A DNA stretch of 64,000 nucleotides, taken from Salmonella enterica subsp. enterica serovar Choleraesuis (GTDB lineage Bacteria; Pseudomonadota; Gammaproteobacteria; Enterobacterales; Enterobacteriaceae). Position 1 is the stretch's first letter, and each line of letters opens with the position of its first letter. A program made the position numbers and the translations under genes. This document shows, piece after piece, positions 1 to 64,000 of this stretch. Below the pieces are notes generated by a model. The model did not search any database. It was not told the DNA's origin and saw only the letters and a list, made by a program, of their open reading frames with translations. Location: the NCBI GenBank assembly GCA_022846635.1, contig AP025685.1:2604001-2668000 (forward strand), in the 5' to 3' direction.

Positions 1-7
1 AACGTCG

Positions 8-1117
8 ATGATTTTGCTTAATTTAACAACGCAATTTGACCTCGAATTGCTGCTCATAGGGATGAGTAAAGTCTCGGCAGTGATATTTTTTAGCTTGTTT
101 CTGCTCCGTCTTATCATTGCCCGTTTTCTGTTTCCAAAATCTGTCAACGTGGCAATCCTCGGCATAACGTTACCGGGCCTGGCTATTGAACAGGCTTTAC
201 GTAAGGAATACAGCCGTAGCCAGGCGCATATCAAATTTTACGAAGACCGCCTGAATATTCGGGACAGCCATTTTTTCAGCATCAAACGTGCGGGAAACTC
301 TCGTGACCTACTCGCACTGGCAAAATCGGGGGAGGTAGATGAAATTTATATCTCCCTGCCAATGGTCGCCCAGCAACGAATTCGTCATTTTTTAGATGAG
401 TTTTCAGACTCCACCGTCGATGTTTTTATCGTCCCTGATTTACTCTCGTACAGCTCCCATATCTCCCAGTTGCGCATGTTTGGCAATATCCAGACCATCA
501 GCATTTTCACTTCACCGTTTGAGGATGATGGCGCAATAATTAAACGCATCGAGGATATTATCCTCGGTACCCTGTTTACTCTGGTAAGTCTGCCATTGAT
601 GCTTATCACCGCCATCGGCATCAAACTGACCTCTCCCGGCCCTATTATCTTCAAGCAAAGCCGCTACGGCCTGAATGGTAAAGAGATCAAAATCTGGAAG
701 TTCAGAACGATGAACGTGATGGAAAATAGCAGCATCGTAACTCAGGCTACACGAAACGATCCTCGCGTTACTCGTTTTGGCGCTTTTTTACGTCGCACCT
801 CGCTGGATGAGCTACCTCAATTCTTCAATGTCTTGCAGGGTACAATGTCCATTGTTGGCCCTCGCCCGCATGCAGTCGCGCATAACGAGGAGTACCGTAA
901 GCTCGTCGAAAATTACATGATTCGCCATAAAGTCAAACCGGGGATTACCGGCCTGGCCCAAATAAATGGCTATCGAGGAGAAACGGACACCCTGGAAAAA
1001 ATGGAAAAACGCGTACTGTACGATCTGGAGTACATCCAATCCTGGTCACTGTTTCTTGATATAAAAATTGTATTTCTGACGTTCTTCCGGGGCTTTGTGG
1101 GGAAAAATGCGTTCTAG
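8..1117 (+). CDS. Undecaprenyl-phosphate sugar-1-phosphate transferase starting EPS synthesis; 5' end probably outside the window
   Basis: This enzyme moves a sugar-1-phosphate onto undecaprenyl phosphate at the inner membrane, the first step of exopolysaccharide repeat-unit assembly. The C-terminal half carries the bacterial sugar-transferase signature: a membrane segment near residue 190-210, then FKQSRYGLNGKEIKIWKFRTM, RRTSLDELPQFFNVL and GPRPHA. The middle resembles the NAD-like CoA-binding domain of the family. Only one N-terminal membrane helix is visible, while WcaJ/WbaP-type proteins have four or five and are about 460 residues long. No stop codon lies upstream before the window edge, so the true start is probably further 5'. 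The last codons overlap the next gene by 11 bases, which points to one operon. Confidence 0.9.
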   Translation: MILLNLTTQFDLELLLIGMSKVSAVIFFSLFLLRLIIARFLFPKSVNVAILGITLPGLAIEQALRKEYSRSQAHIKFYEDRLNIRDSHFFSIKRAGNSRDLLALAKSGEVDEIYISLPMVAQQRIRHFLDEFSDSTVDVFIVPDLLSYSSHISQLRMFGNIQTISIFTSPFEDDGAIIKRIEDIILGTLFTLVSLPLMLITAIGIKLTSPGPIIFKQSRYGLNGKEIKIWKFRTMNVMENSSIVTQATRNDPRVTRFGAFLRRTSLDELPQFFNVLQGTMSIVGPRPHAVAHNEEYRKLVENYMIRHKVKPGITGLAQINGYRGETDTLEKMEKRVLYDLEYIQSWSLFLDIKIVFLTFFRGFVGKNAF

Positions 1118-2393
1118 GCTCACCTTTTTGGTCGGCCTGCTCTCTTTTCCGGCCGCACACGCAGACCTGCAACCTAAACAGCATTCGGGTATGGCTGGCA
1201 TCGATTTCGAAAGCCAGATAGGTTATGACGTTGGTTACAACGACAACGTCACGTGGCAACATGACAATGCAAATAAAATCGGCTCTGGCTACCAGCGTTT
1301 GACGCCTATTTTTAAAGCCATTGGCGAACGCTACGAAGACCGCTACATGCTGATGTACTCTGGCAACTATCGCCAGTACACCAACGACTCCGTAGACAAC
1401 CGCAGCGACCATTTCTTTATGTTTAACGGCAACTGGCGTTTCGGTCAGATGCACGGGCTATCGCTGGATGTGGACGAAACCCTGGGTCATGAAGATCGCG
1501 GTAAAGACACTTCCGAAGGTTTTCTGCCCTCTCAGTTTCGCGAATTTGGCATCAATGAGCCAATCGCTACACGCTTTTTTAACAGCGAATTACGCTACAG
1601 CTACGGCGCACCCGAGGGGCGAGGCAAAGTTGAAGTAGCGTTACAGCATAAGCAGTTACGCTTTCCCGATCTCGACAATATTCACAACACCGATATCGAC
1701 TTCTATAACTATATGCTTAACCAGGAATGGCATGAAAACAGCCTGGTAGCTGAACTCTTTGACCAGAAAGCAAAAACACTGCGCTACCGCTACAGTTTTA
1801 TTACCAATCAGCGTCGGTATGAAGTTAACCCGCTAAAGGACAGCAACGAATATTACCTGCTAGTGGGTATAAAAAACCGGTTAACGGGCAAAACCGAAAT
1901 CAACGCGAATGCTGCCTGGCTGTATAAGGATTTTATTAATAATCCCCAGTCTCAGGCCTTTAGCGGCCTGAACTGGGATATTGAAGCCAGCTGGAACCCT
2001 CTCAAACAGATAAAGCTTAATCTGCACAGCTCGCAGAGAATTAAAGATCCGACCGATGCCGGCGGCTATATTATGGTAACTACCAATGGCCTGGCTTACG
2101 AGCATCACTGGTGGATGGACAGGTTCTCCACTATTGTGGATTACTCTTATATTACAGAGAATTATAAAAATCAGTCGAACAACCGTCAGGACAAAAAAAA
2201 CCTATTGTCATTGACCTTTAACTACGATTACCGGCCCTCCATCAACTTCAAATTGAAGTTCCAGTGGGACACCATGCACTCTAATAAAAAAACAGACGCT
2301 TTTTTTATTGGCCCAAATAACGATCGAGAAGTGGATCGCACCCTGGGCTATGACGATTCGGCCATCATTTTTATGACACAGGTACAGATATGA
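1107..2393 (+). CDS. Outer-membrane beta-barrel protein of the EPS export system
   Basis: The 428-residue protein starts with a signal peptide (MRSRLTFLVGLLSFPAAHA, cleavage before D). The rest is rich in alternating aromatic/polar strands (YDVGYNDN, MLMYSGNYRQYTND) and ends in FMTQVQI, as expected for an outer-membrane beta-barrel. The ATG at 1107 is preferred over a TTG at 1095 because it leaves a clean signal peptide and has GTGGGG just upstream. It overlaps the priming-enzyme gene and in turn overlaps the export lipoprotein by 4 bases. Inference: it supplies the outer-membrane pore for the short Wza-like protein next door. I see no hydrolase or acyltransferase motif, so a porin or scaffold role fits best. 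Confidence 0.75.
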   Translation: MRSRLTFLVGLLSFPAAHADLQPKQHSGMAGIDFESQIGYDVGYNDNVTWQHDNANKIGSGYQRLTPIFKAIGERYEDRYMLMYSGNYRQYTNDSVDNRSDHFFMFNGNWRFGQMHGLSLDVDETLGHEDRGKDTSEGFLPSQFREFGINEPIATRFFNSELRYSYGAPEGRGKVEVALQHKQLRFPDLDNIHNTDIDFYNYMLNQEWHENSLVAELFDQKAKTLRYRYSFITNQRRYEVNPLKDSNEYYLLVGIKNRLTGKTEINANAAWLYKDFINNPQSQAFSGLNWDIEASWNPLKQIKLNLHSSQRIKDPTDAGGYIMVTTNGLAYEHHWWMDRFSTIVDYSYITENYKNQSNNRQDKKNLLSLTFNYDYRPSINFKLKFQWDTMHSNKKTDAFFIGPNNDREVDRTLGYDDSAIIFMTQVQI

Positions 2394-2944
2394 TCCTGAA
2401 AAGCAAATCCCTGGCATTGATTCCCCTGCTGGCTGCGCTGCTGGCGGGGTGCTCTGCGCCTCCACAAACTGTCAGGGCGCAGCCTGATGCAGTTTACCTG
2501 CTTGACGCCGGCGACGAAGTCAATATTACCGTCTCTGGTGAACAGGACATTTCAATGCGTTTCAAAATTGATAGCAGCGGCAGCATTACCTATCCCTATA
2601 TCGGGCAGCTGAACCTGCGCGACAAAACACCAGAACAGGTCAGTCAAGAGATTGCCAATAAGCTCCGCGGCAACTATTTACAAGCGCCAATGGTGACCGT
2701 CAGCATTGCGGAATTTCGCAAAATCTATTTGCTGGGAGAAGTGAAAAAACCGGATGGTTATGCGTGGGAACCTGGGCTGACCGCTGAAAAAGCGATTGCG
2801 CTGGCAGGTGGTTTTACCGATCGAGCAGATCGTCACGACATTAGCATTCGCCTGGCCCACACAGGCAAACTGCTTGAAAATGTCACCCCCGACTCCGCCA
2901 TTCAGGCTGGAGATACCGTCATCGTTGGCATGAGCTTCTTCTAA
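2390..2944 (+). CDS. Wza/GumB-like polysaccharide export lipoprotein (short form)
   Basis: This is a 184-residue polysaccharide biosynthesis/export (OPX) lipoprotein. The signal peptide ends in lipobox LLAGC with the lipidated cysteine at residue 21. Residues about 35-110 form the Poly_export domain (YLLDAGDEVNITVSGEQD...ISMRF) and a SLBB-like domain follows (IYLLGEVKKPDGYAWEPGLT). E. coli Wza is about 379 residues and ends in an alpha-helical outer-membrane barrel; this protein lacks that part, like Xanthomonas GumB. Its start overlaps the barrel gene by ATGA, and the Wzc-like gene begins directly after its stop. It likely forms the periplasmic part of the export conduit. Confidence 0.9.
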   Translation: MILKSKSLALIPLLAALLAGCSAPPQTVRAQPDAVYLLDAGDEVNITVSGEQDISMRFKIDSSGSITYPYIGQLNLRDKTPEQVSQEIANKLRGNYLQAPMVTVSIAEFRKIYLLGEVKKPDGYAWEPGLTAEKAIALAGGFTDRADRHDISIRLAHTGKLLENVTPDSAIQAGDTVIVGMSFF

Positions 2945-5029
2945 ATGGCTATTTCATTGGTTGAAAACGGTAAAAAAAGTGAGGGGTTCATCGACTTTGC
3001 ACCCTATATCAACAAAATCCGACATAAGCTTATCTGGTGCCTGGTCGTGCTGGTGGTAGCTGCCGTAGTGGCGTTTATTATCACCCGCTTTATGCCTTCA
3101 CGTTATACCGCCACAAGTACAGTGCTATTCAACGCGCAGTCCGCAGACATCGCCCCGTTACCACGGCTGGAGAATTACGACTCTACCCGCAATGATTACT
3201 ATGAAACAAAATATGCGTTGATGAACTCGCGGGTAGTGCTGGAAACCGCCGTAAAAAAAATGAAACTCGAAAATGATCCAGAGTTTTATGGCAGCGACGC
3301 CAAGAACGGGGCCACCCGCAACGAAAGGGCTATCCGCTATCTACAGCGCAACATTGCCATATCCGGCGTACGTCAGACGCAGCTAGTGTCGGTAACCATG
3401 GAGGCCGCATCACCGCAAAAAGCGGCTGATGTGGCCAATGGTGTAGCGCAGGCATTCATTGATTACAGCCTGCAACAGAAACAGAAAGCCCTTCTTCAGG
3501 CGCAACAGCTGAATGACAAAATGATGTCCGAGCTGAAAGACAAAATGGTCGGGCAGAAAGCGGAAATAGATGAATATTTGAAAAAAGAAGGCCTGCTGAC
3601 CTTCCGAGGCGTAGATGGTTATGAAACCGAGCAATTGGGAATTGTCACTAACCGCCTGGCCGATGCCACCCAGCGCCGTCTGCAAGCGCAAACTACCTGG
3701 GACAAAATCCGCCGCCAACAGGGTAAACCGCCGGAAATGGTGATTTCTCTGCCGGAGATTTCCGGCCATCCGCAAATTCAGGATTTACGAATTGCCCTGA
3801 TTCAGGCGCGACGCAGTCTGGCCGATACCGCAAAACATTATGGGCCGCAGCATCCTAAATACCTTCAGGCACAGGCGCAGCTTGCCGCGGTAAATAGCCA
3901 GATTGGCCAGGTACTGGGCGAGCTGGAAAATGGCCTGCGCCAGCAATTCCAGATTGCTCAGGATGACGAGCAGCGTTACCAGAAAATGCTCGATGAACAA
4001 AAAGACAATTTTCAGCAGCTCGCGGCGAAACGCGATCATTACAACACTATGATGACCGCGCTTAACAAAACGGAAGAACTGTATAAATCACTGTACCAGC
4101 GTGCCAGCGAACAAAAGCTTTCTGAGGGCTTTTCTATCGCCGATGAACAGATTTACGATCCTGCCACGCCGCCGCAGTATGCTTCCAAGCCGAAACGCGG
4201 CCTGCTGATCGTAATGATCTCTCTGATGGCATTAGCGCTGTACGTAATGTACCTCATTGTATCCACCGCGCTGGATAAAACTATCAATAGCCTGAGCGAG
4301 CTGAAAACCAAAGCCGGGCTGAACGGTAGTGGCGAATTCCCCCAATTACCACATGAAAGTAAACCAGAGCACATTTTCGCGGATGTGCTCTATGCCGACA
4401 TGATCCACAGCCTGCGCATGGCGCTGGAAAATAATCGCCGGGAGCCATTAAGCGTAATGGTAACGTCGATGCACCAGCATGATGGTGCAACGCTGCTGGC
4501 AGAATTGCTGGCCCGCTCAGCAAGCAAAACATACAAAACGCTGCTTATCGACCTCGATTATCTCAGCCTGACACCGCTCCTGCCGGCAAAACAAGGTTTT
4601 GCTCAGTGTCTTTACGGTGAATGTACGCCCGAACAGGCAACGGTTTCACTTGCGGAGAATCTTTACCTTTTACCGCGCGGCGAGCTCCGAGACTCCTCTT
4701 TACTCCTGCTGACCTCACAGAGCCTGCCAGAACTGCTTTCAGGCCTGAAACAGCGCTGGCATACCGTTATCGTCAATACACCGTCGCTGGATTCGGCCCA
4801 GGATTGTTTATTACTGCAAAGTCATATCGACGTTACGTTGCTGGTGGCGAAAGCGGGCGTAGAGTCCACGGCCATCAACAACGCCTATAAACAGCTCCAT
4901 GCCAAAGCAGAGTATCCAGTTGCCGTAATGCTAAATCAGGTCAAAGAGGAAAATCTCGAAAGCCTGGAAGGCCGACGACTGCCAGAACGCAACGTGAACG
5001 AGCTCATTATTCCGAAGTCTCCATCATGA
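2945..5029 (+). CDS. Wzc-like polysaccharide co-polymerase with a degenerate tyrosine-kinase domain
   Basis: This inner-membrane chain-length determinant has 694 residues. It has an N-terminal Wzz domain with a membrane helix around residues 28-50, a long periplasmic coiled-coil stretch (about 170-400), a second helix (about 418-440) and a cytoplasmic BY-kinase-like domain. In the kinase domain the Walker A region reads TSMHQHDGATL, with Ala (about residue 515) where the nucleotide-binding Lys of GKT/GKS should be. Walker A' reads LLIDLDY and Walker B VIVNTPS. There is no C-terminal tyrosine cluster, and no phosphatase gene lies nearby in the window. The fold is recognisable but phosphorylation activity looks lost. 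ATG follows directly on the TAA of the lipoprotein gene. Confidence 0.88.
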   Translation: MAISLVENGKKSEGFIDFAPYINKIRHKLIWCLVVLVVAAVVAFIITRFMPSRYTATSTVLFNAQSADIAPLPRLENYDSTRNDYYETKYALMNSRVVLETAVKKMKLENDPEFYGSDAKNGATRNERAIRYLQRNIAISGVRQTQLVSVTMEAASPQKAADVANGVAQAFIDYSLQQKQKALLQAQQLNDKMMSELKDKMVGQKAEIDEYLKKEGLLTFRGVDGYETEQLGIVTNRLADATQRRLQAQTTWDKIRRQQGKPPEMVISLPEISGHPQIQDLRIALIQARRSLADTAKHYGPQHPKYLQAQAQLAAVNSQIGQVLGELENGLRQQFQIAQDDEQRYQKMLDEQKDNFQQLAAKRDHYNTMMTALNKTEELYKSLYQRASEQKLSEGFSIADEQIYDPATPPQYASKPKRGLLIVMISLMALALYVMYLIVSTALDKTINSLSELKTKAGLNGSGEFPQLPHESKPEHIFADVLYADMIHSLRMALENNRREPLSVMVTSMHQHDGATLLAELLARSASKTYKTLLIDLDYLSLTPLLPAKQGFAQCLYGECTPEQATVSLAENLYLLPRGELRDSSLLLLTSQSLPELLSGLKQRWHTVIVNTPSLDSAQDCLLLQSHIDVTLLVAKAGVESTAINNAYKQLHAKAEYPVAVMLNQVKEENLESLEGRRLPERNVNELIIPKSPS

Positions 5030-6234
5030 ATTTAATTAGAAGCATTTCCAGCATAGCCAGTTCATCGGTGCTGTCGCAGGTGATAGGCGCATTCTCGGTC
5101 TGGCTGATTTCGCATCGCTACGGTATGGCGGAAGTCGGACACTACGCGCTTATCTACAGCAACGTGCTCATTGGGGCCCAGGTCTGCACTTTCGCCTCTC
5201 AGTTGCTGATCCCGCGACAGGAAGATCATGAGCTTGGCCAAAATGTGGTGTTTTGCCTGTTGCAAAGTTTGATCTTTGCGCTGCCCTGGGCGGTAGTCAG
5301 CGGCGTACTGTTTCATCTGAATATCTTGTTTATCTACCTGATGACCTTCGGCTATGCACTGGTGCTGATTGCCGAAAACCTGTCGCTGCGCGGCGGTAAC
5401 TATCAGTTTTTGACCTGTCAGCGCATCGCCGTGTCACTCGTCGTGGCGATTGCATTACTGGTCATGCCTTCACCGCAACTATTTTACTCCGCCTGGACTG
5501 CAGGCATTCTCATCCTGCTTAGTGCCTGCCTGATGCGGCTATTTTCTTTTCGTACGCTGAGCGCCCACCATTTTTCTCCTTCGGAGAACTGGCGTTTTGC
5601 GCGTGAGCACTGGCAGCACCTGAGTCGCGTCGGGAGCGCTGAAGTGCTGGCCATGGCGAGCAACAACTTACCGACTATGCTCATCAACGTGCTGTTCTCG
5701 CCGTTGGTGGCAGGGTATTTTTCAGTAGTCAGCCGATTCTGTCTGTCGCCGGTGATGATCATCGGCAATGCCGTGCGCAATTCGATTTTTTCCAAATGGT
5801 CGATGGACTTCCGTAATCACACCTTTAACTACGTGGAGTATAAAAAGGTTCGTCTTCTGCTACTGGCGGCAGCATTAGTGTGCATTCTAGGGATCTGGAT
5901 TTTCTATCCTCTGATCATGCGTCTCGGTTTCAGCCAGGAGTGGCTGAACTCGATCCCGACGTCGCGCTATATGCTGCCATATTTGTTTGTCGCACTTGCT
6001 ATCAGCCCACTTACCGTGATTGAACTGATCTTCGGCTCAAAGCGTTATTTTCTGCGCATTCAGATTGAACAACTACTTATCATCGCCACCGCGTTTATCG
6101 TGCTGCCAAAGCTTGGACAGAGCTATGACGTTTCGGTGCTGACCTTCTCTCTGCTCATCAGCCTGCGCTATCTTTTCATCCTGCTGTTTATGAACAAGCG
6201 AGCCAGCAGTCTCGCCCACCAGGTGGAACAATAA
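5026..6234 (+). CDS. Wzx-like polysaccharide flippase
   Basis: A 402-residue, very hydrophobic protein with about 10-12 predicted membrane helices spread over its whole length, opening with MNLIRSISSIASSSVLSQVIG, the usual start of MATE/PST-type polysaccharide flippases. It would move the lipid-linked repeat unit from the cytoplasmic to the periplasmic face of the inner membrane. Its start overlaps the Wzc-like gene by ATGA and its stop overlaps the polymerase start by one base (TAATG), so the three are translationally coupled. Assignment to Wzx rather than Wzy rests on the N-terminal pattern and the absence of the long periplasmic loops seen in the next gene. Confidence 0.85.
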   Translation: MNLIRSISSIASSSVLSQVIGAFSVWLISHRYGMAEVGHYALIYSNVLIGAQVCTFASQLLIPRQEDHELGQNVVFCLLQSLIFALPWAVVSGVLFHLNILFIYLMTFGYALVLIAENLSLRGGNYQFLTCQRIAVSLVVAIALLVMPSPQLFYSAWTAGILILLSACLMRLFSFRTLSAHHFSPSENWRFAREHWQHLSRVGSAEVLAMASNNLPTMLINVLFSPLVAGYFSVVSRFCLSPVMIIGNAVRNSIFSKWSMDFRNHTFNYVEYKKVRLLLLAAALVCILGIWIFYPLIMRLGFSQEWLNSIPTSRYMLPYLFVALAISPLTVIELIFGSKRYFLRIQIEQLLIIATAFIVLPKLGQSYDVSVLTFSLLISLRYLFILLFMNKRASSLAHQVEQ

Positions 6235-7616
6235 TGCAGCTAAATACCGGCCGCTATCTGGAGGTGTTCGCCCTGGTGACGCTGGTCATCTGCGGTACCG
6301 TTCAATATTTTACGGGCATTGTGGCGGTGCTATGGCTGCCCTTTTTCATGGTTCTGCTGATGGTAGTGCTGCTTATCATGTATAAACGCCAGCAGCCGCT
6401 ATTGCTTACGGCGGGTGAGAAAGGGCTCCTTACACTGTATCTAACGTTTATTGTTCTTTCCCTTGCCTCTACCTTTTTACAGGGCGGCGCTATCGTCACG
6501 GTGGTGGGGTTTAAGAACGAGCTGGCGCTGTCGCTTCTGATGCTGTGCATGCTGCTGGGTATGTTTCGCGAGTCGCAGCTACACCGTCTGACTCAGATGT
6601 TCTACTGGCTGTTTTACGTTCAGTTTCCGGTGGCGGCCTATCAGGTGCTGGTGATGGTTCCCCGGCGCGTGGCATTTCGCGGTGAAGATGAAAAGTGGGA
6701 TTCCGTGGTCGGTACTTTCGGCGGCGATCCGATGGGCGGCGGCAACACGGCGGCCATGGGAATGTTCTGCCTGCTGATAATGCTGCTCAAAGTGTCTGAA
6801 TTTAAGCATGGCATCTGTTCGTTCAAATCTATGGCGCTACATATCGTGCTGGCATTTGTACTGTGCGTAGTCGGCGAGGTGAAATTCGTGATCCTGCTTT
6901 CACCGTTCCTGCTGGCACTGTTGTGGATTATGCCGGGCTACGTTAGCGGCGTCAGCAAAGTTAGTCTGCGCTCATTGCTGATCATTGCCGTGGGAATGGT
7001 CGTGCTGATTTTTGCCGCTATCACTATTCTGGCGTCCAACTACTCTTCTGCGTTTGGCGGCGACCCGACGAAAAGCGCCTTCTCGGTGTTTGTCGATTCT
7101 CTTGGTTATATTTTTGATACTAACTACATTATGGAAAACGGAGAACTAGGCCGTTTAACCACCATTTTCTTCTGGCTAAAGCATAATTCTCTATCTGGCA
7201 TAGGCAGCGTACTGTTTGGTTATGGCCTGAATGCGACTAACAGCGGCAGTTCAGTATCGCCAGGCTATATCAGCACCTGGTTTCACCTGATTCTCGACTC
7301 TACTTCACTCAGTATGCTGCTGTGGGAAGTGGGTATTATCGGCGTTTTGCTGCTAACTGCGATTGCCGTCATGGTGCTCATAGGACTACGTCCGCGAGAA
7401 ACTTTTGCCCGCGGCGATTTGAACCGCGAAGATTTACAGCTGCTCAGCTCTGCGCCGGCATTTTACGTTTTTATCGTCGGTTGTCTGCTCAGTCTGCCCT
7501 ACAGTCAGATAATGATGATTATCCCGATGCTACAATTTTTACTCTGGCTTGCCATTGGCGCACTTATCGTCATTCACCGCTCGGTGCGACTTAACTCCGG
7601 AACTCAACATGACTAG
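6234..7616 (+). CDS. Wzy-like polysaccharide polymerase
   Basis: A 460-residue integral membrane protein with roughly 11-12 helices and one long periplasmic loop (about residues 265-365, with FGGDPTK and LFGYGLNATNSG). This is the layout of O-antigen/EPS polymerases and ligases (Wzy_C-type). It would join repeat units into chains in the periplasm. The neighbours (flippase before, glycosyltransferases after) support polymerase rather than ligase. Wzy proteins share little sequence, so the call is topological and contextual. The last 8 bases overlap the next coding region. Confidence 0.78.
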   Translation: MQLNTGRYLEVFALVTLVICGTVQYFTGIVAVLWLPFFMVLLMVVLLIMYKRQQPLLLTAGEKGLLTLYLTFIVLSLASTFLQGGAIVTVVGFKNELALSLLMLCMLLGMFRESQLHRLTQMFYWLFYVQFPVAAYQVLVMVPRRVAFRGEDEKWDSVVGTFGGDPMGGGNTAAMGMFCLLIMLLKVSEFKHGICSFKSMALHIVLAFVLCVVGEVKFVILLSPFLLALLWIMPGYVSGVSKVSLRSLLIIAVGMVVLIFAAITILASNYSSAFGGDPTKSAFSVFVDSLGYIFDTNYIMENGELGRLTTIFFWLKHNSLSGIGSVLFGYGLNATNSGSSVSPGYISTWFHLILDSTSLSMLLWEVGIIGVLLLTAIAVMVLIGLRPRETFARGDLNREDLQLLSSAPAFYVFIVGCLLSLPYSQIMMIIPMLQFLLWLAIGALIVIHRSVRLNSGTQHD

Positions 7617-8637
7617 TCTTCCATCCATCACAGTGAGTATTAAAACCCTGAACGAGGCCGAAGGGATTGAGAAAACCATCGACAGCGTTCGTCAGCAGGT
7701 GTCGCGTTATCCTCATCAGATTATTATTGCCGACAGCCTTTCCACTGACGGTACCCGGGAGCTGGCACTGGCGAAAGATGCGATGGTGGTCTGCCTCGAT
7801 AACACTCAAGATCGTTGCTGTGGCGTCGGCCACCAGCTCGGCTGGCTCTACAGTGAAGGGGACTACTTGCTGCTTCTCGACGGGGATATGGAACTGTCGC
7901 CGGGTTTTCTGGACGCTGCCGTAGCCTTCCTTGAAGAACATCCGGAATATGCCGGCGTCGCGGGTAGCGTTGAAATGGACGACGCCGCTAATTACGAATT
8001 CAGATCCCGTAAGCAACGTCTGCATCTGATCTATCCATTGGGCGACACTGACCATCTTGGCGGCGGCGGATTATATCGCCGCAGTGCGATTGAGAAAATC
8101 GGCTATCTGACCAATCGGAATCTCCACGGCTACGAAGAAGCCGAGCTGGGTATACGCCTGCTGGCTGCTGGGTATAAATTACACCGGCTTTCGGCCCCCT
8201 ATTTTCGTCATGCATCCTACACAATGCCGACGTTCAAAATGTTGGCCTATCGCTGGAAAAACGGTTTTTTATGGGCGCCGGGTGAATTACTGCGCAACGC
8301 ATGGGGCAAACAGCATTTTGCTGCAGCGTTTAAGATTGTTCGCAATGAGCTGATTTTCACGATTTATTTACTGCTGTTATTACTTGCCTTGGTGACTCTG
8401 AATCCCGTCATTATCGGCATCATACTCATGCCATTGCTGCTGTTTATTGCCGCTAAGGCATATAAAAATAAATCTCTACGTGATGGGATACAAAGTGTAA
8501 TCAACTTATCCTTGTTTTCTGCCGGCTTGCTGCGCGGTGTAATCAATACGCCGAAAGATCCCATGTCCCGACCTGCCGTAACCGTCTCTAATCCTAAACA
8601 CGTCGATAGCGAAAATGAAAATACTCTACGTCAATAA
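7609..8637 (+). CDS. Family 2 glycosyltransferase, membrane-anchored
   Basis: A GT-A fold glycosyltransferase of 342 residues. It opens with PSITVSIKTLNEAEGIEKTI, has the nucleotide-sugar site LLLLDGDMELSP (the DxD motif) and an ED-like acceptor region (LHGYEEAELGIRLL). Two hydrophobic helices near the C-terminus (about 240-290) anchor it in the inner membrane. It would add one sugar to the lipid-linked EPS repeat unit on the cytoplasmic side. A longer reading frame opens at 7549, but the ATG at 7609 places the conserved N-terminal strand right at the start and gives the short overlap typical of this operon. Sugar specificity cannot be read from sequence. Confidence 0.87.
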   Translation: MTSLPSITVSIKTLNEAEGIEKTIDSVRQQVSRYPHQIIIADSLSTDGTRELALAKDAMVVCLDNTQDRCCGVGHQLGWLYSEGDYLLLLDGDMELSPGFLDAAVAFLEEHPEYAGVAGSVEMDDAANYEFRSRKQRLHLIYPLGDTDHLGGGGLYRRSAIEKIGYLTNRNLHGYEEAELGIRLLAAGYKLHRLSAPYFRHASYTMPTFKMLAYRWKNGFLWAPGELLRNAWGKQHFAAAFKIVRNELIFTIYLLLLLLALVTLNPVIIGIILMPLLLFIAAKAYKNKSLRDGIQSVINLSLFSAGLLRGVINTPKDPMSRPAVTVSNPKHVDSENENTLRQ

Positions 8638-9829
8638 ATTCTTCTTCATTAAGGGAGGAGCGGAAACCGTTTTATTCCAGGAACGTGAAGCGTCAGCGCG
8701 TGCCGGATATCAGATTATTGATTTCAGCATGCAGCATCCTGAAAACGCCCCTTCCGCATGGAGTGACTATTTCGTTCATAATGTTGATTATCACGGCAGC
8801 CATTCGCTGTGGGATAAATTACGTGCCGGTAAAGATTTTATCTACAACTCACGCGCCTGCGAAAAATTCAATGCCCTGCTACTGCACGAGCAGCCGGATA
8901 TTGTTCATTTTCACAATATTTATCACCAGCTGACGCCTGCGCTTATTGGCGTCGCCAAACGCTTCGGCTGTAAAACGGTACTTACCGCTCACGATTACAA
9001 AATCGTTTGTCCTTCCTACACCATGCTGCGCGACGGCAAGGTTTGCGACGACTGCCTGACGGGAACCGTCTTCAACGCATATCGCCATCGGTGCCAGGAG
9101 GGTGAGCGAGGTAAAAGCCTGCTGCTGTCGCTTGAAGCGCTCTGGCAAAACATCGCGCAGCATTACGCCATGCTCGACGTCATCGTTGCACCCAGTGAGT
9201 TTATGCGTCAGACACTGCTGCGTAAGCTTCCTAATTCGCGCATCGAAGTTATCGTCAATGGCATCGACACCAGCGCTACCGCGCCGGGGGAAACCGTCGG
9301 GGACTATTTTCTTTACTTCGGTCGCCTGAGCCGTGAAAAGGGTGTGGCAACGCTTGCCGAAGCGCATCTGAAAATGCAGGAAAGAATGCCCCTGAAAATT
9401 GCCGGACACGGACCGCTGTATGACGATCTGCGCGCACGCTACAGTAAGCCAGAATTTCTTGGCTACCAGCAGCAAGGCGATGGGCTGAACGCGCTGATTC
9501 GCAACGCCCGTGCGGTTATTGTGCCTTCTGAATATTACGAGAACTGCTCAATGTCAGTGCTAGAGGCAATGGCTTTCGGCCGCCCGGTAGTAGGAGGCAA
9601 CATCGGCGGTATTCCGGAGCAAATTCGCGATGGCCTTGATGGTCGCCTGTTTACACCCGGTGACGCCGATGCGCTGGCACACACTCTTGATGAATTCGTG
9701 CGCAATCCTCAGCAGGCGCGAGAGATGGGCCTCAGTGCCCGAAAGCGTTTAGAAGACAAATACTCCCTTTCTCAACATATGCAAACGCTTCAGGCACTCT
9801 ATTTGCAGCTTAATGGTCAGACATCATGA
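8615..9829 (+). CDS. Family 4 glycosyltransferase
   Basis: A soluble GT-B glycosyltransferase of 404 residues. The N-terminal half has MKILYVNKFFFIKGGAETV and DIVHFHNIYH; the C-terminal half has YFGRLSREKGV and the E-x7-E nucleotide-sugar motif in EYYENCSMSVLEAMAFGRPVV, the hallmarks of GT4. A cysteine pair (CDDCLTG, about residues 146-149) is typical of a subset of these enzymes. It overlaps the previous gene by 23 bases and the next by 4. Role inferred: addition of a sugar to the growing EPS repeat unit. Confidence 0.9.
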   Translation: MKILYVNKFFFIKGGAETVLFQEREASARAGYQIIDFSMQHPENAPSAWSDYFVHNVDYHGSHSLWDKLRAGKDFIYNSRACEKFNALLLHEQPDIVHFHNIYHQLTPALIGVAKRFGCKTVLTAHDYKIVCPSYTMLRDGKVCDDCLTGTVFNAYRHRCQEGERGKSLLLSLEALWQNIAQHYAMLDVIVAPSEFMRQTLLRKLPNSRIEVIVNGIDTSATAPGETVGDYFLYFGRLSREKGVATLAEAHLKMQERMPLKIAGHGPLYDDLRARYSKPEFLGYQQQGDGLNALIRNARAVIVPSEYYENCSMSVLEAMAFGRPVVGGNIGGIPEQIRDGLDGRLFTPGDADALAHTLDEFVRNPQQAREMGLSARKRLEDKYSLSQHMQTLQALYLQLNGQTS

Positions 9830-10938
9830 AACTGAAACTTACGGTTCTCGGTACCCGCGGTATCCCCGATGTGCAAGGTGGTGTTGAAACACACTGCCAG
9901 AATTTGTACCCGGAAATTAAACAGCAAAGCGATGCGGAAATCTGCGTGATTGCGCGTTCGCCCTATGTGAATTATCGACGTGGTGAATATAGAGGTGTAA
10001 AGCTCAAAACACTATGGGCACCTAAAAGCCGTAAGTTCGAAGCAATTGTCCATTCTACTCTGGCGGCCCTGAGTACCCTGTTCGACGGGTCAAACGTGGT
10101 GCACGTACACGCCGTTGGCCCTGGACTGGTGGTTCCGCTGCTCCGCCTGCTGGGCAAACGCGTGGTTTTTACCCACCACGGCCCGGACTATGATCGACAA
10201 AAATGGGGCAGGATTGCTAAAACCATGCTCCAGCTCGGCGAAAAGTGGGCGGTGAAATACGCCAGTGAAGTTATTGTGATTTCTCATGTCATCAACAACA
10301 TCATCAAAACCAAATACAACCGCCATAATGCCCACGTTATCCATAACGGGGTGCGTCTGCCCGAACTGCCCTCGCCAGAAGCCGTCAGCACCAATCTGAA
10401 CAGTTTTAATCTTAAGCCTGGTGAATATATTATTGCCGTGGCGCGCTTCGTTGAAGAGAAAGGCCTGCATGACCTGATTGCCGCCTATCTGCAGGCAAAA
10501 TGTAACGTTCCTTTAGTTCTGGTTGGCGATGCCGATCACCCGGACGAATACAGTCAAAAGCTCAAAAAGCAGATTCAGGACAATCCAAATATCATCGCTA
10601 CCGGATTCCAGAAAGGTGAAAAGCTGCACTCATTGTTTTCCCAGGCCGGTCTGTTCGTGCTGCCTTCTTACCATGAAGGGCTGCCGATAGCGCTGCTGGA
10701 AGCCATGTCCTGGTTACTTCCGGTGGTGGTCAGTAATATTCCGGCTAACATGGAGCCAGGGCTGCCAGCAGAATGTTATTTTCCGACGGGCAATGTGCCT
10801 GCCCTTGCTGAAAAACTTCATGCCTGGCGCGGCAAAGAGGTGGTGGATTACAGCAATTTGTTACCAAAATACCGCTGGCCAGATATCGCAAATGATACCA
10901 TCCGCGTCTATCAGCATTTAACGACAACGAGCAAATAG
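9826..10938 (+). CDS. Family 4 glycosyltransferase (DUF1972-type N-terminus)
   Basis: A 370-residue GT-B enzyme. Its start, KLTVLGTRGIPDVQGGVETH, matches the N-terminal type found in rhamnosyl- and other GT4 transferases of capsule clusters (GTRGIP..GG.E). Later it has IIAVARFVEEKGLHDLI and the E-x7-E motif in YHEGLPIALLEAMSWLLPVV. No signal peptide or membrane helix is present, so it should act at the cytoplasmic face. ATGA overlap with the previous transferase; the next gene begins with a GTG that overlaps its stop by one base. Confidence 0.88.
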   Translation: MKLKLTVLGTRGIPDVQGGVETHCQNLYPEIKQQSDAEICVIARSPYVNYRRGEYRGVKLKTLWAPKSRKFEAIVHSTLAALSTLFDGSNVVHVHAVGPGLVVPLLRLLGKRVVFTHHGPDYDRQKWGRIAKTMLQLGEKWAVKYASEVIVISHVINNIIKTKYNRHNAHVIHNGVRLPELPSPEAVSTNLNSFNLKPGEYIIAVARFVEEKGLHDLIAAYLQAKCNVPLVLVGDADHPDEYSQKLKKQIQDNPNIIATGFQKGEKLHSLFSQAGLFVLPSYHEGLPIALLEAMSWLLPVVVSNIPANMEPGLPAECYFPTGNVPALAEKLHAWRGKEVVDYSNLLPKYRWPDIANDTIRVYQHLTTTSK

Positions 10939-11351
10939 TGCAGAAATCCATAGCAGAATTAGTTATCGAGCGTTTTTACGCAGTTCTTGACCCGGAGGTT
11001 GAAAACACTCTGACACCGGATCAGAAAAGCGGCATAGAACGGGCTCTGGTTTCAGCAAACCTTGCCTCAAAACATCCTGTGGATTTTCGCCGCAGTTTTC
11101 CGTTCCTCAATCGCCGCTATTTTGTGGTGTTCCTGCTGGGTAAAGACATGCGTAAGCGCGCACGCGAAACCAGCTCCGTCGGGCGGGTGTTATCTACCAT
11201 CAGCATCACCATTGGGATCGTGTTCTGCATTCTGTCGATGCTGCTGGCGCTCTATATGATCAAATCTGCTCTGGGCATCGATGTATTTAAACATTTCCAC
11301 GTCGGCATCTGGACATGGTTTATAGATCTTCATGACCATATGACAAAGTGA
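10938..11351 (+). CDS. Small membrane protein of the EPS operon, unknown function
   Basis: I do not recognise this 137-residue protein. Its first 85 residues are hydrophilic, with a basic stretch (GKDMRKRARETSS, about 74-86). One clear membrane helix follows (VLSTISITIGIVFCILSMLL, about 89-108) and then a short amphipathic aromatic tail (HVGIWTWFIDLHDHM). The start is a GTG overlapping the preceding stop by one base, so it is translationally coupled to the glycosyltransferase. Sitting inside an EPS operon, it could be an accessory or regulatory subunit of the synthesis complex; nothing in the sequence proves that. Confidence 0.7.
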   Translation: MQKSIAELVIERFYAVLDPEVENTLTPDQKSGIERALVSANLASKHPVDFRRSFPFLNRRYFVVFLLGKDMRKRARETSSVGRVLSTISITIGIVFCILSMLLALYMIKSALGIDVFKHFHVGIWTWFIDLHDHMTK

Positions 11352-11358
11352 CACTACC

Positions 11359-12756
11359 ATGACATTAACCCCATACCATCTCGTCTTCACTGCCCTGTTG
11401 TTTTCAACGGCTGCACTGGCGGGTAATCAGGTGATTACCCCCCCTCAGTTCAGCGGAGTTCTGACTAATCCCGGTATGGGCGTCGCTAGTTTTCATGATG
11501 GCTACGGTCAAAAACTGACGCTGGCCGACTACCCCAATACCGGAATTGAGTACGAGCGTTTTTACTGGAGCGAACTGGAGCCAAAGCAAGGCGTTTATAA
11601 CTATTCGCTTATCGACAACGCGTTTAATGTTGCGGCAAAACATCAACCAGCGATGAATGTTGGGCTGCGCGTAATGGTGATGGATGAGCCTCAGTCCGGC
11701 GCAAAAATCCCGCAATGGCTTATCGACAAAGGCATTAAAGGGCAATGGGTCGAAAATGGCAAAACCTTCGTGCCAGACCTTGATGACCCAACTTTCCTGC
11801 TGTACGCACAGAAATTATTGAACGCGCTGGGCAAGCGCTATGACGGCAATCCTGAGCTTGCCTATGTGGATATCGGCATGGTGGGTTCCTGGGGCGAATG
11901 GCATAACTCTAATTTCACCGACGTCCCCCCCCTCAACAAAAAATACAGCGCTTCGCAGCTTAATCGTTATGTGGACATGCACATGACAGCGTTCCCAAAG
12001 ACGCCGAAAATTATGCTCATAAGCGGCGGTGACTCCCTGGCCTATGCCGTAAGGCACGGTGCTGGCTGGCGAGCCGACTGCTGGGGCGATTGGCACAACT
12101 TCTCCGCTGACTGGAGCCACATGCGCGATGACTATCCGCCGCGGCTGGCTGCAGCACAGGCAAGCTATAGCGGCTTCGCTAAACGCTGGCAGAATGCGCC
12201 GGTTAGCCTGGAAATTTGCGGCTATATGGACGAATGGCAAAGCGTACAGCATTATACCCGCGAGCAGGTACAGGCCACATTTGACTGGGCGTTACAGCAG
12301 CATGCCAGTACGCTGAACCTGAAATCCCGTCGGGTACCGCAGGAGTACCGCGATATTCTGGATAAAGCGTTGCTGAGCATCGGTTACCGCTATCGCGTTA
12401 GTTATCTGTCGCTACCTGAAAGCATTCATGCCGGGCAAACGCTGATACTGGACGCAACCTGGCGCAACGACGGCGTTGCGCCCGTTTATCTGCCCTATCA
12501 GGTAGTCTGGCGGATAACCAATTCCACCGGGACTTCAGTGGTGCAATACGCCGCCCGGGATGATATTCGTCAATGGTTACCCGGCGAGCATCAGACTCAG
12601 GTAAAATTCCCGCTTCCAGCCACACTTGTGCCAGGGGAGTACCGGGTTGAAGTCGCCATCACCGATAGTAACGGCCATCCGCGCATCAGCCTTGCCAACC
12701 AGGGGAAAACGTCTCAGGGCTGGTATCCTCTGGCTTCCTTAAAGGTAGAGAAATAG
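11359..12756 (+). CDS. Secreted glycosidase-like protein with DUF4832-type C-terminus
   Basis: A 465-residue exported protein. The signal peptide runs to about residue 21 (LLFSTAALAG). Residues about 30-320 look like a TIM-barrel glycoside hydrolase of the beta-galactosidase type: NPGMGVASF, YERFYWSELEPKQGVYNYSLID, then GMVGSWGEWH with acidic residues that could be catalytic. The last 110 residues resemble the Ig-like DUF4832 domain (ITNSTGTSVVQ, LVPGEYRVEVAI). Such proteins recur in EPS and capsule loci, where an inference is trimming or processing of the polymer in the periplasm. Only 7 bases separate it from the previous gene and 2 from the next. Substrate unknown. Confidence 0.75.
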   Translation: MTLTPYHLVFTALLFSTAALAGNQVITPPQFSGVLTNPGMGVASFHDGYGQKLTLADYPNTGIEYERFYWSELEPKQGVYNYSLIDNAFNVAAKHQPAMNVGLRVMVMDEPQSGAKIPQWLIDKGIKGQWVENGKTFVPDLDDPTFLLYAQKLLNALGKRYDGNPELAYVDIGMVGSWGEWHNSNFTDVPPLNKKYSASQLNRYVDMHMTAFPKTPKIMLISGGDSLAYAVRHGAGWRADCWGDWHNFSADWSHMRDDYPPRLAAAQASYSGFAKRWQNAPVSLEICGYMDEWQSVQHYTREQVQATFDWALQQHASTLNLKSRRVPQEYRDILDKALLSIGYRYRVSYLSLPESIHAGQTLILDATWRNDGVAPVYLPYQVVWRITNSTGTSVVQYAARDDIRQWLPGEHQTQVKFPLPATLVPGEYRVEVAITDSNGHPRISLANQGKTSQGWYPLASLKVEK

Positions 12757-12758
12757 CC

Positions 12759-13244
12759 ATGTCTAACACCATCGCCTCTTTGTGCTATGAAATCAGAGAG
12801 AATGGCAATGCCAAAGCTAAAATCGTGATTACCCTCTGGCGCCTGGCAACCTTGTGGCGCAGCCATAATCCTCTGGTAAAGCTGTGCGGCCTGCCTTTTG
12901 TTATCTTCAATAAAGTGATCAATGAATGGATCTTCAGTGTGGAGATCCCGTGGCAGACCCGGATCGGCAGAGGGCTGAGGATTTATCACGCCCACTGTAT
13001 TGTACTTAATCGTGACACTGTCATTGGTGACAACTGTATTCTGCGCCATGGCGTAACTATTGGTAACGCCACCGATGACGGCGGCAGTCCAACGGTTGGG
13101 AATAATGTAGAGTTTGGCGCGAATGCGATAGCCATTGGGGAAATTACTATCGGTAACGGCGCTAAAATAGGGGCTGGAACCGTCGTCACTAAAAGTCTTT
13201 TAGATGGGCAAATTGCAATTGGTGCCAGTTTTCGTCTGCGCTGA
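12759..13244 (+). CDS. Hexapeptide-repeat (serine acetyltransferase-like) O-acetyltransferase
   Basis: A 161-residue left-handed beta-helix acyltransferase. From about residue 65 it shows hexapeptide turns (IGRGLRIYHAHCIVL, VIGDNCILRHGVTIGN, VGNNVEFGANAIAIG, IGNGAKIGAGTVV) with the active-site-type His in HAHC and RHGV. It resembles the CysE/WcaB group used to O-acetylate exopolysaccharides with acetyl-CoA. As the last gene of the operon, 2 bases after the DUF4832 gene, decoration of the EPS is the natural reading. True cysteine biosynthesis is unlikely, because the large N-terminal domain of CysE is missing. Confidence 0.85.
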   Translation: MSNTIASLCYEIRENGNAKAKIVITLWRLATLWRSHNPLVKLCGLPFVIFNKVINEWIFSVEIPWQTRIGRGLRIYHAHCIVLNRDTVIGDNCILRHGVTIGNATDDGGSPTVGNNVEFGANAIAIGEITIGNGAKIGAGTVVTKSLLDGQIAIGASFRLR

Positions 13245-13301
13245 CCCATGATTCATTCATGTAAGGCCGAAATTTCTTAAGCTTAGCCGCAGCAATGCGT
13301 T

Positions 13302-13330
13302 GATGCAGCACCGCAGGCAGGGGCTGCATC
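13302..13330 (+). terminator. Stem-loop after the EPS operon, possible terminator
   Basis: GATGCAGC at 13302-13309 pairs perfectly with GCTGCATC at 13323-13330 around a 13-base loop. It lies 57 bases after the acetyltransferase stop. Only a weak T-run (CTTTAAAATAG) follows, so termination here is uncertain. Confidence 0.35.
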
Positions 13331-13375
13331 CGACTTTAAAATAGCGACATACCCGCCGTAGAGACTCTCTGCCAG

Positions 13376-13981
13376 TTACCCGGTAAAGCGCCATAAAAAA
13401 TCTACCGCCTCTTCGGCATAATCAATGCCTATTCTTTTGCTGGAGGTTATCTCCCCGGCTTCCCGCTGCCAGCATGCTATCTGACTGGCGGCAAACAGAC
13501 GCTCGCCGTTAAGTGGCTCATAATCAAAATCGAGGCCAATATGCAAAGCCTGGCAGAGCTTTGCCGGTCCGTTCGTCATATTTCGTCGCTGCATCTTCGT
13601 TAGCTCGTTATAACCGCGACCATAACGGTTTTGCGCCACCAGTTCGTGCCCCGAGACAATCTCCAGCCCGCGAATTAATACCGCGCTGGCCTCATCCTGT
13701 GGCCCGGTAACGAAATTCAGGCAGTGGTGCATCCCATAAACAAAATAGACGTGAGCAATCCCCCCGGCACAATACATTGGCTCATTACGTACGGTTCTGC
13801 GGTCTCCCCAGGCATGGCTGGCTTTATCGGTCGCCCCTTCGTAGGCTTCCACTTCATTAATTCGGCCAATAATCCGGCCCTCTGGCAGTTCTCTGACCAG
13901 ATAACATCCGATAAGATCCTGTGCAACTTCCACCACCGGTCGGGCATAAAACAGTGGCTCCAGTTTTCTTACAACATCCAT
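13376..13981 (-). CDS. DNA-3-methyladenine glycosylase (AAG/MPG family)
   Basis: This 201-residue protein belongs to the AAG family, which flips out and excises alkylated purines and hypoxanthine. Visible motifs are the general-base region RINEVEAYEG with the catalytic Glu, the His/Tyr-rich YFVYGMHHCLNFV, AVLIRGLE and the conserved NGPAKLCQAL near residue 137. Length matches the bacterial members. It is transcribed opposite to the EPS operon with no close partner, so probably a single-gene unit. E. coli has no AAG-type enzyme (it uses AlkA and Tag), so its presence marks a difference from that lineage. Confidence 0.92.
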   Translation of the reverse strand: MDVVRKLEPLFYARPVVEVAQDLIGCYLVRELPEGRIIGRINEVEAYEGATDKASHAWGDRRTVRNEPMYCAGGIAHVYFVYGMHHCLNFVTGPQDEASAVLIRGLEIVSGHELVAQNRYGRGYNELTKMQRRNMTNGPAKLCQALHIGLDFDYEPLNGERLFAASQIACWQREAGEITSSKRIGIDYAEEAVDFLWRFTG

Positions 13982-14145
13982 TCATTCCCCCCATCGGCTG
14001 ATAGCGTTTACTGAAATATTTTGCCCAACGGTGGGCCTGATAAAAATAACCAAATGACCGCTCATGCGCGATAGCCCTTAGCGGGTAACGTTATATAGAG
14101 TGAAAGTGATGGACGATAGCGACAAAGGGAAAAGGAGAGAGAAAG

Positions 14146-14178
14146 AAACCCGCCGGCAATAGGGTTGCCTGCGGGTTT
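14146..14178 (-). terminator. Intrinsic terminator of fhs-folD
   Basis: AAACCCGCAGGCAA pairs with TTGCCGGCGGGTTT on the minus strand (one mismatch, 5-base loop), followed by the pyrimidine run CTTTCTCTC. It sits 7 bases after the folD stop. Confidence 0.85.
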
Positions 14179-14184
14179 GGTCAT

Positions 14185-15045
14185 TCAGCCTGCCTGCTGG
14201 CAAGCCATCGCATCACGCATTGCGGCAGCGGTAACGCAGTTTTTCAGCAGCATTGCGATAGTCATTGGCCCCACACCGCCCGGTACCGGAGTAATCGCGC
14301 TGGTCTTATCGCGCACGCTGGCAAAATCCACATCGCCACACAGGTGACCATGCTCATCGCGATGAATACCCACATCAACAACCACCGCACCCTCGCGGAT
14401 AAAACGGCTATCGATATATTTCGGACGCCCTACGGCAACAATGACAATATCGGCGCGCTGACATACTTCCGGCAGCTGCAAAGTGCCGGAATGGCAAAGC
14501 GTTACGGTTGCATTCTCGCGCGATAACAGTTGGGCCACGGGCTTCCCAACGATATTGCTGCGCCCGACGACCACGCACTCCTTACCCGCCAAAGCGATAT
14601 CATTGCGTTTCAAGAGTTCAATAATTCCGGCTGGCGTACAAGGCAGAAGCCCAGGCCTTCCGATGCTCAGCGCTCCAACATTAAATGGGTGGAAGCCATC
14701 CACATCTTTTTCCGGGCGAATGCTTTGCATCACCAGATCAACATCAACCCCACGCGGCAGCGGCAACTGCACCAGGATACCGTCGACATCATCCCTGCCA
14801 TTCAGGTGGCGAATTTGCTCCAGCAACGCATCTTGTGAAGTATTTTCAGGCAGCTCAATGACCAGGGAGCGAATCCCCACCTGTTCACAGGCCCGATGCT
14901 TGTTGCGGACATAAATGGCCGAAGCCGGGTCATTGCCCACTAAAATCACCGCCAGCGTGACCTCACGCCCCAGCGCCTGCACTTCACCCTGCAGTTCTTC
15001 TCTAATCTGAGCGCTTGCCGCTTTCCCATCCAGTAATTTGCTCAT
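14185..15045 (-). CDS. folD: Methylenetetrahydrofolate dehydrogenase / methenyltetrahydrofolate cyclohydrolase FolD
   Basis: FolD interconverts 5,10-methylene-, methenyl- and 10-formyl-tetrahydrofolate in the cytoplasm using NADP. The 286-residue protein matches the family length and shows ASAIYVRNKHRACEQVGI (with the catalytic Lys), QLPLPRGVD, the nucleotide-binding VVGRSNIVGKPVAQLL and the C-terminal TPVPGGVGPMTIAML. An in-frame GTG lies 3 bases upstream, but the ATG at 15045 is better spaced from AAGGGGG. It lies 12 bases downstream of fhs, and the two steps are consecutive in one-carbon metabolism, so co-transcription is expected. Confidence 0.97.
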   Translation of the reverse strand: MSKLLDGKAASAQIREELQGEVQALGREVTLAVILVGNDPASAIYVRNKHRACEQVGIRSLVIELPENTSQDALLEQIRHLNGRDDVDGILVQLPLPRGVDVDLVMQSIRPEKDVDGFHPFNVGALSIGRPGLLPCTPAGIIELLKRNDIALAGKECVVVGRSNIVGKPVAQLLSRENATVTLCHSGTLQLPEVCQRADIVIVAVGRPKYIDSRFIREGAVVVDVGIHRDEHGHLCGDVDFASVRDKTSAITPVPGGVGPMTIAMLLKNCVTAAAMRDAMACQQAG

Positions 15046-15057
15046 CACGCCCCCTTA

Positions 15058-16728
15058 TTAAAAAAGACCGCTAATGACGCCCGCGTCATCAACATCCATC
15101 CCCAATGCCGCTGGCGTTTTCGGCAGCCCCGGCATCGTCATAACATCGCCGGTTAACGCCACGACAAAACCGGCTCCGGCCGAGACATAAAGCTCACGCA
15201 CGTGCAGCGTAAAACCACTCGGGCAACCCAGTCGCTTAGGATCATCGGTCAGAGAGTATTGGGTTTTCGCCATGCATACGGGTAAATGGCCAAAGCCCAG
15301 TGCGGTTAGTTTGTCGATGGTTTTACGCGCGGCGCTGCTGTACTCAACGTTATCAGCGCCATATATCTGCGTCGCAATAGTAGAGATTTTCTCCTCCAGC
15401 GCCATCTCATCGGGGTACAACAAGCGGAAGTCCGCTTTATCGTGTTCCAGCATGGCGATAACTTCCTGGGCCAGCTCAACGCCTCCGGCCCCGCCCTCAG
15501 CCCAAACCTGGGCCAGTGCAAAGCGGCATCCGCGTTTCTGACAATAATCACGAATATATTCGTGCTCAGCCGGAGTATCGGTGGTGAAAGCATTAAGCGT
15601 AACGGTGACCGGCAATCCATATTTTTTGATGTTATCGATATGCTTGCCCAGGTTAGCTATTCCCTTCTCCAGGGCCGCCAGGTTTTCGCCCGACAGTTCC
15701 GACTTCGCGACGCCGCCGTTATATTTCAGCGATCGAGTAGTCGCTACCAGCACCACGGCATCGGGCTTCAGGCCGCTACTGCGGCACTTAATATCGAAGA
15801 ATTTCTCGGCACCGAGATCGGCCCCAAAACCTGCCTCAGTCACAACGATGTCAGCCAATTGCAGTGCCAGACGAGTTGCCCGCACGCTATTGCATCCGTG
15901 AGCAATATTGGCAAACGGGCCGCCGTGAACCAGCGCAGGCGTGTGCTCCAGCGTCTGCACCACGTTAGGTTTTAGTGCATCCTTAAGCAACGTCGCCATC
16001 GCGCCAACGGCTCCCAGATCGCCTGCGGTTACCGGCTCTCCGGCATAATTCCACGCGACGATAATTTTGCTTAATCGGGCTTTAAGATCGTGTAGATCCT
16101 GCGCCAGACACAGAATAGCCATAACCTCTGAGGCAACGGTAATAATGAAGTGATCTTCTCGCGTGACGCCATCAGTAGGCGCACCGAGGCCGATAACCAA
16201 ATTGCGCAATGCCCGATCATTCATATCCAGGCAGCGCTTAAAGATAATCTGTTTGGGATTTATATTTAGCTGATTGCCCTGATGGATATGATTATCCAGC
16301 AGAGCGGCAAGCAAATTATTAGCGGAAGTAATGGCATGGAAGTCGCCGGTAAAATGGAGGTTGAGATCCTCCATCGGTACTACCTGAGAATAACCGCCGC
16401 CCGCCGCCCCGCCTTTCATACCAAAGCAAGGGCCGAGCGATGGTTCACGAAGAGCTATAGCGGCCTTGTGACCAAGATGGCTAAGCGCCTGACCCAGTCC
16501 TACAGTCACCGTCGTTTTGCCTTCTCCAGCCGGAGTTGGGTTAATTGCCGAAACCAGCACCAGCTTACCTGCCGGGCGAGAGCTCACTTTATCCCAGACA
16601 GTATCGCTAAATTTAGCCTTATATTTCCCGTAATGCTCCAGGTCATCAGCACTAAGGCCCAGGGGTGCGACGACATCATTAACCGGTAACATTTGCGCTT
16701 CATGCGCTATCTGAATATCTGTTTTCAT
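15058..16728 (-). CDS. fhs: Formate--tetrahydrofolate ligase Fhs
   Basis: Fhs joins formate to tetrahydrofolate with ATP, giving 10-formyl-THF that FolD (next gene) can reduce further. The 556-residue protein has the P-loop [18 protein letters not shown], the signature [15 protein letters not shown] and the C-terminal [12 protein letters not shown]. coli K-12 lacks fhs; its presence here lets the cell use formate directly as a one-carbon source. ATG at 16728 fits the conserved start ([11 protein letters not shown]). A shared fhs-folD promoter should lie in the 530 bases upstream, but I see no confident -35/-10 pair on that strand. Confidence 0.97.
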
Positions 16729-17199
16729 TTTTCGCTCTTAATCCATGGAAAATATTCACCAGACGACGCAAACAAGCGTCGGGTTAATCACGTTACTTAT
16801 TTCAGTTACTGATATAACAGCCGGTTCTGAATAAATCGTTGGGTTATTTATCTTACTGTTAATAATGTTAATTAATTTGTTTTAATTATGATTCTACAGG
16901 CTGCCAGAGGCAGTGGGTGAACACAAGCACAGCCCGGAACTGGCGCGGTATAGGCCTGGATATCAACACCCGGATAAAATGGAGAGTAATAAAGAATCAG
17001 CACAAATAACGGACATTTTGTGGTTTATAATACCAAGCATCAGGATGAATGAAAGCAAAACTGTAAACAGTGCGCGGGAATATTAAAACGCAGAAATATT
17101 TTTATTGGCGATAAAATACACGTAACTTACCGATAACGCTGGTTTTAACGCTTCTCTGCTTAACGAATAACCGAACGTTAGCCGGCTGCTAAAATTTTC
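16729..17199. other. Intergenic region between fhs and tRNA-Ser
   Basis: About 470 AT-rich bases that must hold the leftward fhs-folD promoter. No reading frame here has gene-like features. I looked for a folate-type riboswitch or conserved leader and saw none. Confidence 0.5.
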
Positions 17200-17228
17200 T
17201 TGACCGCGGAGGGGCAACTCCCTATAGT
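17200..17228 (+). promoter_or_regulatory. Sigma70 promoter of tRNA-Ser(GGA)
   Basis: TTGACC at 17200-17205 and TATAGT at 17223-17228 are separated by exactly 17 bases, close to consensus. The -10 is followed by a GC-rich discriminator (AGCGCCCCG), the usual mark of stringently controlled stable-RNA promoters. The tRNA begins 35 bases further on. Confidence 0.85.
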
Positions 17229-17262
17229 AGCGCCCCGTTGCCCCATGGGGTAGCGACAATAT

Positions 17263-17350
17263 GGTGAGGTGTCCGAGTGGCTGAAGGAGCACGCCTGGAA
17301 AGTGTGTATACGGCAACGTATCGGGGGTTCGAATCCCCCCCTCACCGCCA
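17263..17350 (+). tRNA. tRNA-Ser(GGA), serX-type
   Basis: A complete class II tRNA of 88 bases with encoded CCA. The acceptor stem GGTGAGG pairs with CCTCACC. The anticodon GGA is at 17297-17299, the long variable arm is TATACGGCAACGTATC and the T-loop GTTCGAATC. As far as I can recall it equals the E. coli tRNA-Ser GGA sequence. Transcribed from the promoter at 17200 and followed by the rtT-like repeat array. Confidence 0.98.
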
Positions 17351-17362
17351 TATTTAAAGAAG

Positions 17363-17391
17363 AGCTCGTACTCACGTACGGGCTTTTTTTT
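17363..17391 (+). terminator. Intrinsic terminator in repeat unit 1
   Basis: AGCTCGTAC and GTACGGGCT form a 9-bp stem (one G-T pair) with loop TCAC, followed by eight T. First stop signal after the tRNA. Confidence 0.9.
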
Positions 17392-17539
17392 CGCCTGTGG
17401 CACGCGCTGCGGGGGGATGGAGAACCCCCGACACGGGGTTCGACTGCCGGTGAAACCGGCAGGACAGCGGAGCCTGCGACGCTGCCCGAAGGGCGAGCAA
17501 AGCGAGTCAATCCCCCCCTCACCGCCATATTTAAAGAAG

Positions 17540-17568
17540 AGCTCGTACTCACGTACGGGCTTTTTTTT
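17540..17568 (+). terminator. Intrinsic terminator in repeat unit 2
   Basis: Exact copy of the unit 1 hairpin and T-run, 177 bases downstream. Confidence 0.88.
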
Positions 17569-17725
17569 CGCCTGTAACTCCGATGAGGGGGGTGATGAGA
17601 ACCTCCGCCGGGGTTCGACCAGGCGGCAGGATTGCCGGCTGGCATGACCGCAGGTCACCCGCAGCGGCGAGTCTCATGGATGAGACGAGTAATCAATCCC
17701 CCCCTCACCGCCATATTTGAAGAAG

Positions 17726-17754
17726 AGCTCGGACTTATGTACGGGCTTTTTTTT
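17726..17754 (+). terminator. Intrinsic terminator in repeat unit 3, diverged
   Basis: Same position in the third unit; the stem AGCTCGGAC/GTACGGGCT now has one internal mismatch and loop TTAT, but the eight-T run is kept. Confidence 0.75.
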
Positions 17755-17832
17755 CGCCGGCAGCACGCGCTGTGGGGGATGGAGAACTCCCGACTCGGGG
17801 TTCGACTGCCGGTGAAACCGGCAGGATAGCAA

Positions 17833-17868
17833 ACAAAAAAAGCGGAGCCGTTTCAGCGGCCCCGCTTT
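17833..17868 (-). terminator. Intrinsic terminator of phoH
   Basis: On the minus strand AAAGCGGGGCCG and CGGCTCCGCTTT form a 12-bp stem with one mismatch and a 6-base loop, followed by TTTTGTTTG. It lies 26 bases after the phoH stop. Confidence 0.9.
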
Positions 17869-17894
17869 GATAACTCAACTCACATTCACATACG

Positions 17895-18683
17895 TTATTC
17901 GTATGCCGTCAGCGTCCTCTGACACAGCTCCGAGCGCACGCAATCACCGCGCCCAAAGCTCACCACACTCACTAACTCATCATCACTAAATCGCGCCAAC
18001 GCATCACTGAGGCCTGAACGCACGCCCGACGGTAGATCGCACTGGCTAATATCACCATTAACAATCACCGTAACGTTTTCTCCCAGGCGAGTCAGAAACA
18101 TTTTCATCTGGGCTGCCGTCACATTCTGAGCCTCATCCAGAATCACAAACGCATTTTCAAAGGTGCGTCCGCGCATGTAAGCAAAAGGGGCAATCTCCAC
18201 TTTACCTATCTCCGGACGCAGACAGTACTGCATAAAAGAGGCACCGAGTCGTCGCACTAACACGTCGTACACCGGGCGAAAGTAAGGGGCGAATTTTTCA
18301 CCAATGTCGCCAGGTAAAAATCCAAGATCTTCATCAGCCTGCAATACCGGGCGCGTCACAATAATGCGCTCTACGTCTTTGTGCACCAGGGCCTCCGCCG
18401 CCTTGGCCGCACTTATCCATGTTTTCCCACATCCCGCTTCACCTGTCGCAAAAATTAGCTGTTTGCTATCGATGGCCTGAATGTATCGCGCTTGTGCCTC
18501 ATTGCGAGCCTCAATCGGTGAAGCGTCGCGGCTGTCACGCGCCATTCCGATACTTTCTACTCCGCCCATATTAACCAGTGAGTTCACAGATTCTTCCTCG
18601 CGCTGCTTGTGGCTACGAGAGTCACGTCTTAATACCCGTTTAGCTTCACGACGTGCTTTAACCACTGCTTTCTGTCTTCCCAT
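17895..18683 (-). CDS. phoH: PhoH, phosphate-starvation-linked ATPase
   Basis: Cytoplasmic P-loop ATPase of 262 residues. Walker A is FATGEAGCGKTWISA (about residue 80) and Walker B AFVILDEAQNV. The protein follows E. coli PhoH almost residue for residue (TRPVLQADEDLGFLPGDI, MFLTRLGENVTVIVNGDI). The frame stays open to 18722, but the ATG at 18683 gives the conserved start MGRQKAVVKARREAKRVLRR. In E. coli it belongs to the PhoB regulon; I found no convincing Pho box upstream. Its biochemical role is still unsettled in the family, with RNA-related ATPase/helicase activity suggested. Confidence 0.95.
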   Translation of the reverse strand: MGRQKAVVKARREAKRVLRRDSRSHKQREEESVNSLVNMGGVESIGMARDSRDASPIEARNEAQARYIQAIDSKQLIFATGEAGCGKTWISAAKAAEALVHKDVERIIVTRPVLQADEDLGFLPGDIGEKFAPYFRPVYDVLVRRLGASFMQYCLRPEIGKVEIAPFAYMRGRTFENAFVILDEAQNVTAAQMKMFLTRLGENVTVIVNGDISQCDLPSGVRSGLSDALARFSDDELVSVVSFGRGDCVRSELCQRTLTAYE

Positions 18684-18790
18684 GGATGGCACCTTACTGT
18701 TGGTTTCATTACTCTCTCCCACTCGGGAGCGGTGATGTCGACAAGCACTTCAGGTTTGGCTTCCTTTAAGCCACAAATCGCCGGTTAGTA

Positions 18791-18824
18791 AAACGCCACG
18801 CACCGGAAACCCGGTAGCGTGGCG
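18791..18824 (-). terminator. Intrinsic terminator of the efeUOB operon
   Basis: On the minus strand CGCCACGC then CCGG pair with CCGG and GCGTGGCG (one bulge, loop GTTT), followed by TTTTACT. It is 250 bases beyond the efeB stop and the first hairpin met by that transcript. Confidence 0.7.
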
Positions 18825-18960
18825 CGTAGTAACAGATAACTGAGGATAAAATTTGTGAGAGACGTTGGCCGTACCGGCCTTTAGAGGATGCCGGATAGTT
18901 GCTACAAGAAGATATTGTGATGTGTCCAATACAGGACGCTACCATTCGCTTACTCCATCG

Positions 18961-18976
18961 GTGAAAGACGTTTCAC
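18961..18976. promoter_or_regulatory. Perfect palindrome GTGAAAGACGTTTCAC, possible operator
   Basis: 6-bp arms with a 4-bp spacer, about 280 bases upstream of phoH. It resembles LacI/GalR-family operators in outline (TGAAA..TTTCA) but matches none exactly. Confidence 0.3.
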
Positions 18977-19073
18977 ATCCAGGAACTACCGCATTTAATG
19001 TAAAAATAGTAAATGAAATCAAAATCGCAACCCGGGAAAACTTTTATTTACATTTTTCATACGGCTGGATGCC

Positions 19074-20345
19074 TCAAACCGCCCCTTCAAATAGTCTGCG
19101 CCCTAAATAATCCTGTTCCGAAATCACACCGGGCAGCGCAAAGTAATATCCGCCTCCGGTTGGTTTGACATACTCCTCCAGCGCTTCACCATTAAGCCGT
19201 TTTTGAACGGCGATAAAACCCCGCTCCAAATCGTGCTGATAGCAGATAAACACCAGCCCCATTTCCAGTTGCCCGGAGCGAGACACACCGTTGGAAAAAT
19301 TATAACCACGCCGCAGCATCAGGCTACTGGCGCTGGCCGGTGTACGGGGGTTCGCCATACGAATATGAGCATCCAAAGCAATCACCTCGCCTCTAGGATC
19401 CCGGCTGTAATCCGGCACATCGTGCTCATGCTGCATACCCAACGGTGCGCCGCTATGCTTGCTGCGGCCAAACAGCGTCTCCTGTTCCTTTAGCGGCGTT
19501 CGATCCCAGGACTCCACGTGGAACTGAATTATCCGTATTGCCTGATAGCTTCCTCCGATAGTCCATGCTGGCTCCTGCTGGTCGGCACTCACCCAGATAA
19601 CCTTATCCATCAATGTACTATCGGCGACGTTAGGGTTAGCGCTGCCATCACGAAATCCCAGCAAATTAACCGGTGTTTCCCGCCCCTGGCTCTGTGCCGC
19701 TCGCTGGGAGATAAATCCTTCCTGCTTCCAGCTTACGCTGAGCAGATCGGGGGATTGCTTAATGATATCGCGCAGCGCGTGCAGAGCCGTGTCGCGGCTA
19801 TTGGCACAAATTTGCAGCAGCAAATCGCCGTGGCATAACGATTCATCCAGTGCATCATTAGGAAAACGGGTCATCACCTGCAACTTGCGGGGCTTATAAG
19901 CCTGCAGCCCGTAACGCTCGTCAAACAGCGAATCGCCCACCGAAACAGTAATGGTGAGATTGTCCGGGTAAATCTCGCTGCCCAAAATGCCAGAGTCTGC
20001 TGGAGGCATCTGCGGATTAGGCGTGGCTGGGGCCGGCCCGCCCTGCGTCAGAAACGCAATACGAGATGTTAACAACTTCATCAGCCGCACCAGACCGGCC
20101 CTATCTTCTGCCAGGACATCAAAAGCCACCAGCACCAGAGCCGCCTGCTGGGCGGTGACTATCCCGCTTTGATGCGGGCCATAAAATGGCTGACGCATTA
20201 ATAAAGCATCGGATACCGCACTCTCTGGCTGCGCCGTATGTCCAAACGGGCCAGCGCCCAGCGCCAGCCCTCCTCCCAGAACGCCCAGCCCTTTTAACAG
20301 GCGCCGACGGGCTGGCTCTATTTTCCTGGCCGCACGTTGGTTCAT
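19074..20345 (-). CDS. efeB: EfeB, periplasmic DyP-type heme peroxidase of ferrous iron uptake
   Basis: The 423-residue protein has the same length as E. coli EfeB. A twin-arginine signal ([20 protein letters not shown], about residues 14-33) directs folded export through Tat. The DyP signature GFRDGSANP (distal Asp) is visible near residue 233 and a conserved Arg/His-rich C-terminal half follows. It works with EfeO and EfeU in Fe2+ uptake at low pH, possibly oxidising iron or acting on heme. Its start lies one base after the efeO stop. Confidence 0.96.
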
Positions 20346-20346
20346 G

Positions 20347-21468
20347 TTAATCCAGCCCCAGTACGCCGCGAATTTGCGCCAGTTGCTCTGCCAGCGCCGT
20401 TACCGGCCCTTTCAACCCATTACGATCACGGGTGGTTAATTTTTCATAGCTGGCGAAGCCCTGTGCCGTGCGGTATTTGGCAAGGATGGTATCGACCCTG
20501 GCAAAATTACCGTCGATCTGCGCCAACAGCGCTGGATTAGCGGCCGCTATCTGTTTACGAAAGAGCGTGATAATTTTCTGCGCCCCGTCGATATTGGCCT
20601 GGAAATCCCACAGATCGGTGCGGCTATAACGCTCTTCCTCACCGCTGATTTTAGTGGCCGCTACTTCTTCAATCAGCCCTGCTGCGCCGCCCGCAACTTT
20701 GCCCGGCGGGAACGCCAGAGCGTTGATTCGCTTCTGCAACTCTTTGATATCGCTATTTAGCCGGTCAGCAAACGGGGCCATATCTTTCGCGTTGTTATCA
20801 GCAAACAACGCTTTCTCCAGACGATGGAAACCGGTGAACTGAGGATCGTTAGCTTTCTGCTGATAATCATCTTCACGGGCATCAATACTGGCATCAAGAT
20901 CGGCAAACAATTCGGCTATCGGCTCAATTCTCTCGTAATACTGACGAGTCGGCGCATAGAGCTCTTTTGCCTTAGCAATATCACCCGCTTTAACTGCCGC
21001 GGTAAATTTTTCGGTGCCAGCAACCAGTAGTCCCACCTGCTCTTGCACCCAGGTTTTATAAGCGCTAACCGGCTCAACCAAATTCAGTTTGTCTTGCTTA
21101 GGCGCTGGAGCCGCCCCTGCGCCAGAGACCACAAGCTTGCCGTGTGGATTGCTCAACAGCCCACAGGTCATTTCATATTCGCCAGGCTCCAGATTAGCGG
21201 TCAACTTCTGGGTAAATCCCGGAGCAATATTTTCCCGCTCCTCGACCACCATGACCCCTTTTAGAATCTCCCACTCCAGCGCCAGCTGGCTCTGGTTATG
21301 GATAATAAACCGCGTCTTACCCGGTTTAACTTCAAGATTCATCGGCTCGCACTGCTTATCGGTAACGGTAACTTTGACCTCCGGAACCTCAGCCGCACAA
21401 GCCTGTCCGGCCAGCGCGCTGGCCCCTAATACCACCGCTATCCCTGATAACTGACGAAAAAGTTTCAT
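20347..21468 (-). CDS. efeO: EfeO, periplasmic iron-binding protein (cupredoxin plus M75 domain)
   Basis: A 373-residue exported protein with a signal peptide to about residue 25 ([10 protein letters not shown]). The N-terminal cupredoxin-like domain (about 30-115) is followed by a helical imelysin/peptidase-M75 domain containing the metal motif HxxE in [11 protein letters not shown]. It is thought to bind iron and hand it to the EfeU permease. Middle gene of efeUOB, 51 bases after efeU. Confidence 0.96.
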
Positions 21469-21519
21469 AGAAAAGATCCCTGTAACAAGGAAGTTGATAA
21501 TGCCGGTTTTCCACCGACG

Positions 21520-22353
21520 TTAACGGGCCAGCCCCCGCCCCGGCTGCTCACCACGGCTGGGAAATATAAAGAGAAGGAGTGCGGGAATCAGATACAACAA
21601 CCAGACTAAAACCTCAGAGACAGAAGGTGCCTCCTGATACCCCAGGATACCGCTAAGCAGAGTGCCTATCAGAGTGTGGGTCGAAAGCACATTGCTGGCA
21701 TCAAACGCCGTTTGCTGCAAATAGTTCCACAGCCCGGCCTCGTGAAATGCCCGGATGGCTCCCGCTGCCAGCCCCGCCGCCACCAGCAAAATAAACAGGC
21801 TGGTCCATTTAAAGAACACGGCAAGGTTTAAACGTAGTCCCCCGGCATAAAGTAAGTAACCCAGACCAATCGCCACAGCCAGCCCCAATATCGCGCCCAG
21901 CGGTGGCCAGACCCCAACATCTTGCTGGAAGGCTGCCAGCAAGAAAAATACCGATTCCAGCCCTTCGCGCGCCACCGCAAAAAACACCATCAGTACCAGC
22001 GCCCTGCTCTGGTTACTGGAGCCATCCAGCGCGCCATCCACCGCCTGCTCAAGATGAACACGCACATTGCGAGCCGCACGCCGCATCCAGAACACCATCC
22101 AGGTCAGTACTATTACCGCCAGCACGGCGACGATACCTTCAAACAGCTCCTGCTCACGCTGGGGAAATTCGCCGGTGGTATGCTCAATCACAATCCCTAG
22201 CGCCAGGCACAAAATTGCGGCTAATACCACGCCAGCCCACACTCTGCCCAGATAGTGACGGCGGCCTGTTCTGGCCAGATAACCGGCAATCAGGCTGACA
22301 ATTAGTGCCGCTTCAAGCCCTTCGCGAAGCATGATTAAAAACGGTACAAACAT
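21520..22353 (-). CDS. efeU: EfeU, ferrous iron permease (FTR1/OFeT family), intact
   Basis: A 277-residue membrane permease with seven predicted helices and the two REGLE iron-binding motifs of the FTR1 family: LREGLEAALIV (about residue 9) and AREGLESVFFL (about 127). The reading frame is full length, unlike E. coli K-12 where efeU is frameshifted and the system inactive. It heads the efeUOB operon and lies downstream of a Fur-like site. Confidence 0.96.
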   Translation of the reverse strand: MFVPFLIMLREGLEAALIVSLIAGYLARTGRRHYLGRVWAGVVLAAILCLALGIVIEHTTGEFPQREQELFEGIVAVLAVIVLTWMVFWMRRAARNVRVHLEQAVDGALDGSSNQSRALVLMVFFAVAREGLESVFFLLAAFQQDVGVWPPLGAILGLAVAIGLGYLLYAGGLRLNLAVFFKWTSLFILLVAAGLAAGAIRAFHEAGLWNYLQQTAFDASNVLSTHTLIGTLLSGILGYQEAPSVSEVLVWLLYLIPALLLFIFPSRGEQPGRGLAR

Positions 22354-22403
22354 GAGATGCCCTCTGCCGATGCATGGGTAAAGAAACGTAAATTAAAGCG
22401 CTA

Positions 22404-22432
22404 GTGATTATCATTACGGTAACGATAATTAC
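22404..22432 (-). promoter_or_regulatory. Fur-box-like site upstream of efeU
   Basis: On the minus strand the site contains AATGATAATCA, matching one half and centre of the Fur consensus, preceded by GTAATTATCGTTACC. Together they make an AT-rich interrupted dyad 51 bases before the efeU start. Fur control of efeUOB is established in E. coli; binding here is inferred. Confidence 0.65.
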
Positions 22433-22565
22433 AAGTAATTTATTGTTGTAATCATTTTTAGTTACATTGAATACACATCGCGATTCACCCGTAATCCGTT
22501 CAACATTGGGCAAAAGCATGGCGGCGTGGGCACAATTTCTGCGTCAGGCGATTGATTCGATGGAT

Positions 22566-22593
22566 AAAAAAAGCCCCGCTGAATGAGCGGGGC
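22566..22593 (-). terminator. Intrinsic terminator of putP
   Basis: GCCCCGCT and AGCGGGGC form a perfect 8-bp stem with a 5-base loop, followed on the minus strand by a seven-T run. It begins about 20 bases after the putP stop. Confidence 0.93.
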
Positions 22594-22613
22594 CGGTAAG
22601 GCTTAAAACCTAA

Positions 22614-24128
22614 TTAGCGGTCAGCCTGCTGCAACTGAGCGGTAGCAGGCGTGTTGTAAATAGTGTCCGCTTCAGAGAAGCGCTGCTCCATAGCGCGCGA
22701 CGGCGCTTTACCCAGCAGGCTGAAGACAACGATCCCGATACTGGCGAAGATGAAGCCCGGAATAATTTCATAGAGCCCCAGCCAGCCGAACTGTTTCCAG
22801 ATAAGCACGGTAGCGGCACCGATAATCATCCCGGCCAGCGCGCCGTTGCGAGTCATGCGTGACCAAAGCACTGAGAACAGCACCACCGGGCCAAAAGCGG
22901 CTCCGAAGCCGGCCCAGGCGTAGCTTACCAGACCCAGCACGCGGTTTTCTGGGTTAGCCGCCAGAGCAATTGCAACCAACGCCACCACCAGCACCATCAT
23001 TCGCCCTACCCAGACCAGCTCGCGCTGGCTGGCATTTTTACGCAGGAAAGCTTTATAGAGATCTTCTGTAATTGCGCTGGAGCAAACCAGCAGCTGGCAG
23101 CTCAGCGTTGACATAACCGCCGCCAGAATGGCCGACAGCAATATCCCGGCAATCCACGGATTAAACAGTATCTGCGCCAGTTCGATAAACACGCGCTCGG
23201 CGTTCTGGTTAACGGCTCCCGCCTGATCCGGATTATTACTGAAGTAAGCAATGCCGAAGAAGCCTACCGCCACGGTACCCGCCAGACACAGAATCATCCA
23301 CGTCATACTGATACGGCGAGCGTTAACAATGGTGTGATGCGAATCCGCCGCCATAAAACGCGCCAGGATATGCGGCTGACCAAAATAGCCCAGGCCCCAG
23401 CCCATCAGTGAAATAATCGCGACCAGATTCAGTCCTTTGAACATATCCAGATTTTCACTGCTTTTCGCCGCAATAACCGCCATAGAATCGCTAATACCGC
23501 CGACGGCGAAAATAACGATAATCGGGGTTAGAATCAGGGCGAAAATCATCAGCGAGGCCTGCACAGTATCCGTCCAGCTTACCGCCAGGAAACCGCCGAT
23601 AAAGGTATAAATAATCGTTGCCGCAGCACCGGCCCACAGCGCCGTTTCGTAGCTCATGCCGAAGGTGCTTTCAAACAGACGCGCGCCGGCCACAATGCCG
23701 GAAGCACAATAGATAGTGAAAAACAGCAGAATAACCAGCGCAGAGATAATACGCAGGACGCGGCTTTTATCTTCAAAACGTCCGGTAAAGTAGTCCGGCA
23801 GTGTCAGCGCGTTATTATTCAGCTCGGTGTGCACCCGCAGACGTCCGGCCACCAGCTTCCAGTTAATATAGGCCCCAAGAGTCAGGCCAATGGCAATCCA
23901 GCTTTCTGAGATACCGGCCAGGAAGATAGCTCCCGGTAGCCCCATCAGTAACCAGCCACTCATATCAGAGGCCCCGGCCGACAGTGCGGTAACCACGCTG
24001 CCCAGACTGCGGCCACCCAAAATATAGTCATCAAAGTTTTTAGTCGAACGCCAGGCGATGAAGCCTATCAGGATCATTCCCAGGATATATATCAAGAATG
24101 TCACCAGCATCGGGGTACTGATAGCCAT
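22614..24128 (-). CDS. putP: PutP, sodium/proline symporter
   Basis: A 504-residue member of the SSS family (13 membrane helices), two residues longer than E. coli PutP as I recall it. Conserved stretches include FDDYILGGRSLG, SDMSGWLLMGLPGA (sodium and proline site) and GYFGQPHILARFMA. It imports proline for catabolism by PutA. In E. coli putP and putA diverge from one short control region; here the divergence is kept but 4.9 kb of other genes lie between. PutA-type operator motifs remain upstream of it. Confidence 0.97.
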   Translation of the reverse strand: MAISTPMLVTFLIYILGMILIGFIAWRSTKNFDDYILGGRSLGSVVTALSAGASDMSGWLLMGLPGAIFLAGISESWIAIGLTLGAYINWKLVAGRLRVHTELNNNALTLPDYFTGRFEDKSRVLRIISALVILLFFTIYCASGIVAGARLFESTFGMSYETALWAGAAATIIYTFIGGFLAVSWTDTVQASLMIFALILTPIIVIFAVGGISDSMAVIAAKSSENLDMFKGLNLVAIISLMGWGLGYFGQPHILARFMAADSHHTIVNARRISMTWMILCLAGTVAVGFFGIAYFSNNPDQAGAVNQNAERVFIELAQILFNPWIAGILLSAILAAVMSTLSCQLLVCSSAITEDLYKAFLRKNASQRELVWVGRMMVLVVALVAIALAANPENRVLGLVSYAWAGFGAAFGPVVLFSVLWSRMTRNGALAGMIIGAATVLIWKQFGWLGLYEIIPGFIFASIGIVVFSLLGKAPSRAMEQRFSEADTIYNTPATAQLQQADR

Positions 24129-24310
24129 TTGCTGTCTCCAAAACGAAGTATTTGCAATTCAAGGATCCAGATACTTACCGGAACGAGGCAGCGTCTGGTT
24201 ATAGTCATATTGTGCGCCGGGTATCCTGCCGGATCGTCAGCCCGCGCACAATAGATTTAACACATAAGTAATAATTAATTTACCTTATAAACGGTGGGTT
24301 ATTTCACCAG

Positions 24311-24341
24311 GTTGCACCAGGTCACATTTATACTGGTTGCA
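24311..24341 (-). promoter_or_regulatory. PutA operator pair upstream of putP
   Basis: GTTGCA, the core motif recognised by the PutA ribbon-helix-helix domain, occurs at 24311-24316 and 24336-24341, both within GGTTGCACC. They lie 183-213 bases upstream of the putP start, where repression by PutA would act. Confidence 0.7.
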
Positions 24342-24470
24342 CCTGCAAAAAAAATCCCTCAATAACGGTAGTTATCCCAAAATAAGGGCCATTAAGAAAA
24401 CCAGAGCAGGCCTTTATCTCTCTTTTAGTTTTTTCTTTTCCATGGATTATTAATTGATGCCCCGGCATTG

Positions 24471-24514
24471 ATTTAACACAGTTGCACAAAGTTGCAACAT
24501 AACGAATATTTATT
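24471..24514. repeat. Put operator module, copy A (direct repeat)
   Basis: 44 bases with two GTTGCA cores (24481, 24491) that match 29372-29415 at 38 of 44 positions in the same orientation. The central 20 bases from GTTGCACAAAGTTGCAACAT are identical. This copy now lies beside the 3' end of the amidohydrolase gene, 343 bases from putP. Confidence 0.85.
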
Positions 24515-24628
24515 ACCGCCCTCAATATTTCCAAAAACCGATGTTTGAGCGGCGAAAAGCCAGAGTAATTAGCCCGACCTAGGGTGGATAAAGAAGATAA
24601 TGAGAGGAAGGAGGTACCGGTGGTGAGT

Positions 24629-24650
24629 AGCCCCTACCGTAGTAAGGGCT
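24629..24650 (-). terminator. Stem-loop after the amidohydrolase gene
   Basis: AGCCCTTAC and GTAGGGGCT pair over 9 bp (one G-T) with loop TACG on the minus strand, just after the stop codon. No T-run follows, so it may only be an RNA-stabilising hairpin. Confidence 0.4.
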
Positions 24651-24661
24651 ATATGTGATGA

Positions 24662-26530
24662 TTAAAATGCGAAGCAGGAACAGCCCAAAGCGCCCCAGAA
24701 AGCACGGTCGTCAGAGACCGGAATACCTGACTTGCGGGCGATATCATGCTGATGACCATGCACACCGCAACTGCCGCAGCATTGATGCATTTGAACCACA
24801 GCCCCTACTTTTGCGGCTGCCGGCGGTGCTGAGCGATAATGGCCCGGCACTTTCGTAACCGGTGACCAGTCAGGCACGACCGGTATAGCTGGCGGTGCCA
24901 GTGGCGTAAAGTGCCCGGCTGCGTAGACGACTTTGCCATCAACCACCGTCATCACGGACTCAATGCCCTTGATCTCTTGCTCCGGAACCGTGAAATAATC
25001 TTTAGATAGCACCACCAGGTCAGCCAGCTGTCCCGGCATCAGACGCCCTTTCTTACCCTGCTCGCTAGAGAACCAGGCGCTGCCCGCAGTCCACAGCTCC
25101 AGAGCCACCTCGCGCGGCAAACGGTTATTGTCATCGTACATAGCCATACCGCCGACGGTACGCCCGGATACCAGCCAGTACAGCGCCGTCCACGGGTTGT
25201 AGCTCGCCACGCGGGTGGCATCGGTCCCTAATCCTACCGGCAGCTCAGCCGCCAGCATTTTTGCTACCGGCGGCGTATGTTTCACCGCGTCATTCCCGTA
25301 GCGATCGACAAAGTATTCGCCCTGAAACGCCATACGATGCTGCACGGCGATCCCGCCGCCCAGCGCCTTAACGCGATCGATATTGCGTTCGGTTATAGTT
25401 TCCGCGTGATCGAAGAACCAGTGCAGTCCGTTAAACGGGATATCCCGGTTAACTTTTTCGAACACATCCAGCATTCGGCTAATCGACTCATCATAGGTCG
25501 CGTGCAGGCGGAACGGCCAGCGGTGTTCGACCAGATGGCGCACCACCCGCTCCAGTTCATCCTCCATTCCCTCCGGTAAATCCGGGCGCGGCTGGAGAAA
25601 ATCTTCAAAGTCCGCCGCAGAGAACACCAACATTTCTCCCGCGCCATTCGCACGATAGAAATCGGTGCCCTGACCCGGTTTTAGCATATCGGTCCAGCGC
25701 TCGAAATCCTCGATTTCTTGCTTTGGACGCTGGGTAAACAGGTTATAGGCGATACGAACCGTCATCTGCTTGTTGGCATGCAGCTGTTCAATTATCTGGT
25801 AATCTTCCGGGTAATTCTGGAAGCCACCGCCCGCATCAATGGCGCTGGTCAGGCCCAAACGGTTAAGCTCACGCATAAACTGTCGGGTGGAGTTGACCTG
25901 CATTTCCAGCGGCAGTTTTGGCCCTTTGGCCAGCGTGGAGTATAGGATCATGGCGTTTGGTTTAGCGATAAGCATCCCGGTCGGGTTACCGTTGCTATCG
26001 CGTACAATCTCGCCGCCCGCCGGTTCAGGCGTATCTTTGGTATAGCCTACCGCCTTAAGCGCCGCGCGGTTTAGCAACGCGCGATCATAAAGATGAAGCA
26101 CAAAGACCGGCGTATCTGGCGCAGCTTCGTTAAGCTCTTCCAGAGTCGGCAGGCGACGCTCGGCAAACTGAAACTCACTCCAGCCCCCCACTACCCTGAC
26201 CCACTGTGGCGACGGGGTTCGGTCGGCCTGATCTTTTAGCATTCGCAGCGCATCGGCCAGCGACGGCACGCCTTCCCAACGCAGTTCAAGATTGTAATTC
26301 AGCCCACCGCGAATCAAATGCAAGTGTGAGTCGTTTAATCCAGGAATAACGGTATGCCCCTGCAGATCGACAATCTGCGTCCCTTCATCAGCGAGGCCCA
26401 TCACCTGGTCATGGCTACCGGTAGCCAGAATTTTTCCATCTTTGATAGCCACCGCTTCGGTCTGCGGAAGCTGGCTATCAAGCGTATGTATTTTCCCGTG
26501 GGTCAAAATAAGAGAGGCAGTTTGAGACAT
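24662..26530 (-). CDS. YtcJ-like metal-dependent amidohydrolase (Amidohydro_3) with a Cys/His-rich C-terminus
   Basis: A 622-residue amidohydrolase. The N-terminal beta-sandwich opens LILTHGKIHTLD and leads into the metal motif NDSHLHLIRGG (His69, His71). Later it has DFEDFLQPRPDLPEG, HWFFDHAETI and the late GLGTDATRVASYNP with the metal-binding Asp. This family hydrolyses C-N bonds in cyclic or acylated amides. The last 40 residues carry Cys584, Cys585, Cys588, His591, His593, His595, Cys617 and Cys619, an unusual cluster that looks able to bind a metal. Third gene of the cassette, 21 bases after the monooxygenase-like gene. Substrate unknown. Confidence 0.88.
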   Translation of the reverse strand: MSQTASLILTHGKIHTLDSQLPQTEAVAIKDGKILATGSHDQVMGLADEGTQIVDLQGHTVIPGLNDSHLHLIRGGLNYNLELRWEGVPSLADALRMLKDQADRTPSPQWVRVVGGWSEFQFAERRLPTLEELNEAAPDTPVFVLHLYDRALLNRAALKAVGYTKDTPEPAGGEIVRDSNGNPTGMLIAKPNAMILYSTLAKGPKLPLEMQVNSTRQFMRELNRLGLTSAIDAGGGFQNYPEDYQIIEQLHANKQMTVRIAYNLFTQRPKQEIEDFERWTDMLKPGQGTDFYRANGAGEMLVFSAADFEDFLQPRPDLPEGMEDELERVVRHLVEHRWPFRLHATYDESISRMLDVFEKVNRDIPFNGLHWFFDHAETITERNIDRVKALGGGIAVQHRMAFQGEYFVDRYGNDAVKHTPPVAKMLAAELPVGLGTDATRVASYNPWTALYWLVSGRTVGGMAMYDDNNRLPREVALELWTAGSAWFSSEQGKKGRLMPGQLADLVVLSKDYFTVPEQEIKGIESVMTVVDGKVVYAAGHFTPLAPPAIPVVPDWSPVTKVPGHYRSAPPAAAKVGAVVQMHQCCGSCGVHGHQHDIARKSGIPVSDDRAFWGALGCSCFAF

Positions 26531-26551
26531 AACAATCTCCTGTGAGGCCGG

Positions 26552-27097
26552 TCAGGCCTTTTTTAGCCATCCGGCAAACAGACGGGTTACGAGGGGCATC
26601 CAGAGCCAGACCACCAGCGCAACCACACAGGCATCATTAATCAGATGCATTAACAATGTTCCCTTTAGAGAGGGCAACACTATTCCCGTCACCCATGGCA
26701 CCAGATTAGTGCTGGGGAAAATAACCAACAGGGTAACGAGAAACTGTTTCCAGCTTAGCGGCTGACGAACATGAGGTGCGGGTGGCGTAAACCAAAATGC
26801 GGCTTCAGTGCGCACCTCGGTTTTATCGCCTTCAGCCAGCAGAGGAGCAATCTCTTCTACCAGTTCGCGACGGGTATCAGACTGAGTCCAGTTATAGAGG
26901 TGCTCAAGGGTGTCAAAACGAATAATAATGTTCCACAGATTCTGTCCGTCGCTGGGACGAATCACATTGGCACCGAGATGACCGGGATATTCCGCCGCGA
27001 CCGGCATAATTTTCCCCAGCCACTGTTCATACTGCTCTGCCTGACCAGGCTGCAAAGCATGGGTGATTACCAGCGTTACATGTTTGTTTTGCGACAT
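26552..27097 (-). CDS. Antibiotic-biosynthesis-monooxygenase-like domain fused to a two-helix membrane region
   Basis: A 181-residue protein. Residues about 5-95 form a ferredoxin-like ABM domain (VTLVITHALQPGQAEQYEQWL, YPGHLGANVIRP, NLWNIIIRFDT). Residues about 115-175 contain two membrane helices (FLVTLLVIFPSTNLVPWVTG, CVVALVVWLWMPLV). ABM domains range from heme-degrading to quinol oxygenases, and the membrane-tethered form is widespread but uncharacterised. It lies between the isochorismatase-like and amidohydrolase genes on the same strand, so it probably serves the same small-molecule pathway. Confidence 0.82.
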   Translation of the reverse strand: MSQNKHVTLVITHALQPGQAEQYEQWLGKIMPVAAEYPGHLGANVIRPSDGQNLWNIIIRFDTLEHLYNWTQSDTRRELVEEIAPLLAEGDKTEVRTEAAFWFTPPAPHVRQPLSWKQFLVTLLVIFPSTNLVPWVTGIVLPSLKGTLLMHLINDACVVALVVWLWMPLVTRLFAGWLKKA

Positions 27098-27120
27098 GAA
27101 AAATTCCCTGATGAGCGAAC

Positions 27121-27139
27121 AGGCGGGGTGCCCCCGCCT
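27121..27139. other. Hairpin between two cassette genes
   Basis: AGGCGGGG and CCCCGCCT form a perfect 8-bp stem with loop TGC in the 161-base gap between the isochorismatase-like and monooxygenase-like genes. Without a T-run on the coding (minus) strand, it could tune expression by RNA processing rather than terminate. Confidence 0.5.
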
Positions 27140-27258
27140 TTATCCGTAGTTCACGATGCTCCTGAGCCAGGTCTTTATATTTAGAGCCGGTTACGGGCTG
27201 GCAGCCTTAGGCAAAATATTCCGCCTGCTCACATCGCAACGTGAAGGATGAGATATAT

Positions 27259-27900
27259 TTACGCCTTGCGCTCAGGTAAACCATGCACCAGGGTATACGC
27301 GTAATCCACGCCCATGCCATAAGCGCCACTGTGTTCGCGAACCAGATCCATTACCGCATCATAGGTCTCTTTACGCGACCAATCGCGCTGATACTCCAGA
27401 AGAACCTGCTGCCAGGTTACCGGTACAGCACCGGCCTGAACCATACGGTCAATCGAGCGTTCATGGGCATCCACCGAAGTACCGCCGGAAGTGTCGGTCA
27501 CCACATACACTTCATAGCCTTCGTCCAGAGCCATAAGCGCCGGGAAAGTCAGGCAAACCTCCGTCCATAACGCGGAGATAATCAGTTTTTTACGTCCAGT
27601 CGCTTTCACAGCTTTAACAAAGGCCGCATCTTCCCATGAGTTCATAGAGGTACGCTCAATAGGTTTTACGTCCGGATGCACCGCCAGTAACTCAGGCCAG
27701 ATGTAGCCGCTAAAACTTTTGGTTTCCACCGAAGTGTAAATGACTGGAACATTGAATATTTTTCCGGCTTTCGCCAGAGCAACGGTATTATTTTTCAAGG
27801 TTTGGCGGTCGATATTCGCTACGCCAAATGACATTTGTGGCTGATGATCAATAAAAATCAGTGTGGAGTTAGCAGGGTTAATCAGTTCCCGAATAGACAT
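27259..27900 (-). CDS. YcaC-like isochorismatase-family hydrolase
   Basis: A 213-residue cysteine hydrolase of the isochorismatase superfamily, close in length and motifs to YcaC. The catalytic Asp is in STLIFIDHQPQMSFG (about residue 18), and the nucleophile Cys lies in ISALWTEVCLTFPAL (about 118), preceded by the typical cis-peptide region. YcaC proteins form octamers and their natural substrate is not firmly known. First gene of the leftward cassette operon, divergent from the LysR gene, which probably regulates it. Confidence 0.9.
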   Translation of the reverse strand: MSIRELINPANSTLIFIDHQPQMSFGVANIDRQTLKNNTVALAKAGKIFNVPVIYTSVETKSFSGYIWPELLAVHPDVKPIERTSMNSWEDAAFVKAVKATGRKKLIISALWTEVCLTFPALMALDEGYEVYVVTDTSGGTSVDAHERSIDRMVQAGAVPVTWQQVLLEYQRDWSRKETYDAVMDLVREHSGAYGMGVDYAYTLVHGLPERKA

Positions 27901-28173
27901 AATATTCCTTATTAATCAATTAATTGAAATATGACTTCTGGTAACAATCATTTACAACAGGATACTGAATTAGAAAACATGTAGAGTATAGCGGGAAATT
28001 TTTAACGAGTTATTAAAGAAAATAAATCGTCATGTAACGCCACAAATGTTTTATGTTGAAAAGTCTTATGGCAAATTAATAAAATATGAAGGCTGATGCT
28101 GATTTATTCACGGATATTGTTTTTTATCACTCGCAATAACTTAATGTTTTAATTTTCAGGATATTTTTATTTT
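27901..28173. promoter_or_regulatory. Divergent control region, isochorismatase operon / LysR gene
   Basis: A 273-base, strongly AT-rich stretch between divergent starts, where a LysR-type regulator normally binds. CAATTAATTG at 27917-27926 is a perfect 10-bp palindrome near the leftward start. No classical T-N11-A site stands out. Confidence 0.4.
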
Positions 28174-29076
28174 ATGCGTATCAATCTGGACGTTCTGCTA
28201 ATTCTGGACGCGCTCGACAAATACGGCTCTTTTGCCGCAGCAGCCCAATCGCTATTTAAAACACCTGCGGCTCTGAGCTATATGATTCAGAAGCTGGAAA
28301 ACGATCTGGATATCAAGCTTCTCGACCGCTCCGGCCACCGCGCCCGATTTACCGACACCGGTAGGATAATGCTGGAAAAAGGCCGTTTGCTGCTTAATGC
28401 CGCAAAAGACCTTGAAAAACAGGCCACGCAATTACGTTCAGGCTGGGAAAAAGAGCTGGCCATAGCGCTGGATGAGTCATTTCCTATCGAGTCACTATTA
28501 CCGTTCATTGAAGCGTTTTACGCACTCAATAAACAAACGCGTCTTAATATCACTCACCATACTTTGGCCGGTTCGTGGGAAGAGTTAACCCATAATGGTG
28601 CAGATATCATTCTGGGGGCGATTAACGAGCCCCCTACTTCTGCGGCCTGGTCATACAAAATGCTGGGCGCGCTGGATAACGTATTTGTTGTTGCTCCGAC
28701 TCACCCTCTGGCCGCCGCCACTGAAAGCCTGACCAGTGAACAGGTTCGCCAACACCGGGCCATCGTAATCACTGACAGCGCCCGCTTTTGCCAGCGATTA
28801 CATAGCAACCTTATGGACGAGCAGGAGCAGCTCCGGGTCGATAATTTTCATAGTAAAGTGAAGCTGCTGCGGGCGGGTCTTGGCTGCGGTTTCCTTCCAC
28901 GCCATATCGCCAGGCCGTGGCTGGAGTCGGGTGATTTGGTGGAAAAACAAGTGGTCTCTTTCCGCCAGAAGGATATTGCTTATATGGCATGGCGTAATGG
29001 AAACGATGGCCTGGCCCAACAGTGGTGGCAGCAAACGCTACTCAATAGTTCTGAAATTACTCAGCTGTATCAGTAA
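28174..29076 (+). CDS. LysR-family transcriptional regulator
   Basis: A 300-residue LTTR. The N-terminal winged helix-turn-helix is clear: LDVLLILDALDKYGSFAAAAQSL and the recognition helix region ALSYMIQKLENDLDIKLLDR. The C-terminal effector-binding half begins around residue 90 (ELAIALDESFPIESLLPFI). It diverges from the isochorismatase-ABM-amidohydrolase operon and is the likely regulator of that operon. The inducer cannot be guessed from sequence. Confidence 0.93.
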   Translation: MRINLDVLLILDALDKYGSFAAAAQSLFKTPAALSYMIQKLENDLDIKLLDRSGHRARFTDTGRIMLEKGRLLLNAAKDLEKQATQLRSGWEKELAIALDESFPIESLLPFIEAFYALNKQTRLNITHHTLAGSWEELTHNGADIILGAINEPPTSAAWSYKMLGALDNVFVVAPTHPLAAATESLTSEQVRQHRAIVITDSARFCQRLHSNLMDEQEQLRVDNFHSKVKLLRAGLGCGFLPRHIARPWLESGDLVEKQVVSFRQKDIAYMAWRNGNDGLAQQWWQQTLLNSSEITQLYQ

Positions 29077-29085
29077 TTCATGGCT

Positions 29086-29131
29086 CCTGGCCCCTCCAAC
29101 GGGCCGGGACCTATACCTGAATCGCAGGTAT
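29086..29131 (+). other. Two tandem stem-loops after the LysR gene
   Basis: CCTGGCCC/GGGCCGGG (29086-29108) and ATACCTG/CAGGTAT (29113-29131) follow the stop codon by 9 bases. No T-run follows; they may end or stabilise the LysR message. Confidence 0.45.
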
Positions 29132-29371
29132 AAGAGCATAAGGCCCAGACTTAAATTAACATTCATGAGATGTTTGATTTACTTTATCCAGTTCACACCT
29201 TTTTCAACGGGTTGTACCCCACTACCACAGCATCAGCTATCGCTACTGAGATAACATTTTTTCCAGCTAATTGGCGGCAAATACCCAAGAAATTCCGGTA
29301 GTTTATGCAATAAGCATTTTTATTTTGTATACATCTGAATCATAGATTATTCAGCCTGTCGACGCGGTCAC
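29132..29371. other. Gene-free stretch before the putA operators
   Basis: About 240 AT-rich bases between the LysR hairpins and the putA control region. I see no gene and no clear signal. Confidence 0.5.
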
Positions 29372-29415
29372 ATTTAACAAGGTTGCACAAAGTTGCAACA
29401 TAGTGGATATTCATT
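29372..29415. repeat. Put operator module, copy B (PutA operators upstream of putA)
   Basis: 44-base direct repeat of 24471-24514, with GTTGCA cores at 29382 and 29392, ending 48 bases before the putA start. It is preceded by GGTCACATTTA, which also precedes the operator pair on the putP side (24320). This is the expected place for PutA autorepression. Confidence 0.8.
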
Positions 29416-29463
29416 GCCAACAACACCAGGGCAACTTTTATCCATATAACAGGAGTGACCGAC

Positions 29464-32400
29464 ATGGGGACAACCACCATGGGGGTTAAGCTGGACGAAT
29501 CTACCCGCGAGCGTATTAAGCTCGCCGCCAGCCAAATAGACCGCACGCCGCACTGGCTTATTAAACAAGCCATTTTCAATTACCTCGAACACCTGGAAAA
29601 CGGCGAAACGCCACCGGTTCCGATGGCGAATGCCACTATAGAAAATGAAGAGCCGGTTACGCTGGATGAAGAGCCTCAGCAGCCGTTTTTTGATTTTGCC
29701 GAGCAAATTCTGCCGCAATCAGTCACCCGTTCAGCGATCACCGCAGCGTGGCGACGTCCGGAAACCGACGCAGTGCCGATGCTGCTTGAACAGGCGCGCC
29801 TGCCGGATGTGTTGGCGGCTCAGGCCCATAAGCTGGCCTGGCAGCTCGCCGATAAACTGCGTAACCAGAAAACTGCCAGCGGTCGGGCCGGAATGGTTCA
29901 GGGGCTGTTGCAGGAGTTTTCTCTGTCATCGCAGGAAGGCGTGGCGCTAATGTGTCTGGCCGAAGCCCTGCTGCGTATCCCCGACAAAGCCACTCGCGAC
30001 GCGCTCATTCGCGACAAAATCAGCAATGGCAACTGGCAGTCGCATATTGGCCGCAGCCCGTCGCTGTTTGTGAATGCCGCAACCTGGGGGCTGCTGTTTA
30101 CCGGTAAGCTGGTTTCCACCCATAACGAAGAGAATCTCTCCCGTTCACTGAACCGGATCATCGGTAAGCGCGGAGAACCGCTTATTCGTAAAGGTGTGGA
30201 TATGGCGATGCGCCTGATGGGCGAACAGTTCGTCACCGGAGAAACTATTTCTGAAGCGCTGGCCAACGCCCGCAAACTGGAAGAAAAAGGGTTCCGTTAC
30301 TCCTACGATATGCTGGGTGAAGCGGCGCTGACTGCCGCCGACGCCCAGGCTTACATGGTGTCTTACCAGCAGGCTATCCATGCCATCGGTAAAGCTTCCA
30401 ATGGTCGGGGCATTTACGAAGGGCCGGGCATCTCGATTAAACTTTCCGCCCTGCACCCGCGCTACAGCCGCGCCCAGTATGACCGGGTAATGAACGAGCT
30501 ATATCCACGGCTGAAATCCCTGACCCTGCTGGCCCGCCAGTATGATATCGGCATTAACATCGATGCCGAAGAAGCTGACCGGCTGGAGATCTCACTCGAT
30601 CTGCTGGAAAAACTCTGCTTTGAACCAGAGCTGGCCGGCTGGAATGGCATCGGCTTTGTCATTCAGGCCTACCAGAAACGCTGCCCGATGGTTATTGATT
30701 ACCTGGTGGATCTGGCCGGCCGCAGCCATCGCCGCCTGATGATCCGTCTGGTAAAAGGCGCGTACTGGGATAGCGAGATTAAACGCGCTCAGGTTGACGG
30801 ACTCGAGGGCTATCCGGTTTACACCCGTAAGGTGTATACCGATGTTTCATATCTGGCCTGCGCCCGTAAGCTGCTTGCGGTGCCTAATCTTATTTATCCA
30901 CAGTTCGCGACTCACAACGCCCACACCCTGGCCGCCATCTACCAGCTGGCCGGGCAAAACTACTATCCTGGGCAATACGAGTTCCAGTGCCTGCACGGTA
31001 TGGGCGAGCCGCTATATGACCAGGTGGTCGGTAAAATTGCCGACGGTGAACTCAACCGCCCGTGCCGTATTTACGCGCCGGTCGGTACACACGAAACGCT
31101 GCTGGCTTATCTGGTTCGACGCCTGCTGGAGAATGGCGCCAATACCTCGTTTGTTAACCGTATTGCCGATAACTCACTCCCGCTGGAAGACTTGATTGCC
31201 GATCCGGTCAGTGAAGTGGAGAAGCTGGCGGCTCTGGAGCATCAGATTGGCCTGCCGCATCCGAAAATCCCGATGCCGCGTGCGCTCTACGGTGCCGAGC
31301 GTGAGAACTCCAGTGGGCTGGATCTGGCTAATGAACATCGCCTGGCTTCCCTGTCTGCGGCGCTGCTCAGTAGCACAACGCAAAAATGGCTGTCGCTGCC
31401 AATACTGGAGCAGGAAGCCGATGCCGGTGATATGCAGCCAGTCCTTAACCCTGCCGAACCGCGCGATATTGTCGGTATGACCCGCGAAGCCAGCAAGGAT
31501 GAAGTTAATCAGGCGCTCAGTAATGCCGTGAATCAGGCTCCAATCTGGTTTGCCACTCCGCCGCAAGAGCGAGCGGCAATCCTGACTCGTGCCGCGATGC
31601 TCATGGAAGATAAGATGCAATTGCTGATTGGTATTCTGGTGCGTGAAGCCGGGAAAACCTTTAGCAATGCTATTGCTGAAGTCCGTGAGGCGGTCGACTT
31701 CCTGCGTTATTACTCCGCGCAGGTCGCCATCGATTTTGATAATGAAACCCACCGCCCGCTCGGACCGGTTGTGTGTATCAGCCCATGGAACTTCCCGCTG
31801 GCTATTTTTACCGGTCAGGTAGCCGCCGCGCTGGCGGCGGGCAACACCGTGCTGGCTAAACCTGCGGAGCAAACCCCTCTTATTGCCGCGCAGAGCATCG
31901 CGCTGCTGCTGGAAGCAGGCGTACCGCCAGGCGTGGTTCAGTTACTGCCGGGCCGCGGGGAGACGGTAGGCGCTCAGCTGACTTCCGATAATCGGGTACG
32001 CGGCGTGATGTTCACCGGATCGACTGAAGTAGCCACGCTGTTGCAGCGAACGCTGGCCGATCGCCTGGACGATAGCGGTAAACCTGTACCATTGATTGCT
32101 GAAACCGGCGGTCAGAATGCCATGATTGTCGACTCCTCGGCCCTGACCGAGCAAGTCGTGATCGACGTGCTCTCCTCAGCCTTTGATAGCGCCGGACAGC
32201 GCTGCTCGGCGCTGCGGGTGTTGTGCATTCAGGAAGATGTCGCCGAACACACCCTGAAAATGTTGCGCGGGGCCATGGCCGAATGTCGCATGGGCAATCC
32301 GGAGCGGCTCTCAACCGATATCGGCCCGGTAATTGATGCCGACGCCAAAGAGACGATTCAGCGCCATATTCAGGCAATGCGGACCAAAGGCCGCAAAGTG

Positions 32401-33417
32401 TTCCAGGCCATGCAGGAGAATCCTGTCGATGCCCCAGAGTGGCAAAGCGGCACCTTCATTCCGCCAACGCTGATTGAGCTGGAAAGTCTCGATGAGCTTA
32501 AGCGCGAAGTGTTTGGCCCGGTGCTCCACGTCGTTCGTTACTCACGCGAGAATATTGGCGAGTTAATTAACGATATTAATGCCACCGGTTATGGCCTGAC
32601 ATTCGGCGTTCATACCCGTATTGATGAGACGATTGAACAGGTCACCCGCAGCGCTCAGGCCGGTAACCTGTACGTTAACCGTAATATGGTCGGTGCGGTA
32701 GTTGGCGTGCAGCCGTTCGGCGGCGAAGGATTATCCGGTACCGGCCCGAAAGCCGGTGGCCCGATGTATCTGTATCGTCTGCTCACGCAGCGTCCGGAAG
32801 ATGCCCTGTTGCGTACTCTGCGCCGCATGGATGGCGATCGTCCGGTCAATACTCTGGCTCGCGAACAATATCAACGCGCTGTTCCGGCCCTGGCGAGCTG
32901 GGCTGAGAACCAGCCGGAGCTGGCACTGCGTTTGAGCCGTTATGCGGAACTATCCCAGTCTGGTAACGAACGTCTGCTCCCAGGCCCTACCGGTGAGCGC
33001 AACACCTACACTCTGTTACCGCGGGAACGGGTGCTATGTGTTGCCAGCCAGGAAAGCGATCTCCTGACCCAGCTGGCGGCGGTTATCAGCACCGGTAGTG
33101 AAGTATTGTGGGTTGATACTCCGGAAAATCGCCAGCTTTTGGGCCGGTTGCCAGCCGAAGTGAAGCAGCGCATTAAGCTGACCACCAGCGAGCAGCTTCA
33201 GGGCGCGTCGTTTGATGCGGTCATCTTCCACGGCGATTCCGACCAGCTTAAAGTTCTGGCTCAGCAGGTCGCCGCCCGGGATGGCGCCATCATCACCGTG
33301 CAGGGGCTGGCTCATGGGGACGATAATATTGCCCTGGAGCGGCTCTATCTGGAACGTTCTATCAGCGTCAACACCGCAGCCGCAGGCGGTAACGCCAGCC
33401 TGATGACCATCGGCTAG
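29464..33417 (+). CDS. putA: PutA, trifunctional proline dehydrogenase / P5C dehydrogenase / repressor
   Basis: The 1317-residue protein oxidises proline to glutamate at the membrane and represses put genes when proline is scarce. Domains in order: ribbon-helix-helix DNA-binding segment (about residues 1-47, GVKLDESTRERIKLAAS), FAD proline dehydrogenase (about 260-610, with YSYDMLGEAALTAADA and MIRLVKGAYWDSEI), aldehyde dehydrogenase (about 640-1120) with catalytic Cys about 914 in GQRCSALRVL, and a C-terminal lid region. ATG at 29464, preceded by AGGAG, gives the conserved MGTTTMGVKLD start; a GTG three codons upstream is less likely. Operators for its own DNA-binding domain lie just upstream. 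Confidence 0.97.
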   Translation: MGTTTMGVKLDESTRERIKLAASQIDRTPHWLIKQAIFNYLEHLENGETPPVPMANATIENEEPVTLDEEPQQPFFDFAEQILPQSVTRSAITAAWRRPETDAVPMLLEQARLPDVLAAQAHKLAWQLADKLRNQKTASGRAGMVQGLLQEFSLSSQEGVALMCLAEALLRIPDKATRDALIRDKISNGNWQSHIGRSPSLFVNAATWGLLFTGKLVSTHNEENLSRSLNRIIGKRGEPLIRKGVDMAMRLMGEQFVTGETISEALANARKLEEKGFRYSYDMLGEAALTAADAQAYMVSYQQAIHAIGKASNGRGIYEGPGISIKLSALHPRYSRAQYDRVMNELYPRLKSLTLLARQYDIGINIDAEEADRLEISLDLLEKLCFEPELAGWNGIGFVIQAYQKRCPMVIDYLVDLAGRSHRRLMIRLVKGAYWDSEIKRAQVDGLEGYPVYTRKVYTDVSYLACARKLLAVPNLIYPQFATHNAHTLAAIYQLAGQNYYPGQYEFQCLHGMGEPLYDQVVGKIADGELNRPCRIYAPVGTHETLLAYLVRRLLENGANTSFVNRIADNSLPLEDLIADPVSEVEKLAALEHQIGLPHPKIPMPRALYGAERENSSGLDLANEHRLASLSAALLSSTTQKWLSLPILEQEADAGDMQPVLNPAEPRDIVGMTREASKDEVNQALSNAVNQAPIWFATPPQERAAILTRAAMLMEDKMQLLIGILVREAGKTFSNAIAEVREAVDFLRYYSAQVAIDFDNETHRPLGPVVCISPWNFPLAIFTGQVAAALAAGNTVLAKPAEQTPLIAAQSIALLLEAGVPPGVVQLLPGRGETVGAQLTSDNRVRGVMFTGSTEVATLLQRTLADRLDDSGKPVPLIAETGGQNAMIVDSSALTEQVVIDVLSSAFDSAGQRCSALRVLCIQEDVAEHTLKMLRGAMAECRMGNPERLSTDIGPVIDADAKETIQRHIQAMRTKGRKVFQAMQENPVDAPEWQSGTFIPPTLIELESLDELKREVFGPVLHVVRYSRENIGELINDINATGYGLTFGVHTRIDETIEQVTRSAQAGNLYVNRNMVGAVVGVQPFGGEGLSGTGPKAGGPMYLYRLLTQRPEDALLRTLRRMDGDRPVNTLAREQYQRAVPALASWAENQPELALRLSRYAELSQSGNERLLPGPTGERNTYTLLPRERVLCVASQESDLLTQLAAVISTGSEVLWVDTPENRQLLGRLPAEVKQRIKLTTSEQLQGASFDAVIFHGDSDQLKVLAQQVAARDGAIITVQGLAHGDDNIALERLYLERSISVNTAAAGGNASLMTIG

Positions 33418-33423
33418 CGCTTC

Positions 33424-33455
33424 ATGCCAGGGCTTATTGGCCCTGGCATTCTTCC
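33424..33455 (+). terminator. Terminator-like hairpin of putA
   Basis: ATGCCAGGGC and GCCCTGGCAT form a perfect 10-bp stem with a 6-base loop 6 bases after the putA stop, followed by the modest T-run TCTTCCTGTC. Confidence 0.75.
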
Positions 33456-33576
33456 TGTCATTTTAACTCGCTAATTTTCTTTAACTTTTTCCACCAGTGA
33501 AACTCTGCACGTTATTCTGTGACCCTGTTTACAATATATTTACATTCACCTTGCCGATGATTTAGCCCCACCGCTA

Positions 33577-33596
33577 GTTTGCTTGCAGATGCAAAC
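33577..33596 (+). promoter_or_regulatory. Palindrome upstream of the MarR gene, likely operator
   Basis: GTTTGC and GCAAAC form perfect 6-bp arms around an 8-base spacer, 22 bases before the chosen MarR start. MarR-family proteins usually bind such dyads in their own promoter. Confidence 0.55.
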
Positions 33597-33618
33597 AAAA
33601 CGTCGAGGCTCGCTATCT

Positions 33619-34107
33619 ATGGCTCAAATGTCATCACGCCCATGGCCGCTGGGAATTCATCTGGATGTCACCAACCGGTTGTGGCAACAAGTGATGGAAA
33701 AATCCATCGCTTATACCTGGATAAACCGCCCCCACTGGCTGGCGCTAAGCGCGATAGAAGAGCTGGGTGACGGATGCACGCTTACCCAAATCGTTAGCCA
33801 TCTTCATAGCGATATTTCCACCATTTCCCGTGCGCTGAAATTCCTTGAACAGCATGAATTAATTACTAAAGACGTGCAGGACGACAAACGAGCCAAAGGC
33901 GTGTTTATGGCTCCGGAAGGAGTACGCATACTGCGTGAGATTGACCAAGCGGCTCAGCGGGTTCGGGCGCAATTATTGGCTGAAACAACGCCTGAACAAC
34001 GTGCGGTATTTCAGTCGGTATTGAGCTCGATTCGCACCCAGGCAACACAGATGCTGGAACATGAAGACTCCCAGCTCCAAAGATCGTCGGCGAGGGAAGA
34101 ACAATGA
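33619..34107 (+). CDS. MarR-family transcriptional regulator
   Basis: A 162-residue winged-helix protein. The core around residues 40-100 reads HWLALSAIEELGDGCTLTQIVSHL, then STISRALKFLEQHELITKDVQDDKRAKGV, which is the MarR recognition helix and wing; the C-terminal helix is for dimerisation. A longer frame opens at 33583, but the ATG at 33619 has GAGG upstream and leaves the palindrome at 33577-33596 outside the coding region. It overlaps the cytochrome gene by ATGA, so it heads and probably controls that operon. Confidence 0.88.
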   Translation: MAQMSSRPWPLGIHLDVTNRLWQQVMEKSIAYTWINRPHWLALSAIEELGDGCTLTQIVSHLHSDISTISRALKFLEQHELITKDVQDDKRAKGVFMAPEGVRILREIDQAAQRVRAQLLAETTPEQRAVFQSVLSSIRTQATQMLEHEDSQLQRSSAREEQ

Positions 34108-35462
34108 GCGGCTTGCTACGGTTATTGCTGATATGCGGCGCTGGCCTGATTAGCCTGCCCGCATTGGCCACTACCGATACGCATAAAGCACTGCTGGCGC
34201 GCGGCCAATATCTGTCCCAGGCCGCCGATTGCGCCGCCTGCCATCGGGGACCAACATCCGGGACAAGTGATTATCAGGGCGGGCTGGCGATTGAAACACC
34301 GCTCGGTACGGTGATTGGCACCAATATCACCCCGTCAAAACGCCACGGAATTGGTGGATATAGTGAAGAGCAGTTTCGCCGGGCGCTGACCGAGGGTATC
34401 CGGGCCGATGGCAGCCACCTCTACCCGGTGATGCCCTACCAGGCCTATCGCGGTATGAACGATGAAGATATTCATGCCCTGTATACCTGGCTCCGGGAAG
34501 GCGTCGCACCGGTCGACCAGCCCCCGCCAGAAACCCACCTGCCGTTTCCATTCTCAATCCGCAGCCTGATGAAGGTATGGAATACATTGCACGCCGGGCC
34601 GCCTGAGCCGGTGGCGGCGCTTGATACGCCGGAATTGCGACGCGGTTATTATCTGGTAGAAGTTCTCGGCCACTGCTCGGCCTGTCATAGCCCGCGCACG
34701 CTAACACTCGGTGAGGATAACCAGCGGCGTTTTTCCGGCGCTCATCAGGAGGGATGGCTGGCTCCAAATATCACTGCCGATCGTAAGAGCGGTATTGGCA
34801 GCTGGAGCGATAGCGAAATAATCAGCTATTTGCGTGACGGCCATGCTAGCGGGAAAGGCGTAGCCGCAGGCGGAATGGCCGAGGCGGTAGAGTATAGCCT
34901 GCGCCATCTAAGCGCTGCCGATTTGCAGGCGATTACCGCGTATCTAAGAAAAATACCCGCCGTAGCAACCACTGGCCAAAGCCCGTCCACACATCAACCT
35001 GCGGGCGACACTTTGGCGGACAATCCCGAGGCTCATCGGCTTTATCAAAGCGCCTGTGCTGCCTGCCATCGTGAAAGTGGTGCCGGGGCCTATAACGACA
35101 CCTTCCCTTCTCTGACTCACAGCGCTACCACCGCCAGTGTCGATCCATCCAACCTGGTCATGGTTATCCTCGACGGCGTACACCGCCAGGGCAATATTGG
35201 GCGCGCTGAAATGCCCGGATTTCGTGACGTTCTGGACGATAGCCAGGTCGCATTACTGGCAGGCTATGTGGCGCAAAAATTTGGCAACTCGCAGATAACT
35301 GTTGATGAAAGCTTCGTTGCCAGTGCCCGTCAGGGTGGCGCTCGCCCGTGGTGGCTCACCGCCCTCCCCTGGCTTTGCGCCGGTTTGCTTATCGTCCTCA
35401 TCATTGTACTGGTCGTTATTTTGCGACGCAGGCGCACCACCGCCAGGAGCCACTCGCTATGA
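34104..35462 (+). CDS. Triheme membrane-anchored cytochrome c (alcohol/aldehyde dehydrogenase cytochrome subunit type)
   Basis: A 452-residue exported cytochrome. A signal peptide (about residues 1-22) is followed by three CxxCH heme-attachment motifs at Cys43 (CAACH), Cys191 (CSACH) and Cys318 (CAACH). The C-terminal membrane anchor is about residues 418-442 with a positively charged tail. This three-heme layout is that of AdhB/AldG-type subunits, which take electrons from a periplasmic dehydrogenase to ubiquinone. It is coupled by ATGA overlaps to the MarR gene before it and the 2Fe-2S gene after it. Confidence 0.9.
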   Translation: MSGLLRLLLICGAGLISLPALATTDTHKALLARGQYLSQAADCAACHRGPTSGTSDYQGGLAIETPLGTVIGTNITPSKRHGIGGYSEEQFRRALTEGIRADGSHLYPVMPYQAYRGMNDEDIHALYTWLREGVAPVDQPPPETHLPFPFSIRSLMKVWNTLHAGPPEPVAALDTPELRRGYYLVEVLGHCSACHSPRTLTLGEDNQRRFSGAHQEGWLAPNITADRKSGIGSWSDSEIISYLRDGHASGKGVAAGGMAEAVEYSLRHLSAADLQAITAYLRKIPAVATTGQSPSTHQPAGDTLADNPEAHRLYQSACAACHRESGAGAYNDTFPSLTHSATTASVDPSNLVMVILDGVHRQGNIGRAEMPGFRDVLDDSQVALLAGYVAQKFGNSQITVDESFVASARQGGARPWWLTALPWLCAGLLIVLIIVLVVILRRRRTTARSHSL

Positions 35463-35926
35463 AATTTATTTTGAATAAACAGCCGGTGGAGTTCACTGGC
35501 GAAGCGGATACCCCGCTGCTGTGGGCTATTCGTGACGGTTTTAAACTCACGGGAACAAAATTTGGCTGCGGTATTGGCGCATGCGGTGCCTGTACCGTTC
35601 ACGTTGACGGCAAGCCGGTGCGCTCCTGTAGCTATCCGCTGAAGCTAGTGGAAAACCGCCACGTCACCACCATTGAAGGCTTAGGTGCCAGCCAGCGCCA
35701 TCCGGTGCAACAGGCCTGGATTGATGCCGACGTACCGCAGTGCGGTTATTGTCAATCAGGCATGATAATGACGGTATCGGCGGTACTGGCTCAAAAGCCG
35801 CTGCCGTCCGAGCAGCAGCTATTTCGTCAGGTGACGAACTTGTGCCGCTGCGCCACCTATCATCGCATCCGCATCGCGCTCAAGCGCCTGCATCGTGATG
35901 CCAGCCCGCATCCGCAGGAGAGCTAA
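35459..35926 (+). CDS. 2Fe-2S subunit of a molybdenum hydroxylase (IorA/NdhS-like)
   Basis: The 155-residue protein has the two iron-sulfur sites of xanthine-oxidase-family small subunits: the plant-type cluster with Cys37, Cys42, Cys45 and Cys57 (FGCGIGACGACTVH...SC) and the second cluster with Cys95, Cys98, Cys129 and Cys131 (CGYCQSG...CRC). ATG at 35459 overlaps the cytochrome stop (ATGA). It should carry electrons from the molybdopterin subunit encoded next to the cytochrome encoded before. Confidence 0.94.
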   Translation: MKFILNKQPVEFTGEADTPLLWAIRDGFKLTGTKFGCGIGACGACTVHVDGKPVRSCSYPLKLVENRHVTTIEGLGASQRHPVQQAWIDADVPQCGYCQSGMIMTVSAVLAQKPLPSEQQLFRQVTNLCRCATYHRIRIALKRLHRDASPHPQES

Positions 35927-35929
35927 AAT

Positions 35930-38173
35930 ATGCCACTGTCCAGAAGGCTGTTTCTGCAAAGCGCCGGGGCGCTCTCCCTATTATTGCCCTTAGCGCCAGG
36001 GGCTCATGCCGCCATTGTCAGCCAAAGCAGCACGCCGCCTGATGGCCGGTATGAGCTTAACGACTGGATCTGGGTGGGCCCGTCCGGCGACGTAGTTATC
36101 GGGGTATCTCAATGTGAGGTTGGCCAGGGGATTTACACCGGGCTGGCAGAAGTTATCGCCGCCGAAATGGGGGCCGACTGGAACCGGGTAACGGTGCAAT
36201 TTGTTACCGGTCGCGATGCTTATCGCCAGGCGGCCGGAGGCGAGTCGATGTCACAGTTTGTCGCAGCATCGACCTCTATGACCAATTTCTATGCCCGCAC
36301 CCGGCTGGCCGGAGCTCAGGCCCGCAGCTTTTTTATCGCGGCGGCGGCCCGCAAGCTAAATGTCCCGGCTACGGAACTGCGCTGCGCTAAAAACAGGGTC
36401 GAGCATCTTCCCTCAGACAAGCAGGTCGGCTGGGCTGAACTTATTCCCTACGCCCGAGAGATCCCACTGGATCCAGCCCCCAGACTATTAAGCGCCGAAG
36501 AAGAAGCCGATACCTTTATCGGCAAAGATGTTGCGCGCATTGATACTCCGGAAAAAGTGGATGGCAGCGCCATCTTTGGTATTGATATCGAAGTACCCAA
36601 CATGCTGACGGGCGTGCCCTGGATGGTGCCATCCCTCAATGGAAAACTGATAAAAATTCGCAACGAAGCCGCCATTCGCGCTTTGCCCGGCGTCGTCGAT
36701 CTGGTGATTACCCGCCACTGGTCGATGCTGAATATGGTGAAGCTGGATAGCGATATGTCGCCCAATACCGTCATTGTGGTTGCCGAGAGCTATTGGCAGG
36801 CCAAAAAAGCGGCCGACCTGCTGGATGTGGAATACCAGCTTAGCGATAAAGATAACTTCTCCAGCGCCACTATCGCCGCCGATAACCGGAAAATGTTGGA
36901 TTCAGACCAGCTGGTTATCGCGACCAATCGCGGCCAGGCGCCAGAAACCATCAATAATGCTCGCGGCGAGCGCGGCTTTCATGAGGCCCGTTATCGAGCC
37001 CCCTACATCGTCCATGCCACGATGGAGCCCTGCAACGCAACCTGCTTCGTCGAGCCAGATAAAATTACGCTGTGGGGGCCTTTTCAGGGGCAAGACCTGC
37101 CGCGCACCGTGCTGGCGAAAATGTTCAAGCTACAGCCCGAAGACGTCACGCTGCACAACACATTGCTCGGCGGCAGCTTCGGCCGTAAATATTTACCCGA
37201 TACCGCGATGCATGCGGCGCTGGCATCAAAACGCACCGGCAGGCCGGTAAAAGTGGTCTACCCGCGAGAAATAGATATTCAGCACGGCTATTACCGGCCG
37301 GGTAACACCAGCCATTATCAGGCGCTTCTGGATGATGAAGGGTACCCCACCGCTCTATGGGCGCGCTATGCCGGTCAGGGATTATTCTGGCAGGTGCACC
37401 GCCATCGGGTAGAAACTCACGGCGGCTGGGATGAAACTATCGTTGAATGTGCCTATAACACCGTCTATGACATCCCAGAACTGCGGGTGGAGTGCGGCAT
37501 TGTTGAGCAGGCTATTCCGCTGAGCTTTCTGCGCGGCGTTGGCAGCGTGGCCAGCATTTTCTTCCTCGAAAGTTTTATCAGCGAGCTAAGCCATAAAGCA
37601 GGGATAGACGAATACCAGTATCGCCGTCGGTTACTGAAAAACAGTCCGGAGATGATAAAAGTGCTGGACGCCACCGCCGCCCGCGCCAACTGGGATCAGC
37701 CGCTACCGGCGAACCGCTTTCGCGGCATGGCGGTAAACCTGTGGGTCGGGCGCGATAATGCCTTCCGCTCCTATGTCGTTATGGCGGTAGAAATTGAGGT
37801 TATCGGCAATAGCTGGCGGCTGGCCCGCACCGTATGCGGGATTGACTGCGGTAAAGCGATTAATCCAAACCTGATTCGCTTAAACATGGAAGGTGGCATC
37901 GGCTTTGCCCTCACCGGTATTTTGTATAGCTGCCTGCATTTCGAACAGGGCGGCGTGGTGGAGAGTAACTTTCAAGATTATGGCCTGATAGGCCTGGAAG
38001 AGATGCCAGAAGTTGAGGTTGAAATAGTCGCCAGCGACCGCCCGCCGCAGGGATGTGGGGAGCTTTCTACCGCCGTGGTGGCCCCGGCGGTTGCCAGCGC
38101 GCTGCTTAAAGCGACCGGCCGCCCCTGGGGCGACCTGCCCTTTGATAAACGTCTGGAGCCACAAACACTGTAA
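35930..38173 (+). CDS. Molybdopterin-binding large subunit (isoquinoline 1-oxidoreductase / aldehyde dehydrogenase type)
   Basis: A 747-residue molybdenum hydroxylase large subunit. The N-terminus has a Tat-like signal (SRRLFLQSAGALSLLLPLAPGAHA region), which suggests periplasmic action. Conserved features include VSQCEVGQGIYTGLAEVIA, the Mo-cofactor contacts TLWGPFQGQD and LLGGSFGRK, and the C-terminal GCGELS with the catalytic Glu near residue 711. With the 2Fe-2S and triheme cytochrome subunits it forms a three-part enzyme like IorAB plus cytochrome, nicotinate dehydrogenase, or the aldehyde dehydrogenase of acetic acid bacteria. The substrate is not readable from sequence. Three bases separate it from the 2Fe-2S gene. 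Confidence 0.92.
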   Translation: MPLSRRLFLQSAGALSLLLPLAPGAHAAIVSQSSTPPDGRYELNDWIWVGPSGDVVIGVSQCEVGQGIYTGLAEVIAAEMGADWNRVTVQFVTGRDAYRQAAGGESMSQFVAASTSMTNFYARTRLAGAQARSFFIAAAARKLNVPATELRCAKNRVEHLPSDKQVGWAELIPYAREIPLDPAPRLLSAEEEADTFIGKDVARIDTPEKVDGSAIFGIDIEVPNMLTGVPWMVPSLNGKLIKIRNEAAIRALPGVVDLVITRHWSMLNMVKLDSDMSPNTVIVVAESYWQAKKAADLLDVEYQLSDKDNFSSATIAADNRKMLDSDQLVIATNRGQAPETINNARGERGFHEARYRAPYIVHATMEPCNATCFVEPDKITLWGPFQGQDLPRTVLAKMFKLQPEDVTLHNTLLGGSFGRKYLPDTAMHAALASKRTGRPVKVVYPREIDIQHGYYRPGNTSHYQALLDDEGYPTALWARYAGQGLFWQVHRHRVETHGGWDETIVECAYNTVYDIPELRVECGIVEQAIPLSFLRGVGSVASIFFLESFISELSHKAGIDEYQYRRRLLKNSPEMIKVLDATAARANWDQPLPANRFRGMAVNLWVGRDNAFRSYVVMAVEIEVIGNSWRLARTVCGIDCGKAINPNLIRLNMEGGIGFALTGILYSCLHFEQGGVVESNFQDYGLIGLEEMPEVEVEIVASDRPPQGCGELSTAVVAPAVASALLKATGRPWGDLPFDKRLEPQTL

Positions 38174-38184
38174 GAGGCATGAAA

Positions 38185-39222
38185 TTATTTAGCTGCCGCT
38201 GACGTGACAGTCTGTGCCGGGGCAAATGCTGGCCCCGGTAATCCCAATCCATTCTTATGCATCACAATATCGCTCATCACCGCCAGAGCTATCTCCGCCG
38301 GGCTCTTACTACCGATATCCAGACCAATTGGCGCATGAATACGCCCAATCACTGACTCATCCAGCCCCGCAACCCGGACAAGCCGCTCGCGACGGTTGGC
38401 GCTGTTACGGGCCGAACCCATCGCGCCAATATAAAATGCGGGCGTGTTGACCGCCTCCATCAACGTTAAATCATCCATACGAGCATCGTGCGTCAGTGCC
38501 ACAATCGCGGTTCGTGGATGGCAACCATTGCGCTCAAGCCAGGCCGCCGGAAACTGCTTCACTAATCTGGCCCCTGACGGCAACGTCGCAGGCATCTGGC
38601 TCAGCATCTCTTCCCGCGGCTCACATACGATAACCTCAAACCCAAGGCTACAGGCAAAATCAACACAAAACGCCGCAACGCTGGAGTAACCGGCCACCAC
38701 CAGACAAGGTGCGGCGGCATGCAAAATAGTAATTTCGGGAGCGCAGTACTCTACCGGAACCTGAAAACGGCTATCGGTCAGGGTTAGAGAGTGGCAAGAA
38801 TGCGGCAACGTCAGCTTTTTCAACAATGCCTGATGGCCGGTCAGCGCTGTCAGCAACCGCTGTAAGTAATCGGCAGTCTGTTCATTAGAGGGGAGGTATT
38901 CCACCAAAATATCCAGCGCGCCGCCGCAGGGTAGCGAGCGATCGGGCTCCAGCCCGCCGTCTCCGTAGCGCACTACCTGACTTGCGGCCCGCCACTTTCC
39001 GGCCTGAACTTGCCGCAGAAAGCTCTCTTCAACGCAGCCACCTGATAGCGAACCGCTCCATTCGCCCTGCGGATTAGCCGCCAGCAGCGCGCCAGGCGCG
39101 CGCGGCGATGACCCCCAGGTACGGAGTACGGTACATAACCACACCGGCTGTTCGCTCGACCACGCCAATGCCTGGCGAAGTACCTGTACATCCAGAGAAT
39201 CGCTGCGCTGTTCCATTATCAT
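38185..39222 (-). CDS. XdhC/CoxF-family molybdenum cofactor insertion factor
   Basis: A 345-residue member of the XdhC family. The N-terminal CoxI-like domain (WLCTVLRTWGSSPRAPGALLA, SLSGGCVEESFL) is followed by a Rossmann domain (PCLVVAGYSSVAAFCVDFACSLGFEV, MDDLTLMEAVNTPAFYIGAMGS). XdhC binds sulfurated Moco and passes it to xanthine-oxidase-family enzymes. It is convergent with the molybdopterin-subunit gene, the two stops being only 11 bases apart, so it is very likely its maturation factor though separately transcribed. Confidence 0.9.
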   Translation of the reverse strand: MIMEQRSDSLDVQVLRQALAWSSEQPVWLCTVLRTWGSSPRAPGALLAANPQGEWSGSLSGGCVEESFLRQVQAGKWRAASQVVRYGDGGLEPDRSLPCGGALDILVEYLPSNEQTADYLQRLLTALTGHQALLKKLTLPHSCHSLTLTDSRFQVPVEYCAPEITILHAAAPCLVVAGYSSVAAFCVDFACSLGFEVIVCEPREEMLSQMPATLPSGARLVKQFPAAWLERNGCHPRTAIVALTHDARMDDLTLMEAVNTPAFYIGAMGSARNSANRRERLVRVAGLDESVIGRIHAPIGLDIGSKSPAEIALAVMSDIVMHKNGLGLPGPAFAPAQTVTSAAAK

Positions 39223-39339
39223 TACCCGTTATCCCGACCTTGAATCGGTTACTGAAATGTAATGTATTTGTAACTCCGCAATCCCCTGCTGGCAAATTGG
39301 TTCTCCCGATGAAAAAATGCCAAATTCCCTGTGGTTATA

Positions 39340-40251
39340 TCAGGCGGGGTTAACCTTATCTTCCGGTAAAGGCTGGCGACGGCGTAGTTTAAGCTCGCTG
39401 GCCAGCACGCCAAGAATTATCAAACCGGCCCCCAGCAGCGCATGCTCTTGCAATCTCTCCCCGGCCATACGCCCAAAGATCCCGGCCCAAACCGGCTCAC
39501 CGGTATAGATAACCGTTGCTCTGGTTGGCGATACGCTGCGCTGCGCCCAGTTCATGGTCAGTTGAATCAGGGCGGTGAAAATACCCAGCCCCAGCGCCAC
39601 GCCCCACAATCCCCAGGACATTGGCGGTACGCTTTCGCCTACCGGCCCCATACAGGCAAATGCCAGCAGCGATGCCCATGCCAGCTGAATAACGGTAACC
39701 CGGCGAATATCTACCTTACCGGCAAACATACTTATCATGATGATTTCAGCGGCAATTGCCACGGCACCTGCCAGGGTTAGCATCTCCCCGGCATTGAGCT
39801 TCAGGCCAGATTGCTGTGGCCCGGCCAGGAACATCAGGCCACAGAAAGCGAGCGCAATTCCTACCCATGACATAAATCCCGGCATACGGCGAATTAATAA
39901 CCATTGCAACAGCGGTACCAGCGGTACGTACATAGCGGTAATGAACGCCGACTGGCTGCTGGGGATAGTGCGCAGTCCCCAGGTTTGCAGGGTGTAACCA
40001 AACGCAATAGCCGTCCCGATAATCATACCGGCACGGATCTCCTGGCGGGTAACACCACGCATTTGTCGAATTGAAAACACCCCCAATACTGTTGCTGCGG
40101 CGGCAAAGCGCAGCCCCACGAAAAACAGCGGTCCGCTGCGGGCCATTGCGTATTGCACTGCGAGGAAGGTTCCGCCCCAGAACACGGTAATCAACATTAA
40201 TAGGGCTTCCTGGGGTTTTATCTTAGGAACAAAAGAACGGGGGGACGACAT
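39340..40251 (-). CDS. EamA-family (drug/metabolite) transporter
   Basis: A 303-residue inner-membrane protein with ten predicted helices in two EamA repeats (LMLITVFWGGTFLAVQYAMA at the first, MLTLAGAVAIAAEIIMISMF at the second). Members export amino acids or other small metabolites. The frame stays open to a TTG at 40272, but the ATG at 40251 is a more natural start. An upstream AGTTTGCGACTGCAAC at 40286-40301 is reminiscent of the palindrome in front of the MarR gene. Confidence 0.87.
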   Translation of the reverse strand: MSSPRSFVPKIKPQEALLMLITVFWGGTFLAVQYAMARSGPLFFVGLRFAAAATVLGVFSIRQMRGVTRQEIRAGMIIGTAIAFGYTLQTWGLRTIPSSQSAFITAMYVPLVPLLQWLLIRRMPGFMSWVGIALAFCGLMFLAGPQQSGLKLNAGEMLTLAGAVAIAAEIIMISMFAGKVDIRRVTVIQLAWASLLAFACMGPVGESVPPMSWGLWGVALGLGIFTALIQLTMNWAQRSVSPTRATVIYTGEPVWAGIFGRMAGERLQEHALLGAGLIILGVLASELKLRRRQPLPEDKVNPA

Positions 40252-40600
40252 GGATTCAGACTTTATCAACAATAAGTGCGCTTAGTTTGCGACTGCAACA
40301 TTGCCAAAGCAACCGCTTTGATTATTACCCCGGTAAGAGTTGGCGTTAGATGCTTAAACATGATTTATCTTATCGCTGGCAACATTGCGCCGCCGGAAAC
40401 AAAAATAACATTAATTATCAGTCAATTAAATAAAGAAACGCTATAAATCCACCTCCTTATGCAGCCATACTTTTAGAGAAAAGTTGTAATTTATCAAAGA
40501 AATGTGATGCTTTTTGGCATTCTCATAGTCGTGGCTTATTTTTAAATGGGCGCAAGAAATTCGCTTAATGTGTTTTTCAATGAAACGAGGAGTGTAAAAG
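40252..40600. promoter_or_regulatory. Divergent control region, EamA transporter / wrbA
   Basis: About 350 bases, AT-rich towards wrbA. It contains AGTTTGCGACTGCAAC (40286-40301) near the transporter start and CATACTTTT at 40467-40475, which could be an RpoS-type -10 for wrbA. Otherwise I see no defined element. Confidence 0.4.
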
Positions 40601-41197
40601 ATGGCTAAAGTGCTAGTGCTTTATTATTCCATGTATGGACATATTGAAACGATGGCCCGTGCGGTCAAAGAAGGCGCAGAGAAAGTTGATGGCGTCGAAG
40701 TCACTTTGAAACGCGTGCCGGAAACCATGCATGCCGAAGCGTTCGCCAAAGCCGGTGGTAAACCACAAAATGCTGACGTCGCAACGCCTGCTGAGCTGGC
40801 CGATTATGACGCCATCATTTTTGGTACTCCGACCCGCTTCGGCAATATGTCCGGCCAGATGCGCACTTTCCTTGATCAGACTGGCGGCCTGTGGGCTTCC
40901 GGCGCACTGTACGGAAAAATCGGTAGCGTATTTAGCTCTACGGGTACCGGCGGCGGCCAGGAACACACTATCTCATCCTTCTGGACAACGCTGGCCCATC
41001 ACGGCATGGTCATTGTTCCTATTGGCTATGGTGCTCAGGAGCTGTTTGATATCTCCCAGGTACGCGGCGGTACTCCATACGGTGCCACCACCATTGCCGG
41101 TGCCGACGGTTCACGTCAGCCAAGCCAGGAAGAACTGGTTATTGCCCGTTATCAGGGTGAATATGTTGCTGGCCTTGCTGCTAAACTGAATAAATAA
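40601..41197 (+). CDS. wrbA: WrbA, NAD(P)H:quinone oxidoreductase
   Basis: The 198-residue flavodoxin-like FMN enzyme reduces quinones by two electrons, limiting redox cycling. It starts [19 protein letters not shown], the FMN phosphate loop, and has [25 protein letters not shown] and the insert typical of WrbA ([13 protein letters not shown]). Length equals E. coli WrbA. A good ribosome site (CGAGGAG) precedes the ATG. yccJ follows 36 bases later, as in E. coli, where wrbA is RpoS-dependent. Confidence 0.97.
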
Positions 41198-41233
41198 GTT
41201 CGGCAGTTTTAAAGCAGACAAATGGAGAACATC

Positions 41234-41461
41234 ATGACAAACGAGCCAAATAAAGCTCATCACATCGGCGAATGGGCCTCAGTTCGCAATACTTCCCCGG
41301 AAATTGCCGAGGCTATTTTTGAACTGGCCAAATACGATGAAAAATTAGCCGAGAAAATTTGGGAAGAAGGTAGTGATGAGGTACTGCCTCTGGCCTTCGC
41401 TAAAACAGATAAAGACCTGCTGTTTTGGGGCGAGCAAACCATCGATCGCAAAGACGTCTGA
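41234..41461 (+). CDS. yccJ: YccJ, small conserved protein
   Basis: A 75-residue acidic protein matching E. coli YccJ in length and sequence ([52 protein letters not shown]). ATG at 41234 is chosen over 41222 because GGAGA lies just ahead of it and the length then equals the homologue. Function unknown; it is co-transcribed with wrbA and ends at a strong terminator. Confidence 0.93.
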
Positions 41462-41474
41462 TATTCTCCCCCCT

Positions 41475-41499
41475 ACTCCCCCGCAGTGCGGGGGAGTTT
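41475..41499. terminator. Bidirectional terminator between yccJ and agp
   Basis: ACTCCCCCGC and GCGGGGGAGT form a perfect 10-bp stem with loop AGT, 13 bases after yccJ, followed by TTTAAC on the plus strand; the agp stop lies just beyond on the other strand. Confidence 0.85.
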
Positions 41500-41512
41500 A
41501 ACTCGCTACGCA

Positions 41513-42769
41513 TTATTCAGCTGTCGCTCCCGCGACCGCTTTTTGCATCACATCCGCGAAGGTCTCCATTGGACAGAAGCCGCTGGCATCCACCGGGCAG
41601 CCTTTCAGCGACAGCGTCACTCGCTGCGCAGGAGACTCCAGGGACAGCACCTCACCGTTACGCAGCTGGGCCGTAGACTGATACACATACTCAATTTTCA
41701 TTAAGTCGCGATTATTTTTGGTATCTCTCCAGCGCTCAAACACAATCTTGCCGCCAATCGGAGTACGCTCATACTGATTCGGCAACTGATAAGGCGCAAA
41801 ATCCAGCGCGCTGAGCAGCGAGGCGATATTTGAATCATGGCCCACCATAAGCGTCACTTTCGGGCCCTTACCGGCTGCTGTCACCAGCGCATTGTTGAGG
41901 TACTTAATCAGCGGTGCAGCCACGTTGCGCGCCACCTCACCGGAAGTAAATAGTGAGTCCTGATAGCTATTTTTCAGTGCAGAGAGGGTCCGCCACTGTT
42001 TGTCAGAGCTAATTTCCCCCCAGGCGACCCGATCGTGCGGGAAGCCCTCGTAATATTGCAGAGTAAAAGCATCCACCAGCGAGTTGCCCACTTTTAACGG
42101 CCCGGACACACCCGGCTCCTGATTAACCTCGGCACTGAATGTATCCTGGCCTCCGGCCAAATCGCACTGTTTCTTCTCCTTACAGGCAGGAGCATCGCGA
42201 TAATCAGCGACTTCAGCCAGCAGCTGGTAGCTATCGTCCAAATGCTCCTGCGCGCGGCGCTGAGCCATGGCCTGAATCGCCTTCTGCCCGAACGCCGGAT
42301 CGGTGTTGGTAATTACCGGATTAAACACCGGATCCATGGTGCCCATTTGGGGCTGATGATGAACCGGAATATCGCAGCCAGGAAACGCACCGGTGATAAA
42401 GAACTGCGCAGTAGCGACCGTACGTTGCAGGCTATTGGCATAGGCATAAACGCTGTCAGCTGTTGGGCACTCGCCGGATTTAACCAGACCACGCTCCGCC
42501 AGCCACTCGCGCATATAGTGGCCCATATAAACTTCCAGCACCCCGCCTTTCGTGGTGAGCTGACCGCCCGGTACATCCCACTGTGGCCAGGCATGCGGGG
42601 TGGATTGCTCCAGCACACTGCCATTATTGGCTAAAGGCGCGCGCAGGTTATGGCGGCTAAATAGCAGCACCTGCTGCAATTGATAACCCTGAGGCACATC
42701 ATCAGGAGCCGCCCAGGCAGCGGTGGTCAGGGCAAGAAAAAGAGAAACAGCGGTAACAGACTTTTTCAC
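41513..42769 (-). CDS. agp: Agp, periplasmic glucose-1-phosphatase
   Basis: A 418-residue histidine acid phosphatase with a signal peptide ([20 protein letters not shown]). The active-site RHxxRxP motif appears as [11 protein letters not shown] (His nucleophile about residue 39), and the distal HD proton donor as [10 protein letters not shown]. It releases glucose from glucose-1-phosphate in the periplasm and has some phytase activity in E. coli. Position convergent to wrbA-yccJ is as in E. coli. Confidence 0.96.
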
Positions 42770-43118
42770 GATTATTCCTTGTTTTAAGACGGGAAAAAGG
42801 AGCCAGCCAAAATAAGGCTCAGATGTTGAAAGTCGGTTTTTAATAGTAAAGATACTCGCCGCCGGGTGCGGCCTATAAATTCCGGTTACTGGACTCAGAT
42901 CCCAATATTATTGGTTTGATCATAGAAAAAAGCGCAGGATATTGATGAAAATACAATAAGCTGGAAACAATCCATCTTAACCCGCTCGCAACCTGTATTC
43001 CCTGTGTGCATTTAAGGTATGTCGAAAACTGATATCACCTCGTCGGGATGTTTAATCTTGCGGATTAACTCCGGCTAAAAGTTAGGCTGATTTATCCACA
43101 TAGCAAATGAAAATACAT
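42770..43118. other. Intergenic region upstream of agp
   Basis: About 350 bases that must carry the agp promoter. No reading frame, repeat or recognisable operator stands out. Confidence 0.5.
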
Positions 43119-43156
43119 AAAAAAGCCGCGCCGATAATAATCGGCACGGCTTTTCT
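43119..43156 (-). terminator. Intrinsic terminator of the amino-acid transporter gene
   Basis: AAAAGCCGTGCCGAT pairs with ATCGGCGCGGCTTTT (one G-T) around a short AT loop, with further T residues after it on the minus strand; 40 bases beyond the stop. Confidence 0.9.
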
Positions 43157-43197
43157 ATTTAGATTGTTCAGTCTCAGTTAAACCGAGGCCGCTATGG

Positions 43198-44457
43198 TTA
43201 GACGATGGCGTACAGCAATGCCGATACCGTGGCAATCCCGCTAATCATTACGATAGTTGCGGTAACGCCGCGCAGCGGTTTCAACGCCTCGCGCGTGAAG
43301 ATGAGCCAGGTCGGGATAATAAACAGGAAGATTGCAATCAACGGCCCGCAGATGGTTTCAATCATATTGAGCACATCCGGATTGAGGTACACCGCCACCG
43401 ACGTCACGGTAAACATCAACACCGCAACTACCAGCTTCAGAAGCTTAATGCTGCTGGTGTGCTTCACGTTAAACATATCTGCGGCCAGTACGCCGAAGGT
43501 TTCAGCCACCGGCATCGAAATGCCTAAAAACGATTTAGTCATGCCAACAATGGCAATAAACGGTGCCAGATAAAGCATAAAGCTCATACCACCGCTACCG
43601 CCAATCACCGACAGTACGTTCAGGTTCTGCTCTTTAGCCAGCAGGAAAGTTTCTCGCGGAGTACTTAAAATGCAGCTCAGCACAAAGAAAATGATGCTAA
43701 AAAATATCAGCCCATAAGCCCTGCGGATAACCCGCACCGACTGCTGCTCACCGCCTGCGCCCGGCTCACGATACCATGAGGCCAGCGATGGAATGAGGGG
43801 CGCTGAACATAAGGAAAATGCGATAAGCGGTAACGTCAGCCAAATACCCTCCAGCGAGCTCCCCACAGAAGTCCCATGAGTTTGCTGCCAGGCATGCGCG
43901 AGGTTAGTCATATCCCATGATGGGATTTGCGAGGCTGCTATCAGAATGATGGCAATGGCAAACGGCAGCGCGAGCGCGCTCATGGTACTTACTACTTTAT
44001 CGCGCCCTTTGCTCAGCACCAGGTGCAGAAGCAACAGCACCACTACCGTCAGCACACCGCGATTAATTCCCGCAATATGAAGGCGCTCAGACAAAAAATG
44101 ACTTAAGGCGTTCACCAGCGACACCGCATAAACGATTGTCACCGGATAATGCGCCACGCAGAAAAACAGCTTCATTGCCTGGCGGCCTTTGCTACCGAAA
44201 AATGAGCCGAATAATGGCAAAGAATCATCCTGGGTTTGCGCATCGCGCATAAATACCCGGCAAATCAGAACATGAGGCACTAGCGAAAGCGGGAAACCAA
44301 GTAATAGCAGCAGGATAAATACCAGTGGGCCACGGGTGCCGATTTCTACTGGTAAAAATAGCGTACCGGCGCCCACAGTTGCGCCATATACGCCCATCAT
44401 CCAGATGGTATCTTTGGTTGTCCATTTAGGACTTGGTATCTCGCTTATTTTAGTCAT
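43198..44457 (-). CDS. HAAAP-family serine/threonine-type amino-acid permease
   Basis: A 419-residue transporter with eleven predicted helices. The N-terminal WTTKDTIWMMGVYGATVGAGTLFLPV is the signature of the SdaC/TdcC/YhjV group, which imports serine, threonine or aromatic amino acids with protons. IFFVLSCILSTPRETFLLAKEQNLNVLSVI is a further family stretch. Length is nearest to YhjV and SdaC. It stands alone between two terminators, so the substrate has no contextual support. Confidence 0.9.
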   Translation of the reverse strand: MTKISEIPSPKWTTKDTIWMMGVYGATVGAGTLFLPVEIGTRGPLVFILLLLLGFPLSLVPHVLICRVFMRDAQTQDDSLPLFGSFFGSKGRQAMKLFFCVAHYPVTIVYAVSLVNALSHFLSERLHIAGINRGVLTVVVLLLLHLVLSKGRDKVVSTMSALALPFAIAIILIAASQIPSWDMTNLAHAWQQTHGTSVGSSLEGIWLTLPLIAFSLCSAPLIPSLASWYREPGAGGEQQSVRVIRRAYGLIFFSIIFFVLSCILSTPRETFLLAKEQNLNVLSVIGGSGGMSFMLYLAPFIAIVGMTKSFLGISMPVAETFGVLAADMFNVKHTSSIKLLKLVVAVLMFTVTSVAVYLNPDVLNMIETICGPLIAIFLFIIPTWLIFTREALKPLRGVTATIVMISGIATVSALLYAIV

Positions 44458-44864
44458 AGTGCTCTTTTACTGGCTCAAAAAATAACGAATGAAAATATAG
44501 AAATAACAGGGTTATCCGTGTGGGAACAAAAGGAGATAAAGAAAGATGAATGGTTATTATTGTATATTGAATAAACAAGCTGTTACTCGATACTACTGAC
44601 AACAACCGAGGCTATCAAGGGCTTTCAGGCCTTTTTTTAGGCCAATTAACTATACCCGGCGGCAGATATTACAACGATATCCATCAAAGAGTTAAAGTAG
44701 CAAAATAATCGCAACAACATACAAACATCTCAACCAAGGCAAGCACGGTTATTTAAATTAAAAAATTATCTTATGCCTTGATACCCATATTATCAGTGCC
44801 CCAATTTTGTTGAGCTTTAAGAATTGTGGGATTTAGCTCCAGGCCAACACCTGCTGAAAAAATA
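44458..44864. other. Intergenic region upstream of the amino-acid permease
   Basis: About 400 AT-rich bases. The permease promoter must be here. A small GC patch with a T-run (GGCCTTTTTTTAGGCC, 44629-44644) could be a weak terminator; nothing else is visible. Confidence 0.45.
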
Positions 44865-44891
44865 CAAAAAAATGCCCCAGCTACGGGGCAT
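44865..44891 (-). terminator. Intrinsic terminator of the MRJP-like gene
   Basis: ATGCCCC and GGGGCAT form a 7-bp stem with loop GTAGCT, followed by a seven-T run on the minus strand. Confidence 0.93.
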
Positions 44892-44909
44892 CACAAATAT
44901 GACTGCCGG

Positions 44910-46106
44910 TTATTTGGTGCTTACCGGCGCGGCGTCAATTTTAATTCTTAACACCGAGTATGGCTTCTGGCGCATATCTTTACCCATATGGAAGCCAGGC
45001 TGGCGGTGCAACTGGTTCACGGTAAAGTAGAGATAGCCGTCGTGGCCTACTGACAGGGTATCAGGCCAGAGGATCTGCGGGCCGTGAGCAATGGTTGTCC
45101 AGTTGCCTTCTTTGTCCATTTTCCGGATGGCATTGCGCTCATAGTCACCGGCATAAACCGCACCGGAGGCATCGGCCTCCAGACCATCGGACGCGCCTTT
45201 TTCGCCCCAATCTTTTACCGCCGCCGAGAGCTGAGCCTCACCCACTTTCGGGTCGCGCAGCAGATCGGTCGAAATTGAATATAAATGACGGCCAGACAGC
45301 GGGCAGTAATAGAGCGTTTTACCATCTGCCGACAGCGCAATACCATCCGATGCCACGCTAAACGGCGCAGTGGTGCCATCTGCATGGCGTTGTAACAGCG
45401 TTTCACCCTCAACCACCGGTACAAAACCTTTTTCAGGAGAGGTGGAACGATCGCCAGTCAGGCGGCGCACTGCTTTCCCAGAGTCCAGGTCGACGACAAT
45501 AATACCCCCGGTGCCTGAAAGGGATGAGTCAGTAATATAGGCGACGCCCGCCTTACCTACTCGATAGTCAAACCGCACATCGTTTATATAGGTCGCGGGC
45601 AAAATTACATCCGGCCCCATCACTACCGTTTTAACGACCTTATTGGTTTTAAGATCGATTGCGACCAGCTTAGCGCCACCGGCTACCGGTTTAGAGAAGC
45701 CTGGAGCGGCGGTATCCAGCACCCATAGTTTCCCTTGTCCATCGGCCACTACGCTCTGTACGCTAAGGAAATGTTCGCCGGGCTTACTGTCATCCGCCTT
45801 ATTAATTTCAGCATTCGGATAAGGTACGACTTTGCCCCCTTTAACTTCAGCCACGGTAAAGGGCACGTCATCCCCCCAGCGCGGGAAATTGACGAACATA
45901 CGCCCGGTTTCCGTTACCGTAACCCCGGTAGGCATGGCTCCATGAAAAGTGGCGACCACCTCGGGTTTACCAATCGCCCGGTCAGCAGGCAACTGGGACA
46001 GTTTGTCATTGGCAATCGGAGCCGCCAGGGCGCTTAGCGAAGTGCCAGCCACAGCGCTAAAGACCGCCGCCGCAATCAGCGTTTTGGATAATGTCGATTT
46101 TTTCAT
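44910..46106 (-). CDS. Exported major-royal-jelly-protein/SMP-30-like beta-propeller
   Basis: A 398-residue periplasmic protein with a signal peptide cut near AALAAP (about residue 29). The body consists of repeated beta-propeller blades; GVTVTETGRMFVNFPRWGD, LWVLDTAAPGF, YINDVRFDYRVGKAGVAYITDSSLSG and SDGIALSADGKTLYYCPLSG are typical of the MRJP (yellow) family, related to gluconolactonases. Bacterial members are often annotated as L-dopachrome tautomerase-related or lactonase-like, without firm evidence. The oxidoreductase gene lies 36 bases upstream on the same strand, so the two may be co-transcribed. Confidence 0.87.
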   Translation of the reverse strand: MKKSTLSKTLIAAAVFSAVAGTSLSALAAPIANDKLSQLPADRAIGKPEVVATFHGAMPTGVTVTETGRMFVNFPRWGDDVPFTVAEVKGGKVVPYPNAEINKADDSKPGEHFLSVQSVVADGQGKLWVLDTAAPGFSKPVAGGAKLVAIDLKTNKVVKTVVMGPDVILPATYINDVRFDYRVGKAGVAYITDSSLSGTGGIIVVDLDSGKAVRRLTGDRSTSPEKGFVPVVEGETLLQRHADGTTAPFSVASDGIALSADGKTLYYCPLSGRHLYSISTDLLRDPKVGEAQLSAAVKDWGEKGASDGLEADASGAVYAGDYERNAIRKMDKEGNWTTIAHGPQILWPDTLSVGHDGYLYFTVNQLHRQPGFHMGKDMRQKPYSVLRIKIDAAPVSTK

Positions 46107-46142
46107 TTTTTTCTACCTAACAAATCGTTGTAAATAGCGGTC

Positions 46143-47150
46143 TTAAAAACCTTCGAGGACAATTTTGCCTTTAGCTTTATTGCTTTCGATAAGCGCATGG
46201 GCGCGGCGTAAGTTTGCTGCCGTTATCTTGCCGAAATGCTCGCCAAGGGTGGTCTTAAGCGTACCATTATCGATAAGGCGACTGACCTCCATTAAAATGT
46301 CGTGCTGGCGCTGCATATCTTTAGTCTGAAACATGGAGCGGGTGAACATCAGTTCCCAATGCAGGGATATCGCCTTACGTTTCAGCGGCATAACGTCCAG
46401 TGTTTCCGGGTCATCAATAACCGCCATGCTGCCCTGTGGAGCCAGCACCTCAACAATCTGGTCAAAATGGCTGTCGGTGTGGGTCAGACTTGCCACATAG
46501 CGCACATCTTCGATGCCCAGCGCTTTAAGCTGCGGTGCAAAAGGTTTGCTGTGGTCAATAATATGGTGAGCGCCAAGATCTTTTACCCATTGCGCCGTTT
46601 CAGGGCGTGAGCTGGTGCCAATCACCGTAAGGCCGGTGAGCTTACTTGCCAGCTGGGTTAACAGCGAACCCACACCGCCGCCTGCACCGATAATCAACAG
46701 GGCGTCGCCCTGCCCCTTACCTGGAACCACCGACAGGCGGTCAAACAGCAGTTCCCATGCGGTCAGCGAAGTCAGCGGCAGCGCGGCTGCCTGTGCATCA
46801 GATATCGATGATGGTTTTTTACCGGCAATACGTTCATCGACCAGGCCATATTCTGCGTTTGAGCCAGGGCGAATAATGGAGCCGGCATAAAAAACCTCAT
46901 CGCCCGGCTTAAACAGAGTAACGCTTGCCCCTACGGCTTCGACAACCCCGACGGCATCCCAGCCTAAAATACGCGGCTCTGATACCGGGCTGTTATGGCG
47001 AACTTTTGTATCGACCGGGTTAACCGAGATTGCGGCAATCTTGACCAGCAAATCGTGGGCTTCAGGTTGCGGCTTTGGTAAATCCATCTCATAAAGAGAA
47101 TGTTCGTCAGCAATCGGTAAATCATTTTGGCTATATACAATCGCTTTCAT
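46143..47150 (-). CDS. Zinc-type alcohol dehydrogenase-like / quinone oxidoreductase family protein
   Basis: A 335-residue MDR-superfamily oxidoreductase. It has GROES-like N-terminal residues (ISVNPVDTKVRH, ILGWDAVGVVEAVG) and the NADPH-binding loop LIIGAGGGVGSLLTQLASKL near residue 155. The structural-zinc cysteine cluster is absent, which places it with the zinc-independent quinone reductases. It diverges from a LysR gene across a 200-base region with a palindrome, a common arrangement for an electrophile-responsive reductase and its regulator. Substrate unknown. Confidence 0.9.
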   Translation of the reverse strand: MKAIVYSQNDLPIADEHSLYEMDLPKPQPEAHDLLVKIAAISVNPVDTKVRHNSPVSEPRILGWDAVGVVEAVGASVTLFKPGDEVFYAGSIIRPGSNAEYGLVDERIAGKKPSSISDAQAAALPLTSLTAWELLFDRLSVVPGKGQGDALLIIGAGGGVGSLLTQLASKLTGLTVIGTSSRPETAQWVKDLGAHHIIDHSKPFAPQLKALGIEDVRYVASLTHTDSHFDQIVEVLAPQGSMAVIDDPETLDVMPLKRKAISLHWELMFTRSMFQTKDMQRQHDILMEVSRLIDNGTLKTTLGEHFGKITAANLRRAHALIESNKAKGKIVLEGF

Positions 47151-47246
47151 ATCCTGGTCTCACTTGAAATTGGGCTGCGCTAATAGCGGATAGCTGAAGT
47201 ATAGTGATAGCCGACAAATGGAGTAACGACCTGAACCGAACAACAC

Positions 47247-47265
47247 TTTCACTAAAAAAGTGAAA
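47247..47265. promoter_or_regulatory. Palindromic operator candidate between the oxidoreductase and LysR genes
   Basis: TTTCACT and AGTGAAA form perfect 7-bp arms with a 5-base A spacer, 97 bases upstream of the oxidoreductase start and 89 upstream of the LysR start. Confidence 0.55.
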
Positions 47266-47353
47266 ATGGCTGGCGGATGTTTTTTTAATACGTTAAAAAT
47301 CAACATCACTGGCAAACGATATTGTTGATATTAAAACCCGGATAGTGAAAACC

Positions 47354-48265
47354 ATGGTGCGTCTGGAAGATGTGAAAATGTTTGTGCGCTCAACGGCGCT
47401 GGGCAGTTTTTCTAATGCGGCGCGAGAAGCTGGTTTGCTTCCGGCCCAGGTCAGCGCCGCCATCCAGCGCCTGGAAAAAGCGCTGGGGGTACGCCTTTTT
47501 GTCCGCTCTACCCGCAGTCTGCGTTTAACCAGTCAGGGCGAGAAATATCTGCCCTATGCCCAGGAAATGCTGGAGGTCATGAAGTCGGGGTTCGATAGCC
47601 TGCAAAGCGAAGATGATGGTTTGCACGGCAATTTAAAGATTTCGCTGCCTTCAGACCTCGGGCGCAACGTATTACTCCCGCTGATATCCAGATTCTGCCG
47701 AGATAACTCCGGCGTATCAGTGCAGCTCTTATTTTCCGATGAGGTCAGTAATATTTATCGCGATCCGGTGGATATCGCCATCCGCTACGGCGAATTGCAA
47801 AACGGCAGTTATGTGGCATTGCCGTTGGCGGCTCACAACCGGCGGGTACTCGTGGCATCACCGAAGTATTTGCAACAGTACGGCAGACTTGAGCGGCTTG
47901 AAGACCTTCATCAGCATGAATGTATTTTATGGCAGAAAGACGGCCAGATTCATAACTCGTGGCATTTCGAAACCAGCGGGTCGAAAAAAACGCTTATGGT
48001 CAATGGCCGGTATGTTAGCAATGATGCCGATGTCTCCCGACGCTGGGCAGTTGCCGGATATGGTATCGCCTATAAATCCAGGCTTGATGTTTATGAAGAC
48101 ATTAGCAGCGGGAAGCTAGTGACGCTGCTCCAGGATATTCAGGGCGAGAAAGCACCGCTTAACTTTATTTGCCCGCACCGCAGCCAGTTTTCAGCGCTGG
48201 TGCGTCAGGTTTATAGCGTGCTTAAAGATTATTTGGATGGGCTTGATACAGCGAATAAGGCGTAA
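47354..48265 (+). CDS. LysR-family transcriptional regulator
   Basis: A 303-residue LTTR. The helix-turn-helix lies at about residues 5-60 (VRLEDVKMFVRSTALGSFSNAA, QVSAAIQRLEKALGVRLFVRSTRSLRLT), and the effector domain begins near residue 88 (GNLKISLPSDLGRNVLLPL) with the typical DIAIRYGEL stretch. An in-frame GTG at 47345 could also start it; ATG at 47354 is taken. Divergent from the oxidoreductase gene, which is its likely target. It is the last chromosomal gene before the prophage attachment site. Confidence 0.92.
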   Translation: MVRLEDVKMFVRSTALGSFSNAAREAGLLPAQVSAAIQRLEKALGVRLFVRSTRSLRLTSQGEKYLPYAQEMLEVMKSGFDSLQSEDDGLHGNLKISLPSDLGRNVLLPLISRFCRDNSGVSVQLLFSDEVSNIYRDPVDIAIRYGELQNGSYVALPLAAHNRRVLVASPKYLQQYGRLERLEDLHQHECILWQKDGQIHNSWHFETSGSKKTLMVNGRYVSNDADVSRRWAVAGYGIAYKSRLDVYEDISSGKLVTLLQDIQGEKAPLNFICPHRSQFSALVRQVYSVLKDYLDGLDTANKA

Positions 48266-48565
48266 TGGTTTCCGACAAAACGTGAGAAGCGCCTGGGACA
48301 ACTCTTTGTCTATTTCTTATTGAGCAGACCATTTATTACCCGCAAAGCGTTTCGGTCTACGCTTGCGTGATTGGGAAATAGTTACCGTTCCACCCCTTAT
48401 TACTGAACAAATTTAGAATGTGTCGCCGGTGATCCTTTCGCAGGCACGTAAGCCACCTTCAGCGTTTTAATCGAAGCTTTGAAATCAGCACCTGAGTTGA
48501 ATTGGGGGGAGACTATTCTTTATGCGAACGGGGCGTAAGTAAGAGCCAGATATGATTCAGCCCAT
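48266..48565. other. Gene-free stretch before the attachment site
   Basis: About 300 bases after the LysR gene. I see no gene, repeat or clear signal. Confidence 0.5.
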
Positions 48566-48597
48566 AAAGAAAAGGGGTTACCTTTCGGTAACCCCTT
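48566..48597 (-). terminator. Terminator of the original tRNA-Ser(UGA) gene
   Basis: AAGGGGTTACC and GGTAACCCCTT form a perfect 11-bp stem with a 4-base loop, followed by TTCTTT on the minus strand. It directly follows the tRNA 3' end, so it belonged to the tRNA gene before integration. Confidence 0.9.
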
Positions 48598-48605
48598 ATC
48601 AGATA

Positions 48606-48667
48606 TGGCGGAAGCGCAGAGATTCGAACTCTGGGAGGGTTTCCCCTCGCCGGTTTTCAAGACCGGT
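48606..48667 (-). other. attR: displaced 3' fragment of tRNA-Ser(UGA)
   Basis: Read on the minus strand, these 62 bases match tRNA-Ser(UGA) from the anticodon arm (ACCGGTCTTGAAAACCGG, anticodon TGA) through the variable arm and T-loop GTTCGAATC to the encoded CCA. The upstream half of the tRNA (acceptor 5' strand and D-arm) is missing and replaced by AT-rich phage sequence. This is the classic footprint of a phage integrated into a tRNA gene; the rebuilt whole tRNA should lie at the far prophage end beside an integrase, outside the window. Confidence 0.9.
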
Positions 48668-48797
48668 CCAATTTAATTTAACTTCAATCACTTACGCCTA
48701 ATCACTGGTATATCGACAGATTTTTGCTCTAGTAAAATCAATAAATTACGAGATAGATTTATATCATATACCAACAATTTTATGTCTATTCATCCCA
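48668..48797. other. AT-rich spacer between attR and the UmuD'-like gene
   Basis: 130 bases without a gene. AATCACTGGTATATC at 48703-48717 closely repeats AATCACTGGTACATC at 48803-48817, the end of the UmuD'-like coding region. Confidence 0.5.
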
Positions 48798-49193
48798 CTA
48801 AATCACTGGTACATCATCAAACTCGCCGTCAGTCGCGTTGTTGATGATGTACCGGATAACCCCAAAAATTCCATCATCTGTTCCGGCCGCCCCATCATCA
48901 TAGCTAGGCACACTGTCCCACCGATCAGGGCTATCCAGATGCTCGAGCCGTGGCGCCGGGTTCAGCCGCAGCACACGAACATGAAATTCACCGCGGAGCT
49001 GGCATACGACCAGCGAGCCAGAGCATGGGCGTCGTCCGCTATCGATAACCAGAATTGCGCCCTGCTGAATACCGTGGCGCCAGCTAGTCGCGCCGGCGCG
49101 CATGAAATACGTTGCTGTGCGGCTCAGCCCCAACATGCCGTCCAGAGACAGGCGCGACTCCGCATAGTCTGCCGCGGGTGATGGAAACCCCAT
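48798..49193 (-). CDS. UmuD'-like (HumD-type) SOS protein, Ser kept, catalytic Lys replaced
   Basis: A 131-residue protein of the LexA/UmuD S24 fold. It begins MGFPSPAADYAESRLSLDG, matching UmuD from Gly25, the first residue after RecA-assisted self-cleavage, so it is made in already processed form, like HumD of phage P1. UmuD Ser60 is kept (GATSWRHG) but the Lys97 position reads FHVRVLRL, with Arg. ATG at 49193 is preferred to the longer frame from 49259 because GGAGGG lies 7 bases ahead. It overlaps nothing essential and starts at the end of the 79-residue gene, with which it shares the LexA box at 49454. Role inferred: partner of host UmuC or modulator of the SOS response. Confidence 0.82.
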   Translation of the reverse strand: MGFPSPAADYAESRLSLDGMLGLSRTATYFMRAGATSWRHGIQQGAILVIDSGRRPCSGSLVVCQLRGEFHVRVLRLNPAPRLEHLDSPDRWDSVPSYDDGAAGTDDGIFGVIRYIINNATDGEFDDVPVI

Positions 49194-49194
49194 A

Positions 49195-49434
49195 TCAGAG
49201 CCCTCCATTTGGATTGAAAACCATAAACAGGCGCTCCTCGCCTTCATGCGGCGAGACATCCTTAAACGTGTCCACGCTGTTTTCTATCCAGCGGTTAGCG
49301 TCACGCAGACTGTAGTGCCAGTTTCTGGCGGCCAGCTCCCGGACAAAATCGCAGGTGCTAACTGTTTTACGTCCGTTAGGCTCTATGACGATGGCAGCCC
49401 GAAACGCTAGCTCTATTTCATAATAACGGGGCAT
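49195..49434 (-). CDS. Small conserved prophage protein upstream of the UmuD'-like gene
   Basis: A 79-residue protein (MPRYYEIELAFRAAIVIEP, FVRELAARNWHYSLRDANRWI, FVFNP-type end). I recognise it only as a type of small protein that recurs beside UmuD-like genes in enterobacterial prophages; its function is unknown. ATG at 49434 is preferred to 49455 because GGAGGG lies 6 bases ahead. It lies 19 bases downstream of a LexA box and its stop overlaps the UmuD'-like gene region, so the pair is one SOS-controlled unit. Confidence 0.78.
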   Translation of the reverse strand: MPRYYEIELAFRAAIVIEPNGRKTVSTCDFVRELAARNWHYSLRDANRWIENSVDTFKDVSPHEGEERLFMVFNPNGGL

Positions 49435-49453
49435 AATCAGCCCTCCGATAAAC

Positions 49454-49472
49454 ACTGATTATATATACAGTA
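49454..49472 (-). promoter_or_regulatory. LexA (SOS) box
   Basis: TACTGTATATATAATCAGT on the minus strand, that is CTGT-N8-TCAG, one base off the CTGT-N8-ACAG core and with the extended TACTGTATATA half perfect. It sits 19 bases before the first gene of the two-gene unit. Confidence 0.85.
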
Positions 49473-49541
49473 GTTTTATTGGCGTGAGCTATCAACCAGA
49501 TTTTTTATGCGGCCGGCTAACTGTCTGGCGCTGCGCCGAAT

Positions 49542-50105
49542 TTAATTTTCCCCGTCCAGACAGTCCAAGTGCCGGTAAATTGTGTTCACGTGAACACCAA
49601 AAATCCCCGCCAGCTGACTGGCTGGCACGCCGTTGCCGGCCAGGGCTTTTAGCTGCTCGCGCTGACATTCTGATATTTTCCGAGGCCGCCCACCATACCG
49701 CCCCCTCTCCCGCGCCGCCTCCAGCCCTGCCAGGGTCCGCTCGATTATCAGTTCACGTTCCATTTCTGCAAGGCTCGCCATCACGTGAAAAAAGAACCGG
49801 CCAGCGGCCGTGCTGGTGTTTATCGAATCGGTGAGGCTGTGGAATTGGGCGCCGCGGGCCTGGATATCGCCTACCAGCCCCACCAGGTCTTTCATGCTTC
49901 GCCCCAGCCGGTCCAGTTTCCAGACCACCAATGTGTCGCCGTCCGCCAGCCGCCGCATGGCCCGTCGCAGGCCTGGGCGCTTCTTCGTCGATTTACCGCT
50001 AGCCGAGCCCTCATAAATCTGGTCACAACCTGCGCTAATCAGCGCATTTCTCTGTAAATCCGGATTCTGGTCCCGCGTTGAGACGCGGATATAACCGATC
50101 TGCAT
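49542..50105 (-). CDS. Serine DNA invertase (Gin/Pin/Hin family)
   Basis: A 187-residue small serine recombinase, very similar to Gin. The catalytic Ser9 lies in IGYIRVSTRDQNPDLQRNAL, followed by VVWKLDRLGRSMKDL, SLTDSINTSTAAGRFFFHVMASLAEMERELIIERT (dimer helix) and a C-terminal helix-turn-helix (VPASQLAGIFGVHVNTIYRHL). It lies directly next to the inverted-repeat segment carrying two tail-fibre genes and should invert it with Fis. It reads leftward, 46 bases beyond the segment edge. Confidence 0.96.
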   Translation of the reverse strand: MQIGYIRVSTRDQNPDLQRNALISAGCDQIYEGSASGKSTKKRPGLRRAMRRLADGDTLVVWKLDRLGRSMKDLVGLVGDIQARGAQFHSLTDSINTSTAAGRFFFHVMASLAEMERELIIERTLAGLEAARERGRYGGRPRKISECQREQLKALAGNGVPASQLAGIFGVHVNTIYRHLDCLDGEN

Positions 50106-50150
50106 TTTCTAACTCCATGAAAATACAGAATTAAGCCATACCCAACCTCA

Positions 50151-50172
50151 ACCAAAAACGACCGTTTTTGAG
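50151..50172. promoter_or_regulatory. Left crossover site candidate (hix/gix-like)
   Basis: CCAAAAACGACCGTTTTTGA is a near-perfect dyad around the central dinucleotide AC (50161-50162). The half CGTTTTTGA resembles the GGTTTTTGATAA half-site of hixL. Inverted homology with the other copy ends exactly at the outer half-site, as expected if strand exchange takes place here. Confidence 0.7.
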
Positions 50173-50197
50173 AGAGCGCCTATTCGGCGCTTTTTTT
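50173..50197 (+). terminator. Terminator in the leader of the plus-strand tail-fibre gene
   Basis: AGCGCC and GGCGCT with loop TATTC, then seven T, lying between the crossover site and the GGAG ribosome site at 50200. Confidence 0.85.
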
Positions 50198-50211
50198 ATG
50201 GAGAAAATTCA

Positions 50212-51708
50212 ATGTCCATGTACGAAACCGGGACCATTACCGCGGCTAAAAACTCGACTACTATCACCGGCAGCGGCACCGCCTGGCTGGATAAAAAATT
50301 TGGCATCAGCCCGCAGTGCGTCCTGGTTATCCGCGGCGCCGGCACGGTGGATATGTACGCCATCCAGCGGGTGGACAGCAACACCCAGCTGACGGTCACG
50401 CGCCCGATCGCCACTGCCGTCACCGGTGCCGGCTACGGCATCATCGTCGCTGAGTCTATGTCCGTGCAGGCATGGGCTAACCAGCTGGCCGCCAGCAGCA
50501 ACTACACCCAGAGCCTGCTCGACAGCATCCAGACCGTCATGACCGGTACCGGCTCCGTGGTCCTCACCGCCCCGAACGGCCAGCAAACCACCGTCAGCTC
50601 GTTTAAAAAACTCACCGACGATATGGGGAAAAAACTTGAGTCCGGCGATTTTGGTTTAGGTACAGATATAACGGAGGGAACAAACGTTCCGGGCTGGGGC
50701 GTGGTCAGCAATACTTTGGCGCGAATGCCAACAGGTTTTTATAACGGACTGGCTGGCAACTGGGGGAATCCTCCCGGCGCTGGCTCAACTCAACGGCTAA
50801 AAATGATCAACGTGTCAGCTGATGGTGGATGGGGTACACAAATAGGGACAGCTGATGGGCCGACTGGCGGGAAAATGTGGTTACGTTGCCGATATAACAG
50901 CGTTTATAGCGACTGGGACCAAATCCTGACTCAATCTCAAACCGGGTGGGGGGTCTACAGCCCGGCCAGTCTTGGCCCCAGAGCGACAAATGCCACTGAT
51001 TTGCCGTCAGGATTATACTGGGGCGCCGGTAATGATATTGGAACTCCGGGAGGGGTAACCGTCGGGGGATTTAGTATTCTCCAGTTGACGGGGAACAGCC
51101 CTATGTATCGCTGCCAGCTGGCATTTCAGGATGGCGGCGGCGGGCGGATATACATCCGATCCACAGTCACAGGCGCATGGGCATCCAATGGATGGCTCTC
51201 TATTTACACTACCGGCAATACCACAAAATCCAGCGACGGCACGCTAAAAGCGGCGTCGCCGGTTTGCCGGATAGTCTCTTCTCAGGCTGATTGCTCGCGG
51301 GATGATGTTGATGAAGCTGGTTTTACGTGGTGTGGTAGCGGAACGGCTAACAGCGAGGCTGAAGGAATTACTATCAACCGGGAGGGCATGGGGGTTTACA
51401 GCATAACCGGTGCCCGGTCGCTGGCGATAGAGGGCTGGCAGCTGCTACCGCCGCGCAACCCTCAGGGTGGGGATGATTTGGGGGTTGTTACGGCAGAGCA
51501 GCAGGACGGGAAAATATTTATCCGACTGTTCCGCCGCAAAATGATTCTGGAGGATGGGGAAATTCATGTTGTCGCCGGCGAGCCTATCGATGTACCAGCC
51601 AGCAGCTGGATCGATGTCCGCCTGACAATGCCTGATGATTCGATATTCAATCGGCAGCAGGCACAATCTCAGGATGCTCAGGCCCAGACTCAACCTCAGG
51701 CATATTAA
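50212..51708 (+). CDS. Tail-fibre protein, currently silent orientation
   Basis: A 498-residue tail fibre. Residues 1-138 are identical to the opposed fibre (MSMYETGTITAAKNSTTITG through SSFKKLTDD), the part that should join the tail. The centre (about 145-345) is unique, rich in Gly/Ser/Trp and receptor-binding in style. A C-terminal part about 150 residues long (NTTKSSDGTLKAASPV, EGITINREGMGVYSITG, GEPIDVPASSWIDVRL) is homologous to but diverged from the other fibre. It ends in a Gln/Ala-rich tail. It has its own GGAG site but reads against the late operon, so it should be off until the segment flips. Its last 62 bases overlap the other gene antisense. Confidence 0.88.
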   Translation: MSMYETGTITAAKNSTTITGSGTAWLDKKFGISPQCVLVIRGAGTVDMYAIQRVDSNTQLTVTRPIATAVTGAGYGIIVAESMSVQAWANQLAASSNYTQSLLDSIQTVMTGTGSVVLTAPNGQQTTVSSFKKLTDDMGKKLESGDFGLGTDITEGTNVPGWGVVSNTLARMPTGFYNGLAGNWGNPPGAGSTQRLKMINVSADGGWGTQIGTADGPTGGKMWLRCRYNSVYSDWDQILTQSQTGWGVYSPASLGPRATNATDLPSGLYWGAGNDIGTPGGVTVGGFSILQLTGNSPMYRCQLAFQDGGGGRIYIRSTVTGAWASNGWLSIYTTGNTTKSSDGTLKAASPVCRIVSSQADCSRDDVDEAGFTWCGSGTANSEAEGITINREGMGVYSITGARSLAIEGWQLLPPRNPQGGDDLGVVTAEQQDGKIFIRLFRRKMILEDGEIHVVAGEPIDVPASSWIDVRLTMPDDSIFNRQQAQSQDAQAQTQPQAY

Positions 51709-53080
51709 CCCGCACGCTGACAAACTGATCGGCGGGGATATCTATCGGGTCTCCGTCGTTCAGCCCCTCAATCTCATTGCGGGCAAATACCGGTGCCGCC
51801 GGATGCATTCGGTGGTAGGTTTTGACGAGCACCGAGCCGTCAGCATTCACCTCGTAATCGAGCCAGACCAGCGGCTGCCGGTTGCGGTCGGTTGGTATGT
51901 CAAACCCGCCATCAATCCCGCCCCATGCAGCATCGGAGTTTAGCCCGAAACAACCGTTAACCAGGTACTGACCAACGCCCTGCCGCTCAACTGATACCCC
52001 CTCAGATTCACCGTTGGTTTCATACCGGCCGTCGCTGAAAATTTTCACGACCGGAGATGCCGCTTTGAGCGTGCCGTCGCTGGCTTTGGTGGTATTCGCT
52101 GTCGACCAGACCCTATCATTTCCCTCAAAAAAATTGCCACCGAAATGGTAAAATCCAGACGCAGAAAACCCCGCCAATTTCACCACCTTCACCCCGTTTT
52201 CTGGGGTTGTTGTGCCCCATAGAAATGTTGAGGTACCACGCGTATAGTTTGCCGTCGGAACGACAACCGAAACGTCCTCTCTGACAATAATATCAACTGG
52301 AAATGCTCCGCCATCCACATAGAATGCACCGAACGAGTCTCCCTCATAGCCTCGCCATAATGAATCTATAGCAACCTCACCGGAGTTGTACCGCCAGTAC
52401 GTCCCGCTAACCTGGCTGCCTAAATCTGTCCATCCTCCAAACGATACATCCCCGGCAAATGAGCAGTTATTCATAGGGTCATTACCCGGAGCAGTTCTAG
52501 TGCTAATGCTCACCTTGGTTTTAGATCTGGCACCCAGCAGAATGATGGGATATAGAAGCCCGGTCCGAGCCCCCGTCGGGGCACTCAGCGTGTATTTTTG
52601 GTAACCAATTTTATTATTTACATCATTGGTGAGTTGGATCAGCGCACTTTGAGACGCTTTAGTTGCCATATCGTCGGTGAGTTTTTTAAACGAGCTGACG
52701 GTGGTTTGCTGGCCGTTCGGGGCGGTGAGGACCACGGAGCCGGTACCGGTCATGACGGTCTGGATGCTGTCGAGCAGGCTCTGGGTGTAGTTGCTGCTGG
52801 CGGCCAGCTGGTTAGCCCATGCCTGCACGGACATAGACTCAGCGACGATGATGCCGTAGCCGGCACCGGTGACGGCAGTGGCGATCGGGCGCGTGACCGT
52901 CAGCTGGGTGTTGCTGTCCACCCGCTGGATGGCGTACATATCCACCGTGCCGGCGCCGCGGATAACCAGGACGCACTGCGGGCTGATGCCAAATTTTTTA
53001 TCCAGCCAGGCGGTGCCGCTGCCGGTGATAGTAGTCGAGTTTTTAGCCGCGGTAATGGTCCCGGTTTCGTACATGGACAT
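51647..53080 (-). CDS. Tail-fibre protein, currently expressed orientation
   Basis: A 477-residue tail fibre, in line with the late tail operon. N-terminal 138 residues are shared with the opposed gene. The central region (about 140-320) is different, with VNNKIGYQKYTLSAPTGA and YRRGYEGDSFGAFYVDGG-type beta-rich stretches. The C-terminal region resembles that of the other fibre (NTTKASDGTLKAASPV, EGVSVERQGVGQYLVNG, GDPIDIPADQFVSVRV). It would bind the bacterial surface receptor. The leader contains a terminator between crossover site and ribosome site, so expression should depend on antiterminated late transcription. No tail-fibre assembly gene accompanies it in the window. Confidence 0.88.
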   Translation of the reverse strand: MSMYETGTITAAKNSTTITGSGTAWLDKKFGISPQCVLVIRGAGTVDMYAIQRVDSNTQLTVTRPIATAVTGAGYGIIVAESMSVQAWANQLAASSNYTQSLLDSIQTVMTGTGSVVLTAPNGQQTTVSSFKKLTDDMATKASQSALIQLTNDVNNKIGYQKYTLSAPTGARTGLLYPIILLGARSKTKVSISTRTAPGNDPMNNCSFAGDVSFGGWTDLGSQVSGTYWRYNSGEVAIDSLWRGYEGDSFGAFYVDGGAFPVDIIVREDVSVVVPTANYTRGTSTFLWGTTTPENGVKVVKLAGFSASGFYHFGGNFFEGNDRVWSTANTTKASDGTLKAASPVVKIFSDGRYETNGESEGVSVERQGVGQYLVNGCFGLNSDAAWGGIDGGFDIPTDRNRQPLVWLDYEVNADGSVLVKTYHRMHPAAPVFARNEIEGLNDGDPIDIPADQFVSVRVNMPEVESGPEHPEIVPAAD

Positions 53081-53094
53081 TGAATTTTCTCCAT

Positions 53095-53119
53095 AAAAAA
53101 AGCGCCGAATAGGCGCTCT
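53095..53119 (-). terminator. Terminator in the leader of the minus-strand tail-fibre gene
   Basis: Mirror copy of the hairpin at 50173-50197 (AGCGCC/GGCGCT plus seven T), here standing between the late operon and the expressed fibre gene. Confidence 0.85.
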
Positions 53120-53141
53120 CTCAAAAACGGTCGTTTTTGGT
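53120..53141. promoter_or_regulatory. Right crossover site candidate (hix/gix-like)
   Basis: Inverted copy of the left palindrome, with the central dinucleotide at 53130-53131. Read on the minus strand, its outer flank is TTATCACC, which begins like the TTATC of known hix and gix sites. Confidence 0.7.
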
Positions 53142-53150
53142 GATAAATGA

Positions 53151-53801
53151 TCAGTCCATATAGGACGTATCGATATAGGTTTTTCTGGTCAGTAACGGGA
53201 TCATTTCCGGCGCCCATGACCAGGCACCGCTGCCGTTGGTGTTACCGTATGGCGTGGTCCAGAGGCCGTTGTTAAATCCCATTGCATAAATGAGCGCCGA
53301 GCCAGCAAGGTTCGAGCGGGTTGCCCACCCCATCGGCTCAACATTCACGGCTACCGGTGTGTTAATCCCCATATTGGTGCCAGGGTTGGCATGCGCCGAC
53401 GTCACCGCGACATCCCGCAGGAATAGCGGGTTATCCAGGCTGGACCACGTTATTTTTCCGGCCTCATCGCGAACCACCGCGCCGTAATCAGGCTGCTGCC
53501 CGGTAGTGCCTACACCCATTGCATAGATAATGACCGGCACGCTCTCGCCTGAATCGGAAACCTGCCCCACCCAGATGTTGTTGCCCTGGATGCCGCCAGC
53601 ACAGACAAACCCGGAGCGGTAGGCGCCATCAACGCGAAAAAACGGGATGGTTGAACCCGGTGTGCCGGGGAGAGGAATAGTCACCCCATTAGCATTGGAC
53701 GGAACAATGATGCGCTGCCGGGAAATGAGAGAATAGTTTTTGGTTGCCGTGTTGTAGATAACCTTCCCTTTTGCATCCCATAGCTCAACTGCGTAGGGCA
53801 T
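53151..53801 (-). CDS. Phage tail protein of unknown function (between J and the fibres)
   Basis: A 216-residue beta-rich protein (MPYAVELWDAKGKVIYNTAT, TIPLPGTPGSTIPFFRVDGAY, ALIYAMGFNNGLWTTPYG). I do not recognise a family with certainty. Similar proteins in this position accompany J in several lambda-like and T1-like phages and are probably tail-tip accessory or receptor-contact proteins. Its ATG follows directly on the TGA of the 97-residue gene, and its stop lies 10 bases from the invertible segment, so it is the last fixed gene before the switch. Confidence 0.75.
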   Translation of the reverse strand: MPYAVELWDAKGKVIYNTATKNYSLISRQRIIVPSNANGVTIPLPGTPGSTIPFFRVDGAYRSGFVCAGGIQGNNIWVGQVSDSGESVPVIIYAMGVGTTGQQPDYGAVVRDEAGKITWSSLDNPLFLRDVAVTSAHANPGTNMGINTPVAVNVEPMGWATRSNLAGSALIYAMGFNNGLWTTPYGNTNGSGAWSWAPEMIPLLTRKTYIDTSYMD

Positions 53802-54095
53802 TCATACCTCCACCTGGCTGACAAAAATATACCCGGCGGGGTCTGGCTGATCTGCGATGCTTTTCCAGCTCACCGTCGCGCCGCTGACGGTGGGCCGTAT
53901 ATAACCAGCCGACATACCACCAGCACCAACAACCGTTACCACCAGTCGGTAAACTGAGGTATTTACCGGATATGTTTTGCTGCTGTTCGGGTTGTTTTTA
54001 TTCACCGGGATCATGTCGAGGTAGAACGAACGCCCATCAATAGCCGTCGTCTCCACCCCGTTTTCGTTCCAGGCGAATACACCGTAGACTCCCAT
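53802..54095 (-). CDS. Small phage tail protein of unknown function
   Basis: A 97-residue protein (MGVYGVFAWNENGVETTAID, YRLVVTVVGAGGMSAGYIRP) with beta-strand pattern and no signal peptide. Its start overlaps the J stop by one base (TAATG) and its stop abuts the next gene, so the three are translationally coupled. Function unknown; probably a tail-tip component. Confidence 0.72.
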   Translation of the reverse strand: MGVYGVFAWNENGVETTAIDGRSFYLDMIPVNKNNPNSSKTYPVNTSVYRLVVTVVGAGGMSAGYIRPTVSGATVSWKSIADQPDPAGYIFVSQVEV

Positions 54096-57000
54096 TATGG
54101 TTTGTACCCCGCGGCAAAGCGTTTAACACCGTTATTGTCATAAACCGCTATGCCGTTGCCATCCTGCACGGAACGCCCGCCGCCCGGCAGCGCCGAGTTA
54201 ATCTCCAGTCCCCCGTCTTTGGGCAGTCGCCAGCCGGATTTGCCTGCCACATAGTTGTTGGATTTAATCTCATTGCCGATCATGGCATTGGTGATAGAGC
54301 CGTTCTGAATGAACGCCGACTGAATAAATGTCTGCCCACCCTGCACGAAAAACGGCAGCGCATAACTGTTATTGGCAGGATTGAGCACGGCAAACTGGCC
54401 GGCGCTGGCAATAATGCGCGTGGTAACCGTGCCATTGGCCGCCACCTCCGCCCCGACCGACAGCCCGGCACCGTAATAGGTGCCATTGACGCGCACACCG
54501 GTGCCGATGCTGTAAATCGCATTGCCCGTCCCATTTTTATCGAAAATAGTCTGGCCACGGACGTTTATTGCGGCCTCGCTGTTCCCGACACGAGAGGTCA
54601 ATGCCGTCACGCTCTCGGAAATCGCTTTATCCGAATTGGCTGTGGTCTGTTTCAGCTCGGTTAGTGAGGCGTTCGTTTTGGTGAGCTCCCCATTGGTTTT
54701 ACCCAGAGCATCATTGGTTTTCCCGATTTCTGTTTTATTGGTCGAACTCTCCGACCTCAGAGAATCGATGGCCGTAGATGTGGACTGGTTATTGTCGGAA
54801 ACCGTCTGCCGCAGCTCTGTCAGTGACGCGTTGGTTTTATCCGCCGAGGTTTTCAATTCGTCCACAGCAGTGGCCCGCGCCTGGCCCTCTGCGACAACCG
54901 CCTGCCGGACCTCAGTCACCGAGGCTTTCACGACACCATCCTGAGCGCGCCACTGGCGCTGGATTCCCTCAGTCGTCATGGCCAGAGCGATAATGCCGTC
55001 AGCCAGCGAATCCAATTTATCGTTCGCATCCGTAACGTCTTTGGTCACCTGGACGAAGACCTCTGACTCCTCCATCTCCTTTTTCACAGTTTCCGTGATC
55101 AGGTCAACGTCGGTGCTGCTCTGCCCCATAATCCAGGCGGTCCAGTCCGACTGGTTGCCGGTTTTATCAACCAGCCGCGCTCGGTAGTAGAACGTCTGTC
55201 CCGCTTGCAGGCCTGCTTGCTGATAGCTGCGCTGTGGATATGGCACATCAGTGAGCAGCATCGGGTTAGCGCCGTTCGGCGTGGTGCTGTACTGAATTTC
55301 CGTCTGCTGAGTATCGCCAGTTCCATCAGGGAACGCCCAGGACAGTTGAATGCCGAATACCAGAGGATTAGCAGCAAAGTTGATCGGAACCGGCGGCTTG
55401 CCCTCCTTCCCTTTCAGCACGGTTTCCGCCGAGGTCGCCCACTGCGAGGCGATATCGCTGGCATTGACTGCCCGCACACGCACCAGATAGCGGCCGGCGT
55501 ATATGCCCGGAACCTCGAACCCCAGCGCGGACGTGCGCGGGATAGAAACCCAGTTGCCGTTATCTTTACGCCATTCGGCCTCATAGGCGATCGCACTGCT
55601 GACCGCATCCCAGGTTCCGCGCATCGTGGTAACAGCAATCCCCTGGCTGACAGACGAGTAGCTACTGATCGATACGTTTTTTGGGCCCGGCTGCACGCCA
55701 GGCGGCATGATGGAAACCGGCCGGTCCTCAATACGGGCGCCGGTATCAATGCGGTCGTATTTGTTGGGGTCGTGCGCCACGGCGGTGATTTCATACGTTT
55801 CATCGCCGTTATCGCTGATCGACACCACGCGGAACAGCTGCAGCGCCAAATCGTCGGCATCGATGGCCCAGACGCATTCAGCCTCCGGCGTTTCGCTGTA
55901 TGCCGTGGTTACCGTGACCACCCGCCCGCTGACCGCCTGGATCGTTCTGGCCTGCGTCGCGCCGGACGGCAGATTGAGTTGCAGCCGGTCACCGGGTTTT
56001 GCCCGCGCCTCACGGTCCAGCGTAACGTTACGGCCGCTGACCGCGCTCACACGTCCGCCAATGGCTGCATTAGCGTAACGGTAATCAGCAACGGCAATCA
56101 GCCGGCCGGGTTGCGGAATGGCGCCATCCATCCCGACGGAGAACGTGACAGTGTTATCGCTGCTGTTACTGAGCAGCGCCCAGCGCCCGCGGCGGTTTGC
56201 CTCTGACTGCCGGGTGCAGCCGATAGCGGTGATAGAGGTCTGATTAATGCCATACCGGCGGACCAGTTTTTGCTCTGACGCCATTTCGATGGTGTCGGCA
56301 TAATGATTATTGGGATCTGACCAGCTCACCGCCGCCGTGGTGTAGCGGTTTTTCTCACTGGAGGACGAATAGGTGAACTGGCCGTTTACCACGTTGGCGC
56401 GGGTAAACGTATAGCGCACATCCTCGGGCATATCGCAGACGGTTACCATCTGGTCACCACCCCAGTAAGTCATGCCCCGGAATATGGCGGCCATGTCGGT
56501 GAGGACCGTCCAGGCCTCCTCCTGCGACTGAATGTAAATATCACAGAGGAAACGCGGCTCCATGCCGTCGCCACCCTTACCATCCGGCACCAGCTGGTCG
56601 CAGTACTGCGCAATGCGGTACAGCTCTGATTCATCAACCTGTGTGGAGTCAATCCGGTCGCCCAGCCCGTAACGTTCATTAAGAAGGAGGTCGTAAAACA
56701 CCCATGCCGGGTTATTGCTCCAGGCCCATTTGAACCCACCCGTCCAGGTGCCGCTGTACGTCCGGTTAATCGGGTCGTAATTATCCGGCACGCGAATAAT
56801 CGCCATGTCGGGTATGCAGCTAATTTTGGGGATGTTCTGAAACTGTTTTGCATCAAACTCAACGTACAGCAGCGCGGTATTGGGGTAGCGTAATTTGGCG
56901 TCGATAACTTCAGCGATCGCCTCAATATTCATTTTGTCGGCGACGCGGTTGCTGGTTGAGTTGGGCGTGATGCGACGTACCCGCACCTGCCAGCCCGTTT

Positions 57001-57544
57001 TGGCCGCCGGCAGGTTTACCCGGTGGCTGCGCTCATAGAGCGATGTGGTTTTATCATCAATTTTGCCGGAAACGACCTGCGTATAGGTGCCACCGTCAGT
57101 GGCCACATCAATGGCATACTCAATTTTTACGCCGACGGTATCGCCGTTATCCAGCTGCTGCTGAAGTGAAGGCCAGCCGAAACGGATGCGCACCGCGGAT
57201 AACTGAGTATTCGAAACTGCCCGCACCCACGGCGCCGTATCTTTCAGCTCGGTATTTATGGTGATTTCATTTTCAACGCTGGGGATGCCCTGAATATAAT
57301 CCTGATGCTGTGTTCCTGGACGAAACTCCCAGCGTGCGCCGGGGAAATTAATTGTTCCGTCTGCGTTCCCGTATGGCGTACCGTCAAACAATACTCGGGT
57401 ATTATCGAGGTTACCTGCCCACTCACCTTCACCAAGAAGAATTAATATTTTCGCGGTTGCCACCGAGCGGATACTATCTGGAGCCTCAACTGGCTGGTGA
57501 GCTTTACCACCACCACCTTTTGAGCCTGTAATTATCGTCGTCAT
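54095..57544 (-). CDS. J: Tail tip / host-specificity protein J
   Basis: A 1149-residue homologue of lambda gpJ. Domains in order: N-terminal tail-tip region (GSKGGGGKAHQPVEAPDSIRS at the start, about 1-600), two fibronectin-III-like domains (about 610-790; APGVQPGPKNVSIS-type and VPINFAANPLVFGIQLSW), a long coiled coil with repeated TNASLTEL(R/K)QT motifs (about 800-970), and a beta-rich receptor end. The frame opens at 57592, but the ATG at 57544 gives the conserved MTTIITGSKGGGGK start. A terminator hairpin lies directly upstream. In lambda, J contacts the receptor; here the separate fibres may share that role. Confidence 0.95.
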   Translation of the reverse strand: MTTIITGSKGGGGKAHQPVEAPDSIRSVATAKILILLGEGEWAGNLDNTRVLFDGTPYGNADGTINFPGARWEFRPGTQHQDYIQGIPSVENEITINTELKDTAPWVRAVSNTQLSAVRIRFGWPSLQQQLDNGDTVGVKIEYAIDVATDGGTYTQVVSGKIDDKTTSLYERSHRVNLPAAKTGWQVRVRRITPNSTSNRVADKMNIEAIAEVIDAKLRYPNTALLYVEFDAKQFQNIPKISCIPDMAIIRVPDNYDPINRTYSGTWTGGFKWAWSNNPAWVFYDLLLNERYGLGDRIDSTQVDESELYRIAQYCDQLVPDGKGGDGMEPRFLCDIYIQSQEEAWTVLTDMAAIFRGMTYWGGDQMVTVCDMPEDVRYTFTRANVVNGQFTYSSSSEKNRYTTAAVSWSDPNNHYADTIEMASEQKLVRRYGINQTSITAIGCTRQSEANRRGRWALLSNSSDNTVTFSVGMDGAIPQPGRLIAVADYRYANAAIGGRVSAVSGRNVTLDREARAKPGDRLQLNLPSGATQARTIQAVSGRVVTVTTAYSETPEAECVWAIDADDLALQLFRVVSISDNGDETYEITAVAHDPNKYDRIDTGARIEDRPVSIMPPGVQPGPKNVSISSYSSVSQGIAVTTMRGTWDAVSSAIAYEAEWRKDNGNWVSIPRTSALGFEVPGIYAGRYLVRVRAVNASDIASQWATSAETVLKGKEGKPPVPINFAANPLVFGIQLSWAFPDGTGDTQQTEIQYSTTPNGANPMLLTDVPYPQRSYQQAGLQAGQTFYYRARLVDKTGNQSDWTAWIMGQSSTDVDLITETVKKEMEESEVFVQVTKDVTDANDKLDSLADGIIALAMTTEGIQRQWRAQDGVVKASVTEVRQAVVAEGQARATAVDELKTSADKTNASLTELRQTVSDNNQSTSTAIDSLRSESSTNKTEIGKTNDALGKTNGELTKTNASLTELKQTTANSDKAISESVTALTSRVGNSEAAINVRGQTIFDKNGTGNAIYSIGTGVRVNGTYYGAGLSVGAEVAANGTVTTRIIASAGQFAVLNPANNSYALPFFVQGGQTFIQSAFIQNGSITNAMIGNEIKSNNYVAGKSGWRLPKDGGLEINSALPGGGRSVQDGNGIAVYDNNGVKRFAAGYKP

Positions 57545-57552
57545 ATCGCATC

Positions 57553-57579
57553 CATAAAAAAGGCCACCCGAAGGCGGCC
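57553..57579 (-). terminator. UUCG-loop terminator immediately upstream of J
   Basis: AGGCCGCC and GGTGGCCT (one G-T) with loop TTCG, followed by a six-T run, ending about 8 bases before the J start. Confidence 0.88.
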
Positions 57580-57612
57580 TGATTATGATCAATTTACTTA
57601 TTGGCTTTATTA

Positions 57613-58236
57613 CTATTGCTGATCCTCAGCATATATTCCGGCACTGCCGATCGCTCCGCCTATCTCACGACGACCTGCACCATACCCCACCGGATTACCC
57701 TGAGCCGTTGAGTTAACTGGCCCACCGAATGCATAACTCGGTTTGTTGTCTGGGTCCTGCCGCATTCGCAGCCCCTGAACCTGAGGGGATAGCATCTGGA
57801 TCACGCCACCAATAGCCATCGAAGCGCCAGCCATAGCCATTGCGCCACCCCAAACACCTGTGGCGCCAAACGCAGCAAGTCCTGCAGGGCCAAGCATCAT
57901 TGATGCGCCAATTAAAGCAACCCCTAAAATAGTTTGAAACAGACCTCCGCGCTTACTTCCGATAATAACGGGGACCAAATGAATGTCATCAGTGCCATTC
58001 GTCATTTCCAGTTCAGATTCTGAAATATTACGTTTTTGTTTGTCACCCACAAATATTGAAAATGTCAGCCCCCGCTTATGTGCATCTAGCAAATACTCCT
58101 CAAACCCATTAAGCAGGTTCTTAGCGGCCTGAATCATTTTGAGAGCATTATGTGCCTTATATTCAAACTTACGACCAAAACGAGAAATTAGTGGCCCATG
58201 AAAAACCATTCGCCTCATAGGAACATCAATAAAAGC
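57613..58236 (-). CDS. I: Tail assembly protein I
   Basis: A 207-residue homologue of lambda gpI (tail-tip assembly). Residues about 1-90 are the conserved domain (FKYEAHNALKMIQA-type region, LLDAHKRGLTFSIFVGDK). A Gly/Ala-rich hydrophobic segment follows (about 105-150, LGVALIGASMMLGPAGLAAFGATG) and then a flexible Gly-rich tail. The ATG at 58236 is preceded by GGGGGGAAG; the longer frame from 58278 would run into the hairpin of the upstream terminator. It separates the lipoprotein moron from J. Confidence 0.88.
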   Translation of the reverse strand, partial: AFIDVPMRRMVFHGPLISRFGRKFEYKAHNALKMIQAAKNLLNGFEEYLLDAHKRGLTFSIFVGDKQKRNISESELEMTNGTDDIHLVPVIIGSKRGGLFQTILGVALIGASMMLGPAGLAAFGATGVWGGAMAMAGASMAIGGVIQMLSPQVQGLRMRQDPDNKPSYAFGGPVNSTAQGNPVGYGAGRREIGGAIGSAGIYAEDQQ

Positions 58237-58252
58237 CATGCTTCCCCCCAAT

Positions 58253-58307
58253 AAAAAACCCGCCAGGAATACTGCCAAACTTTAATTGGCAGTTTACTAG
58301 GCGGGTT
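58253..58307 (-). terminator. Long-stem terminator after the lipoprotein gene
   Basis: AACCCGCC and GGCGGGTT enclose a second hairpin (ACTGCCAA/TTTGGCAGT), and a TTTTATT run follows on the minus strand. It lies 22 bases after the lipoprotein stop. Confidence 0.88.
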
Positions 58308-58329
58308 ATGATAAATCTGTTATGCCTAT

Positions 58330-58776
58330 TTAAGGCCTTATAGAATCCAGTCGTTGCTGAATAGTATTTTTAGCATCGTTAGAAGTTATAGGCATTTGCT
58401 GAACCTGCCCCATTGCCATCTGGGTTTCCACCCACATATCAGCCCAAACTTTTACATCATTATTAATTTGAGCAATAGTGAATCTAACTTTTGAGACTGG
58501 AGTGGTCGAGTATGCATTACCAATCAATGCCTGAGTAAATACTGCAGACCCTCCTTGCTGCTCCTTACCACAGACAACTGTGCTATTATCTGCGCCATAA
58601 ATAGTTAGCCCCCTGCCATTGCAATAATTGATTAAAGCATCCTTAACTTTTTCTTTTGTTGTCGACGCATAAAATCCTTCAGGTTTGCCTGATTGGGTTT
58701 CTTTTAATAATTTAGGCTGTCCCGCACAACCGACAAGAGTGAGTGCAGTCAACCCCAAGATTACAAGTTTTTTCAT
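58330..58776 (-). CDS. Prophage lipoprotein, probable moron (lysogenic conversion) gene
   Basis: A 148-residue lipoprotein with signal peptide and lipobox LTLVGC (Cys17), followed by a charged domain with three further Cys (YCNGRG, TVVCGKE). The start ATG at 58776 is preferred to the TTG at 58779. The gene lies between K and I, is clearly more AT-rich than the surrounding tail genes, and has its own terminator. Lambda has no gene of this kind here. Such added genes usually act in the lysogen, for example by blocking superinfection or altering the envelope; that role is inference. Unlike Bor or Cor in sequence as far as I can see. Confidence 0.8.
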   Translation of the reverse strand: MKKLVILGLTALTLVGCAGQPKLLKETQSGKPEGFYASTTKEKVKDALINYCNGRGLTIYGADNSTVVCGKEQQGGSAVFTQALIGNAYSTTPVSKVRFTIAQINNDVKVWADMWVETQMAMGQVQQMPITSNDAKNTIQQRLDSIRP

Positions 58777-58848
58777 CAACTAATGTCCATGTTAAAATAA
58801 TCCTAGCAATCCTAACATGAATGTAGTTGATGGTAATAATAGACAGCT
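58777..58848 (-). promoter_or_regulatory. Probable promoter region of the lipoprotein gene
   Basis: A 72-base AT-rich gap between the K stop and the lipoprotein start, unusual in this otherwise close-packed tail operon and room enough for a private promoter. I cannot pick a -35/-10 pair with confidence. Confidence 0.35.
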
Positions 58849-59559
58849 CTAAATTAGGTCTTTATATCGCACAATACTCATCGTGCGCTCGGCCCAATAG
58901 CCGCCATACGGCACACGGGCGCTGAGCTGTCCGTAAAGATGGTGCAGCAGCATGTTATCGGCCAACAGTATTCCCGCATGGTTCCATTTGCTGGCCTGCA
59001 CCTGCATTATCACCATGTCGCCGGGCTGCGGCGGGCCGCTGAACTCCCGGAACCCACATTCGTACCAGCAGTCTTGGTAAAAATTGTCGTTATGCCCCTC
59101 TTCCCACCAGTGATAGTCAACCCGGTAGTCATGTAGTTCTATACCGTGCTCCTGCCGGAAATAGCTCATGATCAGCCCCCAGCAGTCGTAAACGCCGAGT
59201 ACGAACGGACGTCCCACCAGCGGCAGCTCTCCGCGAGGATAAATAGTGCGAAAATCCCTCTCCGGCCAGCTGAGAATATGCCAGGGCACCTCGTGAAAAT
59301 CGCAATATGCAAGATCGGTCTCTGTTGGTCGGGCTGTTTGATCGGGATGACTATGAACGATACCCACAACATGCCCAATTTTAGATGCATCAATCTGATT
59401 CTGTGGATTTATTTTAAAATCCTCAGTGGGTTTAGGGTGAATATTTTCACATGGGTAATAGCTCTGTACGCGCCCTTTTTGCACAAGCAGGCCGCAGCAC
59501 TCCCGCGGGTATTCCGCCGCGGCATGTGCGGCGATTGCATCAATGATTTTCTGGCGCAT
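58849..59559 (-). CDS. K: Tail assembly protein K (JAB/NlpC-P60)
   Basis: A 236-residue homologue of lambda gpK. The N-terminal JAB/MPN domain has the metal motif VGIVHSHPDQ...PTETD (HxH, then TxxD). The C-terminal NlpC/P60-like cysteine peptidase domain has the nucleophile in LGVYDCWGLI and the His in SKWNHAGILL. It helps build the tail tip and may cut peptidoglycan or process I/J. The frame stays open to 60000, but the ATG at 59559 (MRQKIIDAIAAHAAAEYPRE) starts the conserved domain and lies 4 bases after the L stop. Confidence 0.93.
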   Translation of the reverse strand: MRQKIIDAIAAHAAAEYPRECCGLLVQKGRVQSYYPCENIHPKPTEDFKINPQNQIDASKIGHVVGIVHSHPDQTARPTETDLAYCDFHEVPWHILSWPERDFRTIYPRGELPLVGRPFVLGVYDCWGLIMSYFRQEHGIELHDYRVDYHWWEEGHNDNFYQDCWYECGFREFSGPPQPGDMVIMQVQASKWNHAGILLADNMLLHHLYGQLSARVPYGGYWAERTMSIVRYKDLI

Positions 59560-59563
59560 GGTT

Positions 59564-60334
59564 TTACCTCGAGATAAGCGACGAGCCTGGGAACCCACCG
59601 AACGGCAGCGGCTCGTTTTCGCCAAACCGTTTTTTGCAGTCGGACAGCAGCCCACCGCACACGTCTTTCGACGGGTCATCGACCGGGTTACCGTCCTCAT
59701 CGAAATACTGGGTGCCGGCGTAGTCGCAGCCTTTACCGGTTCGGTACCAACCACGCGAACACCAGGTGCACAGAGAGTGGATCTGTCGGGTAGGAATGAC
59801 GCGGCCACGCAGATCGACAGGGCTCGACAGCTCAAACTCGACTGCGGTATCGGTTTCTGATGACCGGCGGTCGATAAACCACAGCTGCCGCTTTTCCTGC
59901 TGCGGGTCGGCGGTCGGGTTGCCGTCGGGAAAGTTACGGGCGTCCAGATAATGGGAGAACGTGTCGTGAATGATGACTCTGGCCTGCGCCATATCGTCAA
60001 ACTGAATGCACAGCGCGGTGATCAGGTTATCGATGTTTGAAACAGAGAGCGTGGGATGAACCGACTGGCCATCGGTAGACATCTGCAGGCCCTGCAGCTC
60101 GAACGGCCAGGCGCCGTACTCCTCACCCTGCCACCAGAGTGATTTGCCATACGGTTTGCCGTCCTCCAGCTGATCTTCGGTTAACTCGCCCTGCAGCTGC
60201 TCAATCTCCTCCTGCGTCCAGGCTATGGAATGGTTGTGAAACCTGAGAATGTCGGCACCGAATGCCGTCCCGTTCACTTCTATGAGCCGGACTTTGTTCC
60301 CCGGCTCGAGCTTCTGATAGTCACTGGTAATCAT
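59564..60334 (-). CDS. L: Minor tail protein L
   Basis: A 256-residue homologue of lambda gpL. It opens [20 protein letters not shown] and carries a C-terminal cysteine set (CTWCSRGWYRTGKGCDY, then VCGGLLSDCKKRF) like that of lambda L, which holds an iron-sulfur cluster. Four-base overlap with M. Part of the tail-tip complex. Confidence 0.93.
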   Translation of the reverse strand: MITSDYQKLEPGNKVRLIEVNGTAFGADILRFHNHSIAWTQEEIEQLQGELTEDQLEDGKPYGKSLWWQGEEYGAWPFELQGLQMSTDGQSVHPTLSVSNIDNLITALCIQFDDMAQARVIIHDTFSHYLDARNFPDGNPTADPQQEKRQLWFIDRRSSETDTAVEFELSSPVDLRGRVIPTRQIHSLCTWCSRGWYRTGKGCDYAGTQYFDEDGNPVDDPSKDVCGGLLSDCKKRFGENEPLPFGGFPGSSLISR

Positions 60335-60678
60335 GGATGAAATGCCTGTTCAAACGTGGCCGAAATATTCATGACCGTTTTGCTGCGGATAACTTTTTGC
60401 AGCGTGTCTTGCTGAACCCGCCACAACCCCATCTCGCCAAACGGCGGCGTAAAAATAAATGACCGGGTTTTGTGCCGGCGGAGAAATGTGTAAATCTCCA
60501 GCCCCAGCTCCGGGCGCCCGGTGAACGCGTATTCATACGACAGCGTTTCATCGTTCAACCCGGAACCACTCACCTGCTTATAGCCGTCGCCAAACTGCAC
60601 CACCCGGATTGAGTCTGTGCTTTTCAGCGTGGGCTGACTGGCAGACTGGATGCCCCACTCAAATGTCTCTATCGTCAT
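60331..60678 (-). CDS. M: Minor tail protein M
   Basis: A 115-residue homologue of lambda gpM ([48 protein letters not shown]), a ring component between tape measure and tail tip. It overlaps L and H by 4 bases each. Confidence 0.94.
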
Positions 60679-63167
60679 GCCCTGCTCCGCTGTGCTTTCC
60701 AGATCATCCCGCCAGGCATCAGCGCCTTAGCTATTCCATCATTAACCGACTGATTAACGGTCTGCTGATACGCGCGCGCCAGCTGGTTGTTTGAACTCCC
60801 TGATGATTTCCCCTGGCTGCCGGAATTATCGTTGACGGTGACCGGCGCATAGACGCTGACGCCACCCAGCGCCGCCGGCGCACTGCCGCCACCGACCAGC
60901 CCGCCGCTGGCGTACCCGTTCATCAGGCCGTACAGATAGTTAACGCCGAGCCGGCTGGTCGCCTCTTTGTGAAAGACAAACTCCCCGCGGTGAACAATGC
61001 CGGCTGGCTCATATTTGCCGCCGGTGCCGGTAAACCCGCCCACATCAAACTGCGCGCTGGCCGGCGCCGCAGTACCTCCGAACCCAAGTGAGGACATCGC
61101 CGAGCCTGCCAGCCCCACCAGCGCCTGCTTGGTCATGATTTCCACCAGCATTGAAAGCACGGAACGCGTGAAATCGCCCCAGTTGGCTTTACCGGTGGTG
61201 AGCATGTCAGCCATGTTTTTCCCGATGCCGTCAAACACGTTCGAGGCGACGCCTTTCATCTGGCTGAATGCATCAGAGGCCGAATCGACATACTCAGCCC
61301 AGGCGGTTTTGCTGCCCGCCAGCCAGTCACCGCGCTGCCGGTCCTGTTCCGCGTAGTAGTTTTTGAGCGCCGTCTGCTCCGCTTTATAACCAGAATCATC
61401 CAGATTACCGCCAGCATTCAGCCAGCCCTGCCGTAGCTGAGCCTCTTCATTATTACGCTGGGCGTCACGCGAACTCAGGCCAATGCTGGCCTGCAACGCC
61501 CGCGTTTTCTCTGTTATCTGGGTGACGTATTTCTGGGAGGTGTCCTGGAGCTTGTTCATGCGCTCCTGAGCGGCAATCTGGTCACCCAGAATGGCTTTTT
61601 GCTGCGCCAGCTGGAGAACCTGATTTTTAGTGGAGAGCAGCGACTGCTCCTGTTTGGTGAGTTTGCGTTTGCCGGCGGCCTCCTCCAGCACCTGATATTT
61701 AGCCTCGGTGGCCCATAGCTCTTTGCGCTGCTGGCTGATGGTATCGTTCAACCCCTTGTGCTGCTGCAGCACCTTAAGCTGGGCCTGCAGCGCCAGCAGT
61801 TCAGCCTGCGCCTGGTCCTCTGCATGGTTACCGGCATTAGAGGGTTTCTCTTTTTTTGGCGTCTTCTTGCGCAGCTTGTCTGCGGCATCCGAAACGGCAT
61901 CCTGCTGGTTTGGCCCGGTAGTGACCCGGCTTTGCCGCGAGCGCTGAACGTAGCCCATCTCCCCCTGGCGGACCCGCGCGTCTCGCTCTGCGACCGATTT
62001 TTTCAGGTCGGCAATCTGTTTCTCGGTAGTGGCGATGAATTGCTCATTATCCTGAGCGACATCACCAAAAATGCTTTTCACACCGGGGAGGTTTTTGGTT
62101 GTCTCGTAGGCTGATTTAGCAAAATCGGCAATCAGCAGATCGCCCTGTTTCAGGATGATTTGTACCTGTTCGACGGTCGCTGCTACCACATCAATGATCA
62201 GGCTGGTCCCGCCGATAAACCGCGCGCCGACGGCATCCCAGGCGTCAGTTGCCCATTTTTTGAAATCGTCCCACATTTTTTCAACCGGTGTGGCGCTACC
62301 GGCAACCTGATCCATGCGCTGCTGCATGGTATCGGAGAACAGTTTGATAGCCTCGGTGGCCGCAGCCTGTTTGCCCTGCGTTTTCTCCAGTCCGTCGATA
62401 TATTTCAGCTGGCCGACCGTCAGAAAATTGTATTGCTCATTCAGGCTCGCCAGCGCTTTAACCGGATCTTTAGCAATAGCCGCAAACGCCGCCTCTATTT
62501 TATCGGCGCCATCCCCCATCGTTCGGGCCCATTCCTGTGATGTCTGGGCTACCATTTTTATCTGGCCGGATGTGTATTTCCCAGTGTTCGCCAGACGGGC
62601 CAGCGTTTCGGCCGTTGAACTGATGGAGGTATTGGTTTTCCCGCCAATCGTCTCGGCCATGTCCCACAGCTGACCGGTCGTCGTGCCGGCCATACCGCCC
62701 GTCATCACCAGCGCCTTATACAGGTCAGTGTTGGCTTTCTCGGCCTGCCAGGCAGAAAACGCAACACCGCCCGCCACGGCGGCAAACCCGCCCAGCGCCA
62801 GGCTCGCCGGGGTGATCATGGTCCTCAGCACGTTGAGGGTGGCCCCGATCCCGCCAAACGAGTCTTTAATCTGGCCGCCCTGCTGGAGCATGATGAGCCA
62901 GGGACTCTGGCCGCCTGCCAGCTGTGTGGCGATATCGGTAAACTGCGCCGGCAGCATGCGCATCGCATTCGAAAACTGCCCGACGGATATCCCGGCCCGC
63001 TTAGCGGCCAGCTCCTGACGGGAGAACACACCTGCCGCAGCCGCGGAGGCATCATTGGCTGCTGCGGCGAAGCCATCAAACTGCCGGCGTGCATATTCAA
63101 GTTGTTTTTGAAAATTGACCGAATTAACGTCGAGGTTAACGACCAGGTCACCCACTGGCTGGGCCAT
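60675..63167 (-). CDS. H: Tail tape-measure protein H
   Basis: An 830-residue tape-measure protein. It starts [22 protein letters not shown], has hydrophobic central helices (about 115-150, [19 protein letters not shown]), long coiled coils with Lys/Gln-rich stretches (about 380-560) and a Gly-rich end ([19 protein letters not shown]). Lambda H is about 853 residues, so the tail should be of similar length. It overlaps the GT coding region by 20 bases and M by 4. Confidence 0.95.
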
Positions 63168-63866
63168 AACGGACTCCTCCTGAAATTCCCTCAGCTGCTG
63201 CCATCAGGGCGTTATCATCTGGCTCACTCTCCGGCTCCGCCGCGCGCGCAGATAACAGGCTGAACTGATCAGGCGTCATGGACGTATCGCGGCTGAACAT
63301 GCTGAAAATGGAATAAATGAGCGTGGAGAAATGCGCATCGATTTGCGCGGAGTGGAAATAGTTTTCCCGGTAGAACACACGCCAGTCGGCGTATTCTGTC
63401 GATGAGATGCCGGCGAGCATGGCGCGCCAGTCGGGCCGGCCGAATTCACGCGCCATCTGCATGGCAAACGCCAGCTCCCCGGCTAAGGCTTTTCCGCCGT
63501 GACGGGCTCTGATTCGGTGTCGCCGTCTGCGCTGGCAGGCGGCAGCATGCCGGATAACCGTTTGACGACACTATCCGCCGCGCCGATCGCCTCCAGCGGC
63601 CAGGTGCGTAAGGTCTCCTCGGCCAGAGCAAGCATCTGCTCGCGAGTCGGGTGCGGACCTGGCTTAAATTCACGGGTATGCGCCAGGGACATGGCGACCA
63701 GAAATGCACTGGTACGCACCACCATATTCATGGCGTTGTTCATGTTATTTTCCGACGATTCGAGATCGTGCAGATACTGCAGGTACTCAATGCGCTGCAG
63801 GGCTGACAGTTCTGTGAGCACGACTTTGCTGCCGTTATATTCAAACGGCTCCTGTTTCAGGAACAT
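63148..63866 (-). CDS. Tail assembly chaperone GT, made by -1 frameshift from G
   Basis: G (63866-63483) and the overlapping T frame (ending at 63148) together encode the lambda-type G-GT chaperones that hold the tape measure during assembly. The T frame ([18 protein letters not shown] and onward) is -1 relative to G and stays open back to the slip site at 63489-63495, giving VTAEK followed by [18 protein letters not shown] has no ribosome site of its own. The arrangement upstream of H matches lambda. Confidence 0.85.
63483..63866 (-). CDS. G: Tail assembly chaperone G
   Basis: A 127-residue protein ([52 protein letters not shown]) in the position of lambda gpG, ending VTAEKP at a stop just after the slip site. 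The zero-frame product; a minor share of ribosomes should continue into T. Confidence 0.88.
   Translation of the reverse strand: MFLKQEPFEYNGSKVVLTELSALQRIEYLQYLHDLESSENNMNNAMNMVVRTSAFLVAMSLAHTREFKPGPHPTREQMLALAEETLRTWPLEAIGAADSVVKRLSGMLPPASADGDTESEPVTAEKP
63489..63495 (-). promoter_or_regulatory. -1 frameshift slip site GGAAAAG
   Basis: Read as G GAA AAG in the G frame, two codons before the G stop. It allows a -1 slip on AAA-G, in the same place as GGGAAAG in lambda. It differs from the lambda heptamer at one base. Confidence 0.75.
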
Positions 63867-63875
63867 AATTAACCT

Positions 63876-63898
63876 CAGAAAAAGGGGGCTTGCGCCCC
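63876..63898 (-). terminator. Hairpin with T-run between V and G
   Basis: GGGGC and GCCCC with loop GCAA on the minus strand, then CTTTTTCT, 5 bases after the V stop. A short strong stem that could lower transcription of genes downstream of the abundant major tail protein. Confidence 0.75.
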
Positions 63899-63902
63899 GC
63901 TA

Positions 63903-64000
63903 TCAGGAAACGGTGACAGTGGCAACAGCGACTTTTTTGCCGCCACTGGTCATCGCCACCAGTTGCGCGCTGCCAGCGGTTTTGCCGGTAACTGTGATGG
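63903..64000 (-). CDS. V: Major tail protein V, C-terminal end only
   Basis: Only the last 32 codons are in the window (ITVTGKTAGSAQLVAMTSGG, then VATVTVS and stop). They resemble the C-terminal Ig-like (Big_2) domain of lambda gpV, and the position just before G fits the major tail tube protein. The gene continues past the window edge. Confidence 0.8.
   Translation of the reverse strand, partial: ITVTGKTAGSAQLVAMTSGGKKVAVATVTVS

Follow-up and report, generated by a model that had tools for sequence, protein, structure and literature searches.

A prophage unit of Salmonella enterica serovar Choleraesuis with a LexA box, a cleavage-free UmuD'-like protein of the HumD family and an uncharacterised partner

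Among described systems, the nearest tested relative of the locus analysed here is HumD of phage P1, whose record marks a LexA site upstream of humD and carries the note 'functionally complements E. coli UmuD'', and which is named a functional UmuD' homologue in titles cited by two articles (PMC4713147, PMC7092418). P1 HumD, as well as N15 gp26 and phiKO2 gp23, begins at the position of UmuD Gly25, comprises about 130 residues, ends in an EFDDxPV tail and has a LexA box upstream and no adjoining umuC, all of which also applies to the protein studied here. At the positions of UmuD Ser60 and Lys97, however, P1 HumD carries Ser and Lys, whereas the protein studied here has probably Thr and Arg, respectively, and P1 and N15 lack the small gene, hereafter p79, that precedes humD in our locus. 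E. coli UmuD/UmuD' shares the fold and, in its processed form, the GFPSPAADY start; in comparison with UmuD, the protein described here has no N-terminal arm, no Cys24-Gly25 site, an active-site region shorter by one residue and an altered catalytic dyad. The two-gene order itself occurs in phage HK140 (gp27-gp28) and in the Erwinia phage Midgardsormr38 (gp33-gp34), where the pair likewise follows a tail fibre gene, has a LexA box and lies on the integrase/attP side. HK140 shows the order tail fibre, p79, umuD, attP and integrase, as in the prophage considered here, although its p79 is merely 34% identical to ours, whereas the partner in Midgardsormr38 is not a full HumD but a shortened form of 107 residues (mini-HumD).

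The window, a stretch of 64,000 nucleotides from Salmonella enterica subsp. enterica serovar Choleraesuis, contains such a pair on its minus strand in the order LexA box, p79 and HumD (Table 1), in agreement with the initial annotation of a two-gene unit in which a 79-residue gene is followed by a UmuD homologue. A single base separates the two genes, and GGAGGGCTCTGATATG, a good ribosome-binding site (Shine-Dalgarno), precedes the HumD start MGFPSPAADY. The unit begins within a prophage, approximately 130 bases from its attachment end. From the attachment repeats, the prophage measures about 47.7 kb, the second copy of the 65-bp repeat being located at G000:C1:2700252-2700316 in an intact tRNA-Ser adjoining an integrase gene. 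The part of the prophage within the window comprises what we take, from reading the genes, to be lambda/N15-like tail genes. Next to the unit, at 49542-53080, the invertase-like gene adjoins two tail-fibre genes in opposite orientation, which share their N-terminal 140 residues and differ at their ends; this arrangement resembles the invertible tail-fibre switches of Mu and P1.

Table 1. Features at the attachment end of the prophage (positions in the window)
Feature	Position	Strand	Basis
Prophage attachment repeat, left prophage end, 3' part of tRNA-Ser	48603..48667		65-bp perfect direct repeat
HumD, 131-residue UmuD'-like protein	48798..49193	-	NF051876, PHROG 811, UmuD' alignments, structure match
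p79, 79-residue protein	49195..49434	-	PHROG 3893, E 7e-33; predicted winged-helix
LexA box TACTGTATATATAATCAGTG	49453..49472	-	3 mismatches to 20-mer consensus, CTGT-N8-TCAG
DNA invertase-like resolvase, neighbour outside the unit	49542..50105	-	ORF and sequence

The UmuD'-like protein scores 160.4 bits against the NCBIfam HumD equivalog NF051876 (cut-off 120; residues 1-131 on positions 1-129) and 67.5 bits against the autoproteolytic UmuD subfamily NF007621, below the cut-off of 110. Over its full length it is 51-54% identical to P1 HumD, N15 gp26 and phiKO2 gp23, and 51-55% when further relatives are included; P1 HumD, chosen as the comparator at the outset, therefore proved to be an appropriate one. 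Its identity to E. coli UmuD is 36% by pairwise BLAST, the UmuD sequence used there, in a 16-sequence alignment and in the comparison of upstream frames being a manually entered copy, whereas profile alignment and structure comparison relied on solved UmuD/UmuD' chains. When the HumD family profile was searched against the PDB, UmuD' and UmuD chains ranked first (aligned to 1UMU/1I4V), and the AlphaFold2 model, which is confident in the core only (pLDDT 71.8), matched UmuD' 1AY9 with a Z of 11.6 over 104 residues (rmsd 4.2). The start exactly at UmuD Gly25 was as described, and this beginning (MGFPSP) is common to relatives of the protein. The Cys24-Gly25 cleavage site and the N-terminal arm are absent from the window HumD according to its sequence, the upstream frames and the alignment with relatives. 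A possible upstream start at 49259, which could have supplied an arm with a cleavage site, adds just codons overlapping p79 in another frame, and the in-frame stretches 5' of humD in relatives are unrelated and vary from 1 to 114 codons, so that no arm is hidden there. The median dN/dS of HumD among relatives is 0.08, indicating purifying selection.

With regard to the active site, the Ser60-Lys97 dyad of UmuD is not found in the window HumD. The position of Lys97 is occupied by Arg73 in the pairwise BLAST, in the family alignment and in the profile alignment to solved chains, including UmuD', as had been read from the sequence initially. Placing the equivalent of Ser60 hinges on one gap, the HumD family being one residue shorter there: alignment of the profile to UmuD' 1UMU and the 16-sequence alignment match Thr36 with Ser60 and Ser37 with Met61, whereas pairwise BLAST alone matches Ser37 with Ser60. 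From these alignments, the equivalent residue is most likely Thr36 rather than Ser37, and the initial view that Ser60 is kept is probably wrong. In an alignment of a clean set without partial or mis-framed sequences, the Ser60 column of the HumD family holds S, T, A or M, as would be expected if nothing is left to cleave. The dyad of the window HumD is altered and probably inert, a loss that costs nothing because the cleavage arm is missing throughout the HumD family. By the same token, there is nothing exceptional in a HumD without the catalytic lysine, since these proteins possess no arm that could be cleaved and the constraint on the Ser column has already been relaxed.

The LexA box deviates by one base from the CTGT-N8-ACAG core, as originally noted, and does lie 5' of p79, although its distance from the ATG is 18 bases (20 when measured from the 16-base core) and not 19. 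It is the sole such site in the window, where shuffled sequences gave 0, and a genome-wide scan (4.26 Mb) returned 10 sites compared with 0 in the reversed control. Host umuD is one of the genes behind these 10 boxes, and further ones are, as we recognise them from their translations, yebG, sulA, recA and recN; given these assignments, the box score picks out genuine SOS genes of the host. Elsewhere on the chromosome, a box with 2 mismatches that is nearly the same as that of the window (G000:C1:1985424-1985443) has no obvious SOS gene directly adjoining. In relatives of the unit, the box is kept 11-23 bases 5' of p79 (43 in one lineage), and a box with no more than 4 mismatches occurs at nearly all intact p79 loci among 154 distinct pairs of p79 and its next gene. 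Judged by the sequence of the box, the HumD/p79 unit is predicted to be LexA-controlled.

For the partner protein p79, Pfam and NCBIfam yielded no family at E values up to 10, and a comparison of its sequence with solved structures found nothing (best E 0.59). Its AlphaFold2 model (pLDDT 85) retrieved mostly winged helices in a fold search, but the matches are weak (best E 0.09, Z 6.7): Foldseek gave nothing below E 0.08, and a Z of about 6 is typical of a common arrangement. From the model, p79 is probably a small winged-helix protein, and among relatives its median dN/dS of 0.12 indicates purifying selection. Two other candidate identities at this locus were dropped. For p79, a DinI-like protein had no profile match in the Pfam/NCBIfam scans, and the 186-type SOS antirepressor Tum, suggested by position and LexA control, did not appear in library scans that gave clear HumD matches; Tum is also disfavoured by the full-length match to P1 HumD.

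Of 295 genomes from the same family, 41 contain the p79 gene, and among 72,556 plasmid records it occurs in 1,079; it is also present in the published phages HK140 and Midgardsormr38, where a UmuD'-like gene accompanies it. Across the 154 distinct pairs, the next gene encodes a mini-HumD in 93, a full HumD in 36, UmuC in 2 and a truncated copy in 1; the remaining 22 are mostly frameshifted, second copies or contig ends, and one of them (L185) is a full HumD missed by the pattern. The pairing is strict, with a start spacing of -4 to +3 bases. Not all HumDs need p79, because 69 humD loci and 6 intact mini-HumD loci with a LexA box lack it. In some relatives, the unit is disrupted by frameshifts or insertion elements. 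In some Klebsiella-type phage contigs, a further p79 copy that has diverged (33-35% identical) lies 1-2 kb 5' of the first one (L044:829-1065, L037:1671-1886, L036:1481-1696), and on a Pantoea plasmid (NZ_CP134740.1, L297) a diverged p79 has a LexA box and no UmuD-like gene after it.

Mini-HumDs comprise 100-109 residues and retain GFPSPA-DY, the C-terminal strand and the acidic tail, whereas the lysine and the stretch surrounding Ser60, and with them the peptidase core, are lost; their median dN/dS of 0.12 indicates purifying selection. That proteins with the same partner have lost this core suggests that the conserved job of the pair may depend on the GFPSPA end rather than the entire UmuD' fold. 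In two Pantoea-type prophages (L171:4004-5798 and L190), a complete umuC (421 aa) directly follows p79 with a 4-base overlap; genome G239 contains two copies of the p79-umuC arrangement. Since the C-terminal part of a mini-HumD remains 3' of umuC in L171 and L190, it seems that umuC has taken the place of the front part of a mini-HumD there. This adjacency links p79 with polymerase V solely through gene position.

One of the plasmids, the IncX3 plasmid NZ_MK033583.1 (46,161 bp), which is of the blaNDM type, was inspected as an example. Its pair (L296:2501-3099) resembles that of the window in having a p79 that is about 61% identical and followed by a UmuD'-like gene, whereas its LexA box is split by an ISL3 element; umuD of IncX3 blaNDM plasmids has been described as split by the blaNDM IS26 unit (PMC6158458). 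ISKox3-like ISL3 elements (1315-1316 bp) were located inside LexA boxes in several loci (L296:1139-2478, L294:2143-3482, L007:1642-2981 and L299-L348). Among 49 distinct left-end junctions drawn from viral contigs, genomes of the family and the loci of the present analysis, 35 show CTGT precisely in phase, where chance predicts 1 in 256. Of 21 copies for which both ends were available, 18 have the structure CTGT-[8-base duplication]-IS-[same 8 bases]-ACAG. The 8-base repeat ATATGCAT published for ISL3 in IncX3 NDM plasmids (PMC6158458) is an instance of this insertion pattern. No earlier report of an insertion element targeting SOS operators or LexA boxes was found in the literature searched, and such targeting by ISL3 merits separate study.

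Taken together, the unit is best read, with a probability of roughly two in three, as a prophage SOS operon supplying a cleavage-independent UmuD' for host UmuC. According to this model, LexA would repress the unit, and DNA damage would lead to the production of p79 and HumD; the latter, made without an N-terminal arm, would form UmuD'-type dimers at once and, together with host UmuC, yield error-prone polymerase V without RecA-driven self-cleavage, thereby aiding replication across lesions upon prophage induction or host damage. p79, as a co-induced accessory in this pathway, would probably target nucleic acid or the polymerase V complex. A partner for HumD exists, as host umuDC is intact: umuD (G000:C1:2246.5k) carries a LexA box of its own and retains the C-G cleavage site as well as Ser and Lys, with an intact umuC alongside, and the second host Y-family gene is presumably dinB. 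UmuC pairing and mutagenesis by the window HumD would follow by analogy with P1 HumD. The proposal in the initial annotation of an SOS-induced UmuD' that needs no RecA cleavage thus persists as the best reading, on the basis of the HumD score, the box and the P1 analogy, whereas the weight it had put on the loss of the lysine does not. However, the host already has UmuD, and the added benefit of HumD is not obvious.

The same host genes leave room for HumD to be mainly a damper, which would titrate host UmuD/UmuD' or UmuC, or act on RecA filaments, and so restrain mutagenesis or recombination during induction: with UmuDC intact, heterodimers are possible, and mini-HumDs, with GFPSPA and a UmuD-like C-terminal strand and without the Ser-Lys core, look like binding modules. 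This alternative is rather unlikely, given that P1 HumD is reported as a functional UmuD'. Considerably less probable is that p79 and HumD form a split, uncleavable DNA-binding regulator of the LexA/CI type that sets phage gene expression during SOS. The predicted winged helix of p79, the C-terminal fold that HumD shares with LexA/CI and the strict pairing would all be compatible with it, but the fold matches of p79 are weak, many HumDs (those of P1 and N15 included) and the six mini-HumD loci do without p79, and two prophages pair p79 with umuC instead. The lowest probability, slightly below that of a split regulator, is given to a neutral passenger or decaying remnant; the frameshifted and insertion-broken relatives point in this direction, whereas the dN/dS values of about 0.1 for p79, mini-HumD and HumD, along with the retention of LexA box, spacing and starts, argue against it.

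Apart from its altered dyad, the window HumD is an ordinary member of its family, and the two-gene SOS unit to which it belongs is widespread though little described. The new part of the finding is the partner p79 and its spread, not the lysine change. Any role of p79 is suggested by its neighbourhood and predicted fold only. As a tentative and somewhat doubtful extension of the polymerase V reading, p79 may be an undescribed SOS-induced polymerase V accessory in a portable module carried by phages and conjugative plasmids, which, with UmuD'-like proteins that need no peptidase core, redirects the host error-prone polymerase or its regulation. More generally, enterobacterial prophages and plasmids, including IncX3 blaNDM plasmids, commonly carry LexA-controlled genes for a UmuD' that needs no cleavage, and the uncharacterised partner p79, together with the shortened UmuD' form that lacks a peptidase core, could reveal the part of UmuD' on which polymerase V depends.
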